Source of the DNA: an uncultured Pelagibacteraceae bacterium
Lineage (GTDB): Bacteria; Pseudomonadota; Alphaproteobacteria; Pelagibacterales; Pelagibacteraceae
Reading direction: 5' to 3'
Assembly (NCBI GenBank): GCA_902568465.1
Contig: CACFQR010000001.1
Coordinates: 1 to 64,000, forward strand
DNA: 64,000 nucleotides
Shown here: positions 1 through 64,000 of the stretch, in pieces
How the letters are laid out: every line of letters starts with the position of its first letter
Position numbering within the stretch: the stretch's first letter is position 1
Notes under the pieces: model-generated
Database searches by the model: none
Told to the model about the DNA's origin: nothing
The model's input: the letters and a program-made list of their open reading frames with translations, nothing else
Position numbers and translations under genes: made by a program

Positions 1-957
1 TACACAATTGTTGGCTTCGCCTTAGCAGGCTGGTCTGTAATTGCTAACGACTCAATTCAAACTCTAGGTACTTTTATTGCTTCAAAAAAGAAGTGGTTTA
101 AATGGTATACGTTGGCCGCCTCTGCATCTTTTATGATGGCTGTTGTATTGATTTATGGGTGGTGGGCTTATGATGGAGATATTTCGTTTGGAAGATTAAC
201 AAGAATTCCTTACCAAGAAATTCAATGGTATCACGCCGTAGCACCTGGAATATTATTATTACTAACAAGAATTGGAATACCAGTATCAACTACTTTCTTA
301 GTTCTTTCAGCTTTTGCTTCAACGGTTGTTTTAGAAAAAATGCTTTTAAAGAGTGTTGTAGGCTATGGTCTTGCTGCAGTTGCGGCTTATGTTTGTTGGA
401 TTGTTATTTCTAAATTTATTAATGAAAAATTTGATGAAATTACCACTGGCTGGAAAATTTCTTTTTGGCGAAATGCGGTTTGGGTAAGTTCAGCCTATTT
501 ATGGGCAGCTTGGCTTTCTCATGATGTTGCAAATATTGCTGTTTATCTACCAAGACAACTTGATCTTACATTATTATTAGTTGTTGTAACTTATTTTACA
601 ATTCTTCTTTTTTATATTTTCTACATACAGGGTGGACGTATCCAAACAGTAGTTTTGGAGAAAACTGGAACTAGATATGCTCGATCAGCAACTATTATTA
701 ATACTATTTATGCTGCTGTCCTTTATTACTTTAAAGAACTAAACGATCTTCCTATGTCGACAACTTGGGTATTTGTAGGATTGTTATGTGGAAGAGAACT
801 TGCAATCTCTACGATGAATAAAGAATACAAATTCAAATACGTGTTTCCATTAATTGGTAAAGACTTTATTAAAATGGTGTTTGGATTAAGTATTTCGGTT
901 GGAATTGTATTAGCTATTCACTATATAATTATTCCTACTGGATTTGGTTTACAATAA
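1..957 (+). CDS. PiT-like inorganic phosphate permease, 3' part
   Basis: Open in frame 1 from the first base, so the start lies outside the window; the ORF-track start (TTG at 112) is internal. The visible protein is hydrophobic with about seven or eight membrane segments. PiT-family hallmarks are an Asn-Asp motif near the left end (VIANDSIQTLGTF) and two PxSTT motifs (IPVSTTF near residue 97, LPMSTTW near residue 250 of the visible part), which in PiT carriers form the duplicated phosphate site. Transport of inorganic phosphate is inferred from these motifs; the sequence is distant from classical PitA. It converges with the next gene, with only 7 nt between stop codons and no terminator hairpin. 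Confidence 0.65.
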   Translation, partial: YTIVGFALAGWSVIANDSIQTLGTFIASKKKWFKWYTLAASASFMMAVVLIYGWWAYDGDISFGRLTRIPYQEIQWYHAVAPGILLLLTRIGIPVSTTFLVLSAFASTVVLEKMLLKSVVGYGLAAVAAYVCWIVISKFINEKFDEITTGWKISFWRNAVWVSSAYLWAAWLSHDVANIAVYLPRQLDLTLLLVVVTYFTILLFYIFYIQGGRIQTVVLEKTGTRYARSATIINTIYAAVLYYFKELNDLPMSTTWVFVGLLCGRELAISTMNKEYKFKYVFPLIGKDFIKMVFGLSISVGIVLAIHYIIIPTGFGLQ

Positions 958-964
958 ATTTGAA

Positions 965-1906
965 CTAACCAAACTGTCCACCCGCTCTAAAACGATAAAT
1001 ATATTTAGGTAAGATGCTCTGTATCGGTGTCCCGCTAATACCAAGATCCTTTAATGTTGGATGATCACCAGAAACAATATTGTTATGCTTTAATAATTCT
1101 ACTTGATCAGGTGTTAACAGTGGGTTTGGCATCATCTGTAAAAAGTAGGATTGAAACTTAGCGGCGCCCCAAGGAATAGGTATTAAAAATCTTTTCTTTT
1201 TAATTTCAGCTAATAAAATTTCCATAAGTTCTTTGAATGAATAATTTTTAGGTCCGCCCAATTCATAAATTTTAGGTTCTGAATTATTTAACTCTACTGC
1301 TTTTGCAATGGCTTTTGCCACATCTCCTACATAGATAGGTGCAAACTTTGTTTTGCCCCCACCGACTAAAGGGAGGGCGGGAGAAAATTGGGCAAGGGAT
1401 GCAAAGGTATTAAAGAATTTATCTTCTGGCCCAAACACGACCGAAGGTCTTAAAATAACTGATGGTTTGAAATTATTTTGAATATTTTTTTCACCTTGAA
1501 GTTTTGATTGCATATACAGTGAAGCGTGTCTTTCTTTAACTCCTAAGGCGCTAACGTGAACTAAATTTTTTATTCCAGCTTCACTACACAAATTACTTAA
1601 TAGATGTGGAAATTGTGAGTGAACTTGGTTAAATTTTTGTTTTCTTGTTTCATACAAAATACCCACAAGATTTATAGCAAGATCACAATTTTTTAAAACT
1701 TGCTTAACATCTTCTGAATTAAAAATATTTGTTTTTAAAAGCTCTATTTGACCGGGGTTACCTAGCGGTTTTAAATATCCCTTTTGAAAGGGATTACGAG
1801 TCGCTACCTTTATTCTGTAGTCTAGTTTAGTTAGTTGACGCATTAAATGTTTGCCTAAAAATCCGCCAGCTCCAAATATTGCTATTATTTTCTGATTATT
1901 TTGCAT
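965..1906 (-). CDS. NDUFA9-like NAD(P)-binding protein (atypical SDR)
   Basis: 313 aa with a Rossmann fold: the dinucleotide motif GAGGFLGKHL lies at residues 12-21, followed by blocks typical of the complex I NDUFA9 subfamily of extended/atypical short-chain dehydrogenases (LVHVSALGV, LRPSVVFGPEDKF, PIYVGDVAKAI). These proteins bind NADPH; in mitochondria NDUFA9 is an accessory complex I subunit, whereas bacterial homologues are usually free-standing and their substrate is unknown. There is no obvious Tyr-x3-Lys catalytic pair. The ATG at 1906 lies about 34 nt from the inferred ATG of the divergent RNase D gene, so the two promoters must be compact or overlapping. Confidence 0.8.
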   Translation of the reverse strand: MQNNQKIIAIFGAGGFLGKHLMRQLTKLDYRIKVATRNPFQKGYLKPLGNPGQIELLKTNIFNSEDVKQVLKNCDLAINLVGILYETRKQKFNQVHSQFPHLLSNLCSEAGIKNLVHVSALGVKERHASLYMQSKLQGEKNIQNNFKPSVILRPSVVFGPEDKFFNTFASLAQFSPALPLVGGGKTKFAPIYVGDVAKAIAKAVELNNSEPKIYELGGPKNYSFKELMEILLAEIKKKRFLIPIPWGAAKFQSYFLQMMPNPLLTPDQVELLKHNNIVSGDHPTLKDLGISGTPIQSILPKYIYRFRAGGQFG

Positions 1907-1940
1907 TTTGACAACATTAACATTATATATGGTTTTAGGT

Positions 1941-2573
1941 ATGACTAAAATTTATAAGTTTCAAGATGATATTTCGACAGATGCGCGAAAAGAACTTGAA
2001 AAGCATTCAAGCCTATCAGTTGATACTGAAGGATCAGGTTTGCAAATTCCTCATAGAGATAAATTAAGTTTAATTCAATTTAGCACTGGAAATAATGATG
2101 CTTATATTATTCAACCAAATAGAAAAAATTATAAAGCTCCAAATATAGTTAAAATTTTAGAAAATCAAAAAATTACAAAAATTGGCCACTATTTAAGATA
2201 TGATATATCTGGTTTGGAATATTTTCTTAAATGTGATGTTAAAAATATTTGGGATACCAAAATAGCTTCGAAACTTTGTAGAACTTATAGCCAGTACCAT
2301 GGCTTGAAAGATTTGGTGCAAGAATTTTGTGGTAAAAAATTAGATAAAAGACTCGGTAGTAGCGATTGGAATAAAAGTTTAAGTGAATTAACTGATGCGC
2401 AACTTCAGTATTGTAGTAACGATGTTATATATTTACATAAAATAAAAAATGAGCTTAATAAAATGTTAGTCAGAGAGAAAAGATTAGAACTTTATGAAAG
2501 TTCAATAAAATTTTTAAAAACAAGAATTAAATTAGACCAAAGCGGATTTACTGAAGACATATTTCAACATTAA
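1941..2573 (+). CDS. Ribonuclease D-like 3'-5' exonuclease
   Basis: DEDDy exonuclease of the RNase D family. From the ATG at 1941, motif I is VDTEGSG (D28, E30), motif II is in GHYLRYDISGL and motif III is QYCSNDVIYL with the Tyr and Asp of the y-subtype. The short form (about 210 aa) has no HRDC domains, as is common in alphaproteobacteria. The ORF track starts at a TTG (1908), but ATG 1929 or 1941 is more credible; 1941 gives the conserved N-terminus directly and has a weak AGG upstream. Expected role: 3' trimming of tRNA and other stable RNA. Its TAA overlaps the next ATG by one base (TAATG), implying coupling to kdsD. Confidence 0.85.
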   Translation: MTKIYKFQDDISTDARKELEKHSSLSVDTEGSGLQIPHRDKLSLIQFSTGNNDAYIIQPNRKNYKAPNIVKILENQKITKIGHYLRYDISGLEYFLKCDVKNIWDTKIASKLCRTYSQYHGLKDLVQEFCGKKLDKRLGSSDWNKSLSELTDAQLQYCSNDVIYLHKIKNELNKMLVREKRLELYESSIKFLKTRIKLDQSGFTEDIFQH

Positions 2574-3547
2574 TGAATAAAGATTTAAAAATAGCAAAAT
2601 CAACTGTACAGACTGAAATTTCAGCTTTAAAAAGGTTGTCGCAAAGTTTTGGGCGGTCAACTCAATTTTCAAAAATTGTGAATTTAATTAATCGATGTAA
2701 GGGAAAAGTTTTAGTTGTAGGTGTTGGCAAAAGTTATCTTGTTGGACTTAAAGTTGCCGGCACTCTATCAAGCTTAGGAACACCAAGTGTAGCTTTTTCA
2801 GCAAACGATTTGCAACATGGTGGTTTGGGAGCTATTCAAAAAAATCAGGATATTATTATGGTCTTTAGTGTTTCTGGGCAATCTTCAGAATTAGATTCTA
2901 TTTTAAGATTTACAAAGAGACATAATATTCCTGTGGTTGGAGTAAGTTGTAAATCAACTTCTATGCTATTAAAATTTTCTAACTACAAAGTCCTATTGCC
3001 CAAAGTGATTGAAGCTGGCCACAGTCTTGCACCAACAGCATCCTCTACAATGTTTGGTTGCTGGGGAAATTCCTTAGCAATAGCTTGTATGAAAAGAAAA
3101 AAGTGGACTAATAAAAAATTTGTTGAACATCATACCGGAGGATCTCTGGCTACGGCATTAGTTCAAGTAAAAGAAATAATGGCAAAAGGCGACAAAATTC
3201 CTTTAATACCTGCCAGTAAAAATATAAGAACCGCAATAAAGGAAATGTCAAAAAAAAGATTAGGTGTTGTGTGTATTAAGAAAAAAAATGGGCAAATTCA
3301 TATTGTGAGTGATGGTGATATTAGAAGACACAGTAATAATCTATTTAAGAAAAAAATTGTTGATGTTTGTACAAAAAATCCAATCTGGATATCGGATACA
3401 GCTACAGCTCTATCTGCAATTGACATAATGAATACAAAAAAAATAACTTCTCTTTTAGTGGCAAGAAGTAAAGATGTAGGAAAAAAAATTAAAAATGTTG
3501 TTGGAATTATTCATCTTCATCATTGTCTTAGCAGAGGAATAAAATGA
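2573..3547 (+). CDS. kdsD: Arabinose-5-phosphate isomerase (KpsF/GutQ family)
   Basis: 324 aa, SIS domain (about residues 30-180) followed by a CBS pair (about 205-320). It interconverts ribulose 5-phosphate and arabinose 5-phosphate, the first step to Kdo for lipopolysaccharide. Visible family features are GVGKS (substrate Lys), QHGGLG (usually SHGDLG), FSVSGQSSEL, EAGHSLAPTASST and HHTGGSLA, which cover the Lys, Glu and His residues expected in the active site. The context, next to lptC and lptB, is the classic alphaproteobacterial LPS locus. Start at ATG 2573 overlaps the previous stop by 1 nt; its own stop overlaps lptC by 4 nt (ATGA). Confidence 0.9.
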   Translation: MNKDLKIAKSTVQTEISALKRLSQSFGRSTQFSKIVNLINRCKGKVLVVGVGKSYLVGLKVAGTLSSLGTPSVAFSANDLQHGGLGAIQKNQDIIMVFSVSGQSSELDSILRFTKRHNIPVVGVSCKSTSMLLKFSNYKVLLPKVIEAGHSLAPTASSTMFGCWGNSLAIACMKRKKWTNKKFVEHHTGGSLATALVQVKEIMAKGDKIPLIPASKNIRTAIKEMSKKRLGVVCIKKKNGQIHIVSDGDIRRHSNNLFKKKIVDVCTKNPIWISDTATALSAIDIMNTKKITSLLVARSKDVGKKIKNVVGIIHLHHCLSRGIK

Positions 3548-4149
3548 CCAAAAAAAGAAAAACTATTCAATTAATGTTAACATTCGTTGGCGTTTTTCTT
3601 ATATTAATAACTTATATACTTTATCCAAAAATAGGCGAAAAAAAAGTTTCTGAGAGAAAAAGTGTAATTATTGAAAGTGAAAATGATAAAGAAATTAGCG
3701 ATGCAAAAAATAAGGATAATACTTTTGAAAATGTTGAATATAAAGGTTTATATGACTTTGATAAACCTTTTACTGTTAAGTCAGATAAAGCGTATATTTT
3801 GTCTGACGAAGAAGATATTGTATATATGACTCGCATGGAAGTTACTTTGAGCATGAAAGATGGCAGGGTGATCGTTATAACAAGTGAAAAAGGTAGTTAT
3901 AATAAAAAAACATACGATTGTTTTTTTCAAGAAAATGTAAAAGCTACCGATGGAAAAACAATAATAACATCAAAAAATCTAGATTTAATAGCGTCTGAGG
4001 ATTTTGCAAGTGTGTATAATGATGTTGTTATAAAGAATGACGGAAGTCATCTTAAAGCTGATAAAGTTGATTACAATTTTGTTTCTAAAAAATATAATTT
4101 TTCAATGTTTGAAAATGCAAAAAAGGTAAAAGTAAAAATAATAAATTAA
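3544..4149 (+). CDS. lptC: LptC-like LPS export bitopic protein
   Basis: 201 aa: one N-terminal transmembrane segment (about residues 9-28), a charged linker, then a periplasmic beta-rich domain resembling LptC/OstA (beta-jellyroll strands around KSDKAYIL, TSEKGSYN, ENVKATDGKTIITSKNL). LptC is the single-pass subunit that passes LPS from the LptB2FG ABC transporter to the periplasmic bridge. The start is fixed by the ATGA overlap with kdsD. It directly abuts lptB (stop TAA then ATG), with no lptA between, which is unusual. The N-terminal anchor and length favour LptC over LptA, but the two share a fold, so a merged role is possible. Confidence 0.75.
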   Translation: MTKKRKTIQLMLTFVGVFLILITYILYPKIGEKKVSERKSVIIESENDKEISDAKNKDNTFENVEYKGLYDFDKPFTVKSDKAYILSDEEDIVYMTRMEVTLSMKDGRVIVITSEKGSYNKKTYDCFFQENVKATDGKTIITSKNLDLIASEDFASVYNDVVIKNDGSHLKADKVDYNFVSKKYNFSMFENAKKVKVKIIN

Positions 4150-4914
4150 ATGAATAATATTAAAAAATTTAGAATTATTAAATTTAAATCAAAGCCAATA
4201 TTATCTGCAAAAAGCATTGCTAAGTCTTTTGATGAGAGAGTTATACTTAGAAAAATAGATATACATTTAAATCAGGGAGAAATGTTAGGTCTTCTTGGTT
4301 CAAATGGTGCCGGCAAAAGTACATTTATGAATATAGTATTAGGTCTTGTAAAATGTGATTTTGGCGACATATTTTTAGGAAATACAAAATTAACTAATCT
4401 AGCAATCCATGAAAGATCTAAATTAGGAATAGCCTATCTACCACAACAAACAGCAATTTTTAGAGGACTTACAGTTTATGAAAATTTATTGGCTATAGCT
4501 CAAATAGTAAAAAAAAGAGTTAAGGATCAAAAGGATATTGTAGAAAAACTTTTAGCCGAATTTTCTATAACACATTTAAGAGACGTTAAAGCTACCTCAT
4601 TATCAGGTGGAGAGCGCAGAAGAACAGAAATAGCAAGATGTTTAATTAACAACCCTAAAGTTTTATTATTAGATGAACCCTTTGCAGGAGTTGACTTATT
4701 ATCTATTCAAGACATCAAAGGACTTTTAATAAAGTTGCAGGCTAGAGGTTGTGCAGTATTAGTAACAGATCATAATGCATCGCAACTGCTTAGTGTGGTG
4801 GATAGAGCATATGTTTTGGCAAATGGTACTATTGTAGCAAATGGTTCTCCAAAACAAATAGTAAATACGACCGAGGCTCAAAAACTTTACTTTGGATCAG
4901 ACTTCAAATTATAA
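4150..4914 (+). CDS. lptB: LPS export ABC transporter ATPase LptB
   Basis: 254 aa ABC ATPase with all motifs in order: Walker A GSNGAGKST (about residue 50), Q-loop region AYLPQQTAIFRGL, signature LSGGERRRTEIA, Walker B VLLLDEPFAGVD, and switch histidine TDHN. The sequence after Walker B and the lptC neighbour identify it as LptB, which powers extraction of LPS from the inner membrane together with LptF and LptG (not in the window). It carries roughly 15-20 extra residues before the usual family start, including several Lys. It begins immediately after the lptC stop codon and ends 6 nt before aroA. Confidence 0.9.
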   Translation: MNNIKKFRIIKFKSKPILSAKSIAKSFDERVILRKIDIHLNQGEMLGLLGSNGAGKSTFMNIVLGLVKCDFGDIFLGNTKLTNLAIHERSKLGIAYLPQQTAIFRGLTVYENLLAIAQIVKKRVKDQKDIVEKLLAEFSITHLRDVKATSLSGGERRRTEIARCLINNPKVLLLDEPFAGVDLLSIQDIKGLLIKLQARGCAVLVTDHNASQLLSVVDRAYVLANGTIVANGSPKQIVNTTEAQKLYFGSDFKL

Positions 4915-4920
4915 TTTTAA

Positions 4921-6276
4921 ATGAACCAAAAGTACTCAGTATTTATAAATAAAAAAATTAATCGATTTAACAAAACAGTAAAAATTCCTGGAGACAAATC
5001 TTGTTCGATTAGGGCTTTGCTTTTCGCGAGTCAATGCTGCGGTATCAGCGAGATAAAAAATTTATTAAAATCTGAAGATGTTTTAAATTGTCTAAAGGCT
5101 TTGAGGAAATTAGGTGTAAAAATAATAAAAAAAAACGATTTATATAAAGTTTATGGTAATGGTTTAAGTTCATTTAAAGTAGCAGGTAGTAAAGCTAAAA
5201 AAATATTTGTTGGTAATAGTGGCACTACAGCTAGAATATTGTGTGGACTATTATCTACCAACCCAGGAAAATTTTATTTATATGGCGACCGATCTATGAA
5301 TAAAAGAGATATGTCGCGAGTTATAACACCTCTAGAAAAAGTTGGGGCTAATTTTTACCCAAAAGGCAAAAAAACTCTACCAATTACAATAGAGGGTACA
5401 TCTATGCCATTAGCACAAAATCATGTTGAAAAAATTGGATCTGCGCAAGTTAAGTCTTCTTTGTTAGCCTCTTTTCTAAATACCCCAGGTAAAAATACTG
5501 TAATAGAAAAAAAAAGTAGTCGAAATCACACTGAAATTCTCTTAAAAAAAATTTTTGCTGATATCAGTATCAAAAAATCAAATAACGAAAATATCATTTC
5601 AATTTTTGGTCAAAAAAACTTACATGCTTTCAATTATACTGTAGGTTCAGATCCAAGCTCAGCTGCTTTTCTTGTAACTGCAGCATTATTATCATCTAAA
5701 TCAAAAATAATTATTCATAACTGCTTGTTAAATAAAACAAGATTAGGATTTTATAAAGTTCTAAAAGAAAAAGCTGGGGCAGATATAAAAATAAAAAATT
5801 TAAGAAAATCATCAAACAGTGGTGAGATAGTAGGAACTGTTATTGCCAAAAGTAGTTTTTTAAAAGCCTTTAGCTGCCCAAAAAAAATAATACCCTCACT
5901 TATTGATGAATTGCCTATACTCTTTGTGATAGCAGGTTTAACAAAAGGAACATCAAAATTTGTACAGATAAATGAGGTAACTAAAAAAGAGAGTAATCGT
6001 ATTGAAGAGATGCGAAAAATTTTAATTCAAGCAGGAATAAAATGTAAAAGTACAAAAGATACTATGACAATTTTTGGAAAAAATAACATTAAGACTAGTA
6101 ATAAATCAATTTTGGTGAAGACGCATGGGGATCATAGAATTTGTTTAAGTGCATGCATTTTTTCTTTAGTTACAGGAATTAAGACAAAGATAAAAAACTT
6201 TGAAACAGTAAATACTTCGTTTCCCGGATTTATTTCAATAATAAGGAGTTTGGGAGGTAAAATTGAAATTATATAA
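4921..6276 (+). CDS. aroA: 3-phosphoshikimate 1-carboxyvinyltransferase (EPSP synthase)
   Basis: 451 aa, the usual length. It joins shikimate 3-phosphate and PEP in the shikimate pathway to aromatic amino acids. Signatures are PGDKSCSIRALLFAS (PEP/S3P Lys, residues 23-37), GNSGTTARILCGLL, GDRSMNKRDMSRV, SAQVKSSLL, IDELPILFV (catalytic Asp) and HGDHRICLSAC near the C-terminus. The order aroA-cmk-rpsA-ihfB is widely conserved in proteobacteria. The 3' end overlaps cmk by 14 nt. The first signature has Cys where many enzymes have Ser (DKSCS rather than DKSIS), a mild variation. Confidence 0.93.
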   Translation: MNQKYSVFINKKINRFNKTVKIPGDKSCSIRALLFASQCCGISEIKNLLKSEDVLNCLKALRKLGVKIIKKNDLYKVYGNGLSSFKVAGSKAKKIFVGNSGTTARILCGLLSTNPGKFYLYGDRSMNKRDMSRVITPLEKVGANFYPKGKKTLPITIEGTSMPLAQNHVEKIGSAQVKSSLLASFLNTPGKNTVIEKKSSRNHTEILLKKIFADISIKKSNNENIISIFGQKNLHAFNYTVGSDPSSAAFLVTAALLSSKSKIIIHNCLLNKTRLGFYKVLKEKAGADIKIKNLRKSSNSGEIVGTVIAKSSFLKAFSCPKKIIPSLIDELPILFVIAGLTKGTSKFVQINEVTKKESNRIEEMRKILIQAGIKCKSTKDTMTIFGKNNIKTSNKSILVKTHGDHRICLSACIFSLVTGIKTKIKNFETVNTSFPGFISIIRSLGGKIEII

Positions 6277-6928
6277 ACCCTTAAGGATAGCTTGCGATGG
6301 TGAAAGCGCCAGTGGAAAAAGTTTAGCCTCAAAACTAATTGCAAAAAAATATAATTTATTTTGTTTAAATTCAGGTTTAATTTATAGATATGCAAGTTAT
6401 CTTATTATTAAAAATGAGCCTAAAAGAAGTATTCCTTATCTTAAAAAAAAATTTAAAAATTTAAATTACAAAAAAATAAATTCACTTAACCTACATACAC
6501 AGGAAATAAGTTATCATGTCTCAATTTTAGCAAAACAAAAAAAAATAAGACAATTAGTTAAAACTTTTCAGAGAAAAATTATAAAAAGGTATCCTAGAAT
6601 TGTTGTTGAAGGGAGAGATTCTGCCAGTTCAATCCTGAAAAGTAACCCCAGATATACAATTGCGTTTTATTTTATCTGTAAATTATCTGTTGCTAGTTTT
6701 CGCAGATGGCGTGACCTAAAGAAGAAAATTCCACTAAAAGAGATTAAAAAATCGTTAAAGAATCGCACTCTACTTGATAAAAAAAGGTTCCATAATCCCT
6801 TGAAAAAAGTTCCTGATGCTGTAGTAATACGCACTCATTTACTTACAAAAAAGCAAATGATTAATAAAATGGAGAAATGTATTAACAAAAAAATATTAAA
6901 GTATGGAAGAAATTTTAAAGCAAAGTAA
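6263..6928 (+). CDS. cmk: Cytidylate kinase
   Basis: 221 aa P-loop kinase that phosphorylates CMP and dCMP. The N-terminus IACDGESASGKSLASKL matches the Cmk P-loop (usually IDGPAASGKGT), followed by LNSGLIYRYASYL (usually LDTGALYR) and VVEGRDSASSIL (usually GRDIGT), so it is a divergent member. It begins at a TTG codon (6263) with a very strong ribosome site GGGAGG 5 nt upstream, inside the end of aroA. No ATG is available nearby in frame. The 3' end overlaps rpsA by 26 nt. Identity rests on the motifs plus the conserved position between aroA and rpsA. Confidence 0.85.
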   Translation: MKLYKPLRIACDGESASGKSLASKLIAKKYNLFCLNSGLIYRYASYLIIKNEPKRSIPYLKKKFKNLNYKKINSLNLHTQEISYHVSILAKQKKIRQLVKTFQRKIIKRYPRIVVEGRDSASSILKSNPRYTIAFYFICKLSVASFRRWRDLKKKIPLKEIKKSLKNRTLLDKKRFHNPLKKVPDAVVIRTHLLTKKQMINKMEKCINKKILKYGRNFKAK

Positions 6929-8612
6929 ATCTCACAAAGAGTTTGAAGAACTCCTTTCCCAAGACCTAAATAATAGAAAATTTAAAGAAGGCGAAATATC
7001 AAAAGGTGTAATAAGCAAAATAGGAAAAAAATTTGTATTTGTAGATTTAGGTCTGAAAAGTGAAGGAGCAATACCTATAGACGAATTTAAGCTTACTAAA
7101 GAAATAGATAAAATTAAAATCGGCTCAACAATTGATGTATTGCTTGAAAAAATTGAAAATAAAAGTGGAGATGTGGTCATAAGCCGTGAAAAAGCAAGAA
7201 AGGCTCACTCTTGGAAAAAGATGGAAGCAGCATTTGAAAAAAAAGAGGAAGTAAAAGGAGTAATTATTTCAAAATGTAAAGGTGGATTTATAGTTGACGT
7301 TGACTCATGTCTTTGTTTTTTACCTGGATCACAAGTAGATCTAAGACCTTTAAAAAATATAGACCATCTAATGAAAGTTCCACAAAAATTTGAGTGTGTA
7401 AAATTAGATAAAAAACGTGGCAATATTGTTCTTTCAAGAAGAGCAATAATGTCAAAAATGAGAGACAAAGATAGAGATAAAATTTTAGAAAAAATTAAGG
7501 AAGGAGATGTTATAGAAGGAACAGTTAAAAATTTAACTGACTGGGGTGCTTTCGTAGACATTAATGGTGTTGACGCTCTTCTTCATATAACTGATATATC
7601 TTGGGACAGAATTAGTAGACCTTCAGAGCTTTTATCGATTGGACAAACAGTAAAAGCAAAAATAATTAAAATTGAAGAAGGTTCAAAAAAAATAAGTCTA
7701 GGAATAAAACAATTAACTGAAGATCCATACATTAAAGCAATAAATAATTATGAAGTAGGAAAAAATTACCCCGCTACAATCACCAAAGTGCAAGATTATG
7801 GATGTTTTGCAAAACTAGAGGACGGTCTAGAAGGTCTAATTCACCAATCAGAACTTTCATGGACTAAAAGAAATGTGCATCCAGGTAAAGTTTTGTCTAC
7901 ATCTCAAAAAATAGAAGTCCAAATTTTAGAAAAAGATATAGATAAAAGAAGATTAAGCCTTAGCTACAAAAATACCTTGGTTAACCCTTGGGTTAAATTT
8001 GCTAATGATTATAAAATAAATGACAAAGGAGAAGGTGTGGTAAAAAACATTACCGACTATGCTCTTTTTATATCTATTAAAAACTCAGAACTCGATGGAA
8101 TGATTCATTATAAAGATTTAAGTTGGACGGAAAAAGATACTGAGCTAGCAAAATATAAAAAAAACCAAACAGTGCAGTTTAGAATTTTAGAGATTAATGA
8201 GAAAAAAGAAAAAATTAGACTTGGTATCAAGCAATTAAAAGATGACCCTTTTGAATTCTTTATGAATAAAAAATCACAAGAGGTTATTACTGTAATAGTA
8301 GACCATGCAACTAAAAATGGAATTTTGGTTCACACAGGAAATAAGGAACAATTATATTTAATTAAAAAAAATCTTTTAGCTAAAGAACCAGAGAACGCTC
8401 GACCTTCTAGATTTGCTCCAGGCGATAAAGTTGACGTTATGATTCTTGAATTAGAAAAAGATAAAAAAGAAGTAGTTTTGTCAATTAAAGCACTAGAGGA
8501 AAAACAATCAAAAGATGCTGTTAAAAAATACGGCTCAACTGATTCAGGTGCATTATTAGGGGATATACTTGGCCCTCTTCTAAAGAAAAAAAAACCTAAA
8601 ACAAAAAAATAG
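6903..8612 (+). CDS. rpsA: 30S ribosomal protein S1
   Basis: 569 aa with six S1 (OB-fold) repeats, recognisable by the recurrent pattern GxVxxIxxxGxFVxL and the end-of-repeat xKxISLGIKQL (for example TDWGAFVDI near residue 213 and QDYGCFAKL near 300). S1 binds the ribosome and single-stranded mRNA and helps translate messages with weak Shine-Dalgarno sites, relevant here because many genes have none. The first two repeats are the ribosome-binding ones, the last four bind RNA. ATG 6903 lies inside cmk. The C-terminus is lysine-rich. It is followed by ihfB after 14 nt. Confidence 0.95.
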   Translation: MEEILKQSKSHKEFEELLSQDLNNRKFKEGEISKGVISKIGKKFVFVDLGLKSEGAIPIDEFKLTKEIDKIKIGSTIDVLLEKIENKSGDVVISREKARKAHSWKKMEAAFEKKEEVKGVIISKCKGGFIVDVDSCLCFLPGSQVDLRPLKNIDHLMKVPQKFECVKLDKKRGNIVLSRRAIMSKMRDKDRDKILEKIKEGDVIEGTVKNLTDWGAFVDINGVDALLHITDISWDRISRPSELLSIGQTVKAKIIKIEEGSKKISLGIKQLTEDPYIKAINNYEVGKNYPATITKVQDYGCFAKLEDGLEGLIHQSELSWTKRNVHPGKVLSTSQKIEVQILEKDIDKRRLSLSYKNTLVNPWVKFANDYKINDKGEGVVKNITDYALFISIKNSELDGMIHYKDLSWTEKDTELAKYKKNQTVQFRILEINEKKEKIRLGIKQLKDDPFEFFMNKKSQEVITVIVDHATKNGILVHTGNKEQLYLIKKNLLAKEPENARPSRFAPGDKVDVMILELEKDKKEVVLSIKALEEKQSKDAVKKYGSTDSGALLGDILGPLLKKKKPKTKK

Positions 8613-8626
8613 ATATATAATAAGTC

Positions 8627-8938
8627 ATGGTTAAATCAGAACTGGTGCAAGATCTTTGCAACATGAATCCCAACATTATTCGGGCTGACATCGAAAAAAT
8701 CGTAAAAATTATAATTTTTGAAATGACTGAAGCACTATGTAGAGATGAGGCAGTAGAAATAAGGGGTTTGGGAAGATTCAAAACTGTTATGAGAAAAGCT
8801 AGAATTGGAAGAAACCCAAAAAATTCAAAAATAGTTCAAATACCTGCAAAAAAAGCAATTAAATGGAAGATGTCTTCACTTCTCTACAAAAGATTGAACA
8901 ATAATTTTACTGAAAACAAATTATCTGGTAATTATTAA
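8627..8938 (+). CDS. ihfB: Integration host factor beta-type HU/IHF DNA-binding protein
   Basis: 103 aa HU/IHF fold. The N-terminal helices (MVKSELVQDL to CRDEAVEIRGLGRF) are followed by the beta-arm, whose tip reads RKARIGRNPKN with the Arg-Asn-Pro that intercalates into DNA. The gene directly follows rpsA, the conserved position of ihfB (himD), which supports the beta assignment over HU. IHF bends DNA sharply in transcription, replication and recombination. The arm lacks the usual Lys-Thr-Gly after RNP (it reads RNPKNSKIV). Start at ATG 8627. Confidence 0.88.
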   Translation: MVKSELVQDLCNMNPNIIRADIEKIVKIIIFEMTEALCRDEAVEIRGLGRFKTVMRKARIGRNPKNSKIVQIPAKKAIKWKMSSLLYKRLNNNFTENKLSGNY

Positions 8939-8943
8939 AATCA

Positions 8944-9630
8944 GTGAAAAAAATTATCCTTGCTCTTGACACAAATAACCTAGAACAAGCAATTAATATT
9001 ACAAAAAAAATTAAGCATAAAATCTTTACCATAAAGGTTGGGTTAGAATTTTTTAATTCGCATGGAAAAGAAGGTATAAAAAAATTTAATGAGTTGGGAA
9101 TAACAAACCTCATGCTTGACCTTAAATTAAAAGATATACCTCAAACTGTTTATAAAGCAATTAAGGCACTGGATGATATTAATTTTGGTTTTATTACAAT
9201 ACATGGCCAAGGTGGAAAGGAAATGATAAAACTTGCTAAACAAGCAGTGAATGAAATTAAATCTAAACCTACAATCATGATGGTAACTATTTTGACTGCG
9301 TTGAATGATGAAGATTTAAAAACTATGGGAAATAATAATACTGTAAATGAACAAGTCGAAAAATTATCAAAAGTTGCTAGAGAAATGGAGGTTGGAGTTG
9401 TTTGCTCAGGAAACGAAGCAAAATTTGTTAGAAAAATAATAGGACCCGAACTATTAATTTTTACACCTGGTGTCCGTATGAGTGATGAAGATAAAAATGA
9501 TCAAAAACGTATTTGTACTCCTGCAGAAAGTATAAAAAATGGCGCTAATAAAATAATTATGGGAAGAAGTTTAATTACAGGAAATATTGATCATAATATA
9601 GATAAAGTGTCTAATTCTATAAAAGAATAA
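8944..9630 (+). CDS. pyrF: Orotidine 5'-phosphate decarboxylase
   Basis: 228 aa TIM barrel that decarboxylates OMP to UMP, the last step of pyrimidine synthesis. Motifs: ILALDTNN at the N-terminus, the catalytic DLKLKDIPQTV block (Lys-Asp-x-Lys-x-x-Asp variant, residues about 59-69), VTILTAL, TPGVRM for phosphate binding and NKIIMGRSLI. It starts at GTG 8944, 5 nt after ihfB; the following Lys-Lys-Ile-Ile is the normal N-terminal strand. In many alphaproteobacteria trpF follows; here a trpB-like gene follows directly. Confidence 0.93.
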   Translation: MKKIILALDTNNLEQAINITKKIKHKIFTIKVGLEFFNSHGKEGIKKFNELGITNLMLDLKLKDIPQTVYKAIKALDDINFGFITIHGQGGKEMIKLAKQAVNEIKSKPTIMMVTILTALNDEDLKTMGNNNTVNEQVEKLSKVAREMEVGVVCSGNEAKFVRKIIGPELLIFTPGVRMSDEDKNDQKRICTPAESIKNGANKIIMGRSLITGNIDHNIDKVSNSIKE

Positions 9631-9634
9631 TTTG

Positions 9635-10861
9635 ATGAAAAAAATAAGAAAAGGAATACCTTTAATAGACCAACATGATAAAAATGGTTTTTGGGGCAAA
9701 TTTGGTGGAAATTTTATACCCGAAACTTTAAAAAAACCTGTAGAAGATTTAACTGTCTTATTTGAAAAATTAAGAAAAGATAAAAAATTTATTAAGGAAA
9801 GAGATTATTATTTTAAAAATTGGGTTGGGGCTCCTACTCCATTCATAAAACTTGAAAACTTAACTTCATATTTAGGTGGCGCTGAAATATGGGCAAAAGT
9901 TGTATCTGAAGCTAACGGCGGTGCGCACAAAATTTATAATGCAACTGTTCATAGCCTTATCGCTAAAAGAGCAGGAAAAAAATATATCGTCGGAGATACT
10001 GGAGCTGGATATGCTGGAAAAATGTTAAGCATGGCAGCAAAAAAATTTAACTTGAGGTGTAAAATATTTATGGGTGCAAAAGATATTAAAAGACAAAAAC
10101 CTAATTGTGATGCTATGCGAAAAAATGGCGCTGAAATAGTTCCTGTTTATACAGGTAGTCAAACACTTGTAGATGCAGTTAGTGAATGTATGAGATATTG
10201 GGTGTCGAATTGTGACACTACTCATATGTGTGTCGGTTCAACTGTGGGACCTAATATCTTTGTAAAAATTTGTGGGTGGAGCACATCACAAATTTCTAGG
10301 GAGCTTCATCTCCAAATTAAAAATGAATTTGGGAAAATTCCAAAGAAAATAAAATTAATAAATTGTGTTGGTGGAGGTTCATCAAGCTTTGGATTTTGGA
10401 ATGAATTTATGCATTATAACAAAAAACAATTTGAGTTTATTGGTATTGAAGCTGGCGGACCAAAAAATAGTAAAAAGCATGCTGCTCCTCTAACTTACGG
10501 ATCAAAAATTGGAATTTTGCATGGTGCAGCTCAATATGTAAATCAAAACTCTGAGGGTCAAATAGAAGAAACAGAATCTATAAGCGCAGGATTAGATTAT
10601 CCTGGAGTTTCTCCTCTACATTGTTTTCTAAAAGATACAAAGAGGGCAAGATATAGTGCGGCAACTGACGAGGAAGCTTTGAAAGCTTATCAGCTAGTTA
10701 CAAAATACGAAAATTTAAATCCAAGTTTAGAACCAAGCCATGCTTTTGCAGAAGCAATTAAAATAGCACCTAAACTGGGTAAAGATACAATTATAATTGT
10801 AAACTCTTGTGGTGATGCACAAAAAGATCGGGATATTTTAAAAAAAAGATTAGGAAAATAA
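9635..10861 (+). CDS. TrpB-like PLP enzyme (tryptophan synthase beta homologue, remodelled active site)
   Basis: 408 aa from ATG 9635 (the track's TTG at 9632 adds one residue). Fold type II PLP enzyme aligning end to end with TrpB: GGAHK with the Schiff-base Lys (K99), IFMGAKDIKRQ, NCVGGGSSSFG phosphate site, SAGLDYPGVSP, LEPSHAFAEA. Several catalytic positions differ from canonical TrpB: ETGAGQHG reads DTGAGYAG (Glu to Asp at 121, Gln-His to Tyr-Ala), the KREDL block before GAHK is KVVSE, and VNLSGRGDKD reads VNSCGDAQKD (Ser to Cys at 392). A trpA-like gene follows 3 nt later. So it is either a fast-evolving tryptophan synthase or a repurposed PLP lyase/synthase; I cannot decide from sequence. 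Confidence 0.8.
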   Translation: MKKIRKGIPLIDQHDKNGFWGKFGGNFIPETLKKPVEDLTVLFEKLRKDKKFIKERDYYFKNWVGAPTPFIKLENLTSYLGGAEIWAKVVSEANGGAHKIYNATVHSLIAKRAGKKYIVGDTGAGYAGKMLSMAAKKFNLRCKIFMGAKDIKRQKPNCDAMRKNGAEIVPVYTGSQTLVDAVSECMRYWVSNCDTTHMCVGSTVGPNIFVKICGWSTSQISRELHLQIKNEFGKIPKKIKLINCVGGGSSSFGFWNEFMHYNKKQFEFIGIEAGGPKNSKKHAAPLTYGSKIGILHGAAQYVNQNSEGQIEETESISAGLDYPGVSPLHCFLKDTKRARYSAATDEEALKAYQLVTKYENLNPSLEPSHAFAEAIKIAPKLGKDTIIIVNSCGDAQKDRDILKKRLGK

Positions 10862-10864
10862 AAA

Positions 10865-11674
10865 ATGAGCACATCATTAATTAGTTTAGCATTTCAAAAA
10901 TCTAAAAGAGAAAAAAGACCTGCTTTGCTCACTTATACTGTAGCTGGAGATAATACTAAAAAAAAATCACTAGAAATATTAAATTCAATAGCAAATTATG
11001 CTGACATTTGCGAAATAGGTTTTCCACATAATACTCCTATCGCAGATGGTGGACAAATACAAACAGCTTCATACCGAGCAATTAAAAATGGAATTAAAAT
11101 GAGAGATATTTTTGAAATTGTAAAAAAATTTAAAAAAAATAAAAATACAAAACCTATAATTTTGATGGGTTATTATAATATGATTTACCAATATGGGCAG
11201 AACAAATTTTTAAAAAAATGTAAACAAGTAGGTGTAAATGGTTTAATTATAGTTGATCTACCTTGGCCAGACAACATGCAGTTTGCAAAAAAATGTAAAA
11301 AAAATTCTATAAATTTTGTGCAACTTTTATCACCTACTACATCTGTGGAGAGAATGAAAAAAATTATTAATAATTCTCATGACATGATTTACTATATAAG
11401 CATGTTATCTACTACTGGAGGAAGACTAAAAATATCTCCAAAAAACATTTTGAAAAATTATTTTAGAATTAAAAATATGATCAAAAAGAAAAAAAAATAT
11501 CTTGTAATCGGTTTCGGAATAACAAGTAAAAACATATCATCGTTTAAAATCTCAGATGGATGTGTTGTGGGATCGGAAATTTGTAAAAAGATCTCACAAT
11601 CTATCAAAAATAAACAAAATCCTGTCACAAATGTAAGTAATATGGTAAAAAATCTTAAGAGAAAATTAATATGA
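10865..11674 (+). CDS. trpA: TrpA-like protein (tryptophan synthase alpha homologue)
   Basis: 269 aa TIM barrel of the TrpA family. The two catalytic acids are visible: Glu in CEIGFPHNTP (E49 equivalent) and Asp in IADGGQIQ (D60 equivalent). LMGYYNMIYQYG and IVDLPWPDN also match. TrpA splits indole-3-glycerol phosphate and channels indole to TrpB. The phosphate-binding segment normally SGVTGA reads LSTTGG and the later GSAIVK reads GSEICK, so substrate binding may have shifted alongside the altered TrpB partner. Downstream it overlaps accD by 4 nt (ATGA), a conserved arrangement (trpA-accD-folC). Confidence 0.82.
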   Translation: MSTSLISLAFQKSKREKRPALLTYTVAGDNTKKKSLEILNSIANYADICEIGFPHNTPIADGGQIQTASYRAIKNGIKMRDIFEIVKKFKKNKNTKPIILMGYYNMIYQYGQNKFLKKCKQVGVNGLIIVDLPWPDNMQFAKKCKKNSINFVQLLSPTTSVERMKKIINNSHDMIYYISMLSTTGGRLKISPKNILKNYFRIKNMIKKKKKYLVIGFGITSKNISSFKISDGCVVGSEICKKISQSIKNKQNPVTNVSNMVKNLKRKLI

Positions 11675-12624
11675 ACTGGATAACACGCTGGAAAAAAATT
11701 GGAATTAAAGTAAGACAAATTTTTAAAAAGCAACCCGTTGGAGAACAAGAAACCGATTGGAAGAACTGCCCACTATGCAAAAAAATATCCTACCTTCCAG
11801 ATTTAATTAAAAACTCATATATTTGTGACTGCAGTTTTCATTTTGATTTGCCCCCAAAGATGCGTCTTGAAAGTATATTTGATTCTTCCTTCGAAATTAT
11901 TGAACCGCCAGAAAATATTGATCCAGACCCTTTAAATTTTGAAGTTGAAAATAGATACAAATACATAGAAAAAATTAAAAAATATAGAAAAGTTACTGGT
12001 CAAAAAACTGCTTTGATTTGTGCTTCTGGAAATGTTTCAAATTTAAATGCTGTTGTAGTTTGTTTTAACCCCAAATTTGGAGCGGGTCGTTTCGGTCCTG
12101 CTGAAAATGAGCATTTTTTAAAAGCAGCCAATTTTGCAATAGAAAAAAAAGTTGATATTTGGATTGTGATTTATCAAAGCTCAGGAATAGACGTACACAC
12201 TGGAGTAACAGGATTATCAGGTATGGCAAAAAGTATAGTTGCGATAAATGAAATTAAAAAAGCTGGGATCCCAACTTTTGCGATAGCCGCAAGAGCGGTT
12301 GCTGGAGGAACATATGCGTCTAGTTTTTTTATGCATGATTTTATAATGATAGAATCTAAATGTGTGGAAAATCTGCTTTTCTCTGGAAAAAGAGTAACTG
12401 CAAATATTTTAAAAGGAACTGACCAAATTCCAGAAGACTTTGGCACAGCCCCAGGAGTAATGAAATCAGGATTGGCTGATATTACTCTTGAAAATAGAAA
12501 AGAATTAAAAGACACTATAGCTAAATTAGCTAGCATTATTTTAAAGAAGGAAGAATCAAAAATATCTAATGAAGAAGAAATCGAGAATAGAGAAACTAAT
12601 ATCAAAATTTCTTCAGCTTCATAA
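11671..12624 (+). CDS. accD: Acetyl-CoA carboxylase carboxyltransferase beta subunit
   Basis: 317 aa. AccD with AccA moves the carboxyl group from biotin-BCCP to acetyl-CoA, giving malonyl-CoA for fatty acids. It has an N-terminal zinc ribbon (about residues 31-55) and a crotonase-like carboxyltransferase domain (FGAGRFGPAENEHFLKA, SSGIDVHTGVTGLSGMAKS, AGGTYASSFFMHDF). The ribbon reads CPLC then CDC instead of CxxC then CxxC, a one-residue deletion in the second knuckle. Several core motifs are looser than usual (SGARM is SGIDV). It overlaps trpA by 4 nt and folC by 56 nt. Confidence 0.87.
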   Translation: MNWITRWKKIGIKVRQIFKKQPVGEQETDWKNCPLCKKISYLPDLIKNSYICDCSFHFDLPPKMRLESIFDSSFEIIEPPENIDPDPLNFEVENRYKYIEKIKKYRKVTGQKTALICASGNVSNLNAVVVCFNPKFGAGRFGPAENEHFLKAANFAIEKKVDIWIVIYQSSGIDVHTGVTGLSGMAKSIVAINEIKKAGIPTFAIAARAVAGGTYASSFFMHDFIMIESKCVENLLFSGKRVTANILKGTDQIPEDFGTAPGVMKSGLADITLENRKELKDTIAKLASIILKKEESKISNEEEIENRETNIKISSAS

Positions 12625-13870
12625 CCGTAAGATTGATTTAAGTTTAAATCGCATCAATAGACTAAATAAAGATTTAAAAATTGATTTAAACAAATTAAGA
12701 GTAAAAACAATTACTGTTAGCGGAACCAACGGCAAATGGTCAACTGCTTCATTTATTCGTTCTATCTTTGAGTCAGCTGGTTATAAAGTGGATCTTTTTA
12801 CCTCACCACATGTACAAAATTATACAGAAAGATTCGTTTTTGAATCTAAAGAAATTTCAGAAAAAAAATTATACAATTTATTATTAGAAGTAGAAAAGAA
12901 AAACGCAGGAAAACCAATTACAGTGTTTGAGCTTTTGACAAGCGCTTTTTACTTTCATTCAGCAAAAAGATCGAATTGTGATTTATTAATTGCGGAAAAT
13001 GGATTGTTTCAAAGATACGACAGCGTATCATCTATTGGTCATCACCTCATGAATGTAACATGTCAAATAGGGCTTGATCACTTAGATTGGCTACCCAAAA
13101 ATAAAAAAACGATTGATCAAATAATCATAGAAAAAACTTCAAATATTAAAAGTTCTAATGTCGTTATATCAAAACAAAATAATAATCGAATTATAAATAA
13201 AATTAGGAAAAGTATAAAAAATAACTCAGCTAAAAAAATTATTTTTTCCAAAGATTATAATTATAAAATTAACAAAAGTGGATTTTTATATAAAGATCAG
13301 TATGGGTCTTTGCAATTGCCGAAGCCTGGCTTGCTTGGCCAACACCAGATTTCTAATGCGGCTTGTGCTATTTCAGCAGTTAGGAACCTAAATAAATATA
13401 ACATTAAAAATAAACATATTATTGAGGGAATAACATCAATAAAAAATATGAGGGGAAGATTGGAAATAATAAATAAAGGTTTTTTAAAAAAAATTGCACC
13501 TACGAATACGATTCTTTGTGACATCGCTCATAATCCAAGTGCTGGCTTAGTTGTAAGTAATTATTTAAATACTTTAAATGTTAACGAAAAAATTTATATG
13601 ATTTGTGGCATGATGAAAAATAAAATTCATGATAAATTTATATCAAATTTTAAACAAGTTCATGAAATTTTAACTGTAAATATACCGAATAACAAAAATT
13701 GTATTAAAAAAGAGGATTTAAAAAAAATAGTTGAAAAAGTGGGAATAAAAACGCAAACTAGTAATTCGGTCCAAGAGGCAATTAATTACATTGCTAAAAA
13801 AAATAAAAACTCAACAATTCTAATTACTGGTTCAATTTTTTTAATTGGAGAGGTGTTAAATATAAATTAA
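12569..13870 (+). CDS. folC: Dihydrofolate synthase / folylpolyglutamate synthase
   Basis: 433 aa Mur-ligase family enzyme that adds glutamate to dihydropteroate and extends folate polyglutamates. Features: N-terminal helix NRKIDLSLNRINRL, P-loop GTNGKWST (normally GTNGKGS), SPHVQNYTERF, GLDHLDWL, Lys in IIIEKT and the C-terminal domain DIAHNPSAGL. The usual EVGLGGRLDATN reads ENGLFQRYDSVS, keeping Glu, Arg and Asp. The start ATG 12569 lies 56 nt inside accD and supplies the conserved N-terminal helix, so the overlap looks real. Its TAA shares the tetramer TTAA with the stop of convergent trxA. Confidence 0.87.
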   Translation: MKKKSRIEKLISKFLQLHNRKIDLSLNRINRLNKDLKIDLNKLRVKTITVSGTNGKWSTASFIRSIFESAGYKVDLFTSPHVQNYTERFVFESKEISEKKLYNLLLEVEKKNAGKPITVFELLTSAFYFHSAKRSNCDLLIAENGLFQRYDSVSSIGHHLMNVTCQIGLDHLDWLPKNKKTIDQIIIEKTSNIKSSNVVISKQNNNRIINKIRKSIKNNSAKKIIFSKDYNYKINKSGFLYKDQYGSLQLPKPGLLGQHQISNAACAISAVRNLNKYNIKNKHIIEGITSIKNMRGRLEIINKGFLKKIAPTNTILCDIAHNPSAGLVVSNYLNTLNVNEKIYMICGMMKNKIHDKFISNFKQVHEILTVNIPNNKNCIKKEDLKKIVEKVGIKTQTSNSVQEAINYIAKKNKNSTILITGSIFLIGEVLNIN

Positions 13871-14184
13871 ATATTTTCTTTAATCCAAGAAACTATATTA
13901 GATTTTGTTGTGGCGCCAACTTTAGTAGCTTTTAACTCACCATTCTTAAAAAGCAACATAGTTGGAATACCTCTTACGCCATACTTAGTTGGCTGATTTG
14001 GATTGTCGTCAATGTTGTGCTTGGCAATAACTACATCATTTTTCATTTCGTCAGATATTTCTTCAAGAACTGGGGCGATTTGTTTACATGGGCCACACCA
14101 CTCAGCCCAAAAGTCTGTTAATAAGATTTTATTATCTTTTACTAAGGAATCAAAAGTTTCATCTGTAGATTTAATTGTAGCCAT
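13867..14184 (-). CDS. trxA: Thioredoxin
   Basis: 105 aa, the full length of a thioredoxin. The redox motif is WAEWCGPCK (residues about 26-34), with the cis-proline loop RGIPTML and the C-terminal helix SIVSWIKENI. It is a general cytoplasmic disulfide reductant for ribonucleotide reductase, peroxiredoxins and methionine sulfoxide reductase (an msrA is at 34.4 kb). The folC-trxA neighbourhood is common in alphaproteobacteria. The ATG is 35 nt downstream of the exonuclease I stop, so it may be read from its own promoter or from the upstream minus-strand genes. Confidence 0.95.
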   Translation of the reverse strand: MATIKSTDETFDSLVKDNKILLTDFWAEWCGPCKQIAPVLEEISDEMKNDVVIAKHNIDDNPNQPTKYGVRGIPTMLLFKNGELKATKVGATTKSNIVSWIKENI

Positions 14185-14219
14185 AAGATAATTTCAATTT
14201 AATAAGTTTTTTTCCAATG

Positions 14220-15638
14220 TCAACTAGCCTTTTGGTACAATTCTTCCATTTCTTCAATATAGGAATTAATCTCCTCAAGAATTTTTAATTTATCTTTATC
14301 ATCCTTAAATTTATTTCTTAAAGTGTCTATTTCAGAATATGTTCTTGGAATTGTATTCCATTTTTCTTTGTTAGTACTGAGCACTCTTGATGCAATTTCT
14401 TTGTGTATCAAATCATATTCATTTTTGGGCAAAGATTCTGGGCTTTCTTCGTATAAAATCTTTTTTCCAAAGTATTGAAAACGTTCATCTTTGAATTTCT
14501 GAAGAACTAGAAATTTATCTTTCCAATCAACCTTGTGGAATTCAGGCATTATTGCACTATCTTCTTTGCTAGCAAATTTTTTATATATAGATTCTTCTGC
14601 ATAAATATCTAGCTGAGAATCTATTTCGCTCTTATCTTTTATATCTTCCTCCAAAAGTGAACTAACTCTTTGGATAAAATTTTTATTTTTTCTAATTAGT
14701 TGTGCTCTTTCTTTTAATTTTTTAATTCCAAGTTGCTTATAATTATCAAAATAAGTTCCATAGGTAGCATTCATAATAATAGGATGTTTTTTATGTTTTA
14801 TGGTCCTCATAACTTTTGGCTTCACATCAAAAATTTCTTTTCTTAGCTCTCGGTCTGACAAATTAAAATAGTATAAAGGGTCAGCTTTTAAATCAAAAGT
14901 AAAGGGGTAGCCCCAGGGATGTGTACACAAAAAAGTTAATATAAAAGGAATAGCTTTGCCTCCATAAAAAAAGTTTGTACAAAATAATTCTTCTTTTTTA
15001 ATTATTTCAAAACACTTGTCTTTGTTGGTTGTCATTAAACTAGCTTTCCATACATTTGGGGCCTTTTTGGATAATATTTTTGCAATTTCTACAGTAGCTA
15101 AAACATCCCCCATAGCACTATGGGCCTTGTCATGCTCGATACCATTCATAGGTGCCAAATGATCCAATTTAAAAACAGGGTTATTCTTGTCACTAATTGG
15201 TGTTTTTATACAGTTAGGATAATATAGATGTGATGCCCTTGCTAATCCTAAAAGGTCACCTCTTTCATTTCCATTTGTTACAGTCAAATACGGATATTCT
15301 AGATTTTTAAATAATGTTCTTCTTAAAAATTCTTCGTCGAAATCAATACTATTGTATCCAAAAAAAATTGAATTTTTCCATTGATGAAATTTTTCTAACA
15401 TTTGTTTTATCATTTGATAGTGAGATAAATTTGTATCTTTTAACATTGAAACAGAGGATTTATTTACAATTAAAGCCATCGCCTCTGGAATAATACCAGG
15501 ACTTAACCTGCACCTTCCTTCGTATCTATCTAACTCTTGGAAATTATCATTAACAAGGACAGCGGCTGCTTCTATAATTTGTCCATAAGAAACATTGCTT
15601 GAACATGTTTCAAAATCATAAAACACATAATTTGGCAT
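14220..15638 (-). CDS. sbcB: Exodeoxyribonuclease I
   Basis: 472 aa, matching ExoI length. DEDD exonuclease motif I is VFYDFETCSS (residues 4-13), motif II YNSIDFDEEFLRR, and motif III HDKAHSAMGDVLATVEI. The C-terminal half matches the ExoI SH3-like and helical domains (FTFDLKADPLYYFNLSDREL, IPRTYSEIDTLRNKF). It degrades single-stranded DNA 3' to 5' and takes part in recombination and mismatch repair. Gene order with rmuC upstream suggests a small DNA repair group; rmuC stops 6 nt before this ATG. Confidence 0.9.
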   Translation of the reverse strand: MPNYVFYDFETCSSNVSYGQIIEAAAVLVNDNFQELDRYEGRCRLSPGIIPEAMALIVNKSSVSMLKDTNLSHYQMIKQMLEKFHQWKNSIFFGYNSIDFDEEFLRRTLFKNLEYPYLTVTNGNERGDLLGLARASHLYYPNCIKTPISDKNNPVFKLDHLAPMNGIEHDKAHSAMGDVLATVEIAKILSKKAPNVWKASLMTTNKDKCFEIIKKEELFCTNFFYGGKAIPFILTFLCTHPWGYPFTFDLKADPLYYFNLSDRELRKEIFDVKPKVMRTIKHKKHPIIMNATYGTYFDNYKQLGIKKLKERAQLIRKNKNFIQRVSSLLEEDIKDKSEIDSQLDIYAEESIYKKFASKEDSAIMPEFHKVDWKDKFLVLQKFKDERFQYFGKKILYEESPESLPKNEYDLIHKEIASRVLSTNKEKWNTIPRTYSEIDTLRNKFKDDKDKLKILEEINSYIEEMEELYQKAS

Positions 15639-15644
15639 TAGATA

Positions 15645-16691
15645 CTACTTATTGAAAGATTTTATTTTGTCAACCTTATCATTTGTTTCATCAGCTTTTT
15701 TTTCAACTGCATGGGGTGTTTTAATGTTATCTAAAGTTCTCATAATAGATCTAGCATCTCTTCCAAAGTCATCTGTATGGTTTAATGCTTCTTCTAAAGT
15801 TTTTCTTAAGCTTACAATGCCATCGAAATGTTTGTTAAACCTAGAAGAAATATTTCTTAAATCATTATAAATTTGTGTAGCATGTTTTTGTACTTTTAGA
15901 GTCTGAAAACCCATATGCAGCGACTGCAGATAGGCAGAAAGTGTATTAGGTCCAGATATTGTAATTTTATATTTTCTCATTAATTCTTGGGTTAACAATT
16001 CTTTGGTGGTTGGATCACGGTAACTAGTAAGCTCCGAAAATAAACTTTCTGTAGGTGCATAAACTATTGCAAAATCTGTAGTTTTTGGAGGTACAATATA
16101 TTTTTCGTTAATTTTTTTTGCTTTATTTCTGAAAGCGCTTGCTAATTTATCTTTAGCGTCTGTTAAGGCTTTTTTGTCCTTTGACTCTTCAGCATCAACA
16201 ATTGCTTGAAATTTTTCGACTGGCCAATGAGAGTCGATTGGAACCAAAATACCATCTTGTAACTTTACTGCAAACTCAACATTCTCTCCGGTGTCTTCTT
16301 TCATTCTTACATTGGGAATATATTGAGAAGCTGGTAATAAATCCTTTAGAAGAGAAGAAAGAGAAAATTCAGCCAACGTGCCATATTTTTTTACACCTGC
16401 TAAAATTTTACTAAAACTTGCCTGACTTTTATTTAAGTCTTCTACTTGCTTATTAAAAGCTCCTACTTTCTCATCAACTTTAGTGAGGGCCTGGGTCATA
16501 TCTCGAGTAACATCTTTTGATAAAGTATTAAAAGATGCTGACATAGTATTCATAGAGTTATTGAATGAGTCTTTTAGTTTATCAAATTCTTTACTATTTT
16601 TAATTTCCTCCCTATTTTTCCTTTGAGAAATTAAAAGATAAATCACTACACCAAGTAGTATTAAAACTATATACAAAATTGATTCTTGCAT
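15645..16691 (-). CDS. rmuC: DNA recombination protein RmuC
   Basis: 348 aa. An N-terminal membrane anchor (about residues 4-22) leads to a coiled coil (about 25-95) and then the RmuC PD-(D/E)XK-like nuclease domain (VRMKEDTGENVEFAVKLQD, VPIDSHWPVEKFQ, DFAIVYAPTESLFSEL, SGPNTLSAYLQSLHMGF). RmuC limits recombination at inverted repeats by a mechanism not fully known. Canonical DSKFP reads DSHWP here. It lies upstream of sbcB on the same strand, in keeping with a joint role in processing DNA ends. Confidence 0.9.
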   Translation of the reverse strand: MQESILYIVLILLGVVIYLLISQRKNREEIKNSKEFDKLKDSFNNSMNTMSASFNTLSKDVTRDMTQALTKVDEKVGAFNKQVEDLNKSQASFSKILAGVKKYGTLAEFSLSSLLKDLLPASQYIPNVRMKEDTGENVEFAVKLQDGILVPIDSHWPVEKFQAIVDAEESKDKKALTDAKDKLASAFRNKAKKINEKYIVPPKTTDFAIVYAPTESLFSELTSYRDPTTKELLTQELMRKYKITISGPNTLSAYLQSLHMGFQTLKVQKHATQIYNDLRNISSRFNKHFDGIVSLRKTLEEALNHTDDFGRDARSIMRTLDNIKTPHAVEKKADETNDKVDKIKSFNK

Positions 16692-16739
16692 TAAGAAATT
16701 ATTTTAATATCACACAAATAAGTTTTAATCAGCAAAAAA

Positions 16740-17906
16740 CTAACTTGCTTTTTTTTGATTTTTAATTTTTTCAAGCATTTCAACCGTGTTATCAATAATT
16801 GTATCTTGAAAAAGGAAAATTTCTTTAAATTTTAGTTCAAGGGTTGTATGTTTTTCTGGATTAGTTTTTATCTCTAAAACAATTTTTCCACTATTTAAGT
16901 TATTATCTTTAACATAGCATAAAATTAAAAAATCCTCTGAAGACTCTTCTTCTAGCCATTTTAAATAAATTTCTCCATGTTCCATTGATAAATCCTGTAC
17001 TTTTAATGGCGACATATTTCTGCTTAGATAATTTTTATTTATAAAAAAAGCCATACTTCTAAGACTTCTTGTAAATGGAAGTAAAGTGTTTTCAATCTGA
17101 GACTTTTCAAATATGAACTGCCTTTCTCTTTCTAATAAAGCTGTTTTATCCTCGTCTCCACTTAATTCTATTCCAAGGTCTTCGATCCTACTTCTTAATT
17201 TTTCTTCCTGTAGTTTTTTGTAGCGATCTTTTATTGCCTGTATTTTTTCAAGGGTTGGTTCGTAAGCTTCTTTTAAATTTTGAAGAGCATACTTTTCTAG
17301 AGCCAAAGTTTCACGATTCATCCTTTCTTCAAATTTTTCGATTTGTTTGGAAATTTTTAAATTTTCTAATATTTTCTTTTGTTGAATGGCTTTCTCTTTT
17401 CTTGCTTCTCTTTCAGCCTGACGTAAATAAATCTGAATTTCTGCTTTTGATTGTTTGGCAAATTGAATTTTTTCTCTTAGCTCTTTTTGCTTTTGTTCTA
17501 AAATTATTCTTTGTCTCTCCTTTTTTATTTTTTCTTCTTCTTTTACTCTCTCATTTTCAGCTTTTAATTTATTTAGTCGTGTTTTTTCTCGATAACGATC
17601 GTAAGCAACAAATAAAGGATTTAAAGCTAAATTTATTATTTTAGTAGCTAAACTTGATAATTGTTTTTGCAAATTAAAATTCTTTTTCTTTTTTTTAATT
17701 TTAATTTTAATTTTAATTTTGGGTATTTTAAATTTTGGTAGTTTTATTTTTTTAAGTCTTTCGAGCGGCTGTTTCTTTTTAAGCTTATTTAATTTTTTTT
17801 TCTTTTTTGCTTTTCGAAATTTCCTATTGACTTTTTTAATTTTTAGTTTTTTTGGTTTTTTAGAGGAAATTTTTTTACTAAATTTTCTTTTATTTTTTTT
17901 TTTCAT
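16740..17906 (-). CDS. Unrecognised lysine-rich coiled-coil protein
   Basis: 388 aa; I do not recognise the family. Residues 1-80 are an extreme basic tail, over half Lys/Arg, including an alternating KIKIKIK run. Residues about 95-255 form a charged, heptad-like helix rich in Glu, Lys and Gln, a likely coiled coil. Residues about 270-380 look like a compact alpha/beta domain (AFFINKNYLS, GEIYLKWLEEESSEDFLILCYV, TTLELKFKEIFLF). No signal peptide or membrane helix is apparent. The tail would bind nucleic acid or acidic surfaces; a nucleoid or RNA-associated role is only inference. It sits upstream of rmuC and sbcB on the same strand, 48 nt from rmuC. Confidence 0.8.
   Translation of the reverse strand: MKKKNKRKFSKKISSKKPKKLKIKKVNRKFRKAKKKKKLNKLKKKQPLERLKKIKLPKFKIPKIKIKIKIKKKKKNFNLQKQLSSLATKIINLALNPLFVAYDRYREKTRLNKLKAENERVKEEEKIKKERQRIILEQKQKELREKIQFAKQSKAEIQIYLRQAEREARKEKAIQQKKILENLKISKQIEKFEERMNRETLALEKYALQNLKEAYEPTLEKIQAIKDRYKKLQEEKLRSRIEDLGIELSGDEDKTALLERERQFIFEKSQIENTLLPFTRSLRSMAFFINKNYLSRNMSPLKVQDLSMEHGEIYLKWLEEESSEDFLILCYVKDNNLNSGKIVLEIKTNPEKHTTLELKFKEIFLFQDTIIDNTVEMLEKIKNQKKAS
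17693..17720. repeat. Hexanucleotide tandem repeat (TTTTAA)n
   Basis: Four full copies and one partial copy of TTTTAA lie within the basic tail of the lysine-rich gene and encode its alternating Lys-Ile stretch on the minus strand. Together with adjacent T runs, this region is prone to slippage. The hexamer unit keeps the reading frame, so copy-number change would alter tail length without a frameshift. Confidence 0.85.
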
Positions 17907-17936
17907 TAGAAACTACTTTAATTATATATAGACCGT

Positions 17937-19133
17937 CTATTGATATATATAATCTCTACGATTGCTAGGTAAAGCAGAATAATCTTTTACAATTTGTAAT
18001 TGATAAACTAAAAGATCCCCATAAGTAAAAGCAGCAGAACATGATGCTAAATAAAACTCAAAAAGACGAACAAATTGTTTATTAAACAGATGTTTTACCT
18101 TTTCTTTATTTGTTAAAAATGTATCTAACCAAGCCTTCAAGGTTTTATCATAATGGCGAATAAGACTCTCACAATCAGACAATACTAAATTATTTTTTTC
18201 GATTTGTGGAATTAGTTGAGATAAACTTGGCACTTTACCTCCTGGAAAAATATATTTATCTATAAAAGCATTTTGTGCGCCAGGTGGATTAGTGGATCCT
18301 ATTGTATGGGTTAGACATATGCCGTCATCTTTTAAAATTTCAGAAATCTTTTTAAAAAATATGTTGTAATATTTAGGATGAACATGTTCAAGCATTCCTA
18401 CATTTAAAATTCTGTCAAATTTTTTTTTGACCTCTCTATAATCACAAAGCTCAAAACTAACCTGGTTATCCAATTTTAATTCTTTTGCCTTTTCTTTACT
18501 ATATTCCAACTGATTTTTGCTTAAAGTAATTCCCACTACTTCACATTTACTTTGCCTTGCAATTTCAAAGCAGATTCCTCCCCAACCTGAGCCTATTTCA
18601 AGAACTTTCATGTTAGGTTTTAAATGTAATTTTTTAATTATATGTTTAAGTTTATTATCTTGAGCTTCCTCTATACTTTCGTTGCCGGTTTTAAAATAAG
18701 CACAAGAATACAATTTATGTTTTTTGTCTAAAAATAGATTATAAAGATCTTCCCCACGGTCATAATGATGTTGAACATTCTTTTTTGAAAGCGCAGGATT
18801 ATTGTGGGTAAGAAAATATTTATAAATTCTCAAAAATTTATTTAAAATATTTGAATAGTTATTAATTTTTCCTCTACCAATATTTTTTAAACATAAACAT
18901 AAAAAATCATAAATTGATCCATTCTCAATTTCTAAATTATTTTTATAATATTCTTCTCCCAAATAAAGCTCCGGGTGAATTAATAGTTTCCAATTTAAAT
19001 CTTTTTTAAATAGTTTTAGAGTAAGAGGTTTATCATTAGAAGGGTTTCCGCAAATATACTTTTGACCATTTGAGTCGATTAACACAATGCCTCCTTGTTT
19101 TAATGTTTTGGATAAAAAATTAGCTAGTAACAT
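17937..19133 (-). CDS. cfa: Cyclopropane-fatty-acyl-phospholipid synthase
   Basis: 398 aa SAM-dependent enzyme that adds a methylene group across double bonds of membrane phospholipid acyl chains. Family blocks: QHHYDRGEDLYNLFLDKKHKLYS cut here to HHYDRGEDLYNLFL, the SAM site VLEIGSGWGGICFEIA, GITLSKNQLEY, DRILNVGMLEHV, FIDKYIFPGGKVPSL and the C-terminal RLFEFYLASCSAAF. The N-terminal lipid-binding region is present. It lies 2 nt downstream of a DapA-family gene on the same strand and is probably cotranscribed with it. Membrane stress protection is the usual role. Confidence 0.92.
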   Translation of the reverse strand: MLLANFLSKTLKQGGIVLIDSNGQKYICGNPSNDKPLTLKLFKKDLNWKLLIHPELYLGEEYYKNNLEIENGSIYDFLCLCLKNIGRGKINNYSNILNKFLRIYKYFLTHNNPALSKKNVQHHYDRGEDLYNLFLDKKHKLYSCAYFKTGNESIEEAQDNKLKHIIKKLHLKPNMKVLEIGSGWGGICFEIARQSKCEVVGITLSKNQLEYSKEKAKELKLDNQVSFELCDYREVKKKFDRILNVGMLEHVHPKYYNIFFKKISEILKDDGICLTHTIGSTNPPGAQNAFIDKYIFPGGKVPSLSQLIPQIEKNNLVLSDCESLIRHYDKTLKAWLDTFLTNKEKVKHLFNKQFVRLFEFYLASCSAAFTYGDLLVYQLQIVKDYSALPSNRRDYIYQ

Positions 19134-19135
19134 AG

Positions 19136-20020
19136 TTATGCTGCAATATTTTTTTCTGGAAAAAATTCCAACTCTTTTAATCGTGACATCAATTCTTTAC
19201 TTTGTAGTTCTGAAAGCAAAGTTAGGGGAGGTAAAACCCTGCCATATTTCTCATCCTCAAATTTCATAAAGCTATGTAAACCAGATATTAAATTATAATT
19301 ATCAAAAACTTTTCTAACAGCGCAAAGTTTATCATTAAAAGTTTGTTCTTTTTTATTATGAAAATCATCATAAACCTTACGTGCTAATGAAGCTGTAACA
19401 TTACAAATTGCAGAAATGATTCCACTATTTCCAAGCTCTAAACCTTTAAGAAGTTTAGTTTCCGAACCCGGAAAAATTAAAAAATTTGGTATTTTCAATG
19501 TTTCAAACAAATTGTAGGTGCTATCTTTGACTCCAACGATTTGTTCTGGAAAATTTTTTACCAACTTTTCAATAATTCCAACGTTAAATTTGTATCCACA
19601 TAGTTTTTCAAAATTGTATAAAATTATTCTGCTCTCAGGAACCTTTTGTATGACATTTTCATAAAAAGAAAAAACACCATCATCACTATATTTGTAATAT
19701 GCTGGTGGCATTAAAAGAAAACGATTTATTCCATTTTTTATTGAATGTTTCATTAATTCTATATTTTCATTTAACGCATTGGCGCCAGTTCCAATTATAA
19801 AATGATCTTTTTCTTTGCTGTCCTTTAGCTTATCTATTAAATTTCTTTTTTCGCTTGAAGAAATAAGTTGTGCACATCCAGTCGAGCCAAATAAAATGGC
19901 TCCGTGTAAACCTTGTTTAATGAGTCTTTCTGAATGCAAAATTGTTGAGTCTGCATCAAGTGACAAGTCTTCATTGAAAATACTCATTGAAGCTGCGTAT
20001 ATCCCTTTTTTTATAGCCAT
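19136..20020 (-). CDS. DapA-family (class I) aldolase/lyase
   Basis: 294 aa TIM barrel of the dihydrodipicolinate synthase / N-acetylneuraminate lyase superfamily. Motifs: FGSTGCAQLIS (GTTGE-type carboxylate-binding loop, with Cys after Gly), LMPPAYYKYSDDGV, the catalytic Tyr in ILYNFEKL and the Schiff-base Lys in VGVKDST. The loop and the Tyr surroundings differ from true DapA (GxxGE, YNVPxR), so a lyase acting on another 2-keto acid is more likely than lysine synthesis. Substrate unknown. It overlaps nothing and leads the cfa gene by 2 nt; its ATG is 45 nt from a divergent glycosyltransferase. Confidence 0.8.
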   Translation of the reverse strand: MAIKKGIYAASMSIFNEDLSLDADSTILHSERLIKQGLHGAILFGSTGCAQLISSSEKRNLIDKLKDSKEKDHFIIGTGANALNENIELMKHSIKNGINRFLLMPPAYYKYSDDGVFSFYENVIQKVPESRIILYNFEKLCGYKFNVGIIEKLVKNFPEQIVGVKDSTYNLFETLKIPNFLIFPGSETKLLKGLELGNSGIISAICNVTASLARKVYDDFHNKKEQTFNDKLCAVRKVFDNYNLISGLHSFMKFEDEKYGRVLPPLTLLSELQSKELMSRLKELEFFPEKNIAA

Positions 20021-20065
20021 GTTTTTAACTAATTTATTTGCTAGAAATTATATTAGATTGAAAAA

Positions 20066-21010
20066 ATGAGTAAAGTATTAGTAGTAATAAAATCTATGGG
20101 AATTGGCGATTTATGTATACTAATTCCCAATATACATGCCATCAGTAAAAAAATAGCTGGACCAGTTACAGTTTTAGCACAAAAAAATACGCGTGCGGAG
20201 GCCATACTTAAACATGATCCACATATTAAGGAAGTAATAGAATTAGATGAAAATGAAATTAAAGGTTTTTTAAATATCATAAAAAAAATCAAAGTAAAAA
20301 ATTTTGATCAAGCTTATATTTATAGTGACTCGATTAGACTTTATCTAATTTCTAAATTGTCTAGTATAAAGAAAATTTTTCACTACCCTTTTTTTTCAAA
20401 ACAGGGGAAAAATTTTTTTAGAACTGCAAAGGAATTTACAGAAAATATTTTGCATGTAAAAGTGGATTCGCAATCAAAAATTTATTTTGATGAAGAAAAT
20501 AGCAATACAATTAAAAGCAAATTTAATATTTCTGACGAAAAAAAAAATATTGTATGTGGTATTTCAGCCTCAGGGCCAACTAAGAGATGGGATGTTGAAA
20601 ACTACATAAAATTATTGGAAAATCTAAATTCAAAATATAAATGTAATTTTTTCCTCGCGGCAGGAAAAAATGATGAGGATTTAGTTAATCAAGTTGTTAA
20701 ATCTTCTATAGGAAAAAATTGTATATCTTTCTCTAAAATGTCTATCGCAGAAACAATTCCAATAATAGGTTCATGTAAATATTATATTGGAAATGACACT
20801 GGCTGGGGACATATTGCTTCAGGTTTAGGATTAAAAGCTTTATTTTTATTTATGGATTCTCCACCCTTGGCTTATGGAGTTTATAGTAAAAACATATCTG
20901 TGATTGTGCCTGAAGGTGAAAGTATAAACAGTTGTACTCACAATACCAGAGGCAAAAATAAGATTTCGTTTGAAAAAGTATTTAGTAAAACTGTTGAGCT
21001 AATTGATTAA
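20066..21010 (+). CDS. Glycosyltransferase family 9 (heptosyltransferase-like)
   Basis: 314 aa GT-B enzyme. The N-terminus has the GT9 motif MGIGDLCILIPNIHAI (usually GxGDxxxxxPxxxxL), and the C-terminal domain has GISASGPTKRWDVENY and the donor-site block YIGNDTGWGHIASGLGLKAL. GT9 enzymes transfer ADP-heptose or related sugars to the lipopolysaccharide inner core on the cytoplasmic side. The acceptor cannot be read from sequence. The stop codon shares TTAA with the stop of the convergent DnaJ-domain gene. Confidence 0.82.
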   Translation: MSKVLVVIKSMGIGDLCILIPNIHAISKKIAGPVTVLAQKNTRAEAILKHDPHIKEVIELDENEIKGFLNIIKKIKVKNFDQAYIYSDSIRLYLISKLSSIKKIFHYPFFSKQGKNFFRTAKEFTENILHVKVDSQSKIYFDEENSNTIKSKFNISDEKKNIVCGISASGPTKRWDVENYIKLLENLNSKYKCNFFLAAGKNDEDLVNQVVKSSIGKNCISFSKMSIAETIPIIGSCKYYIGNDTGWGHIASGLGLKALFLFMDSPPLAYGVYSKNISVIVPEGESINSCTHNTRGKNKISFEKVFSKTVELID

Positions 21011-21519
21011 CTAAATTCACTTCTTATAATTGTTTCTTTTGCTTCATTTACTATCTGGCTTAATCTTTCAGTATTTGCATTTGGATTAACATCAGGGTGA
21101 ATTTTTTTCTGTAAACCGTTGGCCGCTTTGATGACTTCTTCTTTTGAGCACCCTTTTTGTAAACCTAAAATTTTGTATGCCTCCTCATTAGAAAGGTTGC
21201 TTGAAGGTCTAGTCTGATTATTATTACTAAAATGAGAGTATCTTCCAGAAGCTCGTAAATAATTGAGCAATCTCCATATTTGCCAAATTTGAAATGCTGT
21301 TAATCCTTTTATTTTTAATGCGGAAATGGCTAAAAAAAATAACGGTAGTGAAAACAATATTCTTCCACCTATCGCTAGAATTATTGCCACTAGTAGTGAC
21401 AAAATAATAATTAAACTTCGTACTCCTTTGGCTATTTTCTGTGTTTTTTGTTTAGCAAACCAGGATAATAGCAAAAATGTTACGACAAAAATTATTATTC
21501 CAGTTATTATAATATTCAT
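21007..21519 (-). CDS. Membrane-anchored DnaJ-domain protein
   Basis: 170 aa. Two or three hydrophobic segments (about residues 3-20, 33-55 and 56-75) precede a C-terminal J domain (about 113-168: EEAYKILGLQKGCSKEEV, then KKIHPDVNPNA with the HPD tripeptide). The layout resembles the alphaproteobacterial Tim14/Pam18-like family, where a membrane J protein stimulates DnaK at the membrane. The HPD motif is intact, so DnaK stimulation is plausible; the client is unknown. The ATG lies 15 nt from the divergent peptidase gene. Confidence 0.85.
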   Translation of the reverse strand: MNIIITGIIIFVVTFLLLSWFAKQKTQKIAKGVRSLIIILSLLVAIILAIGGRILFSLPLFFLAISALKIKGLTAFQIWQIWRLLNYLRASGRYSHFSNNNQTRPSSNLSNEEAYKILGLQKGCSKEEVIKAANGLQKKIHPDVNPNANTERLSQIVNEAKETIIRSEFS

Positions 21520-21534
21520 ATAAAAACTATTCTA

Positions 21535-23655
21535 ATGAAAAATCCCCCTAAATTAAAACAAAAACTAGAAGTCAAAAAGTATCACGGAATTGAAATAAAA
21601 GATGAATACAGTTGGATTCATCAAAAAAATATTCTTGAGGTTTTGAGAGATAGTTCCAAATTAAATCCTGAAGTAAGAAAATATTTAGAAGAAGAAAACG
21701 CTTATACAAAATTTAAAATGAAAGATACTGAGCAAATTCAAAAAAAATTATTTAGAGAAATTAAGGGAAGAATTAAGCTAGATGATGAGTCTCTTCATTT
21801 TTTTTATAATAAAGATGGATGGGAATATTGGACTAAAACAACTTCTGAAAATAATTATCCAATACAGTTAAGAAAAAAAATAGAGGATAGTAAAGACAAA
21901 GTTCAAGAATATTGGAATGGTGACAAAGAGAAAAAAAAATTAGGTGCTAGTTATTTTGGTGTGGGAGACATCTCTGTTAGTCATAATCATTCTCTTTTGG
22001 GATATTCGCTGGATCTTAATGGATCAGAGTTTTACAGTATTTATATCAGGAGAATAGCAGATGAAAAAATTATTAGTGAAAAAATTGAAAATACTTCTGG
22101 AGGGATAACTTTTAGTAAAGACTCTAGATTTATTTTCTACACTTTATTAAATGAAAAACATCAACCAAAAAAAGTCTTCAGACATAAAATTGGAACATCG
22201 CAGAAAGAAGATGAGTTAATTTATGAAGAGCTTGACCCAAAATTTACAGTAGGGATGGGAGGTTTAACTGCTGACGAAAAATTCTTTACAATTGGTACCT
22301 CGGATCACTCTACAACAGAAACACATTATTTTACTTCTGATTCTGCAAATTCAGACGAAAAAATAAAATTAAACCTTTTTCAAAGACGAGCTGAAAAGAT
22401 TAGATATTCAATTGACTCGTGGCAGAACTATTTTTGGATACATACAAATCAAGATAAATCACCAGATTTTAAAATTTGTAGATGCAAACATAATGATCTT
22501 AAAACCTGGGAAGATTTTATTCCTGCTAAAAAAGAAGTTGTGATTGGGTCTTTAGAATTTCTTGATGACTGGATCATACGAGGAGAAATGTCAAACGCTT
22601 TACCTAAATTATTTGTGAGAAATATTAAAACAAATAAAGAGGAAGAACTATTATTCGCTGAAGAAAAAGTTTGGAGTCCTTCTATTTCTGAAATGCAAAA
22701 GGAAACGAATACGGATAGCATTTATATTAATTATTCTTCCCCAAAAACTAATGGAAGATCTTATGTCTATAATTTAAGAACAAAAGAAAAAAAATTTGTT
22801 AAGCAACAAGAAGTTTTGGATAAAAATTATTCTCCAAAAAATTATATTACAGAAAGACTTGAGTGTAGGTCTCATGATTCAAGGTTAATACCTTTGACCA
22901 TAACAAGACATAAAGATACGAAGATTGATGGAACTGCAAATGTTTTGTTATATGGTTATGGCAGCTATGGTAACAATTTAGGTTTTGGGTTTTCAAGTAC
23001 TAGACTTAGTTTACTGGATAGAAATATTATTTGGGTTGATGCATCTATTAGGGGTGGTCGGGAACGTGGAGAAATTTGGCATGAAGAAGGCAAAATGCTA
23101 AATAAAAAAAATACTTTTGAAGACTATGTCTCTGCTGCAAAATTTTTAATTGAAAAAAAATATACTTATAAAGGTGGAATAGTAGGTTATGGCGGAAGCG
23201 CTGGAGGTCTACTTTTGGGAAGCGTGGTTAATAAATCACCAGAATTATTTTTAGGAATGCTGATTCAAGTGGGTTTTTTAGATTCACTTACTACTAATCT
23301 AGATCACTCTTTACCACTTACATTGGGAGAGCTAACCGAATTTGGAGATGCAAAAAATAATAAACAACATTTTGAGTATATTAAATCTTATTCTCCTTAT
23401 CATAATATAAAAAAAATGAATTATCCTAATTTACTATTAGTAACTAACCTAAAAGATGTGAGAGTTATTTTTGATGAACCAACAAAATTTACAGCTAAAC
23501 TTAGAGAATATAAAACTGATAAAAATTTATTACTTTTAAAATGTGAATTAGAGGATGCAGGCCATGGTGGAAAATCTGGTAGAGATTCTGCTATTGAAGA
23601 AATAGCTTTTGACTATAGTTTTATTTTAAAAATCTTAAATAAATTAAATACCTAG
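21535..23655 (+). CDS. S9A prolyl oligopeptidase family peptidase (oligopeptidase B-like)
   Basis: 706 aa serine peptidase. The N-terminal stretch KKYHGIEIKDEYSWIHQ matches the start of S9A enzymes, followed by a seven-bladed propeller (to about residue 420) and a C-terminal alpha/beta hydrolase. Visible catalytic elements: nucleophile in GYGGSAGGLLLG, Asp in LKDVRVIFDEP (usual DxRV) and His in DAGHGGKSGR. Oligopeptidase B cuts short peptides after basic residues; specificity here is inferred from the closest motif match. No signal peptide, so cytoplasmic. It lies just upstream of the heat-shock gene. Confidence 0.87.
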   Translation: MKNPPKLKQKLEVKKYHGIEIKDEYSWIHQKNILEVLRDSSKLNPEVRKYLEEENAYTKFKMKDTEQIQKKLFREIKGRIKLDDESLHFFYNKDGWEYWTKTTSENNYPIQLRKKIEDSKDKVQEYWNGDKEKKKLGASYFGVGDISVSHNHSLLGYSLDLNGSEFYSIYIRRIADEKIISEKIENTSGGITFSKDSRFIFYTLLNEKHQPKKVFRHKIGTSQKEDELIYEELDPKFTVGMGGLTADEKFFTIGTSDHSTTETHYFTSDSANSDEKIKLNLFQRRAEKIRYSIDSWQNYFWIHTNQDKSPDFKICRCKHNDLKTWEDFIPAKKEVVIGSLEFLDDWIIRGEMSNALPKLFVRNIKTNKEEELLFAEEKVWSPSISEMQKETNTDSIYINYSSPKTNGRSYVYNLRTKEKKFVKQQEVLDKNYSPKNYITERLECRSHDSRLIPLTITRHKDTKIDGTANVLLYGYGSYGNNLGFGFSSTRLSLLDRNIIWVDASIRGGRERGEIWHEEGKMLNKKNTFEDYVSAAKFLIEKKYTYKGGIVGYGGSAGGLLLGSVVNKSPELFLGMLIQVGFLDSLTTNLDHSLPLTLGELTEFGDAKNNKQHFEYIKSYSPYHNIKKMNYPNLLLVTNLKDVRVIFDEPTKFTAKLREYKTDKNLLLLKCELEDAGHGGKSGRDSAIEEIAFDYSFILKILNKLNT

Positions 23656-23656
23656 T

Positions 23657-23684
23657 ATTGAAATTATAAAAAAAACTACCATAT
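23657..23684 (+). promoter_or_regulatory. Candidate heat-shock (sigma-32/RpoH) promoter
   Basis: ATTGAAA at 23657-23663 and TACCATAT at 23677-23684 are separated by 13 nt. The sigma-32 consensus is CTTGAAA, 11-16 nt, CCCCATnT, so the match is 6 of 7 and about 5 of 7 specified bases with typical spacing. The predicted transcript would start around 23690-23692, just at the first hairpin of the leader described next. Located directly upstream of the small heat-shock gene, which strengthens the call. AT-rich background makes chance matches to the TTGAAA part easy; the CCATAT part is rarer. Confidence 0.6.
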
Positions 23685-23691
23685 AACTATT

Positions 23692-23753
23692 TGTAAGTTG
23701 CCATTGTGGGGCTTACACAAATTAACCTTGCTAAATATAAGGAGGTAAATATG
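23692..23753 (+). promoter_or_regulatory. ROSE-like RNA thermometer in the hsp20 leader
   Basis: The leader can form two stem-loops. Hairpin 1 pairs TGTAAG (23692-23697) with CTTACA (23712-23717), enclosing an inner CCA/TGG stem. Hairpin 2 pairs ACCUUGCU (23725-23732) with AGGAGGU (23740-23746) across a 7-nt A/U loop: seven base pairs, with G23730 bulged, and the whole Shine-Dalgarno AGGAGG buried. ROSE elements are defined by a U(U/C)GCU motif pairing with AGGA of the ribosome site with one bulged G, upstream of small heat-shock genes; this fits base for base. Heating would melt the stem and expose the site. No in vivo evidence is available from sequence. Confidence 0.75.
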
Positions 23754-24191
23754 ACAAGTAAGGATTTATCAATCTTTAATTCTCTTAGACCTTTTAGCAT
23801 TGGATTCGATGACATGTTCGATCAGTTTGAATCTATGCTGGGTAATGGTGGAATGGTTCAAAGTAACTACCCCCCATACAACATTAGAAAGGCTGGAAAA
23901 GACAAATACGCTATAGAAGTAGCTGTAGCCGGCTTTAATAAAGATGATGTTGAAGTTGAGTTTGAAGACAAACTTTTAACAGTTAAGACTAAAAAATTTA
24001 ATAAGACTGTTGAAAAAGATGGTGATGAAATAATTCACAAGGGAATATCTCAAAGGTCATTCTCTAGATCATTTACTATTGCTGACGATGTTAAGGTAAG
24101 TGGTGCAGAGCTCAAAGATGGCCTGTTAACGATAAACTGTGAAAAAATCATACCAGAACAAAAGAAAAAGAAACTAATTCCAATTAAATAA
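23751..24191 (+). CDS. Small heat-shock protein (Hsp20/IbpA family)
   Basis: 146 aa from ATG 23751, chosen over the track's GTG (23706) because a perfect AAGGAGGT ribosome site lies 5 nt upstream and the N-terminus RPFSIGFDDMFDQFESM is the IbpA-like start. The alpha-crystallin domain spans about residues 38-130 (PPYNIRKAGKDKYAIEVAVAGF, then the LKDGLLTI strand). The C-terminal IPI motif (LIPIK) that caps neighbouring subunits is present. It holds unfolding proteins for DnaK/ClpB. The leader contains a ROSE-like thermometer and a sigma-32-like promoter, suggesting dual heat control. Confidence 0.93.
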   Translation: MTSKDLSIFNSLRPFSIGFDDMFDQFESMLGNGGMVQSNYPPYNIRKAGKDKYAIEVAVAGFNKDDVEVEFEDKLLTVKTKKFNKTVEKDGDEIIHKGISQRSFSRSFTIADDVKVSGAELKDGLLTINCEKIIPEQKKKKLIPIK

Positions 24192-24203
24192 GCTGGAGCC
24201 TTG

Positions 24204-24225
24204 CTTGCGGGTTAATGCCCGCAAG
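24204..24225. terminator. Hairpin between convergent hsp20 and lipoprotein genes
   Basis: A perfect 8-bp stem CTTGCGGG / CCCGCAAG with a 6-nt loop lies in the 37-nt gap between convergent stop codons. It is one of very few GC-rich structures in the window. Neither strand has a clear U tract after it, so it is a weak intrinsic terminator or a 3' mRNA-stabilising stem. Position, between two gene ends, supports a 3' end role for both transcripts. Confidence 0.55.
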
Positions 24226-24228
24226 TAA

Positions 24229-24531
24229 TTAAAAACATCCTTTGCTAGTAAATCCCACAACCATTTTGTTATTGTCAATTTCAAACTTTCTTTCGCAAGT
24301 AATATTGTATTTTTTTTTAATATAAACAAAAAAGATTGATCCTTTATCATCTTTGATAATGTCATCTGGCTCTCCCATGACAATTCTTAACTCTGATTCG
24401 GGTTGCTGTAAAAATTTGCTTAATTTATCATTTTCAATTTTGATTGCTCTTTGAGACTTATTTTCAATTGTTTGACAGCTAGAAAGTGCAAAAAGTGCAA
24501 TTACTGATAAAAGTAAGATATTAAATTTCAT
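24229..24531 (-). CDS. Small lipoprotein of unknown function
   Basis: 100 aa with a lipoprotein signal: positively charged start, hydrophobic core, lipobox ALSSC with Cys about residue 19. The mature part is about 80 aa, with ESELRIVMGEPDDI, which resembles the GxPD segment of SmpA/BamE-like folds, then KYNITCERKFEIDNNKMVVGF and a terminal Cys. Two Cys in the mature domain could form a disulfide. I cannot assign a function; a BamE-like domain is only a suggestion. It is monocistronic, converging on hsp20. Confidence 0.7.
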   Translation of the reverse strand: MKFNILLLSVIALFALSSCQTIENKSQRAIKIENDKLSKFLQQPESELRIVMGEPDDIIKDDKGSIFFVYIKKKYNITCERKFEIDNNKMVVGFTSKGCF

Positions 24532-24599
24532 AGCTACAACTTAACATAGAATATCACAAAAATTACAAACAAACATAAACTCTCAAGTTGAAATTTATA

Positions 24600-24616
24600 T
24601 TGTGTTATGCACACAA
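24600..24616. promoter_or_regulatory. Inverted repeat upstream of the purine permease, possible operator
   Basis: TTGTGT and ACACAA form a perfect 6-bp dyad with a 5-nt centre (TATGC). It lies about 92 nt before the permease ATG. A TATTAT at 24625-24630, 19 nt from the left half, could be a -10 element, placing the dyad across the -35 region, where a repressor would act. The TGT...ACA form is common to operators of several families, including GntR and LacI types. No regulator gene is nearby. Confidence 0.35.
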
Positions 24617-24707
24617 AACAGCGCTATTATGTTCCAAATTTGATTGTTACTTCTTTTAAAATATTTATAAAAAAGGTTACTTAATTAACTTTAGGAGGAA
24701 ATATATC

Positions 24708-25994
24708 ATGATGGATAAATATTTCGACTATAGAAAACACAAAACGGATTTTAAAACAGAGGTAATAGCCGGAGTTTCGACTTTCTTAACAATGGCTTAC
24801 ATTTTGTTCTTAAATCCTGTCATACTTGCTGATGGTGGGTTTGACTTTGGCGGGGTTTTCACAGCTACAGTTTTGGCGACAGCCTTAGCATGTTTTATAG
24901 CTGCATTTTACGCTAAGACTTGGCCTGTAGGTCTAGCACCTGGAATGGGTATTAACGCATTTATAGCTTACGGAGTTTGTTTGGGTATGAAATATACTCC
25001 TGCTGAAGCGCTTGGTGCTGTATTTGTTGCTGGTGTGGTCTTCTTAATAATTTCTTTAACTCCAATAAGAGCTTGGCTAATCAACTCTATTCCAAAAAGT
25101 TTAAAACTTGGAATTGGTGCTGGAATAGGTTTGTTCTTAGCAATCATTGGTTTTGAAATTATGGGATTAACTGGTGACCATCCAGTTACACTTGTAACTC
25201 TTGGTGATCTTAGCAACCCATTACTTCTTTTAGGTGCCGGTGCATTTATATCAATGATCGTAATGGAAAAATATAAGATCAAAGGAAACATTATCATTGG
25301 AATCATTGCCTTTAGTATTATTGCTTGGGTAACTGGTTTAGCAAAATTCAATGGTGTTGCTTCTGCTCCACCTCCAATGACACACTTGTTTGCATTTGAT
25401 TTGGGTGCCGCACTTTCAGCTTCAATGGTAACAGTAATCTTTACTCTGTTCTTCATTGACTTTTTTGATACTGCTGGAACTTTAACTAGCGTTGCAAATG
25501 TTTCAGGAAAAATTGGTAGTGATGGAAAAATAAAAGACATCGACAAAGCTATGCTTTCGGACAGTGTATCAACTGTTGCTGGTTCATTATTAGGAACAAG
25601 TACAGTTACTACATATGTAGAATCTGCCGCTGGTGTAAAAGCTGGTGGAAGAACAGGAATGACTTCTCTTGTAATAGGGCTTTTATTCTTGGCTTGCATA
25701 TTTCTTGCTCCATTAGCAACAAGCCTTCCGAAGGAAATAGACGGTGCTGCATTAATTTATATTGCAACTCTTTTCGTTCGTAACATTGTAGATATTGAAT
25801 GGGATGATATTGCTGAGTCAGGACCTGCGGTCCTTGCAATGATAGCTATGCCGTTTACTTATTCAATTTCTCATGGAATAGCTTTAGCATTTATTTCTTA
25901 TGCAGCCATTAAAATCTGCACAGGGAAAACAAATGTTAGCCCTGCAATTTGGGTAATAGCCGTAGCAAGTGTAATAAGCTTCGTTGTAGCTTAA
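24708..25994 (+). CDS. NCS2/AzgA-type purine permease
   Basis: 428 aa with about 12-14 membrane segments. The AzgA (adenine/guanine/hypoxanthine) subgroup of the nucleobase-cation symporter family is indicated by the start FDYRKHKTDFKTEVIAGVST, LTMAYILFLNP, GLAPGMGINAFIAYGV and FFIDFFDTAGTLTSVAN and the TSTVTTYVESAAGVKAGGRTG block. It imports purine bases with protons or sodium. Strong ribosome site (TAGGAGG) 11 nt before ATG-ATG. It faces a purine salvage and catabolism island, so guanine or xanthine is a likely cargo. A strong terminator follows. Confidence 0.88.
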   Translation: MMDKYFDYRKHKTDFKTEVIAGVSTFLTMAYILFLNPVILADGGFDFGGVFTATVLATALACFIAAFYAKTWPVGLAPGMGINAFIAYGVCLGMKYTPAEALGAVFVAGVVFLIISLTPIRAWLINSIPKSLKLGIGAGIGLFLAIIGFEIMGLTGDHPVTLVTLGDLSNPLLLLGAGAFISMIVMEKYKIKGNIIIGIIAFSIIAWVTGLAKFNGVASAPPPMTHLFAFDLGAALSASMVTVIFTLFFIDFFDTAGTLTSVANVSGKIGSDGKIKDIDKAMLSDSVSTVAGSLLGTSTVTTYVESAAGVKAGGRTGMTSLVIGLLFLACIFLAPLATSLPKEIDGAALIYIATLFVRNIVDIEWDDIAESGPAVLAMIAMPFTYSISHGIALAFISYAAIKICTGKTNVSPAIWVIAVASVISFVVA

Positions 25995-26013
25995 AAATTT
26001 AAATTCTTATATG

Positions 26014-26047
26014 AAAGGGCCGGATTTATTCTGGCCCTTTTTTATTT
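26014..26047. terminator. Intrinsic terminator after the purine permease
   Basis: An 11-bp stem (AAAGGGCCGGA / TCTGGCCCTTT, one G-U pair, 5-nt loop TTTAT) is followed by a T-rich tract on the plus strand. It ends the permease transcript and overlaps the stop of the convergent phosphoribosyltransferase gene; the A run on the 5' side lets it act in the other direction too. It is the clearest terminator in the window. Confidence 0.9.
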
Positions 26048-26566
26048 GGAGTGTTTCTTTTTTATATCGTCAATTCTTATTTCTTCGTAATGTTCAAATG
26101 GTTGAACTATCCAAGGATTGTCGGTTAATTTTACAGCACAAAAATCAGGGTTAAACGTTGATTTCTTTTTTTTCCATAACGTTGCTGTTTTTATATCCTC
26201 TATTTTATTTTTTATTGGTCCATAATTTTTTAACCAATCAACACTTTTTTTCAAAGTAATTCCAGTGTCAGAAAGGTCGTCACATAAAAGTATTTTACCA
26301 CCCATATTTTTTGCAATAGAACTCATCTCACGAGAAAAGACTATATCACCCTGCTCATCTTCAACTCCTTTGCCGCTGTATGATTCTACTGCAAGATAAG
26401 CACATTTTAGTTTGAAGACTCTGCTTAACAAGTCTATCATGGGTGCTCCTCCACGCATTATACCTACTAATAGAGTAGGTTTATAACCGCTATCATGAAC
26501 CATGATAGCTAGTTTTTCTACAGTCTTATTATATTCGTCCCAAGAAACAATTAATTTTTCTGACAT
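26042..26566 (-). CDS. Purine phosphoribosyltransferase (xanthine/guanine type)
   Basis: 174 aa type I PRTase. The PRPP-binding motif is ILLCDDLSDTGITL (residues about 92-105), with the early loop LLVGIMRGGAPM that binds pyrophosphate. The length and the segments VSWDEYN and NPWIVQPFEHYEE resemble Gpt-like enzymes, which convert xanthine, guanine or hypoxanthine to nucleotides. Located between the purine permease and the purine degradation genes, it would provide the salvage branch competing with xanthine dehydrogenase. The exact base is not determined. Confidence 0.8.
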   Translation of the reverse strand: MSEKLIVSWDEYNKTVEKLAIMVHDSGYKPTLLVGIMRGGAPMIDLLSRVFKLKCAYLAVESYSGKGVEDEQGDIVFSREMSSIAKNMGGKILLCDDLSDTGITLKKSVDWLKNYGPIKNKIEDIKTATLWKKKKSTFNPDFCAVKLTDNPWIVQPFEHYEEIRIDDIKKKHSK

Positions 26567-26618
26567 TTTAATTCTGCTATCATAGTTAAAAAAAACTTAA
26601 TTAAAAAGGAGAAAATTT

Positions 26619-26909
26619 ATGCCTAAAGGGATTTGGATAGCTGTGTATGAAAAAATTGAAAATATGGAAATTTTGAAAAAATATGCTGTTAAAGCTACAG
26701 CAGCTATTAGTAAATATTCTGGGAAATTTATAGTAAGAGGAGGAAAAAATATAACTCTTGAGGGAAATCAATCACCAAGAACAGTAATAGTTGAATTTCC
26801 AACTTTTGGAGATGCTGAAAAATGTTACAATTCTGACGAGTACCAAGAAGCTCATAATATTTTGAAAGGTTCGGTAAAAAGAAATTTACAAATTATAGAG
26901 GGAATTTAA
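26619..26909 (+). CDS. DUF1330 family protein
   Basis: 96 aa, a complete ferredoxin-like alpha/beta DUF1330 domain: GIWIAVYEKIENMEILKKY, AISKYSGKFIVRGGK, PRTVIVEFPTFGDAEKCYNS and AHNILKGSVKRNLQIIEG match the family pattern. Members are often small cytoplasmic dimers found beside catabolic genes; function is unknown. It has a good ribosome site (AAGGAG) and is the only plus-strand gene between the phosphoribosyltransferase and puuD, so it is divergent from the former. Its stop shares TTAA with puuD. Confidence 0.85.
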   Translation: MPKGIWIAVYEKIENMEILKKYAVKATAAISKYSGKFIVRGGKNITLEGNQSPRTVIVEFPTFGDAEKCYNSDEYQEAHNILKGSVKRNLQIIEGI

Positions 26910-27748
26910 TTACTTTCTTTTCTATTATTTAAATTAATGTAGTGCTGAATCATTCCAAAAATTATTGCTAGAATAAAAAGAATTATCCAGTTGTATTTGC
27001 TAGACGAAATAAAAGACGAATGTCCACCAAGCATTATAAACAAAACTAACAATGTAATAATATTGTTATGAACCGATCTCACCTTTGCGCGAAGTGAAAG
27101 ATTTAAATCAAACTTTTCATTTTTTGAAGCAGATAAAGCTATTTTTTTACCATTGGGAGCTATAATAAAAAATACATTCATGGTCATTATACTTCCCAGA
27201 ATAATACCAGATTGTAAAAAGGCAAATCGAGGTCCATAGATTTTAGTTAGAACAAATGCAATAGCTGTTCCAATAATTAAAAGTATAACAGGAAAAATAA
27301 TTTTGAAATTTATTAATTTAGACTTACAAATAAAATCATAAATTAACCACGATCCTATTATAGATAATATTGAAATTGCTATAGCCATTGAAGGTGAAAT
27401 ATTTTCATTTACTCTTTTATCGACCATTAAAATATCTGCATTTACAAAATAAATTAATATCAATAGCGCTAAACCTGATAAAAAAGTCAAATATGAAGTA
27501 TATTTCCAAATAATTACATTCTTTGGAACTTCCTGAGGCGCACCATGATATCTAGTTAATTTATAATAATAACCGCTATGTTGTAAAATTCCTTCAGCTT
27601 CAGGATCTTCTGCTTTTAAATTTTTTGGCAATTTATTATCAAGGTAATTAAAAGTAAATGATGTGCCCACCCATAGTATAGCAAAAAAAACATGACCCCA
27701 TCTTAGTAAAGCTTGAGTCCATTTAGAAATGTCAGGTAAGAATTCCAT
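26906..27748 (-). CDS. Urate hydroxylase PuuD-like membrane protein, lacking cytochrome domain
   Basis: 280 aa with about eight membrane helices. The N-terminal blocks WTQALLRWGHVFFAILWVG and GYYYKLTRYHGAPQEVPKN are characteristic of PuuD (urate oxidase N-terminal domain). PuuD oxidises urate to 5-hydroxyisourate at the membrane, usually with a C-terminal cytochrome c that passes electrons to the respiratory chain; here the protein ends about residue 280 with no CxxCH. Downstream of xdh and with hiuH and OHCU decarboxylase in the same cluster, the urate step is the missing one, which supports this call. It directly follows guaD on the same strand. Confidence 0.83.
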   Translation of the reverse strand: MEFLPDISKWTQALLRWGHVFFAILWVGTSFTFNYLDNKLPKNLKAEDPEAEGILQHSGYYYKLTRYHGAPQEVPKNVIIWKYTSYLTFLSGLALLILIYFVNADILMVDKRVNENISPSMAIAISILSIIGSWLIYDFICKSKLINFKIIFPVILLIIGTAIAFVLTKIYGPRFAFLQSGIILGSIMTMNVFFIIAPNGKKIALSASKNEKFDLNLSLRAKVRSVHNNIITLLVLFIMLGGHSSFISSSKYNWIILFILAIIFGMIQHYINLNNRKESN

Positions 27749-28213
27749 TTAATATTTAACCTTATCTACTTTTTTATCCCATAATTCAAAAGCTTTTAAA
27801 GCCTCATCTCTCATCATTTGGGTCATTGGAATTTTTCTTTTATCAATATTTTTTTGTAGCTCCAAATAAATTAATGAGTCATCAAAATCAATTTTCCGTG
27901 CGTCGTCTCTAGTATTTGCATAGTATATTTCATTAATTCTTGCCCAATAAATTGCAGATAAACACATTGGACAAGGTTCTGCCGTTGAAAAAATTGTGCA
28001 TCCATCAAGGTTAAAATTATTTAACTTTTTGCATGCCTCGCGAATAGCAACAATTTCACCGTGTGCGGTTGGATCATTGGTAGAGGTAACCTTGTTTGAG
28101 CCTTCTGCAATAATTTTATCATTTTTAACAATTACTGCACCAAATGGACCGCCTCCACTTTTAACGCTGTCAATGGAAAGCTGTATTGCTCTCTTCATAA
28201 ATTCGTTTTTCAT
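27749..28213 (-). CDS. Guanine deaminase, cytidine deaminase-fold type
   Basis: 154 aa zinc deaminase. The zinc motifs are AHGEIVAIREA (His and catalytic Glu) and PCPMCLSAIYWARI (two Cys). The C-terminal segment ANTRDDARKIDFDD is typical of GuaD-like guanine deaminases rather than TadA. It would turn guanine into xanthine, the substrate of the xanthine dehydrogenase encoded immediately upstream in transcription order. The ATG overlaps the xanthine dehydrogenase stop by 4 nt, indicating translational coupling. Confidence 0.88.
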   Translation of the reverse strand: MKNEFMKRAIQLSIDSVKSGGGPFGAVIVKNDKIIAEGSNKVTSTNDPTAHGEIVAIREACKKLNNFNLDGCTIFSTAEPCPMCLSAIYWARINEIYYANTRDDARKIDFDDSLIYLELQKNIDKRKIPMTQMMRDEALKAFELWDKKVDKVKY

Positions 28214-30510
28214 ATTCTGCTTTTTAAGTTTTTAATACTCATTAATATTTTTTCGGGAGTTGCGGGCGCATCAAGCTTAGGATTTATTTTATAACTTCCA
28301 ATAGATGCTATTGCATTTTTAATTGCAAAAAAAACTGACATTGCATTCATTAAAGGAGGTTCTCCAGTTGTTTTTGATTTATTTATCACATTTTCAATAT
28401 TTTTACCTCTTTTAAAAATTTCTGCATTGAATCTTTCTGGCATATCACTAACAGCAGGAATTTTATAAGTCGATGGTGAGTGAGTGGTAATTTGACCATT
28501 ATTTTTCCAATTAACTTCTTCACAGCCAAGCCATCCTGCTCCTTGTACAAATCCCCCTTCTATTTGTCCCATTTCAATAGCTGGATTAATAGCTTTGCCC
28601 GCGTCATGTAATATATCTGCACGTAATATCTTATTTTCGCCAGTTAATGTGTCAATTATAACCTCACTAACCGCAGCGCTATAACAAAAATAAAGAAATG
28701 GTCTTCCCTTAAAAGTTTTCTTATCAAAATGTATTTTTGGCGTTGCATAAAAACCTGAAGAGGATAATGGAACTCTATTTAAGTAAGCTTCTTTAACAAG
28801 TTTATCAAATCTAAAGCTTTTACCATTAAATTTTACTTTTCCATTTTCGTATATTCCTTCATTGGTTTTAATTTTGTATTTACGTTTAACATAAGCTGCT
28901 AAATTCATTTTAATTTTTGAAATTGCATTAAGAGTAGCTGCTCCATTAAGATCCGTTGTGCTTGAGGCAGCACTAGCGCTGGTATTAGGTACTTTATCTG
29001 TACGAGTAGCTGAGACTTTAATTTTATTAAATGGTAAACCTAATGAATGTGCTGCCAGCTGTGCAATTTTTGTGTGAACACCATTTCCCATTTCTACCCC
29101 TCCATGATTTATATGAACACTTCCGTCTTCAGAATAAATATGTACTAAGGCGCCCGCTTGATTTAAGTGCCAAGTAGTAAAACTTATACCAAACTTTACA
29201 GGAGTTAAGGAAATACCTTTTTTTAAATATTTGTTCTTTAAATTAAATTTTTTTATATTTAATTGTCTACTTTTATAATTTGAAGATTTTACAAGTTGAT
29301 CAAAAATTTCTTGGATAACATTATCCTCTATTTTCATATTATAATGGGTTATATTTTTTTTCCTCTTTTGATAAAAATTTCTTCTTCTTATTTCGGCAGA
29401 ATCTTTTTTGAGTGAAGTTGCAATATGATCTATAATATTTTCAATAGCCATCATGCCCTGATTTCCACCAAAACCTCTGAAAGCTGTATTTGAAGCTGTA
29501 TTAGTTTTACAAAGATAATTTTCTACCAATATATTTTCGAGATAATAAGCGTTATCAATATGTAGTAACGCCCTATCATTTATTGCTCCTGATAGATCGG
29601 GAGATATTCCACATCTTGATGCTAGTTTTAATTTTAAACCTTTAATAACTCCCAGCTCATCAAAACCTACCTCATATTCTGAGTAAAAGTCATGTCGCTT
29701 TCCTGTTATAATAATATCATCATCGCGATCCATTCTAAGTTTAACTGCGCGTTTAGTTTTTTTTGCAAGTAATGTACAAATTGCAGCAAATATAAATGAC
29801 TGAGTTTCAGTTCCACCAAATGAACCACCTAATCTCCTAGTTTCAACAGTAATGGTATTGCTTTTTTGGTTGAGCATCTTTGCTATGATTTGTTGAGTCT
29901 CACTTGGATGCTGCGTTCTAGAAAACACTTTAAAGTCATTATCTTCCTGGGGAATTACAAATGCAGATTGACCTTCAAGGGCAAAGTGCTCCTGCGAGCC
30001 TGTTGTAAAATTGCCTTTTAGGAGATGTGCAGAATTTTTTATAGCCTTAAGCGCTTCCCCTTTTTTAATTATTTTCTCTTTTAAAACATAAGATTTTTTT
30101 TTTAATGCTTCCTGAATACTCACAATTGGTTTAGATGTTTTGTAACTAATTTTTGCCCTTAATACCGCTTTTCTCGCAAGCTCTGTCGTTGTTGCTGCCA
30201 CTGCAAAAAGTGGCTGGCCATAATACTCAGGTTTCTTTGTAAATATTGGATCTCCATCGAATACTGGACCAACATCGTTTCTTCCAATTATATCATCAGC
30301 TGTGACAACAGCGATAACTCCCTCACTTTTTATTACTTCTTGAAGATTAATTTTTTTTATTATTGCGTTAGCTTTTTTACTACATCCAATGGCGCCATAC
30401 AAAGTTCCTGGTGGCTCCGGTATATCATCGGTATAGATAGCTGCACCACTAACGTGTTTTGCGGCACTTTCATGAGGTATTTTTTGACTAATAAAATTCT
30501 CTTTTTTCAT
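28210..30510 (-). CDS. xdhB: Xanthine dehydrogenase molybdenum-binding subunit
   Basis: 766 aa, the usual length of XdhB in bacterial two-subunit enzymes. It carries the molybdopterin domains: GAAIYTDDIPEP at the start, GGSFGGTETQ, TAFRGFGGNQGMMAIE, GVEMGNGVHTKIAQLA and the C-terminal TGEPPLMNAMSVFFAI with the catalytic Glu. It oxidises hypoxanthine and xanthine to urate. The Fe-S/FAD subunit precedes it by 1 nt in transcription order. No xdhC sulfuration chaperone is seen in the window. Confidence 0.93.
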   Translation of the reverse strand: MKKENFISQKIPHESAAKHVSGAAIYTDDIPEPPGTLYGAIGCSKKANAIIKKINLQEVIKSEGVIAVVTADDIIGRNDVGPVFDGDPIFTKKPEYYGQPLFAVAATTTELARKAVLRAKISYKTSKPIVSIQEALKKKSYVLKEKIIKKGEALKAIKNSAHLLKGNFTTGSQEHFALEGQSAFVIPQEDNDFKVFSRTQHPSETQQIIAKMLNQKSNTITVETRRLGGSFGGTETQSFIFAAICTLLAKKTKRAVKLRMDRDDDIIITGKRHDFYSEYEVGFDELGVIKGLKLKLASRCGISPDLSGAINDRALLHIDNAYYLENILVENYLCKTNTASNTAFRGFGGNQGMMAIENIIDHIATSLKKDSAEIRRRNFYQKRKKNITHYNMKIEDNVIQEIFDQLVKSSNYKSRQLNIKKFNLKNKYLKKGISLTPVKFGISFTTWHLNQAGALVHIYSEDGSVHINHGGVEMGNGVHTKIAQLAAHSLGLPFNKIKVSATRTDKVPNTSASAASSTTDLNGAATLNAISKIKMNLAAYVKRKYKIKTNEGIYENGKVKFNGKSFRFDKLVKEAYLNRVPLSSSGFYATPKIHFDKKTFKGRPFLYFCYSAAVSEVIIDTLTGENKILRADILHDAGKAINPAIEMGQIEGGFVQGAGWLGCEEVNWKNNGQITTHSPSTYKIPAVSDMPERFNAEIFKRGKNIENVINKSKTTGEPPLMNAMSVFFAIKNAIASIGSYKINPKLDAPATPEKILMSIKNLKSRI

Positions 30511-30511
30511 T

Positions 30512-31951
30512 TTAAAAATATACTCCTATTAATTTTTTTTGTTTTATTTCAACACAAAATTTTTCAAGTAAATTTTTTGCAACTTCCATACGATATAATC
30601 TACTAGCGCGCATATCACTTATCGGACTAAAATCCTTTTCTAAGGCTTTTTTTGCTTTTTCTATAATAGAATCTGTAACTACAGAATTTGAAAATATTTT
30701 CTCACAGTAAATTGCTCTTTTAGGTATTGCAGCCATACCTCCATAAGCAATCCTTACACTTTGAATTTTGTTTTTTACTATTTCCAAATTAAATGCTGCA
30801 CAAACGGATGAAATATCATCGTCAAAACGTTTTGAAATTTTGTATGCTTTAAATGTATTATCTTTGAATAAAGGTATTCTAATTGAATGAATGAATTGTC
30901 CTTTTTGTAACCTAGTCTTTCTGTAGCTTATAAAAAAATCATCAAGTGATATAATTTTAGTTTTTTTCAGATCTTGCAAAACTACTTTTCCATTTAGAGA
31001 CAACAATAATGGCAAACAATCACCTATGGGCGATGCGGTCGCAATATTTCCAGCTACTGTTGCAACATTTCGTATTTGTGTAGACCCATAACGTTTAAGA
31101 ATTTTTGTAAAATCTGGATAATATTTTTTAATATAATTTTCTAGTTCAATTAAAGGGGTTGAAGCGCCCACTTCAATATATTTATTATTGTTTTTTATAT
31201 AATTGAGCTCTCTGATTGAGTTCATGTAAACAATAGAATTAATATTTTTTCTCTCTTTAGTTACAATTAAAGATAAGTCTGTGCCTCCGCTAAGAAAATT
31301 TACATCAATATTTTTTTTAAGAATTTTTTTTAATTCAGTAATATATCGAGGAGCAAAATATTTTTTACCATCGCTATAAATCACTATGCTTTTGTTATTT
31401 ATTTTTTTTAACAATTTAATTGTGTTTTTTTTATTTTTTCTAAATTGGTCATTTTTATTTTTATTTTTTAAACTTTTCGCAGCCTTTATTATGGGTTGAT
31501 AGCCAGTGCAGCGACAAAGGTTGCCTGCTATAGAATCTTTTATTTCATCATTTTTGAATTTGGAATTTTTTTTAAACATTGAAAATAATGACATAACAAA
31601 TCCTGGTGTGCAGAAACCACATTGTGATCCATGATAGTTAACCATAGCCTGCTGAACTGGATGGAGGTGGCCTTCTTTTGAAATAAGATCTTCAACAAGT
31701 ATAAGTTGTTTTCCTTGTAAAGTTGGCAGAAAAGTTATGCAAGAATTTATAGCTTGATAATTTATTTCATTATTTTTTAACTCACCTAATACAACTGTAC
31801 ATGCTCCACAACCACCTTCTGCACAACCTTCTTTAGTGCCGGTTTTTTTTAATTTCGTTCTTATATAATTTAATAAAGTTTCGTTTGAGTCAGGATTTTT
31901 TATTGTAAAAATTTTTTCTTGGTAAATAAAATCAATATTATCGGAAGACAT
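30512..31951 (-). CDS. xdhA: Xanthine dehydrogenase Fe-S/FAD subunit
   Basis: 479 aa. First [2Fe-2S] domain has CAEGGCGACTVVLG (residues about 39-52); the second has CGFCTPGFVMSL and NLCRCTGYQPI. The FAD domain follows with FLSGGTDLSLIV and VAGNIATASPIGDCLP. It passes electrons from the Mo centre to NAD. Residues about 165-185 form a lysine-rich linker between Fe-S and FAD parts. It pairs with xdhB downstream (1 nt apart) and overlaps uraH by one base (TAATG). Confidence 0.93.
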   Translation of the reverse strand: MSSDNIDFIYQEKIFTIKNPDSNETLLNYIRTKLKKTGTKEGCAEGGCGACTVVLGELKNNEINYQAINSCITFLPTLQGKQLILVEDLISKEGHLHPVQQAMVNYHGSQCGFCTPGFVMSLFSMFKKNSKFKNDEIKDSIAGNLCRCTGYQPIIKAAKSLKNKNKNDQFRKNKKNTIKLLKKINNKSIVIYSDGKKYFAPRYITELKKILKKNIDVNFLSGGTDLSLIVTKERKNINSIVYMNSIRELNYIKNNNKYIEVGASTPLIELENYIKKYYPDFTKILKRYGSTQIRNVATVAGNIATASPIGDCLPLLLSLNGKVVLQDLKKTKIISLDDFFISYRKTRLQKGQFIHSIRIPLFKDNTFKAYKISKRFDDDISSVCAAFNLEIVKNKIQSVRIAYGGMAAIPKRAIYCEKIFSNSVVTDSIIEKAKKALEKDFSPISDMRASRLYRMEVAKNLLEKFCVEIKQKKLIGVYF

Positions 31952-32298
31952 TAACTTCCTCTATATGTCGAATAACTCCATGGACTCACAAGTAACGGTA
32001 CATGATAATGTTCGGATGGTTCAGAAATTCCAAATTGAATTACAACTTCATCTAAAAAAGGTATTGTCGGTAAAGCTGTTAAGTTTTTAAAATAATCACC
32101 AACAAAAAAAACAAGTTCATATTTACCTTTTTTAAAACTATCTCCTTCTAACAAAGGTTTGTCTGAACGACCATTACTATTTAATATAATAGAGTTAAGT
32201 TTTTCTTTTTTGCCTGAAATATAATAAACTTCTACTTTAACGCCCTTAGCGGGTTTTCCTGAAAAAGTATCAAGGCAATGGGTAGTTAATTTTGTCAT
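31951..32298 (-). CDS. uraH: 5-hydroxyisourate hydrolase (transthyretin-like)
   Basis: 115 aa. Family marks: LTTHCLDTFSGKPAKGVKVEVYY at the start (active His), DVVIQF-like strand DEVVIQFGIS, SEHYHVPLLVSPWSYSTYRGS with the invariant C-terminal Tyr-Arg-Gly-Ser. It hydrolyses 5-hydroxyisourate, the product of urate oxidation, to OHCU. It leads the minus-strand xdhA-xdhB-guaD-puuD transcript and is divergent from the OHCU decarboxylase, the next enzyme in the pathway, with only 25 nt between start codons. Confidence 0.95.
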   Translation of the reverse strand: MTKLTTHCLDTFSGKPAKGVKVEVYYISGKKEKLNSIILNSNGRSDKPLLEGDSFKKGKYELVFFVGDYFKNLTALPTIPFLDEVVIQFGISEPSEHYHVPLLVSPWSYSTYRGS

Positions 32299-32323
32299 AA
32301 GATATTATATAAACTAAATAAAT

Positions 32324-32827
32324 ATGATCAATAAAATTAATAAATTACCTGAAAGTGAATTTATTAAAGTTTTCGCTAATATATTCGAAAACGCAACATG
32401 GGTTGCGGAAGAACTGTACAAACAAAAACCTTTTAGGCATTTTGAAGAATTATCTTCGAAAATGTTGAATATTTTTGAAATGGCTTCAAAAGAAAAAAAA
32501 TTAAAAGTTCTGAATGACCATCCAGATCTAGGAGGCAAAACAAAAATAAGTTCTTTAACAGAAGATTCACAAAAAGAACAAAAAAATGCTGGTTTAGATC
32601 AGTGCACAAAGGAAGAATTCGATGAATTTAAAAAACTAAACGAAGATTATAAAAAATTTGGCTTTCCTTTTATTTTAGCTGTGAAAGGTAAAAATAAAAT
32701 AGAAATTTTAAATGCATTCCGAAAAAGAATTAATTCAGAACCAAAATCTGAGTTTGAAGAGGCTATAAAGCAAGTTAAAAAAATAGCTAGTATGCGTTTA
32801 GAAAATTTAAATAGTAAAAATATTTAA
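32324..32827 (+). CDS. uraD: OHCU decarboxylase
   Basis: 167 aa helical protein. Family features are INKLPESEFIKVFANIFE, the conserved Trp/Ala region TWVAEEL, NDHPDLGGK with the catalytic His, and FGFPFILAVKGK near residue 125. It decarboxylates 2-oxo-4-hydroxy-4-carboxy-5-ureidoimidazoline to (S)-allantoin, closing the guanine to allantoin route in this island. Allantoinase and later genes are not in the window. Its stop shares TTAA with the stop of the convergent glycosylase gene. Confidence 0.93.
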   Translation: MINKINKLPESEFIKVFANIFENATWVAEELYKQKPFRHFEELSSKMLNIFEMASKEKKLKVLNDHPDLGGKTKISSLTEDSQKEQKNAGLDQCTKEEFDEFKKLNEDYKKFGFPFILAVKGKNKIEILNAFRKRINSEPKSEFEEAIKQVKKIASMRLENLNSKNI

Positions 32828-33450
32828 TACTCAACATCTGTGGGATCAATTGATCTCCACATATACCATGTAAATACTGTTCTATAACCATAGTGAATTT
32901 TAGAAATTTTTTCTAAAAATTTTTTACTTGGAGGGTATGCTGTTTTATAATTTTTAGATATTGCTCTTAATAAACCTATATCTTTTAATGGTAATATATT
33001 TGGTCTGTTTAAATTAAACATTAAAAACATTTCAGCACTCCAAACACCTAAGCCTTTCAATTGTGTAATATAATTAATTGCATCAATATCATTCATTGTT
33101 TTAAGTTTAGTTACATCAAAAGATTTGTTGATAAAGGCTTTTGCAATATTTTTTAAATATTTAATTTTTTGTCTAGACAATCCAGCGCTTTTTAGATTAC
33201 GTGAAGATATTTTATGTATTGTGTAAGGTGTAATATTTTTCTTACATTTTTTTTCAAATTTAGTCCAAATTGAATCTGCTGCTATGGTACTAATCTGTTG
33301 TCCTACTATAGTACGACACAAAGAAAAAAAAGGTTTATTTTTTGTAGTCAAAAATCCTTTGCTATATTTTTTCATTATTTTTCTTAGGACAACATCTTTT
33401 TTAGATAATACTCTTTTTGCTTTATTCCAATAAGCCGGTGGTTTTTTCAT
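32824..33450 (-). CDS. DNA-3-methyladenine glycosylase II-like (HhH-GPD)
   Basis: 208 aa HhH-GPD repair enzyme of the AlkA group without the N-terminal TBP-like domain. TIVGQQISTIAADSIW and the hairpin-helix-hairpin LKGLGVWSAEMFL are followed by the catalytic Asp in PLKDIGLLRAI. It excises alkylated purines. There is no Cys4 Fe-S cluster, unlike MutY or Nth. Its ATG overlaps the DMT transporter gene by 4 nt (ATGA), so it leads that gene in transcription. Confidence 0.88.
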   Translation of the reverse strand: MKKPPAYWNKAKRVLSKKDVVLRKIMKKYSKGFLTTKNKPFFSLCRTIVGQQISTIAADSIWTKFEKKCKKNITPYTIHKISSRNLKSAGLSRQKIKYLKNIAKAFINKSFDVTKLKTMNDIDAINYITQLKGLGVWSAEMFLMFNLNRPNILPLKDIGLLRAISKNYKTAYPPSKKFLEKISKIHYGYRTVFTWYMWRSIDPTDVEY

Positions 33451-34364
33451 TGTTGTCTAGGCAAGGTGATAGGTTTTTTTAATTGGTGTTCTCTTATAAA
33501 TATAATGGCAGAAGAAATTATAATTAAACTCGCTCCAGACAAAGTATAAATTGATGGTATCTCATCAAAAAGATAGAATCCAAAAATTATTGCAAAAACG
33601 AGTGATAAATACTTTAATGGTGTTGTTAGAGAAACTTCTGCCAGTTGATAAGCTTTTGTGAGTAATAAATTTGCAATGCTTCCAAAAAATCCTATTAAAA
33701 TTAACAAGCCTAAATCATAACCTTTTGGAATTATCCATCCACCAAATGGTAAAGTAAAAAGTCCAAAAATAGCTGAGCAAAGTGAAAAATAAAAAGCGAT
33801 AAGATAAACTGGTTCGCCTACAAGAGTTAATTTACGAATAAATATAGAAACACCCGCAAAACCTAAAGTAAATATCACTGGATAAATATAATATAAATTT
33901 AAACTATCAAATCCTGGTTTGGAAATTATAAGAACTCCAATAAAACCAAGTCCTACTGCGATCCATCGTTTCGCACGTATTTTTTCACCCAAAAATAAAA
34001 TTGAAAATATTACTACCCAGATTGGTCCTGAAAATGCCATTGAGGTCACTTCTGCAAGTTCTAAATTTCTAAGTCCAACAAAAATAGCGTACATAGCTAT
34101 TGCACCCACAAATGATCTATAAAAATGTAGGCCTGCATATTTAGTTTTATAAAAATTTTTTAAACGTTCTTTGGGTATTAAAAAAAAAATAGGAATGAGA
34201 CCAAACAAGGCTCTGGAAAACATTACTTGGCCAACATCATATTCATATGTAATTTTTATTAAAACATCCATGAGCGAGAAAAATAAAACGCTTAAGATCA
34301 TGCATATTCCACCTAGGTGATTTTGATTTTTGATCATTTTGGTATTTTCATCTATATTTATCAT
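33447..34364 (-). CDS. DMT superfamily (EamA) transporter
   Basis: 305 aa with ten membrane helices in two EamA repeats (repeat 1: GGICMILSVLFFSLMDVL to GVLIISKPG; repeat 2 ending TLSGASLIIISSAIIF). The segment SMAFSGPIWVVIFSILFLGEKIRAKRW is the typical end of repeat 1. These carriers export metabolites or amino acids; the substrate is unknown. Start codon is 14 nt from the divergent msrA start and has no Shine-Dalgarno site. Confidence 0.85.
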   Translation of the reverse strand: MINIDENTKMIKNQNHLGGICMILSVLFFSLMDVLIKITYEYDVGQVMFSRALFGLIPIFFLIPKERLKNFYKTKYAGLHFYRSFVGAIAMYAIFVGLRNLELAEVTSMAFSGPIWVVIFSILFLGEKIRAKRWIAVGLGFIGVLIISKPGFDSLNLYYIYPVIFTLGFAGVSIFIRKLTLVGEPVYLIAFYFSLCSAIFGLFTLPFGGWIIPKGYDLGLLILIGFFGSIANLLLTKAYQLAEVSLTTPLKYLSLVFAIIFGFYLFDEIPSIYTLSGASLIIISSAIIFIREHQLKKPITLPRQQ

Positions 34365-34378
34365 TAATTTAAAATATT

Positions 34379-34828
34379 ATGCAAAAATTTATAGGGGGCA
34401 TTGGTTGCTTTTGGGATGAAACAGAATATCAAGGTATTCCTGGTATTATTTCTACAGAATGTGGATATTGTGGTGGAAAGAATCCAAAAGTTACCTATGA
34501 ACAAGTTTGTGGCGGAGATACTGAACATATAGAGGTTGTTAAAGTTATATTTGATCCAAAAATAATTTCTTATGAAGACGTCACTAAATTATTCTTTAAA
34601 ATTCATGACCCAACAACTCTTAATCGTCAAGGTCCTAATGTAGGCTATCAATACCGATCAGAAATTTTTTATACTACTGAAGAAGAAAAAATAATTGCAC
34701 AAAAAGTATTAGATGAGGTTAATAAGAACCTAAATGGTAAAGTAGTCACAGTTATAAGAAAAGAAAAAAACTACTGTAAAGCTGAAGAGTACCATCAAAA
34801 ATATTTTGAAAAACGTAATAAAAGATGA
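34379..34828 (+). CDS. msrA: Peptide methionine-S-sulfoxide reductase
   Basis: 149 aa, a short MsrA. The catalytic Cys is in GGIGCFWDETEY (residues 6-17), with GYCGGKNPKVTYEQVCGGDTEHIEVVKV cut here to GDTEHIEVV and HDPTTLNRQGPNVGYQYRS characteristic. C-terminal CKAEEYHQKYF matches the family end. It repairs methionine S-sulfoxide in proteins using thioredoxin. GYCGG (usually GYAGG) adds a Cys. It overlaps the sulfurtransferase by 4 nt. With 14 nt to a divergent gene it lacks a normal leader. Confidence 0.93.
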   Translation: MQKFIGGIGCFWDETEYQGIPGIISTECGYCGGKNPKVTYEQVCGGDTEHIEVVKVIFDPKIISYEDVTKLFFKIHDPTTLNRQGPNVGYQYRSEIFYTTEEEKIIAQKVLDEVNKNLNGKVVTVIRKEKNYCKAEEYHQKYFEKRNKR

Positions 34829-35640
34829 CTTTAGTTTCTACAGATTGGCTAAGCGAAAATTTAAATAAAGTTAAGATTATTGATGCTTCCTGGCATTTGG
34901 TTAAAAATCGAAACGCAATTGAGGAATATAATAAAGAACATATAGAAAATGCAATTTTTTTTGATTTAGATAAAAGTTCTAGTCAAAAAAAGAGTTTGGC
35001 ACATGGCCATTTTTTACCAACAGCAAGCGATCACGAAAAAATTATTTCTGAAATGGGAATTTCTAATTCTGATAAAATAATTATTTATTGTTATAGTGAT
35101 TTAATTTCTAGTTGTCGTGCCTGGTTCCAATTTCTCTATTTTGGTCATGATCCAAAATTAGTATCAGTTCTAAATGGAGGAATGAAAAAATGGAAACTGG
35201 AAGGTAGAAAAATTACAAATTCTAAAACTAAAATAATTAAATCTAATTATAGAGCTAAAGAAAATAAAAATATGATTAAATTAAAATCTCAAATTGATGA
35301 AAATATAAAAAATCGTGAATTTACTATAGTAGACGGTAGAAGCAAAAATAGATTTTTGGGTAAAGAACCTGAACCAAGACCTGGAGTTAAAAGTGGTTCT
35401 ATTAAAGGATCTAAATCTATGCCATTAACTGAAATTGTTAATGTTAAGGATAATACGTTTCTGGATATAACAAAGTTAAGAGATATATTTAATACAAGTG
35501 ATATTACTAGTAATAAAATTGTAATGAGCTGTGGAAGTTCAGTAACAGCGGCAAGTCTAGCTCTTGCATATTCATTAATAAATGATGATTATATCCCAAA
35601 AATATATATTGGAAGCTGGACTGAATTTGGAAAAAAATAA
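34825..35640 (+). CDS. Two-domain sulfurtransferase (rhodanese/3-mercaptopyruvate type)
   Basis: 271 aa with tandem rhodanese domains. Domain 1 has KIIDASWHLVKNRNA, domain 2 FTIVDGRSKNRFLGKEPEPRPGVKSG and the active loop MSCGSSVTAASLALAY with the persulfide Cys. CGS(S/G)VTA is the loop of 3-mercaptopyruvate sulfurtransferases (thiosulfate enzymes have CRKGVT), so it likely moves sulfur from mercaptopyruvate. Coupled to msrA upstream by ATGA and abutting the RND adaptor downstream (TAA followed by ATG). Confidence 0.9.
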   Translation: MTLVSTDWLSENLNKVKIIDASWHLVKNRNAIEEYNKEHIENAIFFDLDKSSSQKKSLAHGHFLPTASDHEKIISEMGISNSDKIIIYCYSDLISSCRAWFQFLYFGHDPKLVSVLNGGMKKWKLEGRKITNSKTKIIKSNYRAKENKNMIKLKSQIDENIKNREFTIVDGRSKNRFLGKEPEPRPGVKSGSIKGSKSMPLTEIVNVKDNTFLDITKLRDIFNTSDITSNKIVMSCGSSVTAASLALAYSLINDDYIPKIYIGSWTEFGKK

Positions 35641-36516
35641 ATGAAAAGATCAAAAAAAATAACTATTGGAATAATAACATTTTTTCTCGTCGTTACACTA
35701 ATAATTGTTGGTCGTTACGGGGTTGGACTTTACTTTAAAAAAAAATTTTCAAAGCGTCCCCCTCCTGGAGTTGTAGTTGAAATAGTTTCAAGTAAAATTT
35801 TTAAACAATCTTTAGAAAGTTATTGTACCTCCTTAAGCAGTAAAACTACATCCTATAAAATTAAAAAAAACGAATTATTAGAACCAATTAATTTTAATAA
35901 GAAAGTAAATAAAGGAGATGTGATTGCAAAACTTGCTACGAAGACAATTATTGCTCCTTTTTCAGGTGTTATAGGTAAAAGAGGTATAAGCGGAAGTAGT
36001 TTAGGATCAGAAAATACTATTATTTTAACTTTAGATGACTCAAGAAAAGTTTTGTGTGATTTAAAAATTCCCGAAGTTTATGCCGCTGTACTAAAAAAAG
36101 ATCTTGAACTTAATGCTAAATTCTCAGCTTATAAAAATAAAATTTATAAAGGTAAAATCGCATCTGTAGCTTCACGTGTAGATGCGCAAACAAGATCAAT
36201 ATTAGCAAGGGCAAAAATTAACAATGACGAATCAGATATTATTCCAGGATCTCTTCTTGAAATTGAAATTTTTTATAATGAAAAAAATTCTTTAAGTGTA
36301 CCAGACACAAGTATCATGTATGAGGGAAGTAAAAAATTTATTTATAAAGTGACAGAAAACAACATCATTAAAAAGGCAGAAATAGAAACAGGAGTGCGTA
36401 ACTTGGGAAATCTTGAAGTTTTAGAAGGTCTAAATCAGGGTGATAAAGTCATTGCTGAGGGCCTAACCAAGGTAAGACCAGGAATGAAAGTAAAACCAAT
36501 TATTAAATCAGAGTAA
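35641..36516 (+). CDS. RND efflux periplasmic adaptor, hairpin-less
   Basis: 291 aa, shorter than usual adaptors (about 370-400). A single N-terminal anchor (residues 6-28) is followed by lipoyl halves KVNKGDVIAKL and IIAPFSGVIGKRGISG, beta-barrel strands and the membrane-proximal domain ending LNQGDKVIAEGLTKVRPGMKV. The two lipoyl halves are separated by only about five residues, where other adaptors hold the alpha-helical hairpin that contacts TolC. Partner of the RND pump 9 nt downstream; no TolC gene nearby. Role: linking the inner-membrane pump to an exit path, perhaps not the usual one. Confidence 0.87.
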   Translation: MKRSKKITIGIITFFLVVTLIIVGRYGVGLYFKKKFSKRPPPGVVVEIVSSKIFKQSLESYCTSLSSKTTSYKIKKNELLEPINFNKKVNKGDVIAKLATKTIIAPFSGVIGKRGISGSSLGSENTIILTLDDSRKVLCDLKIPEVYAAVLKKDLELNAKFSAYKNKIYKGKIASVASRVDAQTRSILARAKINNDESDIIPGSLLEIEIFYNEKNSLSVPDTSIMYEGSKKFIYKVTENNIIKKAEIETGVRNLGNLEVLEGLNQGDKVIAEGLTKVRPGMKVKPIIKSE

Positions 36517-36525
36517 AAATTATCT

Positions 36526-39500
36526 ATGTTTATTACCGATCTTTCCATTCGAAGGCCTGTAGTATCAGCAGTTTTTTCAATGATACTTGTAGTTTTCGGA
36601 TTATTTGTATTTTGGAAGCTGCCTGTAAGAGAATTGCCTGCGGGTTTGCAGCCGCCTGTAGTGCAAGTTCAAGTCGATTACCAAGGTGCGTCTGCAGAGA
36701 TTATTTCATCAGAAATAGTTGAAATAATAGAAGATGTCATTGGAGGTGCAGAAGGTATTGAAAATATTGACTCAACTTCTGAAAATGGAAGAGGAACAAT
36801 TAAAATTGAATTTGACACCTCAATAGATCTTGATGCTGCAACGAATGATATTCGAGATAGAGTAAGTAGGGTAGCAGATAATCTTCCAGAAGATGCTGAT
36901 GCGCCAGAAATATTAAAACAATCTGCGGGTTTCACTACAAGTATGTGGCTAGGAGTATCAAGCACTACTTGGACTGATTTAGAAATTGGAGATTATACTA
37001 GAAGATATCTTGTAGATAATTTTTCTAATGTTAAAGGTGTAGGAAGAATCTTGGTCGGCGGTCTGCGTGAACTAAGTGTAAGAATTTATATTTCTCCAGT
37101 TAAATTAGCTGCAAATAATTTGACCATACAAGAAGTTGAGCAAGCATTAAGAAAAGAAAATATAAGTCTCCCGGCTGGAAGTTTAGAAGCAACTAACATT
37201 GATTTAACAATTAATCTTGATAAAGCCTACAAAGATTTATCTTCTATAAAGCAATTACCCATAAAAAAGGTTAAAAATAGTGTGATTCGCTTAGAAAATA
37301 TTGCTGAAGTAAAATATGGTCCCGTTTCAGAAAAAACACTATTTAAAGCACAAAGTAAAGATGGAAAGCCTAATGAAAAAGTTGTCGGCATCGGTGTTTA
37401 TGCTAAAGCTGGAGCTTCTACCGTAGAATTATCAAAAAAGGTTAGGGAAAGAATAAAAGAAGTTAGAAAAAGTTTACCAGATGGATTAAAGCTAAACGTC
37501 TCATTTGATAGAGCCACATACATTAATGCCGCTATTAATGAGGTTTACAAAACTTTAGTTATAGCCTTTGTTTTAGTTGTAATAATTATCTATTTATTTT
37601 TAGGAAATTTGAAAGCTGTAATTGTACCCGCTGTAGCCTTGCCAGTCAGTTTAATTTCATCAGCATTGGGGTTATGGATTTTTGGCTTATCTATAAATAT
37701 TTTTGTTCTTCTCGCTGCAATTTTAGCTATAGGAATAGTTGTTGACGACTCAATAATAATGACAGACGCAATTTATAATAGAGTAGAAAATGGAGAAACC
37801 CCGTTAGTAGCATCAGTGAATGGGTCTAAGAGTGTTACTTTTGCAATTATTTCAACAACTTTAGTTTTGGTAGCAGTTTTTCTACCTTTAATATTTATAG
37901 AAGGAATATCTGGAACTCTTTTTAGAGAAACGGCAATTTCATTAACATTTGCAATTATTGTATCTTCTTTTGTGGCACTGACACTTTCTCCAATGTTAGG
38001 AAGTAAATTTCTCAATAAAAATACAAAAAAATCAAAAATAGTTATAAAATTTGAAAAATTTTATAAATCCTTTTTAGAGTTTTATTCAGAAACATTAAAT
38101 TATTGGATAAATAAACAAAAATTAATTGTTAGTTTTATGGTTTTTATTGTTATTGCTTCAGTTTTGCTTTTTAATTTTTCTAAAAAAGAATTGCTACCTC
38201 AAGAGGATAGAGGTGTGTACTTAGTTATAGGTAAAACTGATGAAGGATCATCATTTCAATATACAGCGGATAAAGCTGAAGAGATTGAAAGAAGACTCAT
38301 CCCTTTAATTAAAAAAGATGGTGAGTCGTATAAAAGGGTAATTATGAGAGTGCCAGGATTTGGAAGAGCAAGTAAATCCTATAATTCCTTCATTATTATA
38401 GCTTTATTAGACGACTGGAAAGACAGAGATGAAAGTGCTGTAAAGATAATGAGAAAAGCCATAGGAAAAATTGTAACTGTTCCGCAAGCTCTTGCTTTTC
38501 CAATATCGCCACAAAGTATCAGGGTTAGCAGTTATAACAAACCTGTTCAAATGGTTTTGCTGGGGAATAATTATAATCAATTAGAGAGATGGCAAAAATC
38601 GATAATGATGGAATTAAGAAAAAATAGAAACTTAGCTGCTGTAGAATCTGATTATTCTAAAAATAAACCGGAAATAAAACTTGTTATAAATAGAAAAAAA
38701 GCACAGGATTTAGGTGTTTCAATTCAATCTATAGGTTCAACGGTCAGCACACTTTTCTCTGGAAAAACTGTAACAAAGTTTAATAGGTTGGGAAAAGAAT
38801 ATCCTATTATACTGCAAGCGGATATCGAAAATAGAAAAAAAAGCGAAACCTTAAGTAAGATTTTTGTTCGTTCAGACACAACAGGAAAATTAATATCATT
38901 GGCTAACCTAGTAGAATTTAAAGAGGTTGGTGCTGCTAAAATTTTAGCACGTTATGATAGACAACGTGCTGTTACTATTAGTGCGAGATTAGTGGGCGAC
39001 TATACTCTTTCTCAAGCTTTAGATTATCTTGAAACAACAACAAATAAAAATATTCCAGATGCAAGAATAGAATGGAAAGGTAAATCGGAAGAATTAAAAG
39101 AAACTTCTAACGAATTATTTATTATATTTGCCTTAGCTTTAGTTACAGCTTTCTTAGTTATGGCAGCAAATTTTAATAGTTTTATTCACCCTGCTGTAAT
39201 TATGTTAACTGTTCCTTTAAGTGTCTTTGGTGGAATAATTTTTATTCTTTTATTTAATTCAAGCATTAATATCTTTTCACAAATCGCATTGGTAATTTTA
39301 ATTGGAATATCTACTAAAAATTCAATTTTAATAGTAGATTGGGCTAATCAGTTAAGAAGAGCTGGAAAAAATATTCAAAGTGCAGCATTAGAGGCTTGCA
39401 AAAGAAGATTTAGAGCAATTATTATGACTTCACTTTCAACAATGATTGCGATGCTCCCCTTGTTAATTGGAAACATAGGCCCAGGTGCAGGCGAAGGTAG

Positions 39501-39654
39501 TCGCTTGGCTGTAGGATCTACAATATTTGGTGGTATGCTTATATCAACCTTTTTTACACTTTATGTAACACCCACTATGTATATTCTTCTTACTAAAAAT
39601 ACAAAAAGAATTGATGCTGTTGATATTCAATTAAATAAAGAATTAAGAAGTTAA
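36526..39654 (+). CDS. RND-family efflux permease
   Basis: 1042 aa, the full AcrB/MexF size, in two repeats each with one plus five TM helices and large periplasmic loops. N-terminus MFITDLSIRRPVVSAVFSMILVV, TM4 with VVDDSIIMTDAIYNR (proton-relay Asp pair GIVVDDSI), and the second half ISTKNSILIVDWANQ and GEGSRLAVGSTIFGGM. It exports hydrophobic compounds using the proton gradient; substrates unknown. Last gene of the msrA-sulfurtransferase-adaptor-permease operon, ending 3 nt before a convergent gene. Confidence 0.93.
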   Translation: MFITDLSIRRPVVSAVFSMILVVFGLFVFWKLPVRELPAGLQPPVVQVQVDYQGASAEIISSEIVEIIEDVIGGAEGIENIDSTSENGRGTIKIEFDTSIDLDAATNDIRDRVSRVADNLPEDADAPEILKQSAGFTTSMWLGVSSTTWTDLEIGDYTRRYLVDNFSNVKGVGRILVGGLRELSVRIYISPVKLAANNLTIQEVEQALRKENISLPAGSLEATNIDLTINLDKAYKDLSSIKQLPIKKVKNSVIRLENIAEVKYGPVSEKTLFKAQSKDGKPNEKVVGIGVYAKAGASTVELSKKVRERIKEVRKSLPDGLKLNVSFDRATYINAAINEVYKTLVIAFVLVVIIIYLFLGNLKAVIVPAVALPVSLISSALGLWIFGLSINIFVLLAAILAIGIVVDDSIIMTDAIYNRVENGETPLVASVNGSKSVTFAIISTTLVLVAVFLPLIFIEGISGTLFRETAISLTFAIIVSSFVALTLSPMLGSKFLNKNTKKSKIVIKFEKFYKSFLEFYSETLNYWINKQKLIVSFMVFIVIASVLLFNFSKKELLPQEDRGVYLVIGKTDEGSSFQYTADKAEEIERRLIPLIKKDGESYKRVIMRVPGFGRASKSYNSFIIIALLDDWKDRDESAVKIMRKAIGKIVTVPQALAFPISPQSIRVSSYNKPVQMVLLGNNYNQLERWQKSIMMELRKNRNLAAVESDYSKNKPEIKLVINRKKAQDLGVSIQSIGSTVSTLFSGKTVTKFNRLGKEYPIILQADIENRKKSETLSKIFVRSDTTGKLISLANLVEFKEVGAAKILARYDRQRAVTISARLVGDYTLSQALDYLETTTNKNIPDARIEWKGKSEELKETSNELFIIFALALVTAFLVMAANFNSFIHPAVIMLTVPLSVFGGIIFILLFNSSINIFSQIALVILIGISTKNSILIVDWANQLRRAGKNIQSAALEACKRRFRAIIMTSLSTMIAMLPLLIGNIGPGAGEGSRLAVGSTIFGGMLISTFFTLYVTPTMYILLTKNTKRIDAVDIQLNKELRS

Positions 39655-39657
39655 ATT

Positions 39658-40263
39658 TTAATATATAATATATTTTTTTCTGTCTAAACTTTTTTGACAT
39701 TCTTTTAATTGGCTTCTATAAATCTTAGATTGTTTTTCAACTTTTTTTGCAAGAATAATTGCTTTCTTATCACTCTTATAAACTTTTTTACTATAATTTC
39801 CCCAGCCTAAATAATAATTTAAATACTGTCGATAGGGATCGTTCAGCGGAACTTTATTAATTTTTTTAGTTTTTTCCATATACCAACCAATAAACATAAC
39901 GGAGTCTTTAAAACGTGTTCTTAACGCTAAAGGATTATTGGTTTCATTTTTATATAACTCCCAAGTTTTTTTAACCGCTTGTGAATAACCAAAAGAACTT
40001 GATGGTCTTTTGTAAGGTATCACTTTAAATATTTTTTGTCTTTTGGGTTTTGCCCATCTATTAAATCCAGATTCTTTGTTTACAAAAGCTAAAATTATAT
40101 GGACAGGTACACCATAAGTATCTGAACTTTTTTTAGCTGATTTATACCAAAGATAATTTTGTCCAAAAATTTTGCATGCATTTTGTGGATACTTGGGTAC
40201 AGAAGAACAGGAAGCTAAAACAAAAAAAATAATTAAAAAAAATAAATTTTTATTTAAAATCAT
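39658..40263 (-). CDS. Lytic transglycosylase-like lipoprotein (SLT fold)
   Basis: 201 aa with a lipobox (FFVLASCSS, Cys about residue 19), so probably outer-membrane anchored. The SLT domain has VPVHIILAFVNKESGFN with the catalytic Glu, and SSFGYSQAVKKTWELYK where transglycosylases have GxMQixpxT. Spanning about 170 aa, it would cleave peptidoglycan. The C-terminal YLGWGNYSKKVY is typical. It overlaps the DUF1476 gene by 14 nt and is last in that short operon. Confidence 0.83.
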   Translation of the reverse strand: MILNKNLFFLIIFFVLASCSSVPKYPQNACKIFGQNYLWYKSAKKSSDTYGVPVHIILAFVNKESGFNRWAKPKRQKIFKVIPYKRPSSSFGYSQAVKKTWELYKNETNNPLALRTRFKDSVMFIGWYMEKTKKINKVPLNDPYRQYLNYYLGWGNYSKKVYKSDKKAIILAKKVEKQSKIYRSQLKECQKSLDRKKYIIY

Positions 40264-40564
40264 CTTTAGCTCTATCTAAAGCTTTTTGCATTTCGTCCCT
40301 AATTTCTGATTCGTTAATCTCGATTGAGGCATTCTCAAAATCTTTTTTGATTTTTCTAAAAACATCTTCTTTTCCAGCCTCCTCCATATCTGCTTTAATT
40401 ATTTCTTGTATATAAACTTTATTTTGTTCCTCATTTTTACCAAGTTTAGCACTTACAAACTCAGCTAGATATTTATTGCTTCGAGCCGCAACTTTAAATT
40501 GTAGCTCCTCATCCATCTGGAATTTTTTTTCAAAACTTTTTTTTCTATCTTCAAATGTGCTCAT
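40250..40564 (-). CDS. DUF1476 / ATP synthase zeta-type inhibitor homologue
   Basis: 104 aa, all helical. The start STFEDRKKSFEKKFQMDEELQFKVAARSN cut to FEDRKKSFEKKF and ELQFKVAARSNK is the DUF1476 hallmark, and DMEEAGKEDVFRKIKKDF matches the middle. In Paracoccus this family is the zeta inhibitor of F1-ATPase; in other alphaproteobacteria inhibition is weaker. The family is confined largely to alphaproteobacteria, which supports the lineage call. Cotranscribed with the transglycosylase (14-nt overlap). Confidence 0.88.
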   Translation of the reverse strand: MSTFEDRKKSFEKKFQMDEELQFKVAARSNKYLAEFVSAKLGKNEEQNKVYIQEIIKADMEEAGKEDVFRKIKKDFENASIEINESEIRDEMQKALDRAKDDFK

Positions 40565-40567
40565 ATA

Positions 40568-40954
40568 TTATTTTAATGATAAATAAATCTTTATTGAGAA
40601 ATAAGCAACTATTACACCTAAAAAATTACCTACTAAATCAACTAATTGAAAGGAGCGATTAGGTATTATAATTTGCAAAATTTCAAGGATTATCGATAAA
40701 AAAAACATTACATAAACCAATTTGTGAAAATTTTTATGTCTTATGTAGATAAAGAAACCCAATAAAGATATAAAAAGATAACAAATAAAATGATTTATGC
40801 TTGTTCCAAAAGGATTTTTTATTATATCTGGCTGCTGCCCTAAATCACCATATAAAAAATAACCAATCAAGCTTCCCGGAAAAAGCGAAATAATTATTAA
40901 AAATAATATTAAAACGTGAAAAATAAACTTTAAAAAAGTATTAATTTTAGACAT
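40568..40954 (-). CDS. VanZ-like membrane protein
   Basis: 128 aa with four membrane helices. The VanZ pattern is seen in GTSINHFICYLFISLLGF, ILEILQIIIPNRSFQLVDLVGNFLGV, where Glu-x2-Gln and the Asp-x-x-x-Asn pair are typical (SxxxExxQxxxPxRxxxxxDxxxNxxG). Function of the family is unclear; some members affect teicoplanin resistance in Firmicutes. It precedes DUF1476 by 3 nt on the minus strand and is divergent from gpmA with 33 nt between. Confidence 0.82.
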   Translation of the reverse strand: MSKINTFLKFIFHVLILFLIIISLFPGSLIGYFLYGDLGQQPDIIKNPFGTSINHFICYLFISLLGFFIYIRHKNFHKLVYVMFFLSIILEILQIIIPNRSFQLVDLVGNFLGVIVAYFSIKIYLSLK

Positions 40955-40987
40955 ATATACAGAATACTTATAAATTATTAAAAAAAA

Positions 40988-41683
40988 ATGAATAATCTTC
41001 TACTTGTACGTCATTCAGAAAGTTTGTGGAATAAAGAACGTCGCTTTACCGGTTGGGCGGACATAGATTTAACGGAAAATGGAAGGTTGCAAGCAAAAAC
41101 TGCTGGTAAACTAATAAAAGAGCTAAATATTAATTTTGATATATATTTTACTTCAAAGCTCCAAAGAGCAATAAATACTCTTGATATAATTTTAAAAGTT
41201 CTAAATAAAACTAATGTCGAAATTGTTAAGACTTCTAATTTAAATGAAAGACACTACGGAGGATTAACTAGTTTAAATAAAGATGATATCATAAAAAAAT
41301 ATGGGAAAGACCAAGTAAAAATATGGAGAAGAAGCTTCGATATACCTCCTCCAAAAATGGAAGATGACCACCCCTATAAAAATAAAATAGACTCAAATAT
41401 AAAAGCTGAATCATTAAAAGATACCTTTGAAAGAGTGGTGCCATATTATAATGAAAAAATAAAACCTCTTATTTCGGCAAAGAAGAATATTTTAATAGTA
41501 TTTCATGGAAATAGCTGTAGGGCGTTGCTAATGCAAATTTTAAATATATCAAAAGAAAAAATAATTGAATTTGAGGTCCCTACTGGAAATCCCTTATTAA
41601 TTACATTTGATGATAATCTTAAGGTTAAAAATTATAAATACTTAGATGAAAAAAGAGCAAAAAAAATATTATTTAATATTTAA
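40988..41683 (+). CDS. gpmA: Phosphoglycerate mutase, 2,3-BPG-dependent type
   Basis: 231 aa histidine phosphatase-superfamily enzyme. The N-terminus LLVRHSESLWNKERRFTGWADIDLTENG carries the phosphorylated His (usually RHGES), here cut to RHSESLWN and FTGWADIDLTENG; further NERHYGGLTSLNK and IVFHGNSCRALLMQI hold Glu and the second His. It interconverts 3- and 2-phosphoglycerate in glycolysis/gluconeogenesis. Gly to Ser in RHG is a small but real deviation. It converges on the nucleotidyltransferase with a 15-nt overlap of coding ends. Confidence 0.9.
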   Translation: MNNLLLVRHSESLWNKERRFTGWADIDLTENGRLQAKTAGKLIKELNINFDIYFTSKLQRAINTLDIILKVLNKTNVEIVKTSNLNERHYGGLTSLNKDDIIKKYGKDQVKIWRRSFDIPPPKMEDDHPYKNKIDSNIKAESLKDTFERVVPYYNEKIKPLISAKKNILIVFHGNSCRALLMQILNISKEKIIEFEVPTGNPLLITFDDNLKVKNYKYLDEKRAKKILFNI

Positions 41684-42358
41684 ACTTTTATAAATTTCTA
41701 AAGTACTTACATGCAAAAAATTTATGTTACTCTCTATTCCTAGCAATTCATTTTTTTCTATTAATTTGTCCCAAATCATATTTATTGAAAAAATCTTTTT
41801 GTCAATGTCGGCAAAAACTTCACGTCGAATAATTTGAAGTCCAGTGTAAATATATTTTAAATTATTTTTATTTTTTCTATTCACTAAATTATTTTTTAAA
41901 TCAAAATCTCCTTTTAAACTCTTATCAAAACTTTTTTCTTTATTAACAAGAAGTATAGAACATTTTTTTTTGCTTAAAAAAAATTTATTTTCCATTTGAT
42001 TAAGTTCATTTAAATAACTGTCATTCCATACGGTGTCTGGATTAATACACAAAAAAGTTTCATCAAAATAATTAATTGCGTTTAATATACCGCCTCCTGT
42101 ATCTAAAATTTTTTCATTTTCATTAACTATAGTTATATTTAAATTGAATTTTTTATTATTAATGTAATCTATAATTTTATCTGAAAGGTAATGAACATTT
42201 ATTATCACTTCGTTTACTCCAAACTTTTCTAAAAATTTTAAAGTATTTGATAATAAAGTTTCTTCACCTATTTTAAGTAAGGGTTTTGGGGTTTGTAGTG
42301 TTAATGGGTGAATTCTTTTGCCAAAACCAGCTGCTAGGATCATTGCTTTTTTTATCAT
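41669..42358 (-). CDS. Sugar-phosphate nucleotidyltransferase (MurU/GMP-type)
   Basis: 229 aa. Signature AMILAAGFGKRIHPLTLQTPKPLLKIG, here quoted as ILAAGFGKRIHPLT and TPKPLLKI, and the metal-binding INPDTVWN and later KYIYTGLQIIRREVF. This is the pattern of alphaproteobacterial MurU/mannose-1-phosphate guanylyltransferase-like enzymes, giving NDP-sugars for the envelope or peptidoglycan recycling. The start ATG lies 86 nt inside the annotated end of lpd on the same strand, in a different frame. Confidence 0.83.
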   Translation of the reverse strand: MIKKAMILAAGFGKRIHPLTLQTPKPLLKIGEETLLSNTLKFLEKFGVNEVIINVHYLSDKIIDYINNKKFNLNITIVNENEKILDTGGGILNAINYFDETFLCINPDTVWNDSYLNELNQMENKFFLSKKKCSILLVNKEKSFDKSLKGDFDLKNNLVNRKNKNNLKYIYTGLQIIRREVFADIDKKIFSINMIWDKLIEKNELLGIESNINFLHVSTLEIYKSLNIK

Positions 42359-43775
42359 TTTTAAATATTAAAAAATGTATAGGCCTTTTATCTACTGCCA
42401 ATGCGGCTTCTTTAACTGCCTCGCTATGTGTAGGGTGGGCATGACAAGTACGAGCTATGTCCTCTGAACTTGCTCCAAATTCCATTGCTAAGGCTAATTC
42501 GGCAATCATAGTACCTGCTACCGCACTTATAATTGAAACTCCTAAAACTTTATCAGTTTTTTCATCAACTATTATTTTTACAAATCCTTCTGTTTGATTA
42601 TTAACCTTAGCTCTCGAATTTGCTAGAAATGGAAATTTGCCAATCTTATATTTAATATTTTCCATTTTAAGCTGCTTTTCAGTTTTACCTACAGAGGCTA
42701 CCTCTGGCGAAGTATAAATTACAGAGGGTATCACATCATAATTAACGTGACCGGCTTGACCACTAATAATTTCAGCTACAGCTATACCTTCATCTTCTGC
42801 TTTATGAGCTAGCATTGGTCCCTTTGCTATTACATCCCCTATTGCATAAACATTTTTTATAGATGTTTCAAATTTATCATTAACTTTAATTTTTTTTTGT
42901 TGATCTAACAAAATTCCTGATTTTGAAATGTCTTCTCCTAAATTAGCTTTTCTACCTATAGCTACTAAAACTTTATCACTTTTAATTTGTTCTGCTTTTT
43001 TGTTTTTATTATTTATCAAATCAATAATAACTTCATTTCGAACAGTTTTAACCCCGGTTACTTTTGAATCTAATTTAAAATTAATTCCTTGTTTGGTAAG
43101 AATTTTTTTAAATTCTTCTGATATATCCTGATCCATTCCTGGAATAATATGGTCCAAATATTCAACTACTGTAACATTTGCTCCTAATCTGCTCCATACG
43201 CTTGAAAGTTCTAATCCAATGTATCCACCTCCTATAACAGTTAAATCTTTTGGGATCTTGTCAAAGGATAAAGCTCCAGTAGAAGAAACAACGTTTTTTT
43301 CGTCAATTTTTATTCCTGGAATAGACGATGTGATAGAACCAGTAGCTATCACAATATTTTTGGCAGTATAATTATTTTTTTTTCCTGACTGATCTTCAAC
43401 GGTTACGGTACCTTTAGATGAAATATAACCTTTGCCCTTTAAATGAGTAATTTTGTTTTTTTTAAATAAAAATTCTACTCCTTTTGTAAGTGTAAGTACC
43501 GACCTATCTTTATTACTCATCATTTTCGATAAATTTATTTTTGCATTACTTATTTCAATACCTAAATTATTAAATTCTTTTTGAGTTTTTTGATACATAG
43601 CTGATGAATTAAGTAAACTTTTTGATGGTATGCAACCAACATTTAAACAAGTACCTCCAAGAGTAGGTCTCGACTCAACGCATGCTGTCTTGAGTCCTAA
43701 TTGAGAACATCGTATGGCACAAACATATCCACCAGGTCCCGAGCCAATTACTATTACATCAAATTTGCTATCCAT
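42273..43775 (-). CDS. lpd: Dihydrolipoyl dehydrogenase (E3)
   Basis: 500 aa. FAD site VIGSGPGGYVCAIRC, redox pair GGTCLNVGCIPSK, NAD site VIGGGYIGLELSS, AIGDV and the C-terminal CHAHPTHSEAVKEAAL with the catalytic His-Glu. It regenerates lipoate for 2-oxoglutarate (and perhaps pyruvate and glycine) dehydrogenase. It ends 26 residues beyond the usual terminus at AVDKRPIHF, running into the nucleotidyltransferase gene. A T6 run there explains it: one T fewer would make TAA right after IHF. The final gene of the suc run. Confidence 0.93.
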   Translation of the reverse strand: MDSKFDVIVIGSGPGGYVCAIRCSQLGLKTACVESRPTLGGTCLNVGCIPSKSLLNSSAMYQKTQKEFNNLGIEISNAKINLSKMMSNKDRSVLTLTKGVEFLFKKNKITHLKGKGYISSKGTVTVEDQSGKKNNYTAKNIVIATGSITSSIPGIKIDEKNVVSSTGALSFDKIPKDLTVIGGGYIGLELSSVWSRLGANVTVVEYLDHIIPGMDQDISEEFKKILTKQGINFKLDSKVTGVKTVRNEVIIDLINNKNKKAEQIKSDKVLVAIGRKANLGEDISKSGILLDQQKKIKVNDKFETSIKNVYAIGDVIAKGPMLAHKAEDEGIAVAEIISGQAGHVNYDVIPSVIYTSPEVASVGKTEKQLKMENIKYKIGKFPFLANSRAKVNNQTEGFVKIIVDEKTDKVLGVSIISAVAGTMIAELALAMEFGASSEDIARTCHAHPTHSEAVKEAALAVDKRPIHFLIFKNDKKSNDPSSWFWQKNSPINTTNPKTLT

Positions 43776-43783
43776 TATAAAAA

Positions 43784-45118
43784 CTAAAGATCTAAAAATA
43801 ATCTACGTGGTTCTTCTAAACACTCTTTGATAGTTTTTAAAAAAGAAACTGCTTCTTTTCCATCAATTATTCTATGGTCGTATGATAAAGCCAAATACAT
43901 AATAGGTCGTACAACAACACTACCATTTTCAACTACCGGACGATCTTTAATAGAATGCATGCCTAATATTCCTGTTTGTGGAGGATTTAGTATAGGAGTA
44001 CTCAACATACTTCCGTATATACCTCCATTAGAAATTGTAAAAGTTCCTCCCTGAAGATCATTTATAGTAATTTTGCCCTGCTTTGCTTTTTCAGAAAGTA
44101 AAAAAATATTTCTTTCTATGTCTGCAAAAGAAAGTTCATCGGCCTTTTTCAAAACTGGAACCACTAAACCTTTTTCTGTGCCTATAGCTATAGAAATATT
44201 ATAATAATTTTTATATATAATATGCTCTTTTTCTATTTCGGCGTTTACTGCAGGAAAATTTTTTAAAGCAACAACTGATGCTTTAACAAAAAATGACATG
44301 AAGCCTAATTTAACTGAATATTTCTTTTGGAAGTCTTCCTGATAGTCTGTTCTCATTTGTATGATATTTTGAACATTCACCTCATTGAAAGTCGTTAACA
44401 TTGCTGCCGTATCTTGAGCTTCTTTTAATCTTTTCGCTATAGTAATTCTTAGCCTGCTCATTTTTACTTTTTCCTCTGTTCCATGAGTAATTTTTCTTTT
44501 TGAAGGTTGGGGCATGTTACCCATTAAATTCAACAAGTCAGATTTAATTATATTTCCTTTTGGACCCGACCCTTCAATATTTGATACATCAATATTTTGT
44601 TCCTCTACAATTTTTTTAACTGAGGGTGATAAATGTTTTTTAGTTTTTGGTGGTATATACTCTTTTTTTTCTTCAATATCTTCTTGCACTAATGTGTCTA
44701 AAACTAAAGCACCGTTTGAACCTTTTTCTTCACTTTCATCAACAAGTTTTAAAGTTTCAGATTTAATATCAATTTTTTTTTTAGTTTTTTTTACATTTTC
44801 TTTAGCGGCAGTTTTAGGAGGAACATAAGTTTTTTTGTCATGTTCATTGCCCTCATCATCAGCTTCACTTTTTGTAGATTTCGTTCCGCTAACAAGACCT
44901 AATATAGCTCCAACAGCAACAGTATTTCCTTCTTTTACAGAAATTTTTGACAGTGTTCCACTTAAGGGACTCGGTACTTCTATATTTACCTTGTCAGTTT
45001 CTAACTCTACTAATGGCTCGTCTGCTTCGACATTATCATTTTCAGATTTTAACCATTTTGAAACTGTTGCCTCAGTTACAGACTCGCCCAATGATGGTAC
45101 TAAAATTTGATTTGCCAT
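43784..45118 (-). CDS. sucB: Dihydrolipoamide succinyltransferase (2-OGDH E2)
   Basis: 444 aa in the standard E2 order: one lipoyl domain ([16 protein letters not shown], Lys about residue 43), a long Lys/Glu linker, an E3/E1-binding domain ([19 protein letters not shown]) and the catalytic domain ([51 protein letters not shown]). It transfers succinyl groups to CoA. Between sucA (2 nt upstream) and lpd (8 nt downstream). Confidence 0.95.
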
Positions 45119-45120
45119 TA

Positions 45121-48024
45121 CTATCTAAGTACCTTTTCTATTATTTCCTTTTGCTGTGCAAGATGTTTTTTGAGATATCCACTAGCTGGGGATGCGGCAG
45201 GTTTTCTTCCGATATATTGAACATCATTATTTTCTGCCTTTATGTAATTCAAGCTCCATTGAATATAGTTTCTTGCAGTATTCCACGCTCCCATATTTTG
45301 AGGTTCTTCTTGGCACCAATAAAATTTAGAATTTTTCTTAAATCTTTTCAACTCTTTAGCAAGCGTTTTCACGGGAAAAGGATATAATTGTTCTATTCTT
45401 ATAATAAATACTTCTTTATTTTTTATTTTTTCTCTGGCTTCAATAAGATCAAAATAAATTTTACCTGAACACATAATAACTTTTTTTATTTTTTTATCTT
45501 GATGAAGTTGAATTAAGCCATACTTTTTAAAATCTGCGTGATCATTAAGAACTCTATGAAACGTATTTTGTTTAGTAAAATCCTCCATATTTGAAGTACA
45601 TCTTTTGTTTCTCAATAGTGATTTTGGTGTCATGATTATTAGAGGTTTTCTAAAATCTCTATGTATCTGTCTTCTTAAAGCATGAAAATAATTTGCAGGC
45701 GTTGTGCAATTTATAACTTGGATATTTTCTTGCGCACATAATTGCAAAAATCTTTCTAGTCTTGCAGATGAATGTTCGGGTCCTTGACCTTCATAGCCGT
45801 GGGGAAGTAGCATTACTAAACCGTTTGCTCTAGCCCATTTTCTTTCGCCAGAGGTAATAAACTGATCTATAATAACTTGAGCTCCATTTGCAAAATCACC
45901 AAACTGAGCCTCCCAAACTACTAGAGTGGTTGGTTCTGATAATGCATATCCATATTCAAATCCAAGAACAGCCATTTCTGAAAGTAGACTATCTATTACT
46001 TCGTATCTTTTTTGATTTTTTGAAATATTGTTCAATGGAGTATAGTAAGTACTATCTCTTTGATCTCTAAGAACAGAGTGACGTTGACTAAAAGTACCTC
46101 TACCAGAATCTTGACCAGAAAGTCTGACTGGATAACCTTCGTCTAATAATGTTGCGAATGCTAATTGTTCAGCGGTAGCCCAGTCAAACCCCTTGCCAGT
46201 AGCAAACATTTTCTTTTTATTATCAAATATTTTTTTAATGGTTGGGTGAGAATTAAATTCTTTTGGAATTGATGTAATTTTCTCTCCTATTTTTTTTATT
46301 TTTTCATTAGATACACCGGTGATTCCTCTTCTATCTTTTCCTTTTTCAGGTTTATATCTTGACCAAACACCTGCATACCAATCTAATTTTGGCTTGTATT
46401 CTTTTGCTGTTTTAAACTGTTCTTCAAGAAGATTTTTAAATTTCATTTTCATACTATTAAATTCTTCTTGGGAAACAACGCCTTCTTTAATCAATTTTTC
46501 GGCATAAATATTTAATGCTGTCTTATGTTTTTTAATTTTTGAATACATCACTGGTTGGGTAAATGAAGGTTCGTCACCTTCATTATGCCCAAATCTTCTG
46601 TAACAAATAATATCTATTACTACATCTCGGTTAAATTTTTGTCTAAATTCCATTGCAACTCTTGCGCAATGAACTACTGCTTCTGGATCATCACCATTCA
46701 CATGTAGAATTGGAGCATCAACCATTTTTGCTAAATCAGATGGGTATGGAGAAGAGCGAGCAAATTTTGGACTAGTAGTAAATCCTATTTGATTGTTAAC
46801 AATAATGTGAATTGTACCTCCAGTATTGTGACCGGGAAGTCCTGACATAGCAAAACATTCAGCAACAACACCTTGTCCTGCGAATGCTGCATCCCCATGA
46901 ATTAAAATCGGAACTACTTGTCTTCTTTTTTTATCTTTATGAAAATACTGTTTAGCACGTGTCTGTCCAAGTACTACTGGATTTACAGCTTCGAGATGTG
47001 AAGGATTGTCTGCCAAAGAAATGTGGACTAAATTACCATCAAATTCTCTATTTGAAGAAGCACCTAAATGATATTTCACATCTCCAGTCGAATCGGCACT
47101 AAAAGAAGCATACTCCCCAGCAAACTCATTGAACATTCGCTTATAAGATTTTTGCAAAACATTTGCCAAAATATTTAATCTTCCTCTATGTGGTTGACCA
47201 ATTTTAATTTCTTTAACCCCGAGTTGGCCACCTCTTTTTACTAATTGCTCTAAGGCCGGTATTAAAGATTCCCCTCCATCTATACCGAACCTTTTTGTAC
47301 CAACAAATTTAACTGCTAAGAATTTTTCAAAACCTTCGGCTTGTATTAATTTATTTAATATGGCCTTTTTTCCATTGATAGTAAATTTTATTTGGGTTTC
47401 TTTTTTTTCCATTCTTTCTCTAAACCACACTTTTTCAACTGGGTCTGAAATATGCATGTATTCTACTCCAATAGTTGAACAATATGTTTTTCTAAAAAAT
47501 GAAAGAATTTCATTAATGGTTGCATATCCTTTCTCCATATATGCACCGATATAAATCTTTTTATTATAATCCTCTTTTTTGAAGCCATGATCAGATGGAT
47601 GTAAATCTTCGAGATATTTTCTTTCCATCATTCCAAGAGGATCAAGATTTGCAATAAGATGTCCTCTAATTCTATAGGCTCTTATTAATGCAATCGCTTT
47701 TACAGACTGCTCTTTCTCTTTTTCAAAATTCTCTTGTGTAATTAAATCGCCATTTTTTGGTAAATTCTGATTTTCTTCAAATACTTTTTTTGAAATTTCT
47801 TTATCTGAAATATCTTTTTTTTTAGGTGCCCAGCTTGGACCTAATATTTCTGTTTTAATTATATCTCGCTGTTCATTCAATCCATCAAAAAATTCTTTCC
47901 AGCTTTGTGGAACATTTGTTGGATTATTTAAATATTTTAAATAAAGTTGTTCAATAAATGGACTATTATTACCATGCAAAAAAGAAGTTTTTTCAAAAAT
48001 TATATTTTCCTTATTTGAAGCCAT
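45121..48024 (-). CDS. sucA: 2-Oxoglutarate dehydrogenase E1
   Basis: 967 aa thiamine diphosphate enzyme. N-terminal segment with [19 protein letters not shown], ThDP-binding [13 protein letters not shown] through [22 protein letters not shown], and [17 protein letters not shown] and [13 protein letters not shown]-like [18 protein letters not shown]. Decarboxylates 2-oxoglutarate in the TCA cycle. The first 20-25 residues are the E2-binding tail. Separated from sucD by 42 nt, the widest gap in this operon. Confidence 0.96.
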
Positions 48025-48066
48025 AGAAAATTAAAGTAAATTTATTTGATTATAAAATTGAAAAAA

Positions 48067-48942
48067 CTATCTTGCAAGTTTGTCGTGCAATGTTTTTCCA
48101 ATTTTTGCTGGAGATTCTGCGACAGAAATGCCACAAATTTTCATTTTTTCTATTTTATTTTCCGCACGACCCTTTCCGCCTGATATAATGGCACCAGCAT
48201 GTCCCATTCGTTTGCCAGGTGGTGCTGTAAGACCAGCAATAAATCCTACTGTTGGTTTTTTAATTTTTGAAGATTTTATAAATTCTGCTGCTTCTTCTTC
48301 TGCACTTCCGCCAATTTCTCCAATAATCAAAATTGAGTGAGTTTCAGGATCATTTAAAAAAAGTTCTAAACAGTCTATAAAACTAGTTCCATTAATTGGA
48401 TCACCTCCAATTCCAATACAAGTGGACTGCCCTAATCCTATTTGGGTTGTTTGTGCTACAGCTTCATAGGTTAGAGTACCGGATCTAGAAACTATTCCAA
48501 CTGATCCCTTCTTGTGTATATTTCCAGGCATAATGCCAATTTTGCATTCTTCTGGAGTTATAATTCCCGGGCAATTCGGACCAATTAATCTGCTTTTGCT
48601 TTTTTTTAAAGCCTGCCTAACTTTTATCATATCTAAAATAGGTATGCCTTCAGTGATACACACAATTAATTCTATTTTGGATTCTATTGCTTCAAATATT
48701 GCAGAAGCACAAAATTTTGCAGGTACATAAATCATTGATGCATTTGCTTTTGTAGTTTTTACTGCTTCATCGACAGTGTTAAAAACTGGTAGACCTAAAT
48801 GTTTTTGTCCACCTTTACTTGGAGTAACCCCCCCTACAATTTTTGTTCCATATTTTAACGCTTGCTCAGAATGAAAAGTACCATGATGTCCTGTGAAGCC
48901 CTGACAAATTACCTTTGTATTACTATCTATTAAAACGGACAT
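48067..48942 (-). CDS. sucD: Succinyl-CoA ligase alpha subunit
   Basis: 291 aa. CoA-binding [19 protein letters not shown] at the start (here [15 protein letters not shown]), [30 protein letters not shown] and the phosphohistidine [17 protein letters not shown]. Makes ATP or GTP from succinyl-CoA. It immediately abuts sucC: the sucC stop TGA is followed by its ATG. Order sucC-sucD-sucA-sucB-lpd is as in other alphaproteobacteria. Confidence 0.96.
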
Positions 48943-50103
48943 TCACCCCACCGCCTTCACAATTTTTTTAGCTGCATCATCTAAATCACTAGCAGATAAA
49001 ATTTTTAAATTTGAATTTTTTAAAATTTTGTTTCCTTCCTCAAAGTTAGTACCCGAGAGTCTCACAACTAATGGTACATTCATTTTAGTTTCCTTGGCAG
49101 CTTCAATTAATCCTTTAGCTAACTCATCGCATCGAAGAATTCCCCCAAAAATATTAACTAAAATTCCTTTAACGCTCTTATCAGAAAGTATAATTTTAAA
49201 TGCGGCAGCAACTTTTTCTTTTGAAGCTCCTCCCCCGACATCCAAAAAATTGGCAGGTTCTTTACCATACATTTTTATTATATCAAGTGTCGCCATAGCT
49301 AACCCAGCTCCATTTACCATGCAACCTATTGATCCATCTAATTTAATATAAGATAAATTATGTTTACTCGCTTCTATTTCAATTGGATCCTCTTCATCTA
49401 AATCTCTTAGTTTTGATATTTCAGGATGTCGAAATATTGCATTATCATCAAAATTTATTTTTGCATCTAGGCACAATAAATCATCAGTTTCTGTTATTAC
49501 TAGAGGATTTATTTCAACCAAATTTGCATCTTTAGTAATAAAAAGATTAAAAATTGAATTAATTATCTTGTTGGCTTGTTCTTTCTGTTTTTTGTTTAAA
49601 TTAAAAATATTAGTAATTTTATTTAGATCATCATTTAAAATTTTATCTGCTAAATTAAATTTTGTGGTAACAATTTTCTCTGGATTATCTTTAGCTACTT
49701 TTTCAATATCCATTCCACCTTCGGTGCTGCTAATAAATGCAACTTTTGAACTTGTCCTATCAATTAAACAAGCAAGATAAAATTCTTTTTTAACATTGCA
49801 TGCTTCTTCAATATAAATTCTTTTAACTTTCTTACCTTTTTTTCCTGTTTGGTGCGTAACCAAAGTTTTTCCAAACATTGCAGAAGTTTCTTTTAATAAA
49901 TCATCTTTATTTTTAACTAATTTAATGCCTCCAGCTTTACCCCTGCCTCCTGCATGAATTTGGGCCTTTACTACTAGATTGTTTGTATTTAAGTTTTTAA
50001 TTTTTTTATCGATTTCATTTAAACTAAAAATTACATTACCTTTTGGAACTGGAATTTTAAATTCTTTTAGAAGTTCCTTGGCTTGATGTTCATGTATATT
50101 CAT
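48943..50103 (-). CDS. sucC: Succinyl-CoA ligase beta subunit
   Basis: 386 aa ATP-grasp enzyme. Start [71 protein letters not shown] and [13 protein letters not shown] identify the family. With sucD it forms the succinyl-CoA ligase. Upstream, instead of mdh, is a GT2 gene 9 nt away, part of a three-gene insertion in the usual mdh-sucC junction. Confidence 0.96.
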
Positions 50104-50112
50104 TGCAAATAT

Positions 50113-50985
50113 CTAGTTCTTTACACTCTCTATATAGCCAACATTAGCTAAAATATTTTTTACTAATTCTGATTTATTTATTTTAGTGGCAATACTAAAA
50201 ACCATTATATTAAAAAATAAGAGTAGTAATAGGATAATTATTAAATAAACATTAAAATCAAATAACAAAAAATTAAATAACATAAACATTAAAGAAGTAA
50301 CTAGTACTCTGTTTTTAAAAACTGAGATTACTTTTAAAGCAAAATGAATTAATGAAAAATAATTATTTTGGCTTTTTCCAAGTATTCTTTTTTTTCTTGG
50401 CGCATATATTATCTTTTTTTTCCTAAAATGTTTTGCTAGTGAGCCAACGTACGCTAAATTTATATCGTTGGTTGATAGAATTTTATCCAAAGAAGTAAAG
50501 TGTAAATAACTATAAACGCCATACTTTAAATATTTCCATGTTAGAAAAAAAGTAATGTACAAATATGCTTGGTATAAAATTTGAAAAAATAGACCATCGT
50601 CTCTCTTTGTTCTGTTAATTGTAATAGTTTTTTCTGGCTCTTTTTTTGCTTCATTTATAATATCAACTAAATTTTTTGGATCATCTTGACCATCTGCATC
50701 CATAACTATAATTCCACCTTTAAAATTATTTTTTTTTAAATAACTCAACCCAGTAGCTATAGCTATTTGTGCTTTAACATTTTTTTTTAAGTTTAAAACT
50801 TCTATATTTTTCAACTTTAAAATTTTTTTAAAAGATAAGTTATTTTTTAATGTTGAGCCGTCATTTATAATCAAAATACTAATTTCGTTATTTATATCTT
50901 TAATTGCATAGTCAATTTGGGGAATTAACAAATTTAAACAATCCCAATCATTAAAACTAGGAATTAAAATAACAAATTTATTCAT
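50113..50985 (-). CDS. Glycosyltransferase family 2 with membrane tail
   Basis: 290 aa. GT-A domain with IPSFNDWDCLNLLIP, ILIINDGSTL and the metal motif VMDADGQDDP, typical of polyprenyl-phosphate/dolichol-phosphate mannosyltransferase-like GT2. Two C-terminal hydrophobic segments (about residues 225-270). It likely loads a sugar onto a polyprenyl carrier or acts in surface glycan synthesis. Strongly Lys/Ile/Asn/Phe-rich, in line with an AT-rich insert between sucC and mdh. Confidence 0.83.
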   Translation of the reverse strand: MNKFVILIPSFNDWDCLNLLIPQIDYAIKDINNEISILIINDGSTLKNNLSFKKILKLKNIEVLNLKKNVKAQIAIATGLSYLKKNNFKGGIIVMDADGQDDPKNLVDIINEAKKEPEKTITINRTKRDDGLFFQILYQAYLYITFFLTWKYLKYGVYSYLHFTSLDKILSTNDINLAYVGSLAKHFRKKKIIYAPRKKRILGKSQNNYFSLIHFALKVISVFKNRVLVTSLMFMLFNFLLFDFNVYLIIILLLLLFFNIMVFSIATKINKSELVKNILANVGYIESVKN

Positions 50986-50998
50986 TATGATTTAAAAA

Positions 50999-51697
50999 CT
51001 ATTTTCTTTTTGTAAAAGTTGTTAATCCTAATTTTCTTTTATTTAGTCTTGAAGAAGCGCAATGTATATGTGTTCGATCCACGATAAGACTCTCTCCAAC
51101 TTTCCAATTGTAAATCATTTCAACTTCCATGCCTCTTAGATTGTTAATATCTATGTGACTTAAATATTTTGCATGCATGTCTTTATCAAATTCAATTTCT
51201 CCTAGATGATCTTTTGATCTAGCGTTTTGTCCTGGTTTTGGTTTAAAATTTAATTCCTCTTCATTATTAGTAAAGGTCGTTGATTGTTTATACCATCTCT
51301 TTTTAAAAAAAACTGTATCACCCGGTTCTATTAGAGGTGTTACGATTTGTTTATAAATTAATGCATTTTCATCAAATCCTGTGTCAACATGTAAAGGAAG
51401 TGGAGCAAAACTTTCATGAAAAAGACCAAAAAAATCCTCTCCTGTTTCTGATTTAAGATTATCCATTTCAAATTCTCCTAAAATTTCTTTTAATTTAGAA
51501 GAATAAATTTTATCAAGTGTTTTATTATAATTTTGTAACCATCTTTTTTTTATAACATTTTGCTTTTTGTTGTTAACTGTAACAGGTAATGATTCGTATA
51601 GTTTTAATATACTTTTAATCTCTTCTTCAGAAAATATTTTGATAACCTTTGGTGGGCCTTCAAATTTTTTAATACTTTCGATATTTTTTATTTCCAT
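50999..51697 (-). CDS. Putative 2-oxoglutarate/Fe(II)-dependent oxygenase-like protein
   Basis: 232 aa without a recognised family name. A double-stranded beta-helix iron site is suggested by PLHVDTGFDEN (HxD) and, about 100 residues later, DRTHIHCASSRLNKRKLGLTTF with a distal His and Arg, the layout of Fe(II)/2-oxoglutarate oxygenases. Charged N-terminal region, no signal peptide. Flanked by glycosyltransferases, it may hydroxylate a sugar, lipid or nucleotide-sugar precursor. Function is inference from the HxD...H pattern alone. Confidence 0.6.
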   Translation of the reverse strand: MEIKNIESIKKFEGPPKVIKIFSEEEIKSILKLYESLPVTVNNKKQNVIKKRWLQNYNKTLDKIYSSKLKEILGEFEMDNLKSETGEDFFGLFHESFAPLPLHVDTGFDENALIYKQIVTPLIEPGDTVFFKKRWYKQSTTFTNNEEELNFKPKPGQNARSKDHLGEIEFDKDMHAKYLSHIDINNLRGMEVEMIYNWKVGESLIVDRTHIHCASSRLNKRKLGLTTFTKRK

Positions 51698-51730
51698 AAA
51701 GTTTCATAATTCTTTTAATTGTTATTATAT

Positions 51731-53296
51731 TTATATGCAATTTTTTAATTCATAGCTTGTCAATTGTTGCATTAAAGAAAACTTTTCATAACAATTTTTA
51801 TATAGGTCAATATAGTGAAAATTATTATTTTCATTAGCTGTGTTTATTACATAAATAACTGAAATTTCATTACGTTTAATTAGATTGTCCATTAATTCCT
51901 GATATTTTGAGACATATTTATTTCCTTTTATAGGGTGTGTGGTGCCGTCTCCAGTATAAATTCTGCTAGGTGCAAAAACATCCTGATCTAAAATTACTGA
52001 AAAAAAAGGATAATTAGTTATTATCATTTTGCTTCTATTATCACTTTTTAAAATTAATTTTATTTTATTAATAAGATCTATTTCCTTTTTGGGGTCATTT
52101 TTAAACTGAGGAGTAATCCATTTTAAGCCAGCAAGTCTATTATCTATTTTATTTGCATTTATCACTAGTTCAAAATTTGCACCTATCAATTCATGAAACT
52201 TCCTGTTCTCATTAAATCTTAAGTGATATTTAAATGTTGAAAATAAGCAAATTATTATAATGAAAAAAGTTATAGCTTTTTTAAATTTTAAATTACTAAG
52301 ATTTAAAGATATATGAGAAAATGCTGATAAAATAGGAATTAAAAAAAAAATAAACGTTTGATTTTTTGTTAAAATTTGGTGCAAAATTAATGAAAACGTT
52401 AAACAGGTTAAAGTCAAGAAAGAATAAAAGTCATTTTTTTTAGTATAGTTCTTTTCATTGAAAAGTTTTTTTAAGTTCACATAAACTAAAAAAAATATTG
52501 CTAAATATATAAAAATAAAGTGTTCAACGATACCACTAAAAGTAAAATTATAATCAACAAATCTCTCTTTACCTACTGTTTGAGGATAAAAAATATACTG
52601 ATCAAAAAATGCAGAAATCAATATTCCTTGGGTTTTGCAAAAAACTAGAAAAAGCGAAATAAATATAAGTGTTCCTAATAAACAATTTTTTATAACTGAG
52701 AGTTTTTTATTTTTTACTACATAAAAAATTGTAACTAAAAATATAAATATAATTAAATATCCTGCGGGTACTTGTTTTGAAAGAAAAGCAAAACCAAAAA
52801 GTATTGGCATTAATATCCAATAAAAATTTTTCTGTGTATTAATTGCGAAAAAAAAGCAATAAACGGCTAATAAAGAAATAAAGGCAGAATGATGATCAAT
52901 AAATGGGGTCCCGCTTGATGGATATGCAAGTACTGATAAGAGTAAAGAATAAAAAAAACAAAAATTAATATTTAGTTTAAAATTTTTTAAAATAAAAAAA
53001 GTACTTAAGGTTAATATCGCATTTATTAAAGAAGCTTGAAATACATATGCTTGCCAATTCACTCCAAATAAATAAAAAAAAATTGCAGATATATAATCAA
53101 GTAACGGACCTTTGATTAACCAATAATCCACGAATGGGATACTGCCATTTAAAATTCTATAACCAGAATCAAAAAAGTGAAAACTGTCCATAGGAAATGT
53201 ACCGCGATTGCCGTAATACTGATTAATAATTATAGAAAAAGTTAAAAGAACTAATATGTATATTTTATTTCTATATTTTAATATTGAAGAAGTCAT
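51731..53296 (-). CDS. Multispanning GT39/ArnT-like membrane protein
   Basis: 521 aa, about 11-12 membrane helices, with a soluble C-terminal domain. Early loop DSFHFFDSGYRILNGSIPFVDYWLIKGPL, quoted here as DYWLIKGPLLDYI, resembles the Asp and KPP-like lipid-sugar motif of GT39/GT83 glycosyltransferases that use polyprenyl-phosphate sugars at the periplasmic face. Partner enzyme would be the nearby GT2. Sugar and acceptor unknown. First gene of the insert in transcription order; it follows mdh's... start side: located downstream of mdh by 37 nt. Confidence 0.7.
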   Translation of the reverse strand: MTSSILKYRNKIYILVLLTFSIIINQYYGNRGTFPMDSFHFFDSGYRILNGSIPFVDYWLIKGPLLDYISAIFFYLFGVNWQAYVFQASLINAILTLSTFFILKNFKLNINFCFFYSLLLSVLAYPSSGTPFIDHHSAFISLLAVYCFFFAINTQKNFYWILMPILFGFAFLSKQVPAGYLIIFIFLVTIFYVVKNKKLSVIKNCLLGTLIFISLFLVFCKTQGILISAFFDQYIFYPQTVGKERFVDYNFTFSGIVEHFIFIYLAIFFLVYVNLKKLFNEKNYTKKNDFYSFLTLTCLTFSLILHQILTKNQTFIFFLIPILSAFSHISLNLSNLKFKKAITFFIIIICLFSTFKYHLRFNENRKFHELIGANFELVINANKIDNRLAGLKWITPQFKNDPKKEIDLINKIKLILKSDNRSKMIITNYPFFSVILDQDVFAPSRIYTGDGTTHPIKGNKYVSKYQELMDNLIKRNEISVIYVINTANENNNFHYIDLYKNCYEKFSLMQQLTSYELKNCI

Positions 53297-53333
53297 AATT
53301 TTTTTTTTATTATTTAATATAATTAATTAAAAA

Positions 53334-54296
53334 TTAATTAGCTAGACTTGGGTCAATTTTAATTGCAATTTTTAAAAGATCTTTTACTGCTTTTACTGAT
53401 ACTTCAAAATTTTCTTTTTCTTTTGTATCCAATTTAATTTCAACTATTTTTTCTACGCCTTTATTACCTATGATTGCTGGAACTCCTGCATATAATTTAT
53501 TAAAGCCATATTCCCCATTAAGATATGCTGCACATGGTAATGTTTTTTTTAAGTTTTTAATATATGATTCGGCCATTTCTACCCCTGACGCTGCAGGAGC
53601 ATAAAATGCAGATCCCTTTTGGAGAAATTTTATTATTTCAGCTCCACCCTTTCTTGTCCTAGTGATAATATCTTCCAGTTTTTCTTTTGTAATTTTGTTT
53701 TCTTTTATTAATTCAATTAAAGATTTTCCATTTATAGTAGTACGATTAGGCATGGGAACCATTGTATCTCCGTGACCTCCTAAAACTAAAGTTTTAATTT
53801 TTTTAACCGGCACATTAAACTCTTGTGAAAGAAAATAATTAAATCTGGATGAGTCCAAAATTCCAGCCATACCTACAACTTTATTAGCAGGCATGCCTGA
53901 GTATTTTTGAAGGGCCATAACAATAATATCCAGTGGATTTGTTATACAAATTACAAAAGCATTTGGTGAAGTTGATTTTATTCCATTTGCAACTTCTTTT
54001 ATTATTTTTAAATTTATTTCTAATAAATCATCTCTTGACATGCCTGGCTTTCTTGGCACCCCTGCAGTAATAATAATTACATCGCTATTTTTTGTATCTT
54101 CATAAGAACTAGTTCCTGTGAGGTTTACATCATTACCATCAACTGCTGTTGATTGAGCTATATCTAAAGCTTTACCTTTCGCTATACCTTCGGCTACATC
54201 AAAAAGAACTACATCCGCTAATTCCTTAATACTTATAAGATGAGCTAAAGTGCCACCAATTTGGCCGGCGCCTATTAATGAAATTTTTTTTCTCAT
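53334..54296 (-). CDS. mdh: Malate dehydrogenase
   Basis: 320 aa, LDH-like MDH of the alphaproteobacterial type. NAD site [13 protein letters not shown], substrate loop [18 protein letters not shown] (Arg pair), catalytic [12 protein letters not shown]. It oxidises malate to oxaloacetate in the TCA cycle. Between mmsA (5 nt upstream) and the glycan insert downstream. An AT-only inverted repeat overlaps its stop and is too weak to call a terminator. Confidence 0.96.
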
Positions 54297-54301
54297 ATTA
54301 A

Positions 54302-55795
54302 TTAATTAAGTGTTGGCATAACAAACTCAGGGTCAGCTGCCAATCCTTTTGGCCATTTTGAAGTTATAGTTTTTAGTTTCGTATAAAATTTAACACCTTC
54401 ATTGCCATGCATTCCAGAGCTACCAAACAACGATCTTTTCCAACCACCAAAAGAATGGTAAGCAACAGGTACTGGAATTGGTATATTAATTCCAACCATT
54501 CCAATTTTTATTTTACTAGCAAAAGTTCTTCCTACATCTCCATCGCGGGTATATATACTTGTTCCATTGCCAAATTCATGTTCATTCACTAATTTTATAG
54601 CTGACTCAAAATCTTCTACCCTGACAACTGAAAGGACTGGGCCAAAAATCTCTTCTTTATAAATTCTCATTTTTTGTTCAACATTATCAAAAAGGCAACC
54701 TCCCATGTAAAATCCTTTTTCATAACCTTGTAATTTTATATTTCGACCATCCACAACTAACTTTGCACCTTCTTTAACACCAAGATCAACATAACCTTTT
54801 ACTTTTTCCAAATGTTCTTTTGTTACTAAAGGACCCATTTCAGAATTTTTATCTAACCCGGGTCCTATTTTTAGAGACTCAACTTTTTTAGCTAAATTAC
54901 TTACAAGTTGATCTCCAATTTTTCCAACAGCAACGGCAACGGATTGGGCCATACATCTTTGTCCAGCTGATCCATAAGCAGCACCAATTAAACCATTTAC
55001 TGCTTGATCAAGATCACAGTCTGGCATAACTACACAATGATTTTTTGCTCCACCTAATGCTTGAACACGTTTTTCATTTTTTGCAGCATTTTCATAAATA
55101 TATTTTGCAATAGGTGTTGATCCAACAAAGCTAATAGCAGCCACTTCTTTGTTAGTTAATAATGCATCGACCGCTTCTTTATTTCCATTAACTACGTTAA
55201 AAACTCCATCAGGTAATCCGGCTTCTTTAAATAATTGAGCCAATTTAATCGCACAAGAGGGATCTTTTTCACTTGGCTTAAGTATAAAAGTATTTCCACA
55301 AGCTATAGCGATAGGAAACATCCAAAGTGGAACCATGGCAGGAAAGTTATAGGGAGTTACACCAGCACAAACTCCCAATGGTTGTCTAATCGACCAGCTA
55401 TCAACATCGGTGCCAACATTTTCGGTAAACTCTCCTTTAAGAAGGTGAGGTATGCCGCATGCAAATTCAACAACTTCTAACCCCCTCGTTAATGATCCTT
55501 TAGCATCCTCATAAACTTTTCCATGTTCTAAAACTATAAGTTTTGTTAACTCGTCTGAATTTTTTTCTATAAGTTCTTTAAATTTAAATATAACTCTTGC
55601 TCTTTGCGCTGGCGGTTTCAACGACCAATTTACAAATGCTTTTTTAGCTTTTTCAACTGCAAAATCTATATCTGATTTAGAGGCTAATTTAACATTAGCT
55701 GTTTGTTCGCCTGTAGCAGGATTAAAAACCTTAGATGTTTCTTTTGATGATCCTTGGGTTATTTTCCCATCTATAAAATGTTCAATTAAATTCAT
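54302..55795 (-). CDS. mmsA: Methylmalonate-semialdehyde dehydrogenase (CoA-acylating)
   Basis: 497 aa aldehyde dehydrogenase. The catalytic Cys is in [12 protein letters not shown] (usually GQRCMA), with [33 protein letters not shown] and [12 protein letters not shown] of the MmsA subgroup, which lacks the usual general-base Glu and uses CoA. It converts (methyl)malonate semialdehyde to propionyl- or acetyl-CoA in valine, inositol and beta-alanine catabolism. Lies between sdh and mdh genes, so its acetyl/propionyl-CoA feeds the same cycle. Confidence 0.93.
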
Positions 55796-55823
55796 TTCTG
55801 TCTAAAATGATTTAATTAAGCTT

Positions 55824-56600
55824 CTAGCTTGTTGCAAGCATTTTTTTAATGGAGCCTATAGCCTTTGCTGGATTTAAGCCTTTTGGGCAAGAACTAGCGC
55901 AATTCATTATAGTATGACACCCATATAACTTAAGTTTATCGGCGACCTTTTTTAATCTTTCTTTTTTTTCGTCATCTCTACTATCAGATATCCATCTATA
56001 AGCTTGAAGCAAAACTGCTGGGCCAAGATACTTTTCACTGTTCCACCAATAGCTTGGGCATGAAGTCGAGCAACATGCGCACATTATACATTCATATAAA
56101 CCATCCAGCTTCTCCCTGCTTTTTTTAGACTGATTAATTTCGTTTTTTTTTGATTTACTGTTTTTTGTTTTTAACCATGGCTCAATTGATTCATATTGTC
56201 TGTAAAGTTTACTAAGATCAGCTACTAGATCTTTAACAACTTTTAAATGCGGTAGAGGAAAAATTCTTAAATCACCTTTTATTTCTTTATGTGATTTCAT
56301 GCAAGAAAGAGTATTTACTCCATCAACATTCATTGCGCAAGATCCACATACACCATGTGCGCAAGATCTTCTAAAAGTTAAAGACGAATCTATTTCATTT
56401 TTAATTTTATTTAAAATATCTAAAACTTTATTTCCACAACTATTTAGATCTATTTCAAAAGTATCTTCTCGTGGATTTTCGTTCTTGTCGGGATCCCATC
56501 TGTAAATATGAACTATTTTTAAATTAGAAGATCCCGTTTTATCTTTAAAGTATTGACCTTTCAAGATTTTAGAATTTTTTGGTAAATTAAACTGTACCAT
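55824..56600 (-). CDS. sdhB: Succinate dehydrogenase iron-sulfur subunit
   Basis: 258 aa. N-terminal [2Fe-2S] domain with [19 protein letters not shown]-terminal [4Fe-4S]/[3Fe-4S] clusters [16 protein letters not shown] and [17 protein letters not shown]. Passes electrons from SdhA to ubiquinone. Stop-start overlap of 1 nt with sdhA (TAATG). The internal linker (residues 150-165) is strongly Lys/Ser-rich. Confidence 0.96.
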
Positions 56601-58375
56601 TAATAAACTCTTTCTTTTGGTGGAAAAGTTTGCACGTCATTGGTCAAGGTTGATAGATTAACCTTTCGATAATTAATTTTTACTTCTTTTCCATTGTGCC
56701 AACTTAAAGTATGTTTCATAAAGTTTTTGTCATCTCTTTTAGGAAAATCTTCTCTAGCATGAGCACCACGGCTTTCTTTTCTATGATAAGCTGACTCCAT
56801 TGTTGTAATAGCTTGCCGAATAAGATTGTCAAACTCAAGGGTCTCCACTAAATCTGTATTGAAAATTAAAGATTTATCTTTAACCGATATAGACTCCATG
56901 CCTTCGAAAGGCTTTTTGATTTCATCAACACCTTGTTTTAATGTTTTTTCAGTTCTAAATACTGCACATTTTTCTTGCATTGTTTTTTGCATAGACAGTC
57001 TAAGTTCTGCAGTTTTATTTGATCCATTTCCATTTCTTAATTTATCAAATCTGTCGAGAGATTTTTCAGTTTCAGTTTTAGAAATTTCATCATGTGGAGT
57101 ATTTGGTTTTATTAATTCAATAGCTCTCTTAGCTGCCGATTTTCCAAAAACTACTAAATCTATCAATGAATTTGAACCCAATCTATTTGCGCCATGAACA
57201 GAAACGCAAGCAGCTTCACCTATAGCCATTAAACCTGGTACAGTTTTATCTTTGCCATTGGAATTTAAAACCTCTGCCTTATAGTTAGCTGGTATTCCTC
57301 CCATGTTATAGTGTACGGTTGGTACAACTGGTATCGGATCTTTAGTTACATCTCGATGAACGAAAGTTTCTACTGACTCGGATATTCCTGGTAAGCGATT
57401 TTCAATAATTTTTGGATCTATATGGTCAATATGTAAATGAATATGATCCTTGTTTTCCCCTATTCCTCTTCCCTCATTAATCTCTATTGCCATTGAACGA
57501 CTAACGACATCACGAGAAGCTAAATCTTTTGCTTTTGGAGCGTACCTCTCCATAAAACGTTCACCTTTTGAATTTAGCAAGTAGCCGCCCTCTCCTCTAA
57601 CTGCTTCTGAAATTAAACATCCAATACCATAAAGGCCCGTAGGATGAAATTGAACAAACTCCATATCCTGTAATGGCAATCCAGCTCTTAAAACCATTCC
57701 GTTTCCATCACCAGTGCATGAGTGTGCTGCTGTTGCCGAAAAATAAATTTTACCGTAACCTCCTGTTGCTAATATTGTAATATGGGATCTAAATCGATGA
57801 ATAGTTCCATCATTTAAATTCCAAGCTATTACACCTTTGCATTCTCCATTTTTCATTAATAAATCTAAAGCAAAATATTCAATAAAAAATTCTGTCTTAT
57901 GTTTCAATGCTTGCCCATACAAAGTATGTAATATTGCATGTCCTGTTCTATCTGCGGCAGCACAAGTTCTTTGTACCGGTTCATTGCCGTAATTTTTTGT
58001 CATTCCTCCAAATGCTCTTTGGTATATTTTTCCGTCTTTAGTTCTACTAAAGGGGACCCCATAATGCTCTAGTTCAATGACTGCTGATGGAGCTTCTTTA
58101 CACAAATACTCTATACAATCTTGATCTCCAAGCCAGTCACTACCCTTTACAGTGTCGTACATATGCCAGCGCCAATCATCTTCCCCAGCATTTCCTAAAG
58201 CGGCAGAAATTCCGCCTTGGGCTGCTGCAGTATGACTTCTTGTTGGAAATACTTTTGAAATGCAAGCAGTTTTTAAACCAGACTCACTTAAACCAACTGC
58301 AGCTCTTAAACCTGATCCTCCAGCTCCTACTACTAGGACATCGTACTCGTGATCTACTATGTTATATGCACTCAT
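56600..58375 (-). CDS. sdhA: Succinate dehydrogenase flavoprotein
   Basis: 591 aa. FAD site [17 protein letters not shown], covalent FAD-His in [14 protein letters not shown], active site [21 protein letters not shown] and the C-terminal [16 protein letters not shown]. Oxidises succinate to fumarate. Overlaps sdhD and sdhB by one base at each end. sdhC-sdhD-sdhA-sdhB order is standard. Confidence 0.97.
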
Positions 58376-58698
58376 TATATTTTATATATCAATAAAGTTA
58401 AAATTATTAACGGTATTATTATACTGAATATTGTTACCAAAAGATTTGCGACATCTTTGATTTTTTTATTAATTATATAATCTTCAAAAATCTCACCTAA
58501 ACTAATTTTAACATGAAAAAAGCCAACAAAAAATACGATGATTGTTAAACTTCCAAATAATGGGTTTTTAAAAAAAAATATAGCTTCTGAATAACCTTTG
58601 GTTGAAAGTAAAATTAATGAAAAATATAGCCATATGTATAGCGGAGCTAAAATTATTGCACTTATTCTATGTAACATCCATTTTCTCGCTGCACTCAT
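58375..58698 (-). CDS. sdhD: Succinate dehydrogenase membrane anchor SdhD
   Basis: 107 aa from ATG 58698, three membrane helices. The track's TTG (58725) adds nine residues inside sdhC; ATG 58698 overlaps the sdhC TAA by one base (TAATG), the usual junction, and starts [21 protein letters not shown], where the Arg-x-Ser-x-x pattern is conserved. [17 protein letters not shown] carries the heme-side His and the quinone-site Asp-Tyr region. Confidence 0.9.
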
Positions 58699-59084
58699 TA
58701 AATAAATCCCCTTGCAAATAACCAAAATATAATTGTTAAAAGTAAAGACGAAATAATTACAACTATACCGGAAAAATTTGCTGTTTTAATTTCAAATCCA
58801 TAGCCCATATCCCAGACTAAATGTCTTATACCACTTAAAACATGAAAACTCATAGACCAAGTAAAACCAATTAAAATAAATTTTCCAAAAAAACTATTCA
58901 CTATAAATAAAAATGTTTCATAATTATTTTCTCCTAGACTCAAAACTGTTAACCAAAAAAAAATTGAAATTAGTGCTATAAGATTTATAACGCCTGAAAT
59001 TCTATGTGTTATTGAGAGTAAAGATGAAATATGCCATCTATAAATTTGAATATGTGGTGATAATGGATTTTTAGAATCATTCAT
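58698..59084 (-). CDS. sdhC: Succinate dehydrogenase cytochrome b556 subunit SdhC
   Basis: 128 aa, three membrane helices. N-terminal PLSPHIQIYRWHISSLLSITHRISG is the SdhC signature (quinone-site Ser/Arg); quoted as SPHIQIYRWHISS and THRISGV. The heme His lies in SFHVLSGIRHLVWDMG. First gene of sdhCDAB. asd ends 3 nt upstream. Confidence 0.94.
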   Translation of the reverse strand: MNDSKNPLSPHIQIYRWHISSLLSITHRISGVINLIALISIFFWLTVLSLGENNYETFLFIVNSFFGKFILIGFTWSMSFHVLSGIRHLVWDMGYGFEIKTANFSGIVVIISSLLLTIIFWLFARGFI

Positions 59085-59087
59085 TAT

Positions 59088-60092
59088 TTATTTAATATAT
59101 TTTTTAATAAGAACATTTGCAATTTGAACTGCATTAAGAGCGGCACCTTTTAATAAATTGTCAGATACTACCCACATATTTACAGAATTTTTTTGTGTCT
59201 GGTCGTCTCGTATTCTTGAAATATAAGTTATAAAATCACCACTTGATTCAACTGGAGTGATATAACCACCATCCTTGGTTTCATCTACTACTTTGCAGCC
59301 AGAAGCTTTTTCCAAACACTCTCTTACTTTTTTAGAATTAACTTCTTTATTAAACTCAATATTTACAGACTCGGAATGACCAACAAATACTGGAACCCTA
59401 ACGCATGTTGCGCTGACAGATAAGTCTTGATCTAGAATTTTTTTTGTTTCAACAGTCATTTTCCACTCTTCTTTTGTGTAACGATCTTCCATAAAAGCAT
59501 CTATGTGTGGAATTACATTAAAGGCAATCTGTTTTGTAAAATTTTTTGAACTTACCTTTTGTTTGTTTAAAACTTGTTTGCTCTGTTCCTCTAACTCTTT
59601 TATATGAGCATTGCCCGCGCCTGATACCGATTGATAAGTTGAAACAATTACCCTTTTAATTTTAAATTTGTCATGCAGCGGTTTTAAAGCCAAAACTAAT
59701 TGGATTGTTGAGCAGTTGGCATTTGCAATAATATTTTTATTTTTATAATTTTTTAAAGTATCAGCATTTACCTCTGGAACTACTAAAGGAATATCTTTAT
59801 CCATCCTAAAATATTTAGAATTATCTATAACGATTGTTTTTTTTGCAGCAATCGGTGCCCATTTTTCTGCTATGACACTACCAGCAGAAAAAAATGCTAT
59901 TTTGACTTTTGAAAAATCAAAATCACTTAGACCAATAATAGAATAAGTTTTGTTTTTAAAAGTTATTTTTTTTCCAATGCTTTTATCGGAAGCAATAAGG
60001 TAAAGCTCACTAAATTTAAAGTCTAGTTTATCTATAACTTCTAAAAGCTTCCTTCCAACATTTCCTGTCGCTCCAACAATTGCTATATTCAT
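59088..60092 (-). CDS. asd: Aspartate-semialdehyde dehydrogenase
   Basis: 334 aa. N-terminal IAIVGATGNVGRKLLEV, NANCSTIQLVLALKPL with the catalytic Cys, QSVSGAGNAHIKELEEQ and RVPVFVGHSESVNIEF with the active His. Makes aspartate semialdehyde for lysine, threonine, methionine and diaminopimelate. Located between the DMSP cluster (36 nt upstream) and sdhC. Confidence 0.95.
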   Translation of the reverse strand: MNIAIVGATGNVGRKLLEVIDKLDFKFSELYLIASDKSIGKKITFKNKTYSIIGLSDFDFSKVKIAFFSAGSVIAEKWAPIAAKKTIVIDNSKYFRMDKDIPLVVPEVNADTLKNYKNKNIIANANCSTIQLVLALKPLHDKFKIKRVIVSTYQSVSGAGNAHIKELEEQSKQVLNKQKVSSKNFTKQIAFNVIPHIDAFMEDRYTKEEWKMTVETKKILDQDLSVSATCVRVPVFVGHSESVNIEFNKEVNSKKVRECLEKASGCKVVDETKDGGYITPVESSGDFITYISRIRDDQTQKNSVNMWVVSDNLLKGAALNAVQIANVLIKKYIK

Positions 60093-60128
60093 ATATGATT
60101 AAGTATTACTATTGTTTTGTGACCAATT

Positions 60129-61235
60129 CTAGACTAATGGCAGATCAGAGATTGAACCTTTGCTTTTTTTACCATTTATTTCCAATTCAAAAGTAGTTTT
60201 TTTGTCCCAATATTCTTTTTTAATCATTGCAATTCCTACTACTTTTTTAAAATGAGGAGAATAAACTGCTGACCTTAAATGTCCTACTAGGCTTTTTCCA
60301 TTGTGAAGAGGTCTTTCCTCCATCATTTCGATTTTATCTAAATCTATTTTGACGCCCATAAGTTTCCTTTTAATTCCTTCTTTAGAAATTTTAACTAAAG
60401 CTTTTTTCCCTAAATAACTAATATCAGATTCAATATCTATATATTTATCAAATCCACACTCATAAGGATTATCACCATAATCAAAATCATTACCGCATGA
60501 TAAAAGACCACTTTCAATTCTTTCTATTAGATTTGGGCAGCCAGGCTTAACATTAAATTCTTTGCCTGCTAAAAATAGTTCATCATATAAATTTAGTCCC
60601 GCCTCTCTATTTTCTACATAAATTTCATATCCACCTTGCTTAGACCATCCTGAGCGAGCTATGAAAAATTTATTTCCTTTAAAATCAAAATAATCAAAAC
60701 CAAAAAATTTAAGTTCGGTTATTTTTTTTCCTAAAATTTTTTCCATTAATTTAAATGATTTTGGCCCTTGAACAGCTAATATATTCACATCTGGTTCGCT
60801 AACCTCAACCTCCAATTTCAAACCACTTGCTAGTCCTTTGGCATAAAGTCCCACATCGGAGTCTGCTAATGATATCCACCATTTATTTTCGTCTAATTTT
60901 AAAATTATAGGATCATTTATCATTTTACCTTGTTCATCAATTATTGGAGCGTAGTAGCATCTTCCTACTTTTGATTTTGAAAGGTTTCTACAAGTCATTA
61001 GTTGAATCAGTTTTGCGGAATCCTTTCCCTCTATCTGAACTTGTCTTTCGGCGGCAACATCCCAGACTTGAACATGTTCTTTTAAGTGAGAGTATTCTTT
61101 TGCTGTACCATCAAATCCAGCAGGCAAAAGCATATGATTATAAACTGTATAAGCTGTTAAACCCTGCTCCTCAATTCTACTTGTGAAAGGAGTTCCTCTT
61201 AATCGTCTTGCTTTTGCAATATAAAATTTTTTCAT
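60129..61235 (-). CDS. dmdA: DMSP demethylase (DmdA)-like aminomethyltransferase-fold protein
   Basis: 368 aa, the known DmdA length. A GcvT-like fold: [64 protein letters not shown] and [14 protein letters not shown], ending [20 protein letters not shown]. These blocks, not those of glycine-cleavage T protein, are what I associate with SAR11 DmdA, which moves a DMSP methyl group to tetrahydrofolate, giving methylmercaptopropionate. The acyl-CoA ligase and MTHFR-like genes nearby handle the two products. A non-DMSP aminomethyltransferase paralogue remains possible. It follows the hydrolase by 2 nt. Confidence 0.78.
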
Positions 61236-61237
61236 AA

Positions 61238-62023
61238 TTATTTGTGATTTTTTTGTACAAAATTTTTGACAATCTCTCTCATTTCAAAAGCTTTTTCAAA
61301 TATAATCATATGACCACATTCTTTTAATACCTCTAATTGAGAACTTTTAATACTTTCAGCCATTTTTTTTCCTTTTTCTAGTGGAACCATCTTATCTTTA
61401 TCTCCTAATATACAAAGTGTAGGGCAGCTTATTTTTGACGCAGCTTCTAAACCATTTTTATAATTGTTGCATGCCCTAAGATCTATTGCTAATCCTTCTT
61501 GAACTTGTCTTGGTGAATTAATAATTTTTTGTACTGGATTTCCTCCAATAAATTTTTTAACACCTTCGTAACCCCATTTCATCATAAGCTCTACTGATTT
61601 CATGTCGCCTCCATCCGCAAAATTAATTAGAGCTGGATTAACAGGTAGCTCGTAAGACCCTCCGACAAGAACTAAGCTTTTAATTAATTTTGGAAAACGA
61701 GAAGCAAACTCAAGTCCAACTAAACAACCTTGGGAGTGACCCATAAAAGAAATTTCATTAATTTTTAATTCTTCCATTGATTTTTTAATCCACGCCGATA
61801 TCTCTTCAATAGATTTTATTGCGGGTCCTTCAGAATTTCCATGTCCGGGTAGATCTACAGATAAAACACTGTATCCTGCTGTTGTTAAAAATTGTTCATG
61901 TAAAGACCAAACTATATGGGTGAGTCCACTACCATGCATCAAGACAATTGCCGGTTTTTTATTATCAAAATCTAATCCACCAGTAGATGCAAAAACATCT
62001 TTTTGGTCTACTTTAAAATTCAG
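61238..62023 (-). CDS. Alpha/beta hydrolase with CTG start
   Basis: 261 aa from CTG 62023. The track begins at TTG 61942, inside strand beta-1, and would lose the conserved start [11 protein letters not shown] and [11 protein letters not shown] (oxyanion-hole HG). An in-frame TAA lies 4 codons before the CTG, and no ATG/GTG/TTG lies between; AAGGAG sits 5 nt upstream and CTGA overlaps the ligase stop. The catalytic Ser is in [10 protein letters not shown], Asp in LGDKDKMV, His in ECGHMIIF. Substrate unknown; position between dmdB and dmdA suggests a thioester or ester step linked to DMSP or folate products. Confidence 0.85.
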
Positions 62024-63648
62024 TTTATCTCCTTAGCTTTCTTTCTTAATTCAAATTTTTGGATTTTTCCTGTAGATGTTTTTGGTAATTCACAAAATTC
62101 TATTTTTTTTGGCACCTTAAAATTTGCTAAAGTTTCTTTACAGAAACTTATTAATTCTTTTTCTGTAACGGTTTTGTCTTTAACAGATTCGATAAATGCA
62201 CAAGGTACTTCTCCCCATTTTTCGTCTGGTTTCGCCACTACAGCTGCTATCGATACGGAAGGGTGTTTTGCTAATGTATTTTCTATTTCAATTGATGATA
62301 TATTTTCACCACCAGAAATAATTATATCTTTAGATCTATCTTGAATTTTTACATATCCATCGGGATACATAACAGCTAGATCTCCAGTATGAAACCATCC
62401 ACCTTTCATTGCTTTTTCGGTAGCATCTTTATCTTTAAAGTAACCTTTCATAACTACATTTCCTCTGATCATTATTTCTCCAATTGTTTTACCATCCCTT
62501 GGAACTTCCTTCATGGTTTCTGGGTCCATAATTGTTACACCTTCTGTATTAGGATATCTTACTCCTTGTCTAGCTTTAATCTCATTTTGTTTTTCCTCTT
62601 CTAATTCATTCCATGTTTCATTCCATGCACATTGTGTTACATGTCCATAAGTTTCGGTTAGGCCATAAACATGCATTACTTCGAAACCAAGACTTTTCAT
62701 TTTTTTAAAAATTATACTTGGCGGTGGAGCCCCAGCGGTTAATACATAAACTTTTTGCTTTAATTTTTTACGATCACTTTCTGCTGCTCCTGTGATCATA
62801 TTAAGTACAATTGGTGCGCCACCAAAATGAGTTACATTATATTTGTCAATTAATTCAAAAATTTTCTTAATATCAATGTTTCTAAGACAAATTGTTTTTC
62901 CATTTAGCATAGGAATAGTCCAAGGGTAACACCAGCCGTTACAATGAAACATTGGCACGATAGTTAAAAAATTTAATCTGCTTGGCATATTCCAAGCTGT
63001 AGCACTGCCGGTTGACATTAAATATGCACCTCTGTGATGATAAACAACTCCTTTTGGGTTTCCTGTTGTTCCTGAAGTATAGCTTAACGAAATAGCTTGC
63101 CACTCATCTTCTGGCATTTTCCAACTATAATTTTCATCACCTGTGTTTAAAAATTCTTCATACTCTAAATCACCAATTTTTTTTAATTTTGACTGATCTG
63201 CAAATTTGTCATTTATATCTATAACAATTATTTTTCTTTTTATTGTACTTAATGCTTTTTTAACCTCTGCGTGAAGTTGTCTGTCCACAACTAAAACCTT
63301 GGCTTCACCATGTTCTAAAATATAGGCGATGGTTTTAGCATCTAATCTAATATTAATTGTATTTAATACTCCACCAGTCATGGGAACAGAGTAATGAGCT
63401 TCAAAAATTTCTGGAGTATTAAAAGCTAGAAATGAAACTGTGTCACCTTTTCTAATACCAATTTTTTCTAATGCGCTTGCAAATTTAGTACATCTTTTAT
63501 AAATTTCTGACCAAGTATATTTTCGATTCTCATAGACTAATGCCTCATAATTTGGGTAAATGTCCTTAGCTCTTTCAAGAAAAGATAAAGGTGTTAATGG
63601 AACAAAATTCGCATTATTTTTATCGAGATTTTTATCGTAGTGGCTCAT
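62020..63648 (-). CDS. dmdB: Acyl-CoA ligase, DmdB-like (methylmercaptopropionate-CoA ligase candidate)
   Basis: 542 aa ANL enzyme. Adenylate loop SYTSGTTGNPKGVVYHH, GGAPIVLNMI, HVYGLTETYGHVTQCAW, hinge TGDLAVMYPDGYVKIQDRSKD quoted as GDLAVMYPDGYVKI, and the catalytic Lys in TSTGKIQKFELR. It attaches CoA to carboxylic acids; DmdB-type ligases use 3-methylmercaptopropionate from DMSP. Position next to dmdA supports that but medium-chain acids are possible. Overlaps the hydrolase by 4 nt (CTGA) and leads it. Confidence 0.8.
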   Translation of the reverse strand: MSHYDKNLDKNNANFVPLTPLSFLERAKDIYPNYEALVYENRKYTWSEIYKRCTKFASALEKIGIRKGDTVSFLAFNTPEIFEAHYSVPMTGGVLNTINIRLDAKTIAYILEHGEAKVLVVDRQLHAEVKKALSTIKRKIIVIDINDKFADQSKLKKIGDLEYEEFLNTGDENYSWKMPEDEWQAISLSYTSGTTGNPKGVVYHHRGAYLMSTGSATAWNMPSRLNFLTIVPMFHCNGWCYPWTIPMLNGKTICLRNIDIKKIFELIDKYNVTHFGGAPIVLNMITGAAESDRKKLKQKVYVLTAGAPPPSIIFKKMKSLGFEVMHVYGLTETYGHVTQCAWNETWNELEEEKQNEIKARQGVRYPNTEGVTIMDPETMKEVPRDGKTIGEIMIRGNVVMKGYFKDKDATEKAMKGGWFHTGDLAVMYPDGYVKIQDRSKDIIISGGENISSIEIENTLAKHPSVSIAAVVAKPDEKWGEVPCAFIESVKDKTVTEKELISFCKETLANFKVPKKIEFCELPKTSTGKIQKFELRKKAKEIN

Positions 63649-63654
63649 ATCAAA

Positions 63655-64000
63655 TTAACTTATTTTAGATTCTTTTATAATTTCTGCAATTACTTCTTCT
63701 TTTTTATGTCCCATTAAATGAATCCCCTTAACCCCTTTAATTTCGCGAAAAATTTGGATTAATTCAAGACAAATTTTTTTACTCTCTTCCTTTTGATCTT
63801 TTGCCTGTTCTAATCTTTTAACAATTTCATCAGGTACATCTACACCAAATAAATTATCATTCATCCATTTAGCACTTTTTGCAGAAGTGAATGGACCTAG
63901 ACCAATTAAAAATGATGTTTTTTCTAGAATTCCTGCATCTTCTAATACTTTCATATACTCTTCTAATTTTTTTTTTTCGAAAACATATTGAGTTTGAAAA
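63655..64000 (-). CDS. Methylenetetrahydrofolate reductase-like protein, C-terminal part
   Basis: Runs off the right edge: codons continue upstream of the track's Met without a stop, reading FQTQYVFEKKKLEEY before it, the MetF QTQ-F motif. The visible C-terminal part has FLIGLGPFTSAKSAKWMNDN, GVDVPDEIVKRLEQ and GVKGIHLMGHKKEEVI, which match the MTHFR barrel end. Next to dmdA it would oxidise the 5-methyl-THF produced, or serve a general folate role. 6 nt upstream of dmdB. Confidence 0.85.
   Translation of the reverse strand, partial: FQTQYVFEKKKLEEYMKVLEDAGILEKTSFLIGLGPFTSAKSAKWMNDNLFGVDVPDEIVKRLEQAKDQKEESKKICLELIQIFREIKGVKGIHLMGHKKEEVIAEIIKESKIS

Follow-up and report, generated by a model that had tools for sequence, protein, structure and literature searches.

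A two-hairpin ROSE-like leader, probably an RNA thermometer, upstream of hsp20 in SAR11 bacteria and its counterpart in marine T4-like phages

Both alpha- and gamma-proteobacteria are known to have ROSE-like RNA thermometers. The ibpA thermometers of Pseudomonas are 61-62 nt long, comprise two hairpins, are associated with sigma-32 and have been proven experimentally, with hairpin II alone sufficing (Krajewski 2013, PMC3669281). Rhizobial ROSE1 and the E. coli ibpA ROSE have three to four hairpins (PMC3669281). Among phages, the RNA thermometers given in the Robo-Therm paper are those of lambda cIII, the SPbeta blyA fourU and a sigma70 fourU (PMC11182007).

The window analyzed here, a stretch of 64,000 nucleotides from an uncultured Pelagibacteraceae bacterium (SAR11), contains an hsp20 gene whose product (P0001) matched Pfam HSP20 above the cut-off; its best NCBIfam model is IbpA, with a score under the equivalog cut-off. 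A 706-aa open reading frame on the same strand ends at 23655 and hsp20 begins 95 nt further on; the gap contains a promoter-like site and two hairpins, as follows.

23657-23684, + strand: RpoH (sigma-32)-like promoter, ATTGAAA (23657-23663), 14-nt spacer, ACCATAT (23678-23684)
23692-23717, + strand: hairpin I, 10 pairs, bulged G at 23700, loop AUUGU
23725-23746, + strand: hairpin II, ROSE-like core, in which the anti-Shine-Dalgarno strand (anti-SD) ACCUUGCU (23725-23732) pairs with AGGAGGU, leaving G 23730 bulged
23740-23746, + strand: Shine-Dalgarno sequence (SD) AGGAGGU, entirely paired and sequestered in hairpin II
23751-24191, + strand: hsp20, IbpA-type small heat-shock protein (sHSP), 146 aa, Pfam HSP20 67.3 bits

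A sequence-only reading of this DNA had proposed that the anti-SD pairs with AGGAGGU around one bulged G and masks the whole SD, and we found both the sequence and its position to be as described. By the last two digits of their coordinates, the pairs of hairpin II are A25-U46, C26-G45, C27-G44, U28-A43, U29.G42, C31-G41 and U32-A40, with G30 bulged; the start codon (ATG, 23751-23753) lies outside this hairpin, following 4 nt beyond it. The second hairpin that had been reported upstream is hairpin I, to which we add the bulged G at 23700 in the context UUGCC/GGGG. Both bulged G's share the context Y-[G]-C-Y opposite R-G-G, as they do in the Rfam ROSE_3 consensus. The promoter-like site differs from CTTGAAA/CCCATAT at 2 of 14 positions, and a scan of the leader region for sigma-70 promoters returned no match. 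With a -10 element ending at 23684, the leader would be about 60 nt long, in agreement with the length first suggested.

In its two hairpins, leader of about 60 nt, sigma-32-type promoter and ibpA-type gene, the locus resembles the Pseudomonas ibpA elements (PMC3669281; RF02523), and it shares with them a U(U/C)GCU anti-SD with a bulged G, a masked SD and a free AUG, as well as, with the RF02523 consensus, a bulged G in both hairpins. Unlike the experimentally proven Pseudomonas elements, the SAR11 leader is known here from sequence and prediction; it also belongs to a different clade, and its SD hairpin is shorter, A+U-rich and, by prediction, about 2 kcal/mol weaker. The UYGCU/AGGA core, the bulged G and the placement of the 3' hairpin before small heat-shock genes are common to rhizobial ROSE1 and E. 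coli ibpA ROSE, whereas the SAR11 leader has two hairpins rather than their three to four.

Scanning Rfam at gathering thresholds gave no match in the window. The best match was to RF02523 (ROSE_3), full-length at 28.3 bits (E = 3.7e-4 for a 251-nt stretch), and the other ROSE families gave no match in the leader region at E up to 10. As a control, a P. aeruginosa-like ibpA leader reached 69.2 bits, indicating that ROSE_3 covers the short Pseudomonas type. Because 28.3 bits is below the gathering score of 43, we call the window leader ROSE-like and not a member of ROSE_3. The original assignment to the ROSE type therefore holds for the UYGCU and bulged-G features and for the two-hairpin form of about 60 nt, and does not extend to the Rfam family score. 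The leader has the features of a ROSE-like class: U(U/C)GCU pairs imperfectly with the SD in a 3' hairpin with a bulged G, there are at least two hairpins of which the SD hairpin is last with the AUG outside, the element lies in the 5' UTR of a small heat-shock gene, and compensatory change is found (in hairpin I in SAR11 and in hairpin II in phages).

Of 397 Pelagibacteraceae genomes, 289 encode a homologue of P0001; when only good genomes are counted, the figure is 131 of 140. UUGCU..AGGA stood ahead of the hsp20 start in 110 of 111 SAR11 loci, a set in which some genomes were reached twice; the sole exception (L010) reads UUGCU..UGGAGG. We aligned 43 distinct SAR11 leaders with MAFFT, without fitting to structure (alignment A1); 99.4% of cells pair, and pairing falls to 57-67% when the partner is slid by one base. 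Conservation of the stem and the bulged G in relatives, on which the sequence-only reading had staked its proposal, is thus borne out. Double changes occurred in 47 cells, against 12.4 expected, and in 7 pairs; none of 500 shuffles reached the observed covariation score, although related sequences are not independent and such shuffle counts are guides, not probabilities. Compensation in SAR11 falls mainly in hairpin I, where 5 of the 9 modelled pairs changed on both sides; hairpin II hardly varies, which is what an SD with a fixed partner would be expected to show, and therefore adds little covariation within SAR11. The compensatory changes anticipated for these leaders are accordingly found mainly in hairpin I, with almost none in the SD hairpin. 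Across 230 distinct leaders, hairpin I with its bulged G scored at least 15 in 218, compared with about 2% of shuffled sequences, in a search that required four outer pairs, so that the pairing fraction follows by construction, and that was applied identically to the shuffled control. It is near certain that a conserved two-hairpin, ROSE-like leader occluding the SD lies directly before the hsp20 start.

A covariance model built from A1 only (R1) scored 60.3 bits on the window. In the rest of the same genome its sole other match at E ≤ 1 (C5; 17.9 bits, E = 0.59) was rejected, as it lies inside a gene among the atp gene cluster. R1 matches end at the hsp20 start in divergent SAR11 genera whose proteins are only ~50-57% identical, and positive genomes comprised G002, G005, G007, G008, G009, G016, G019, G021, G022, G023, G048 and G116; in G116, the hsp20 with the match is of the phage type. 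Three genomes missed by R1 (G034, G020 and G038) still show UUGCU..AGGAG by eye in their leaders (L375, L378 and L376, respectively). Matches of 16-24 bits count only because they are placed exactly at hsp20, as similar extra sites fell inside genes; a high-scoring site at position 2978 of L158, for example, was rejected because it lies within a gene.

Sampling across the order, we obtained R1 matches at E ≤ 0.01 in 27 of 28 genomes belonging to the same family as the window; the silent genome (G012) had no HSP20 match. None of 30 genomes of a second Pelagibacterales family matched R1. Six leaders of that family (L397-L402), when read directly, all carry AAUCGCU UA AGGAGGAUU before hsp20; they have a longer upstream part with seemingly more than one hairpin, closer to the classical ROSE form, and this longer multi-hairpin leader is possibly the ancestral one.

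Beyond the claims of the sequence-only reading, the element is general in SAR11 and is also present in marine phages. We searched IMG/VR contigs and named phages, and found hairpin I and UYGCU..AGGA directly upstream of hsp20 in pelagiphages HTVC008M, Mosig and HTVC103P and in methylophage Melnitz; in pelagiphage HTVC115P the core before hsp20 is clear and hairpin I is less canonical. The leader was present in all 19 named T4-like cyanophages checked, namely P-SSM4, P-SSM3, Syn33, S-SSM4, S-RSM4, S-CREM1, S-BM3, Sf-CH1b, ACG-2014h, P-RSM1 and S-H38 and, from an even-spread sample, S-RIM2, ACG-2014a, d, e and f, S-ShM2, S-SSM6a and S-RIM12. AG-345-D19 has a variant of the leader, and Salicola phage SCTP-2, which is a jumbo phage and only distantly related, has no such leader. 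Where viral contigs extended far enough upstream of the gene, all 78 P-SSM4-like and all 78 ACG-like loci had the core. Approximately 500 phage records carry such an hsp20, and leaders were inspected in part of them. Rfam detected little of this: at gathering thresholds the only ROSE match among phage loci was the P. aeruginosa-like one, and 20 viral loci including cyanophage leaders gave no ROSE match down to E = 0.5. The P. aeruginosa-like case is an unverified record named "Pseudomonas phage Y7" (L196, OQ572409.1) with an ibpA-like gene and a full ROSE_3 leader, and it looks like host DNA.

The best genome-wide R1 match fell at hsp20 in Melnitz (E = 1.4e-6), Mosig (1.1e-4) and HTVC008M (1.6e-3) and, more weakly, in S-BM3 (0.0075), Syn33 (0.05), S-SSM4 (0.15) and P-SSM4 (0.21). 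Weak R1 scores alone prove little because the best match in ACG-2014h (E = 0.0038) is false, lying inside nrdA. A 23.8-bit site at 149118 in S-MbCM7, in nrdA, was rejected, as was a site at 128869 in S-BM3, which lies at a gene junction and was examined for the core pattern. We trained a second model (R2) on 17 cyanophage leaders, which contain 8 double-change cells against 1.4 expected (0 of 500 shuffles). R2 found the leader in 78 of 78 held-out viral loci (E = 1.5e-9 to 2.5e-3), and wherever it matched a held-out phage genome, 8 in all, the top genome-wide match lay precisely at hsp20 (P-RSM1, ACG-2014h, Sf-CH1b, ACG-2014e, S-RSM4, S-H38, Melnitz and an ACG-2014f isolate). Genome scans of Mosig, HTVC008M and the Pseudomonas control with R2 gave no match, and on the SAR11 window R2 scored weakly (11.1 bits). 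In phage hairpin II, the pair just outside the UYGCU/AGGA core, which played no part in selecting the sequences, can form in 69 of 71 distinct hairpins, compared with 40.5 in shuffled sequences (maximum 52), and it occurs as C-G, G-C and U-G. In many phage leaders, a T4-like late TATAAATA lies 3-4 nt upstream of hairpin I. The same two-hairpin element is thus carried, together with hsp20, by Kyanoviridae phages of SAR11, Methylophilales and picocyanobacteria. The sHSPs of cyanophages fall among class A bacterial sHSPs, nearer to these than to the sHSPs of their hosts, and were probably acquired laterally (PMC3827213), a placement that fits joint transfer of gene and leader.

Several departures from the common phage form were seen. 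An anti-SD variant UGUCU, in which the bulged G is displaced by one position, precedes phage-type hsp20 in L129, L139, L149, L161, L174-L182 and L379, the last of which is in SAR11 assembly G116 and is probably phage DNA. A variant core ACGCU opposite GGAGGU (L166-L173) lies before more distant viral hsp20 genes, and a bulged G is still possible there. In ACG-2014-like cyanophages (L282-L361), the SD AAGGA is within the hairpin and is only 1-3 nt before the ATG, which is unusually short.

A site resembling an RpoH promoter (≤3 of 14 mismatches) was found in 82 of 82 distinct SAR11 leaders, compared with 2.2% of shuffles, and its -10 ends a median of 6 nt upstream of hairpin I. The genome of the window encodes RpoH (350 bits); given this and the position of the site just before hairpin I, the mRNA should begin at hairpin I. 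The predicted energy of hairpin II is -6.9, -5.4, -3.8 and -2.2 kcal/mol at 10, 20, 30 and 40 C, and that of hairpin I runs from -15.0 to -7.6 kcal/mol over 10-40 C. By these values for 10 to 30 C, hairpin II can stay closed at ocean temperatures, although its stability is marginal; the earlier proposal had depended on a stem strong enough for such temperatures, and it passes on this point.

We consider the leader at 23692-23750 to be, in all probability, a short two-hairpin ROSE-like RNA thermometer of an ibpA-type hsp20 with temperature as its signal in SAR11. On this model, an RpoH-type promoter would start the mRNA at hairpin I, and at ordinary temperature hairpin II would hide the SD. Warming would open the weak pairs around the bulged G and so permit ribosome binding, with hairpin I expected to stay folded (still -7.6 kcal/mol at 40 C). 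Marine T4-like phages with the same element and hsp20 would presumably gate their sHSP in the same way, and with moderate confidence we take temperature to be the signal of the leader in phages too. Nearest-neighbor energies ignore the non-canonical pairs of ROSE; owing to these limits of the folding model, we infer thermal gating by analogy with the Pseudomonas elements, which share this shape and are proven thermometers.

Four other accounts of the leader deserve comparison with thermal gating. The simplest, chance complementarity between a U-rich leader and an SD, might be entertained from the window leader alone, since its folding is unremarkable (z-score -1.53, weak evidence) and the bare pattern TYGCT..AGGA..ATG is frequent by chance, with 20 occurrences in the same genome versus 8 for a reversed control. 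We dropped the bare core as proof for this reason, its chance occurrence being too frequent in the SAR11 genome and in phages. What decides the matter is comparison and not the lone sequence: conservation, covariation, which already refutes chance, and the matches of held-out models all contradict this account, and we give it practically no credence. That the leader is constitutive, only damping translation or shielding the mRNA 5' end without sensing, we regard as unlikely. It draws on the folding predictions, in which SD exposure in the window leader rises gradually, in no switch-like manner, from 0.09 at 5 C to 0.42 at 45 C, and several relatives fold poorly: by nearest-neighbor folding, the SD of the Mosig leader is ≥0.9 open up to 35 C and that of SAR11 leader L039 is about half open at all temperatures. 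This poor sequestration arises partly because the anti-SD can pair with the first codons or in a shifted register. However, simple damping has no need of a strict bulged-G core, UYGCU opposite AGGA, before a heat-shock gene, and in Pseudomonas this core has been proven to act as a thermometer. For the phages, the leader could instead be a remnant that hitch-hiked along when hsp20 was copied from a bacterium and that no longer functions, as the probable lateral acquisition of cyanophage sHSPs (PMC3827213) and the SDs placed 1-3 nt before the ATG in some phages might suggest; this is very improbable, as compensatory changes keep accumulating within phages and the element is retained in all named T4-like marine phages examined.

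The most substantial competitor to direct thermal control, although we think it the less likely principal function, is that the hairpins chiefly form a binding site for the sHSP itself: free IbpA-type protein would repress its own translation until aggregates titrate it away, so that the signal would be protein damage and not temperature directly. E. coli IbpA offers a precedent: it binds the 5' UTR of its own mRNA, which contains a thermometer, and its self-repression needs Arg93 and an aromatic residue 34 (PMC10474464). The equivalent of Arg93 is present in 250 of 251 distinct sHSPs (81 of 81 from SAR11 and 169 of 170 from the viral set), and nearly all have an aromatic residue at 34. Hairpin I, moreover, is conserved in SAR11 and phages, though it is dispensable for the heat response in Pseudomonas (PMC3669281), and so it may serve the sHSP, which we regard as a lead. 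Against this, RNA binding has been demonstrated for IbpAs of gamma-proteobacteria only, P0001 does not retain the Lys98 position, and the geometry of the SD hairpin by itself already fits thermal control. Binding may also combine with thermal melting; judging from the protein sequences, sHSP self-repression may be a second layer of control over a thermometer. For the phages as a whole, we lean towards the view that nearly every hsp20 gene of the marine T4-like group (cyano-, pelagi- and methylophages) is controlled by a ROSE-like thermometer that the virus itself carries, perhaps in combination with repression by the viral sHSP of its own synthesis, and that this thermometer works in hosts from three bacterial groups, including cyanobacteria whose own sHSPs are of another clade.

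SAR11 bacteria are often called poor in regulation. Retention of a thermometer across SAR11 genera suggests that, despite genome streamlining, these bacteria have kept heat control of proteostasis by means of a 60-nt RNA. In SAR11 strain HIMB5, the main text of one study refers to "a possible RNA thermometer" and gives neither gene nor class (Stav 2019, PMC6429828); it could be this hsp20 leader, and it is the only mention of a SAR11 RNA thermometer that we found in open-access literature. The hsp20 leader is not mentioned in a 2009 survey of P. ubique (PMC2704228). Few phage RNA thermometers are known (PMC11182007). Like those of lambda cIII, SPbeta blyA and the sigma70 fourU, the marine element is a structured leader of a phage gene for which a temperature response is proposed or shown; unlike them (one or few phages each, none of ROSE type and none before an sHSP gene), it is widespread, occurring in a sizeable fraction of the records and contigs of marine T4-like phages and accompanying a gene that is widely conserved in the most common phages of this kind. 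We found no earlier report, in open-access text, of a ROSE-like leader before hsp20 of these phages: searches for RNA thermometers in cyanophages, SAR11 and Prochlorococcus gave nothing relevant, and the leader goes unmentioned in the cyanophage sHSP papers that we checked. Should the leader respond to temperature, the production of viral chaperone in the sunlit ocean would be tied directly to water temperature or host heat stress.

Three further observations concern sequences within or after hsp20. At 23755-23765 of the window, codons 3-5 (AGUAAGG) are complementary to the anti-SD CCUUGCU, and this alternative pairing could free the SD. A switch of the anti-SD to these codons was set aside as a general feature: it is limited to SAR11 clades sharing the peptide MTSK, is not found in phages, and is therefore outside the main model. 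An inverted repeat, CTTGCGGGTTAATGCCCGCAAG, at 24200-24230 right after the hsp20 stop is a possible transcript 3' end, with no strong T run. In viral locus L151, a glutamine riboswitch (RF01739, 67 bits) lies at 2509-2559, just downstream of hsp20.
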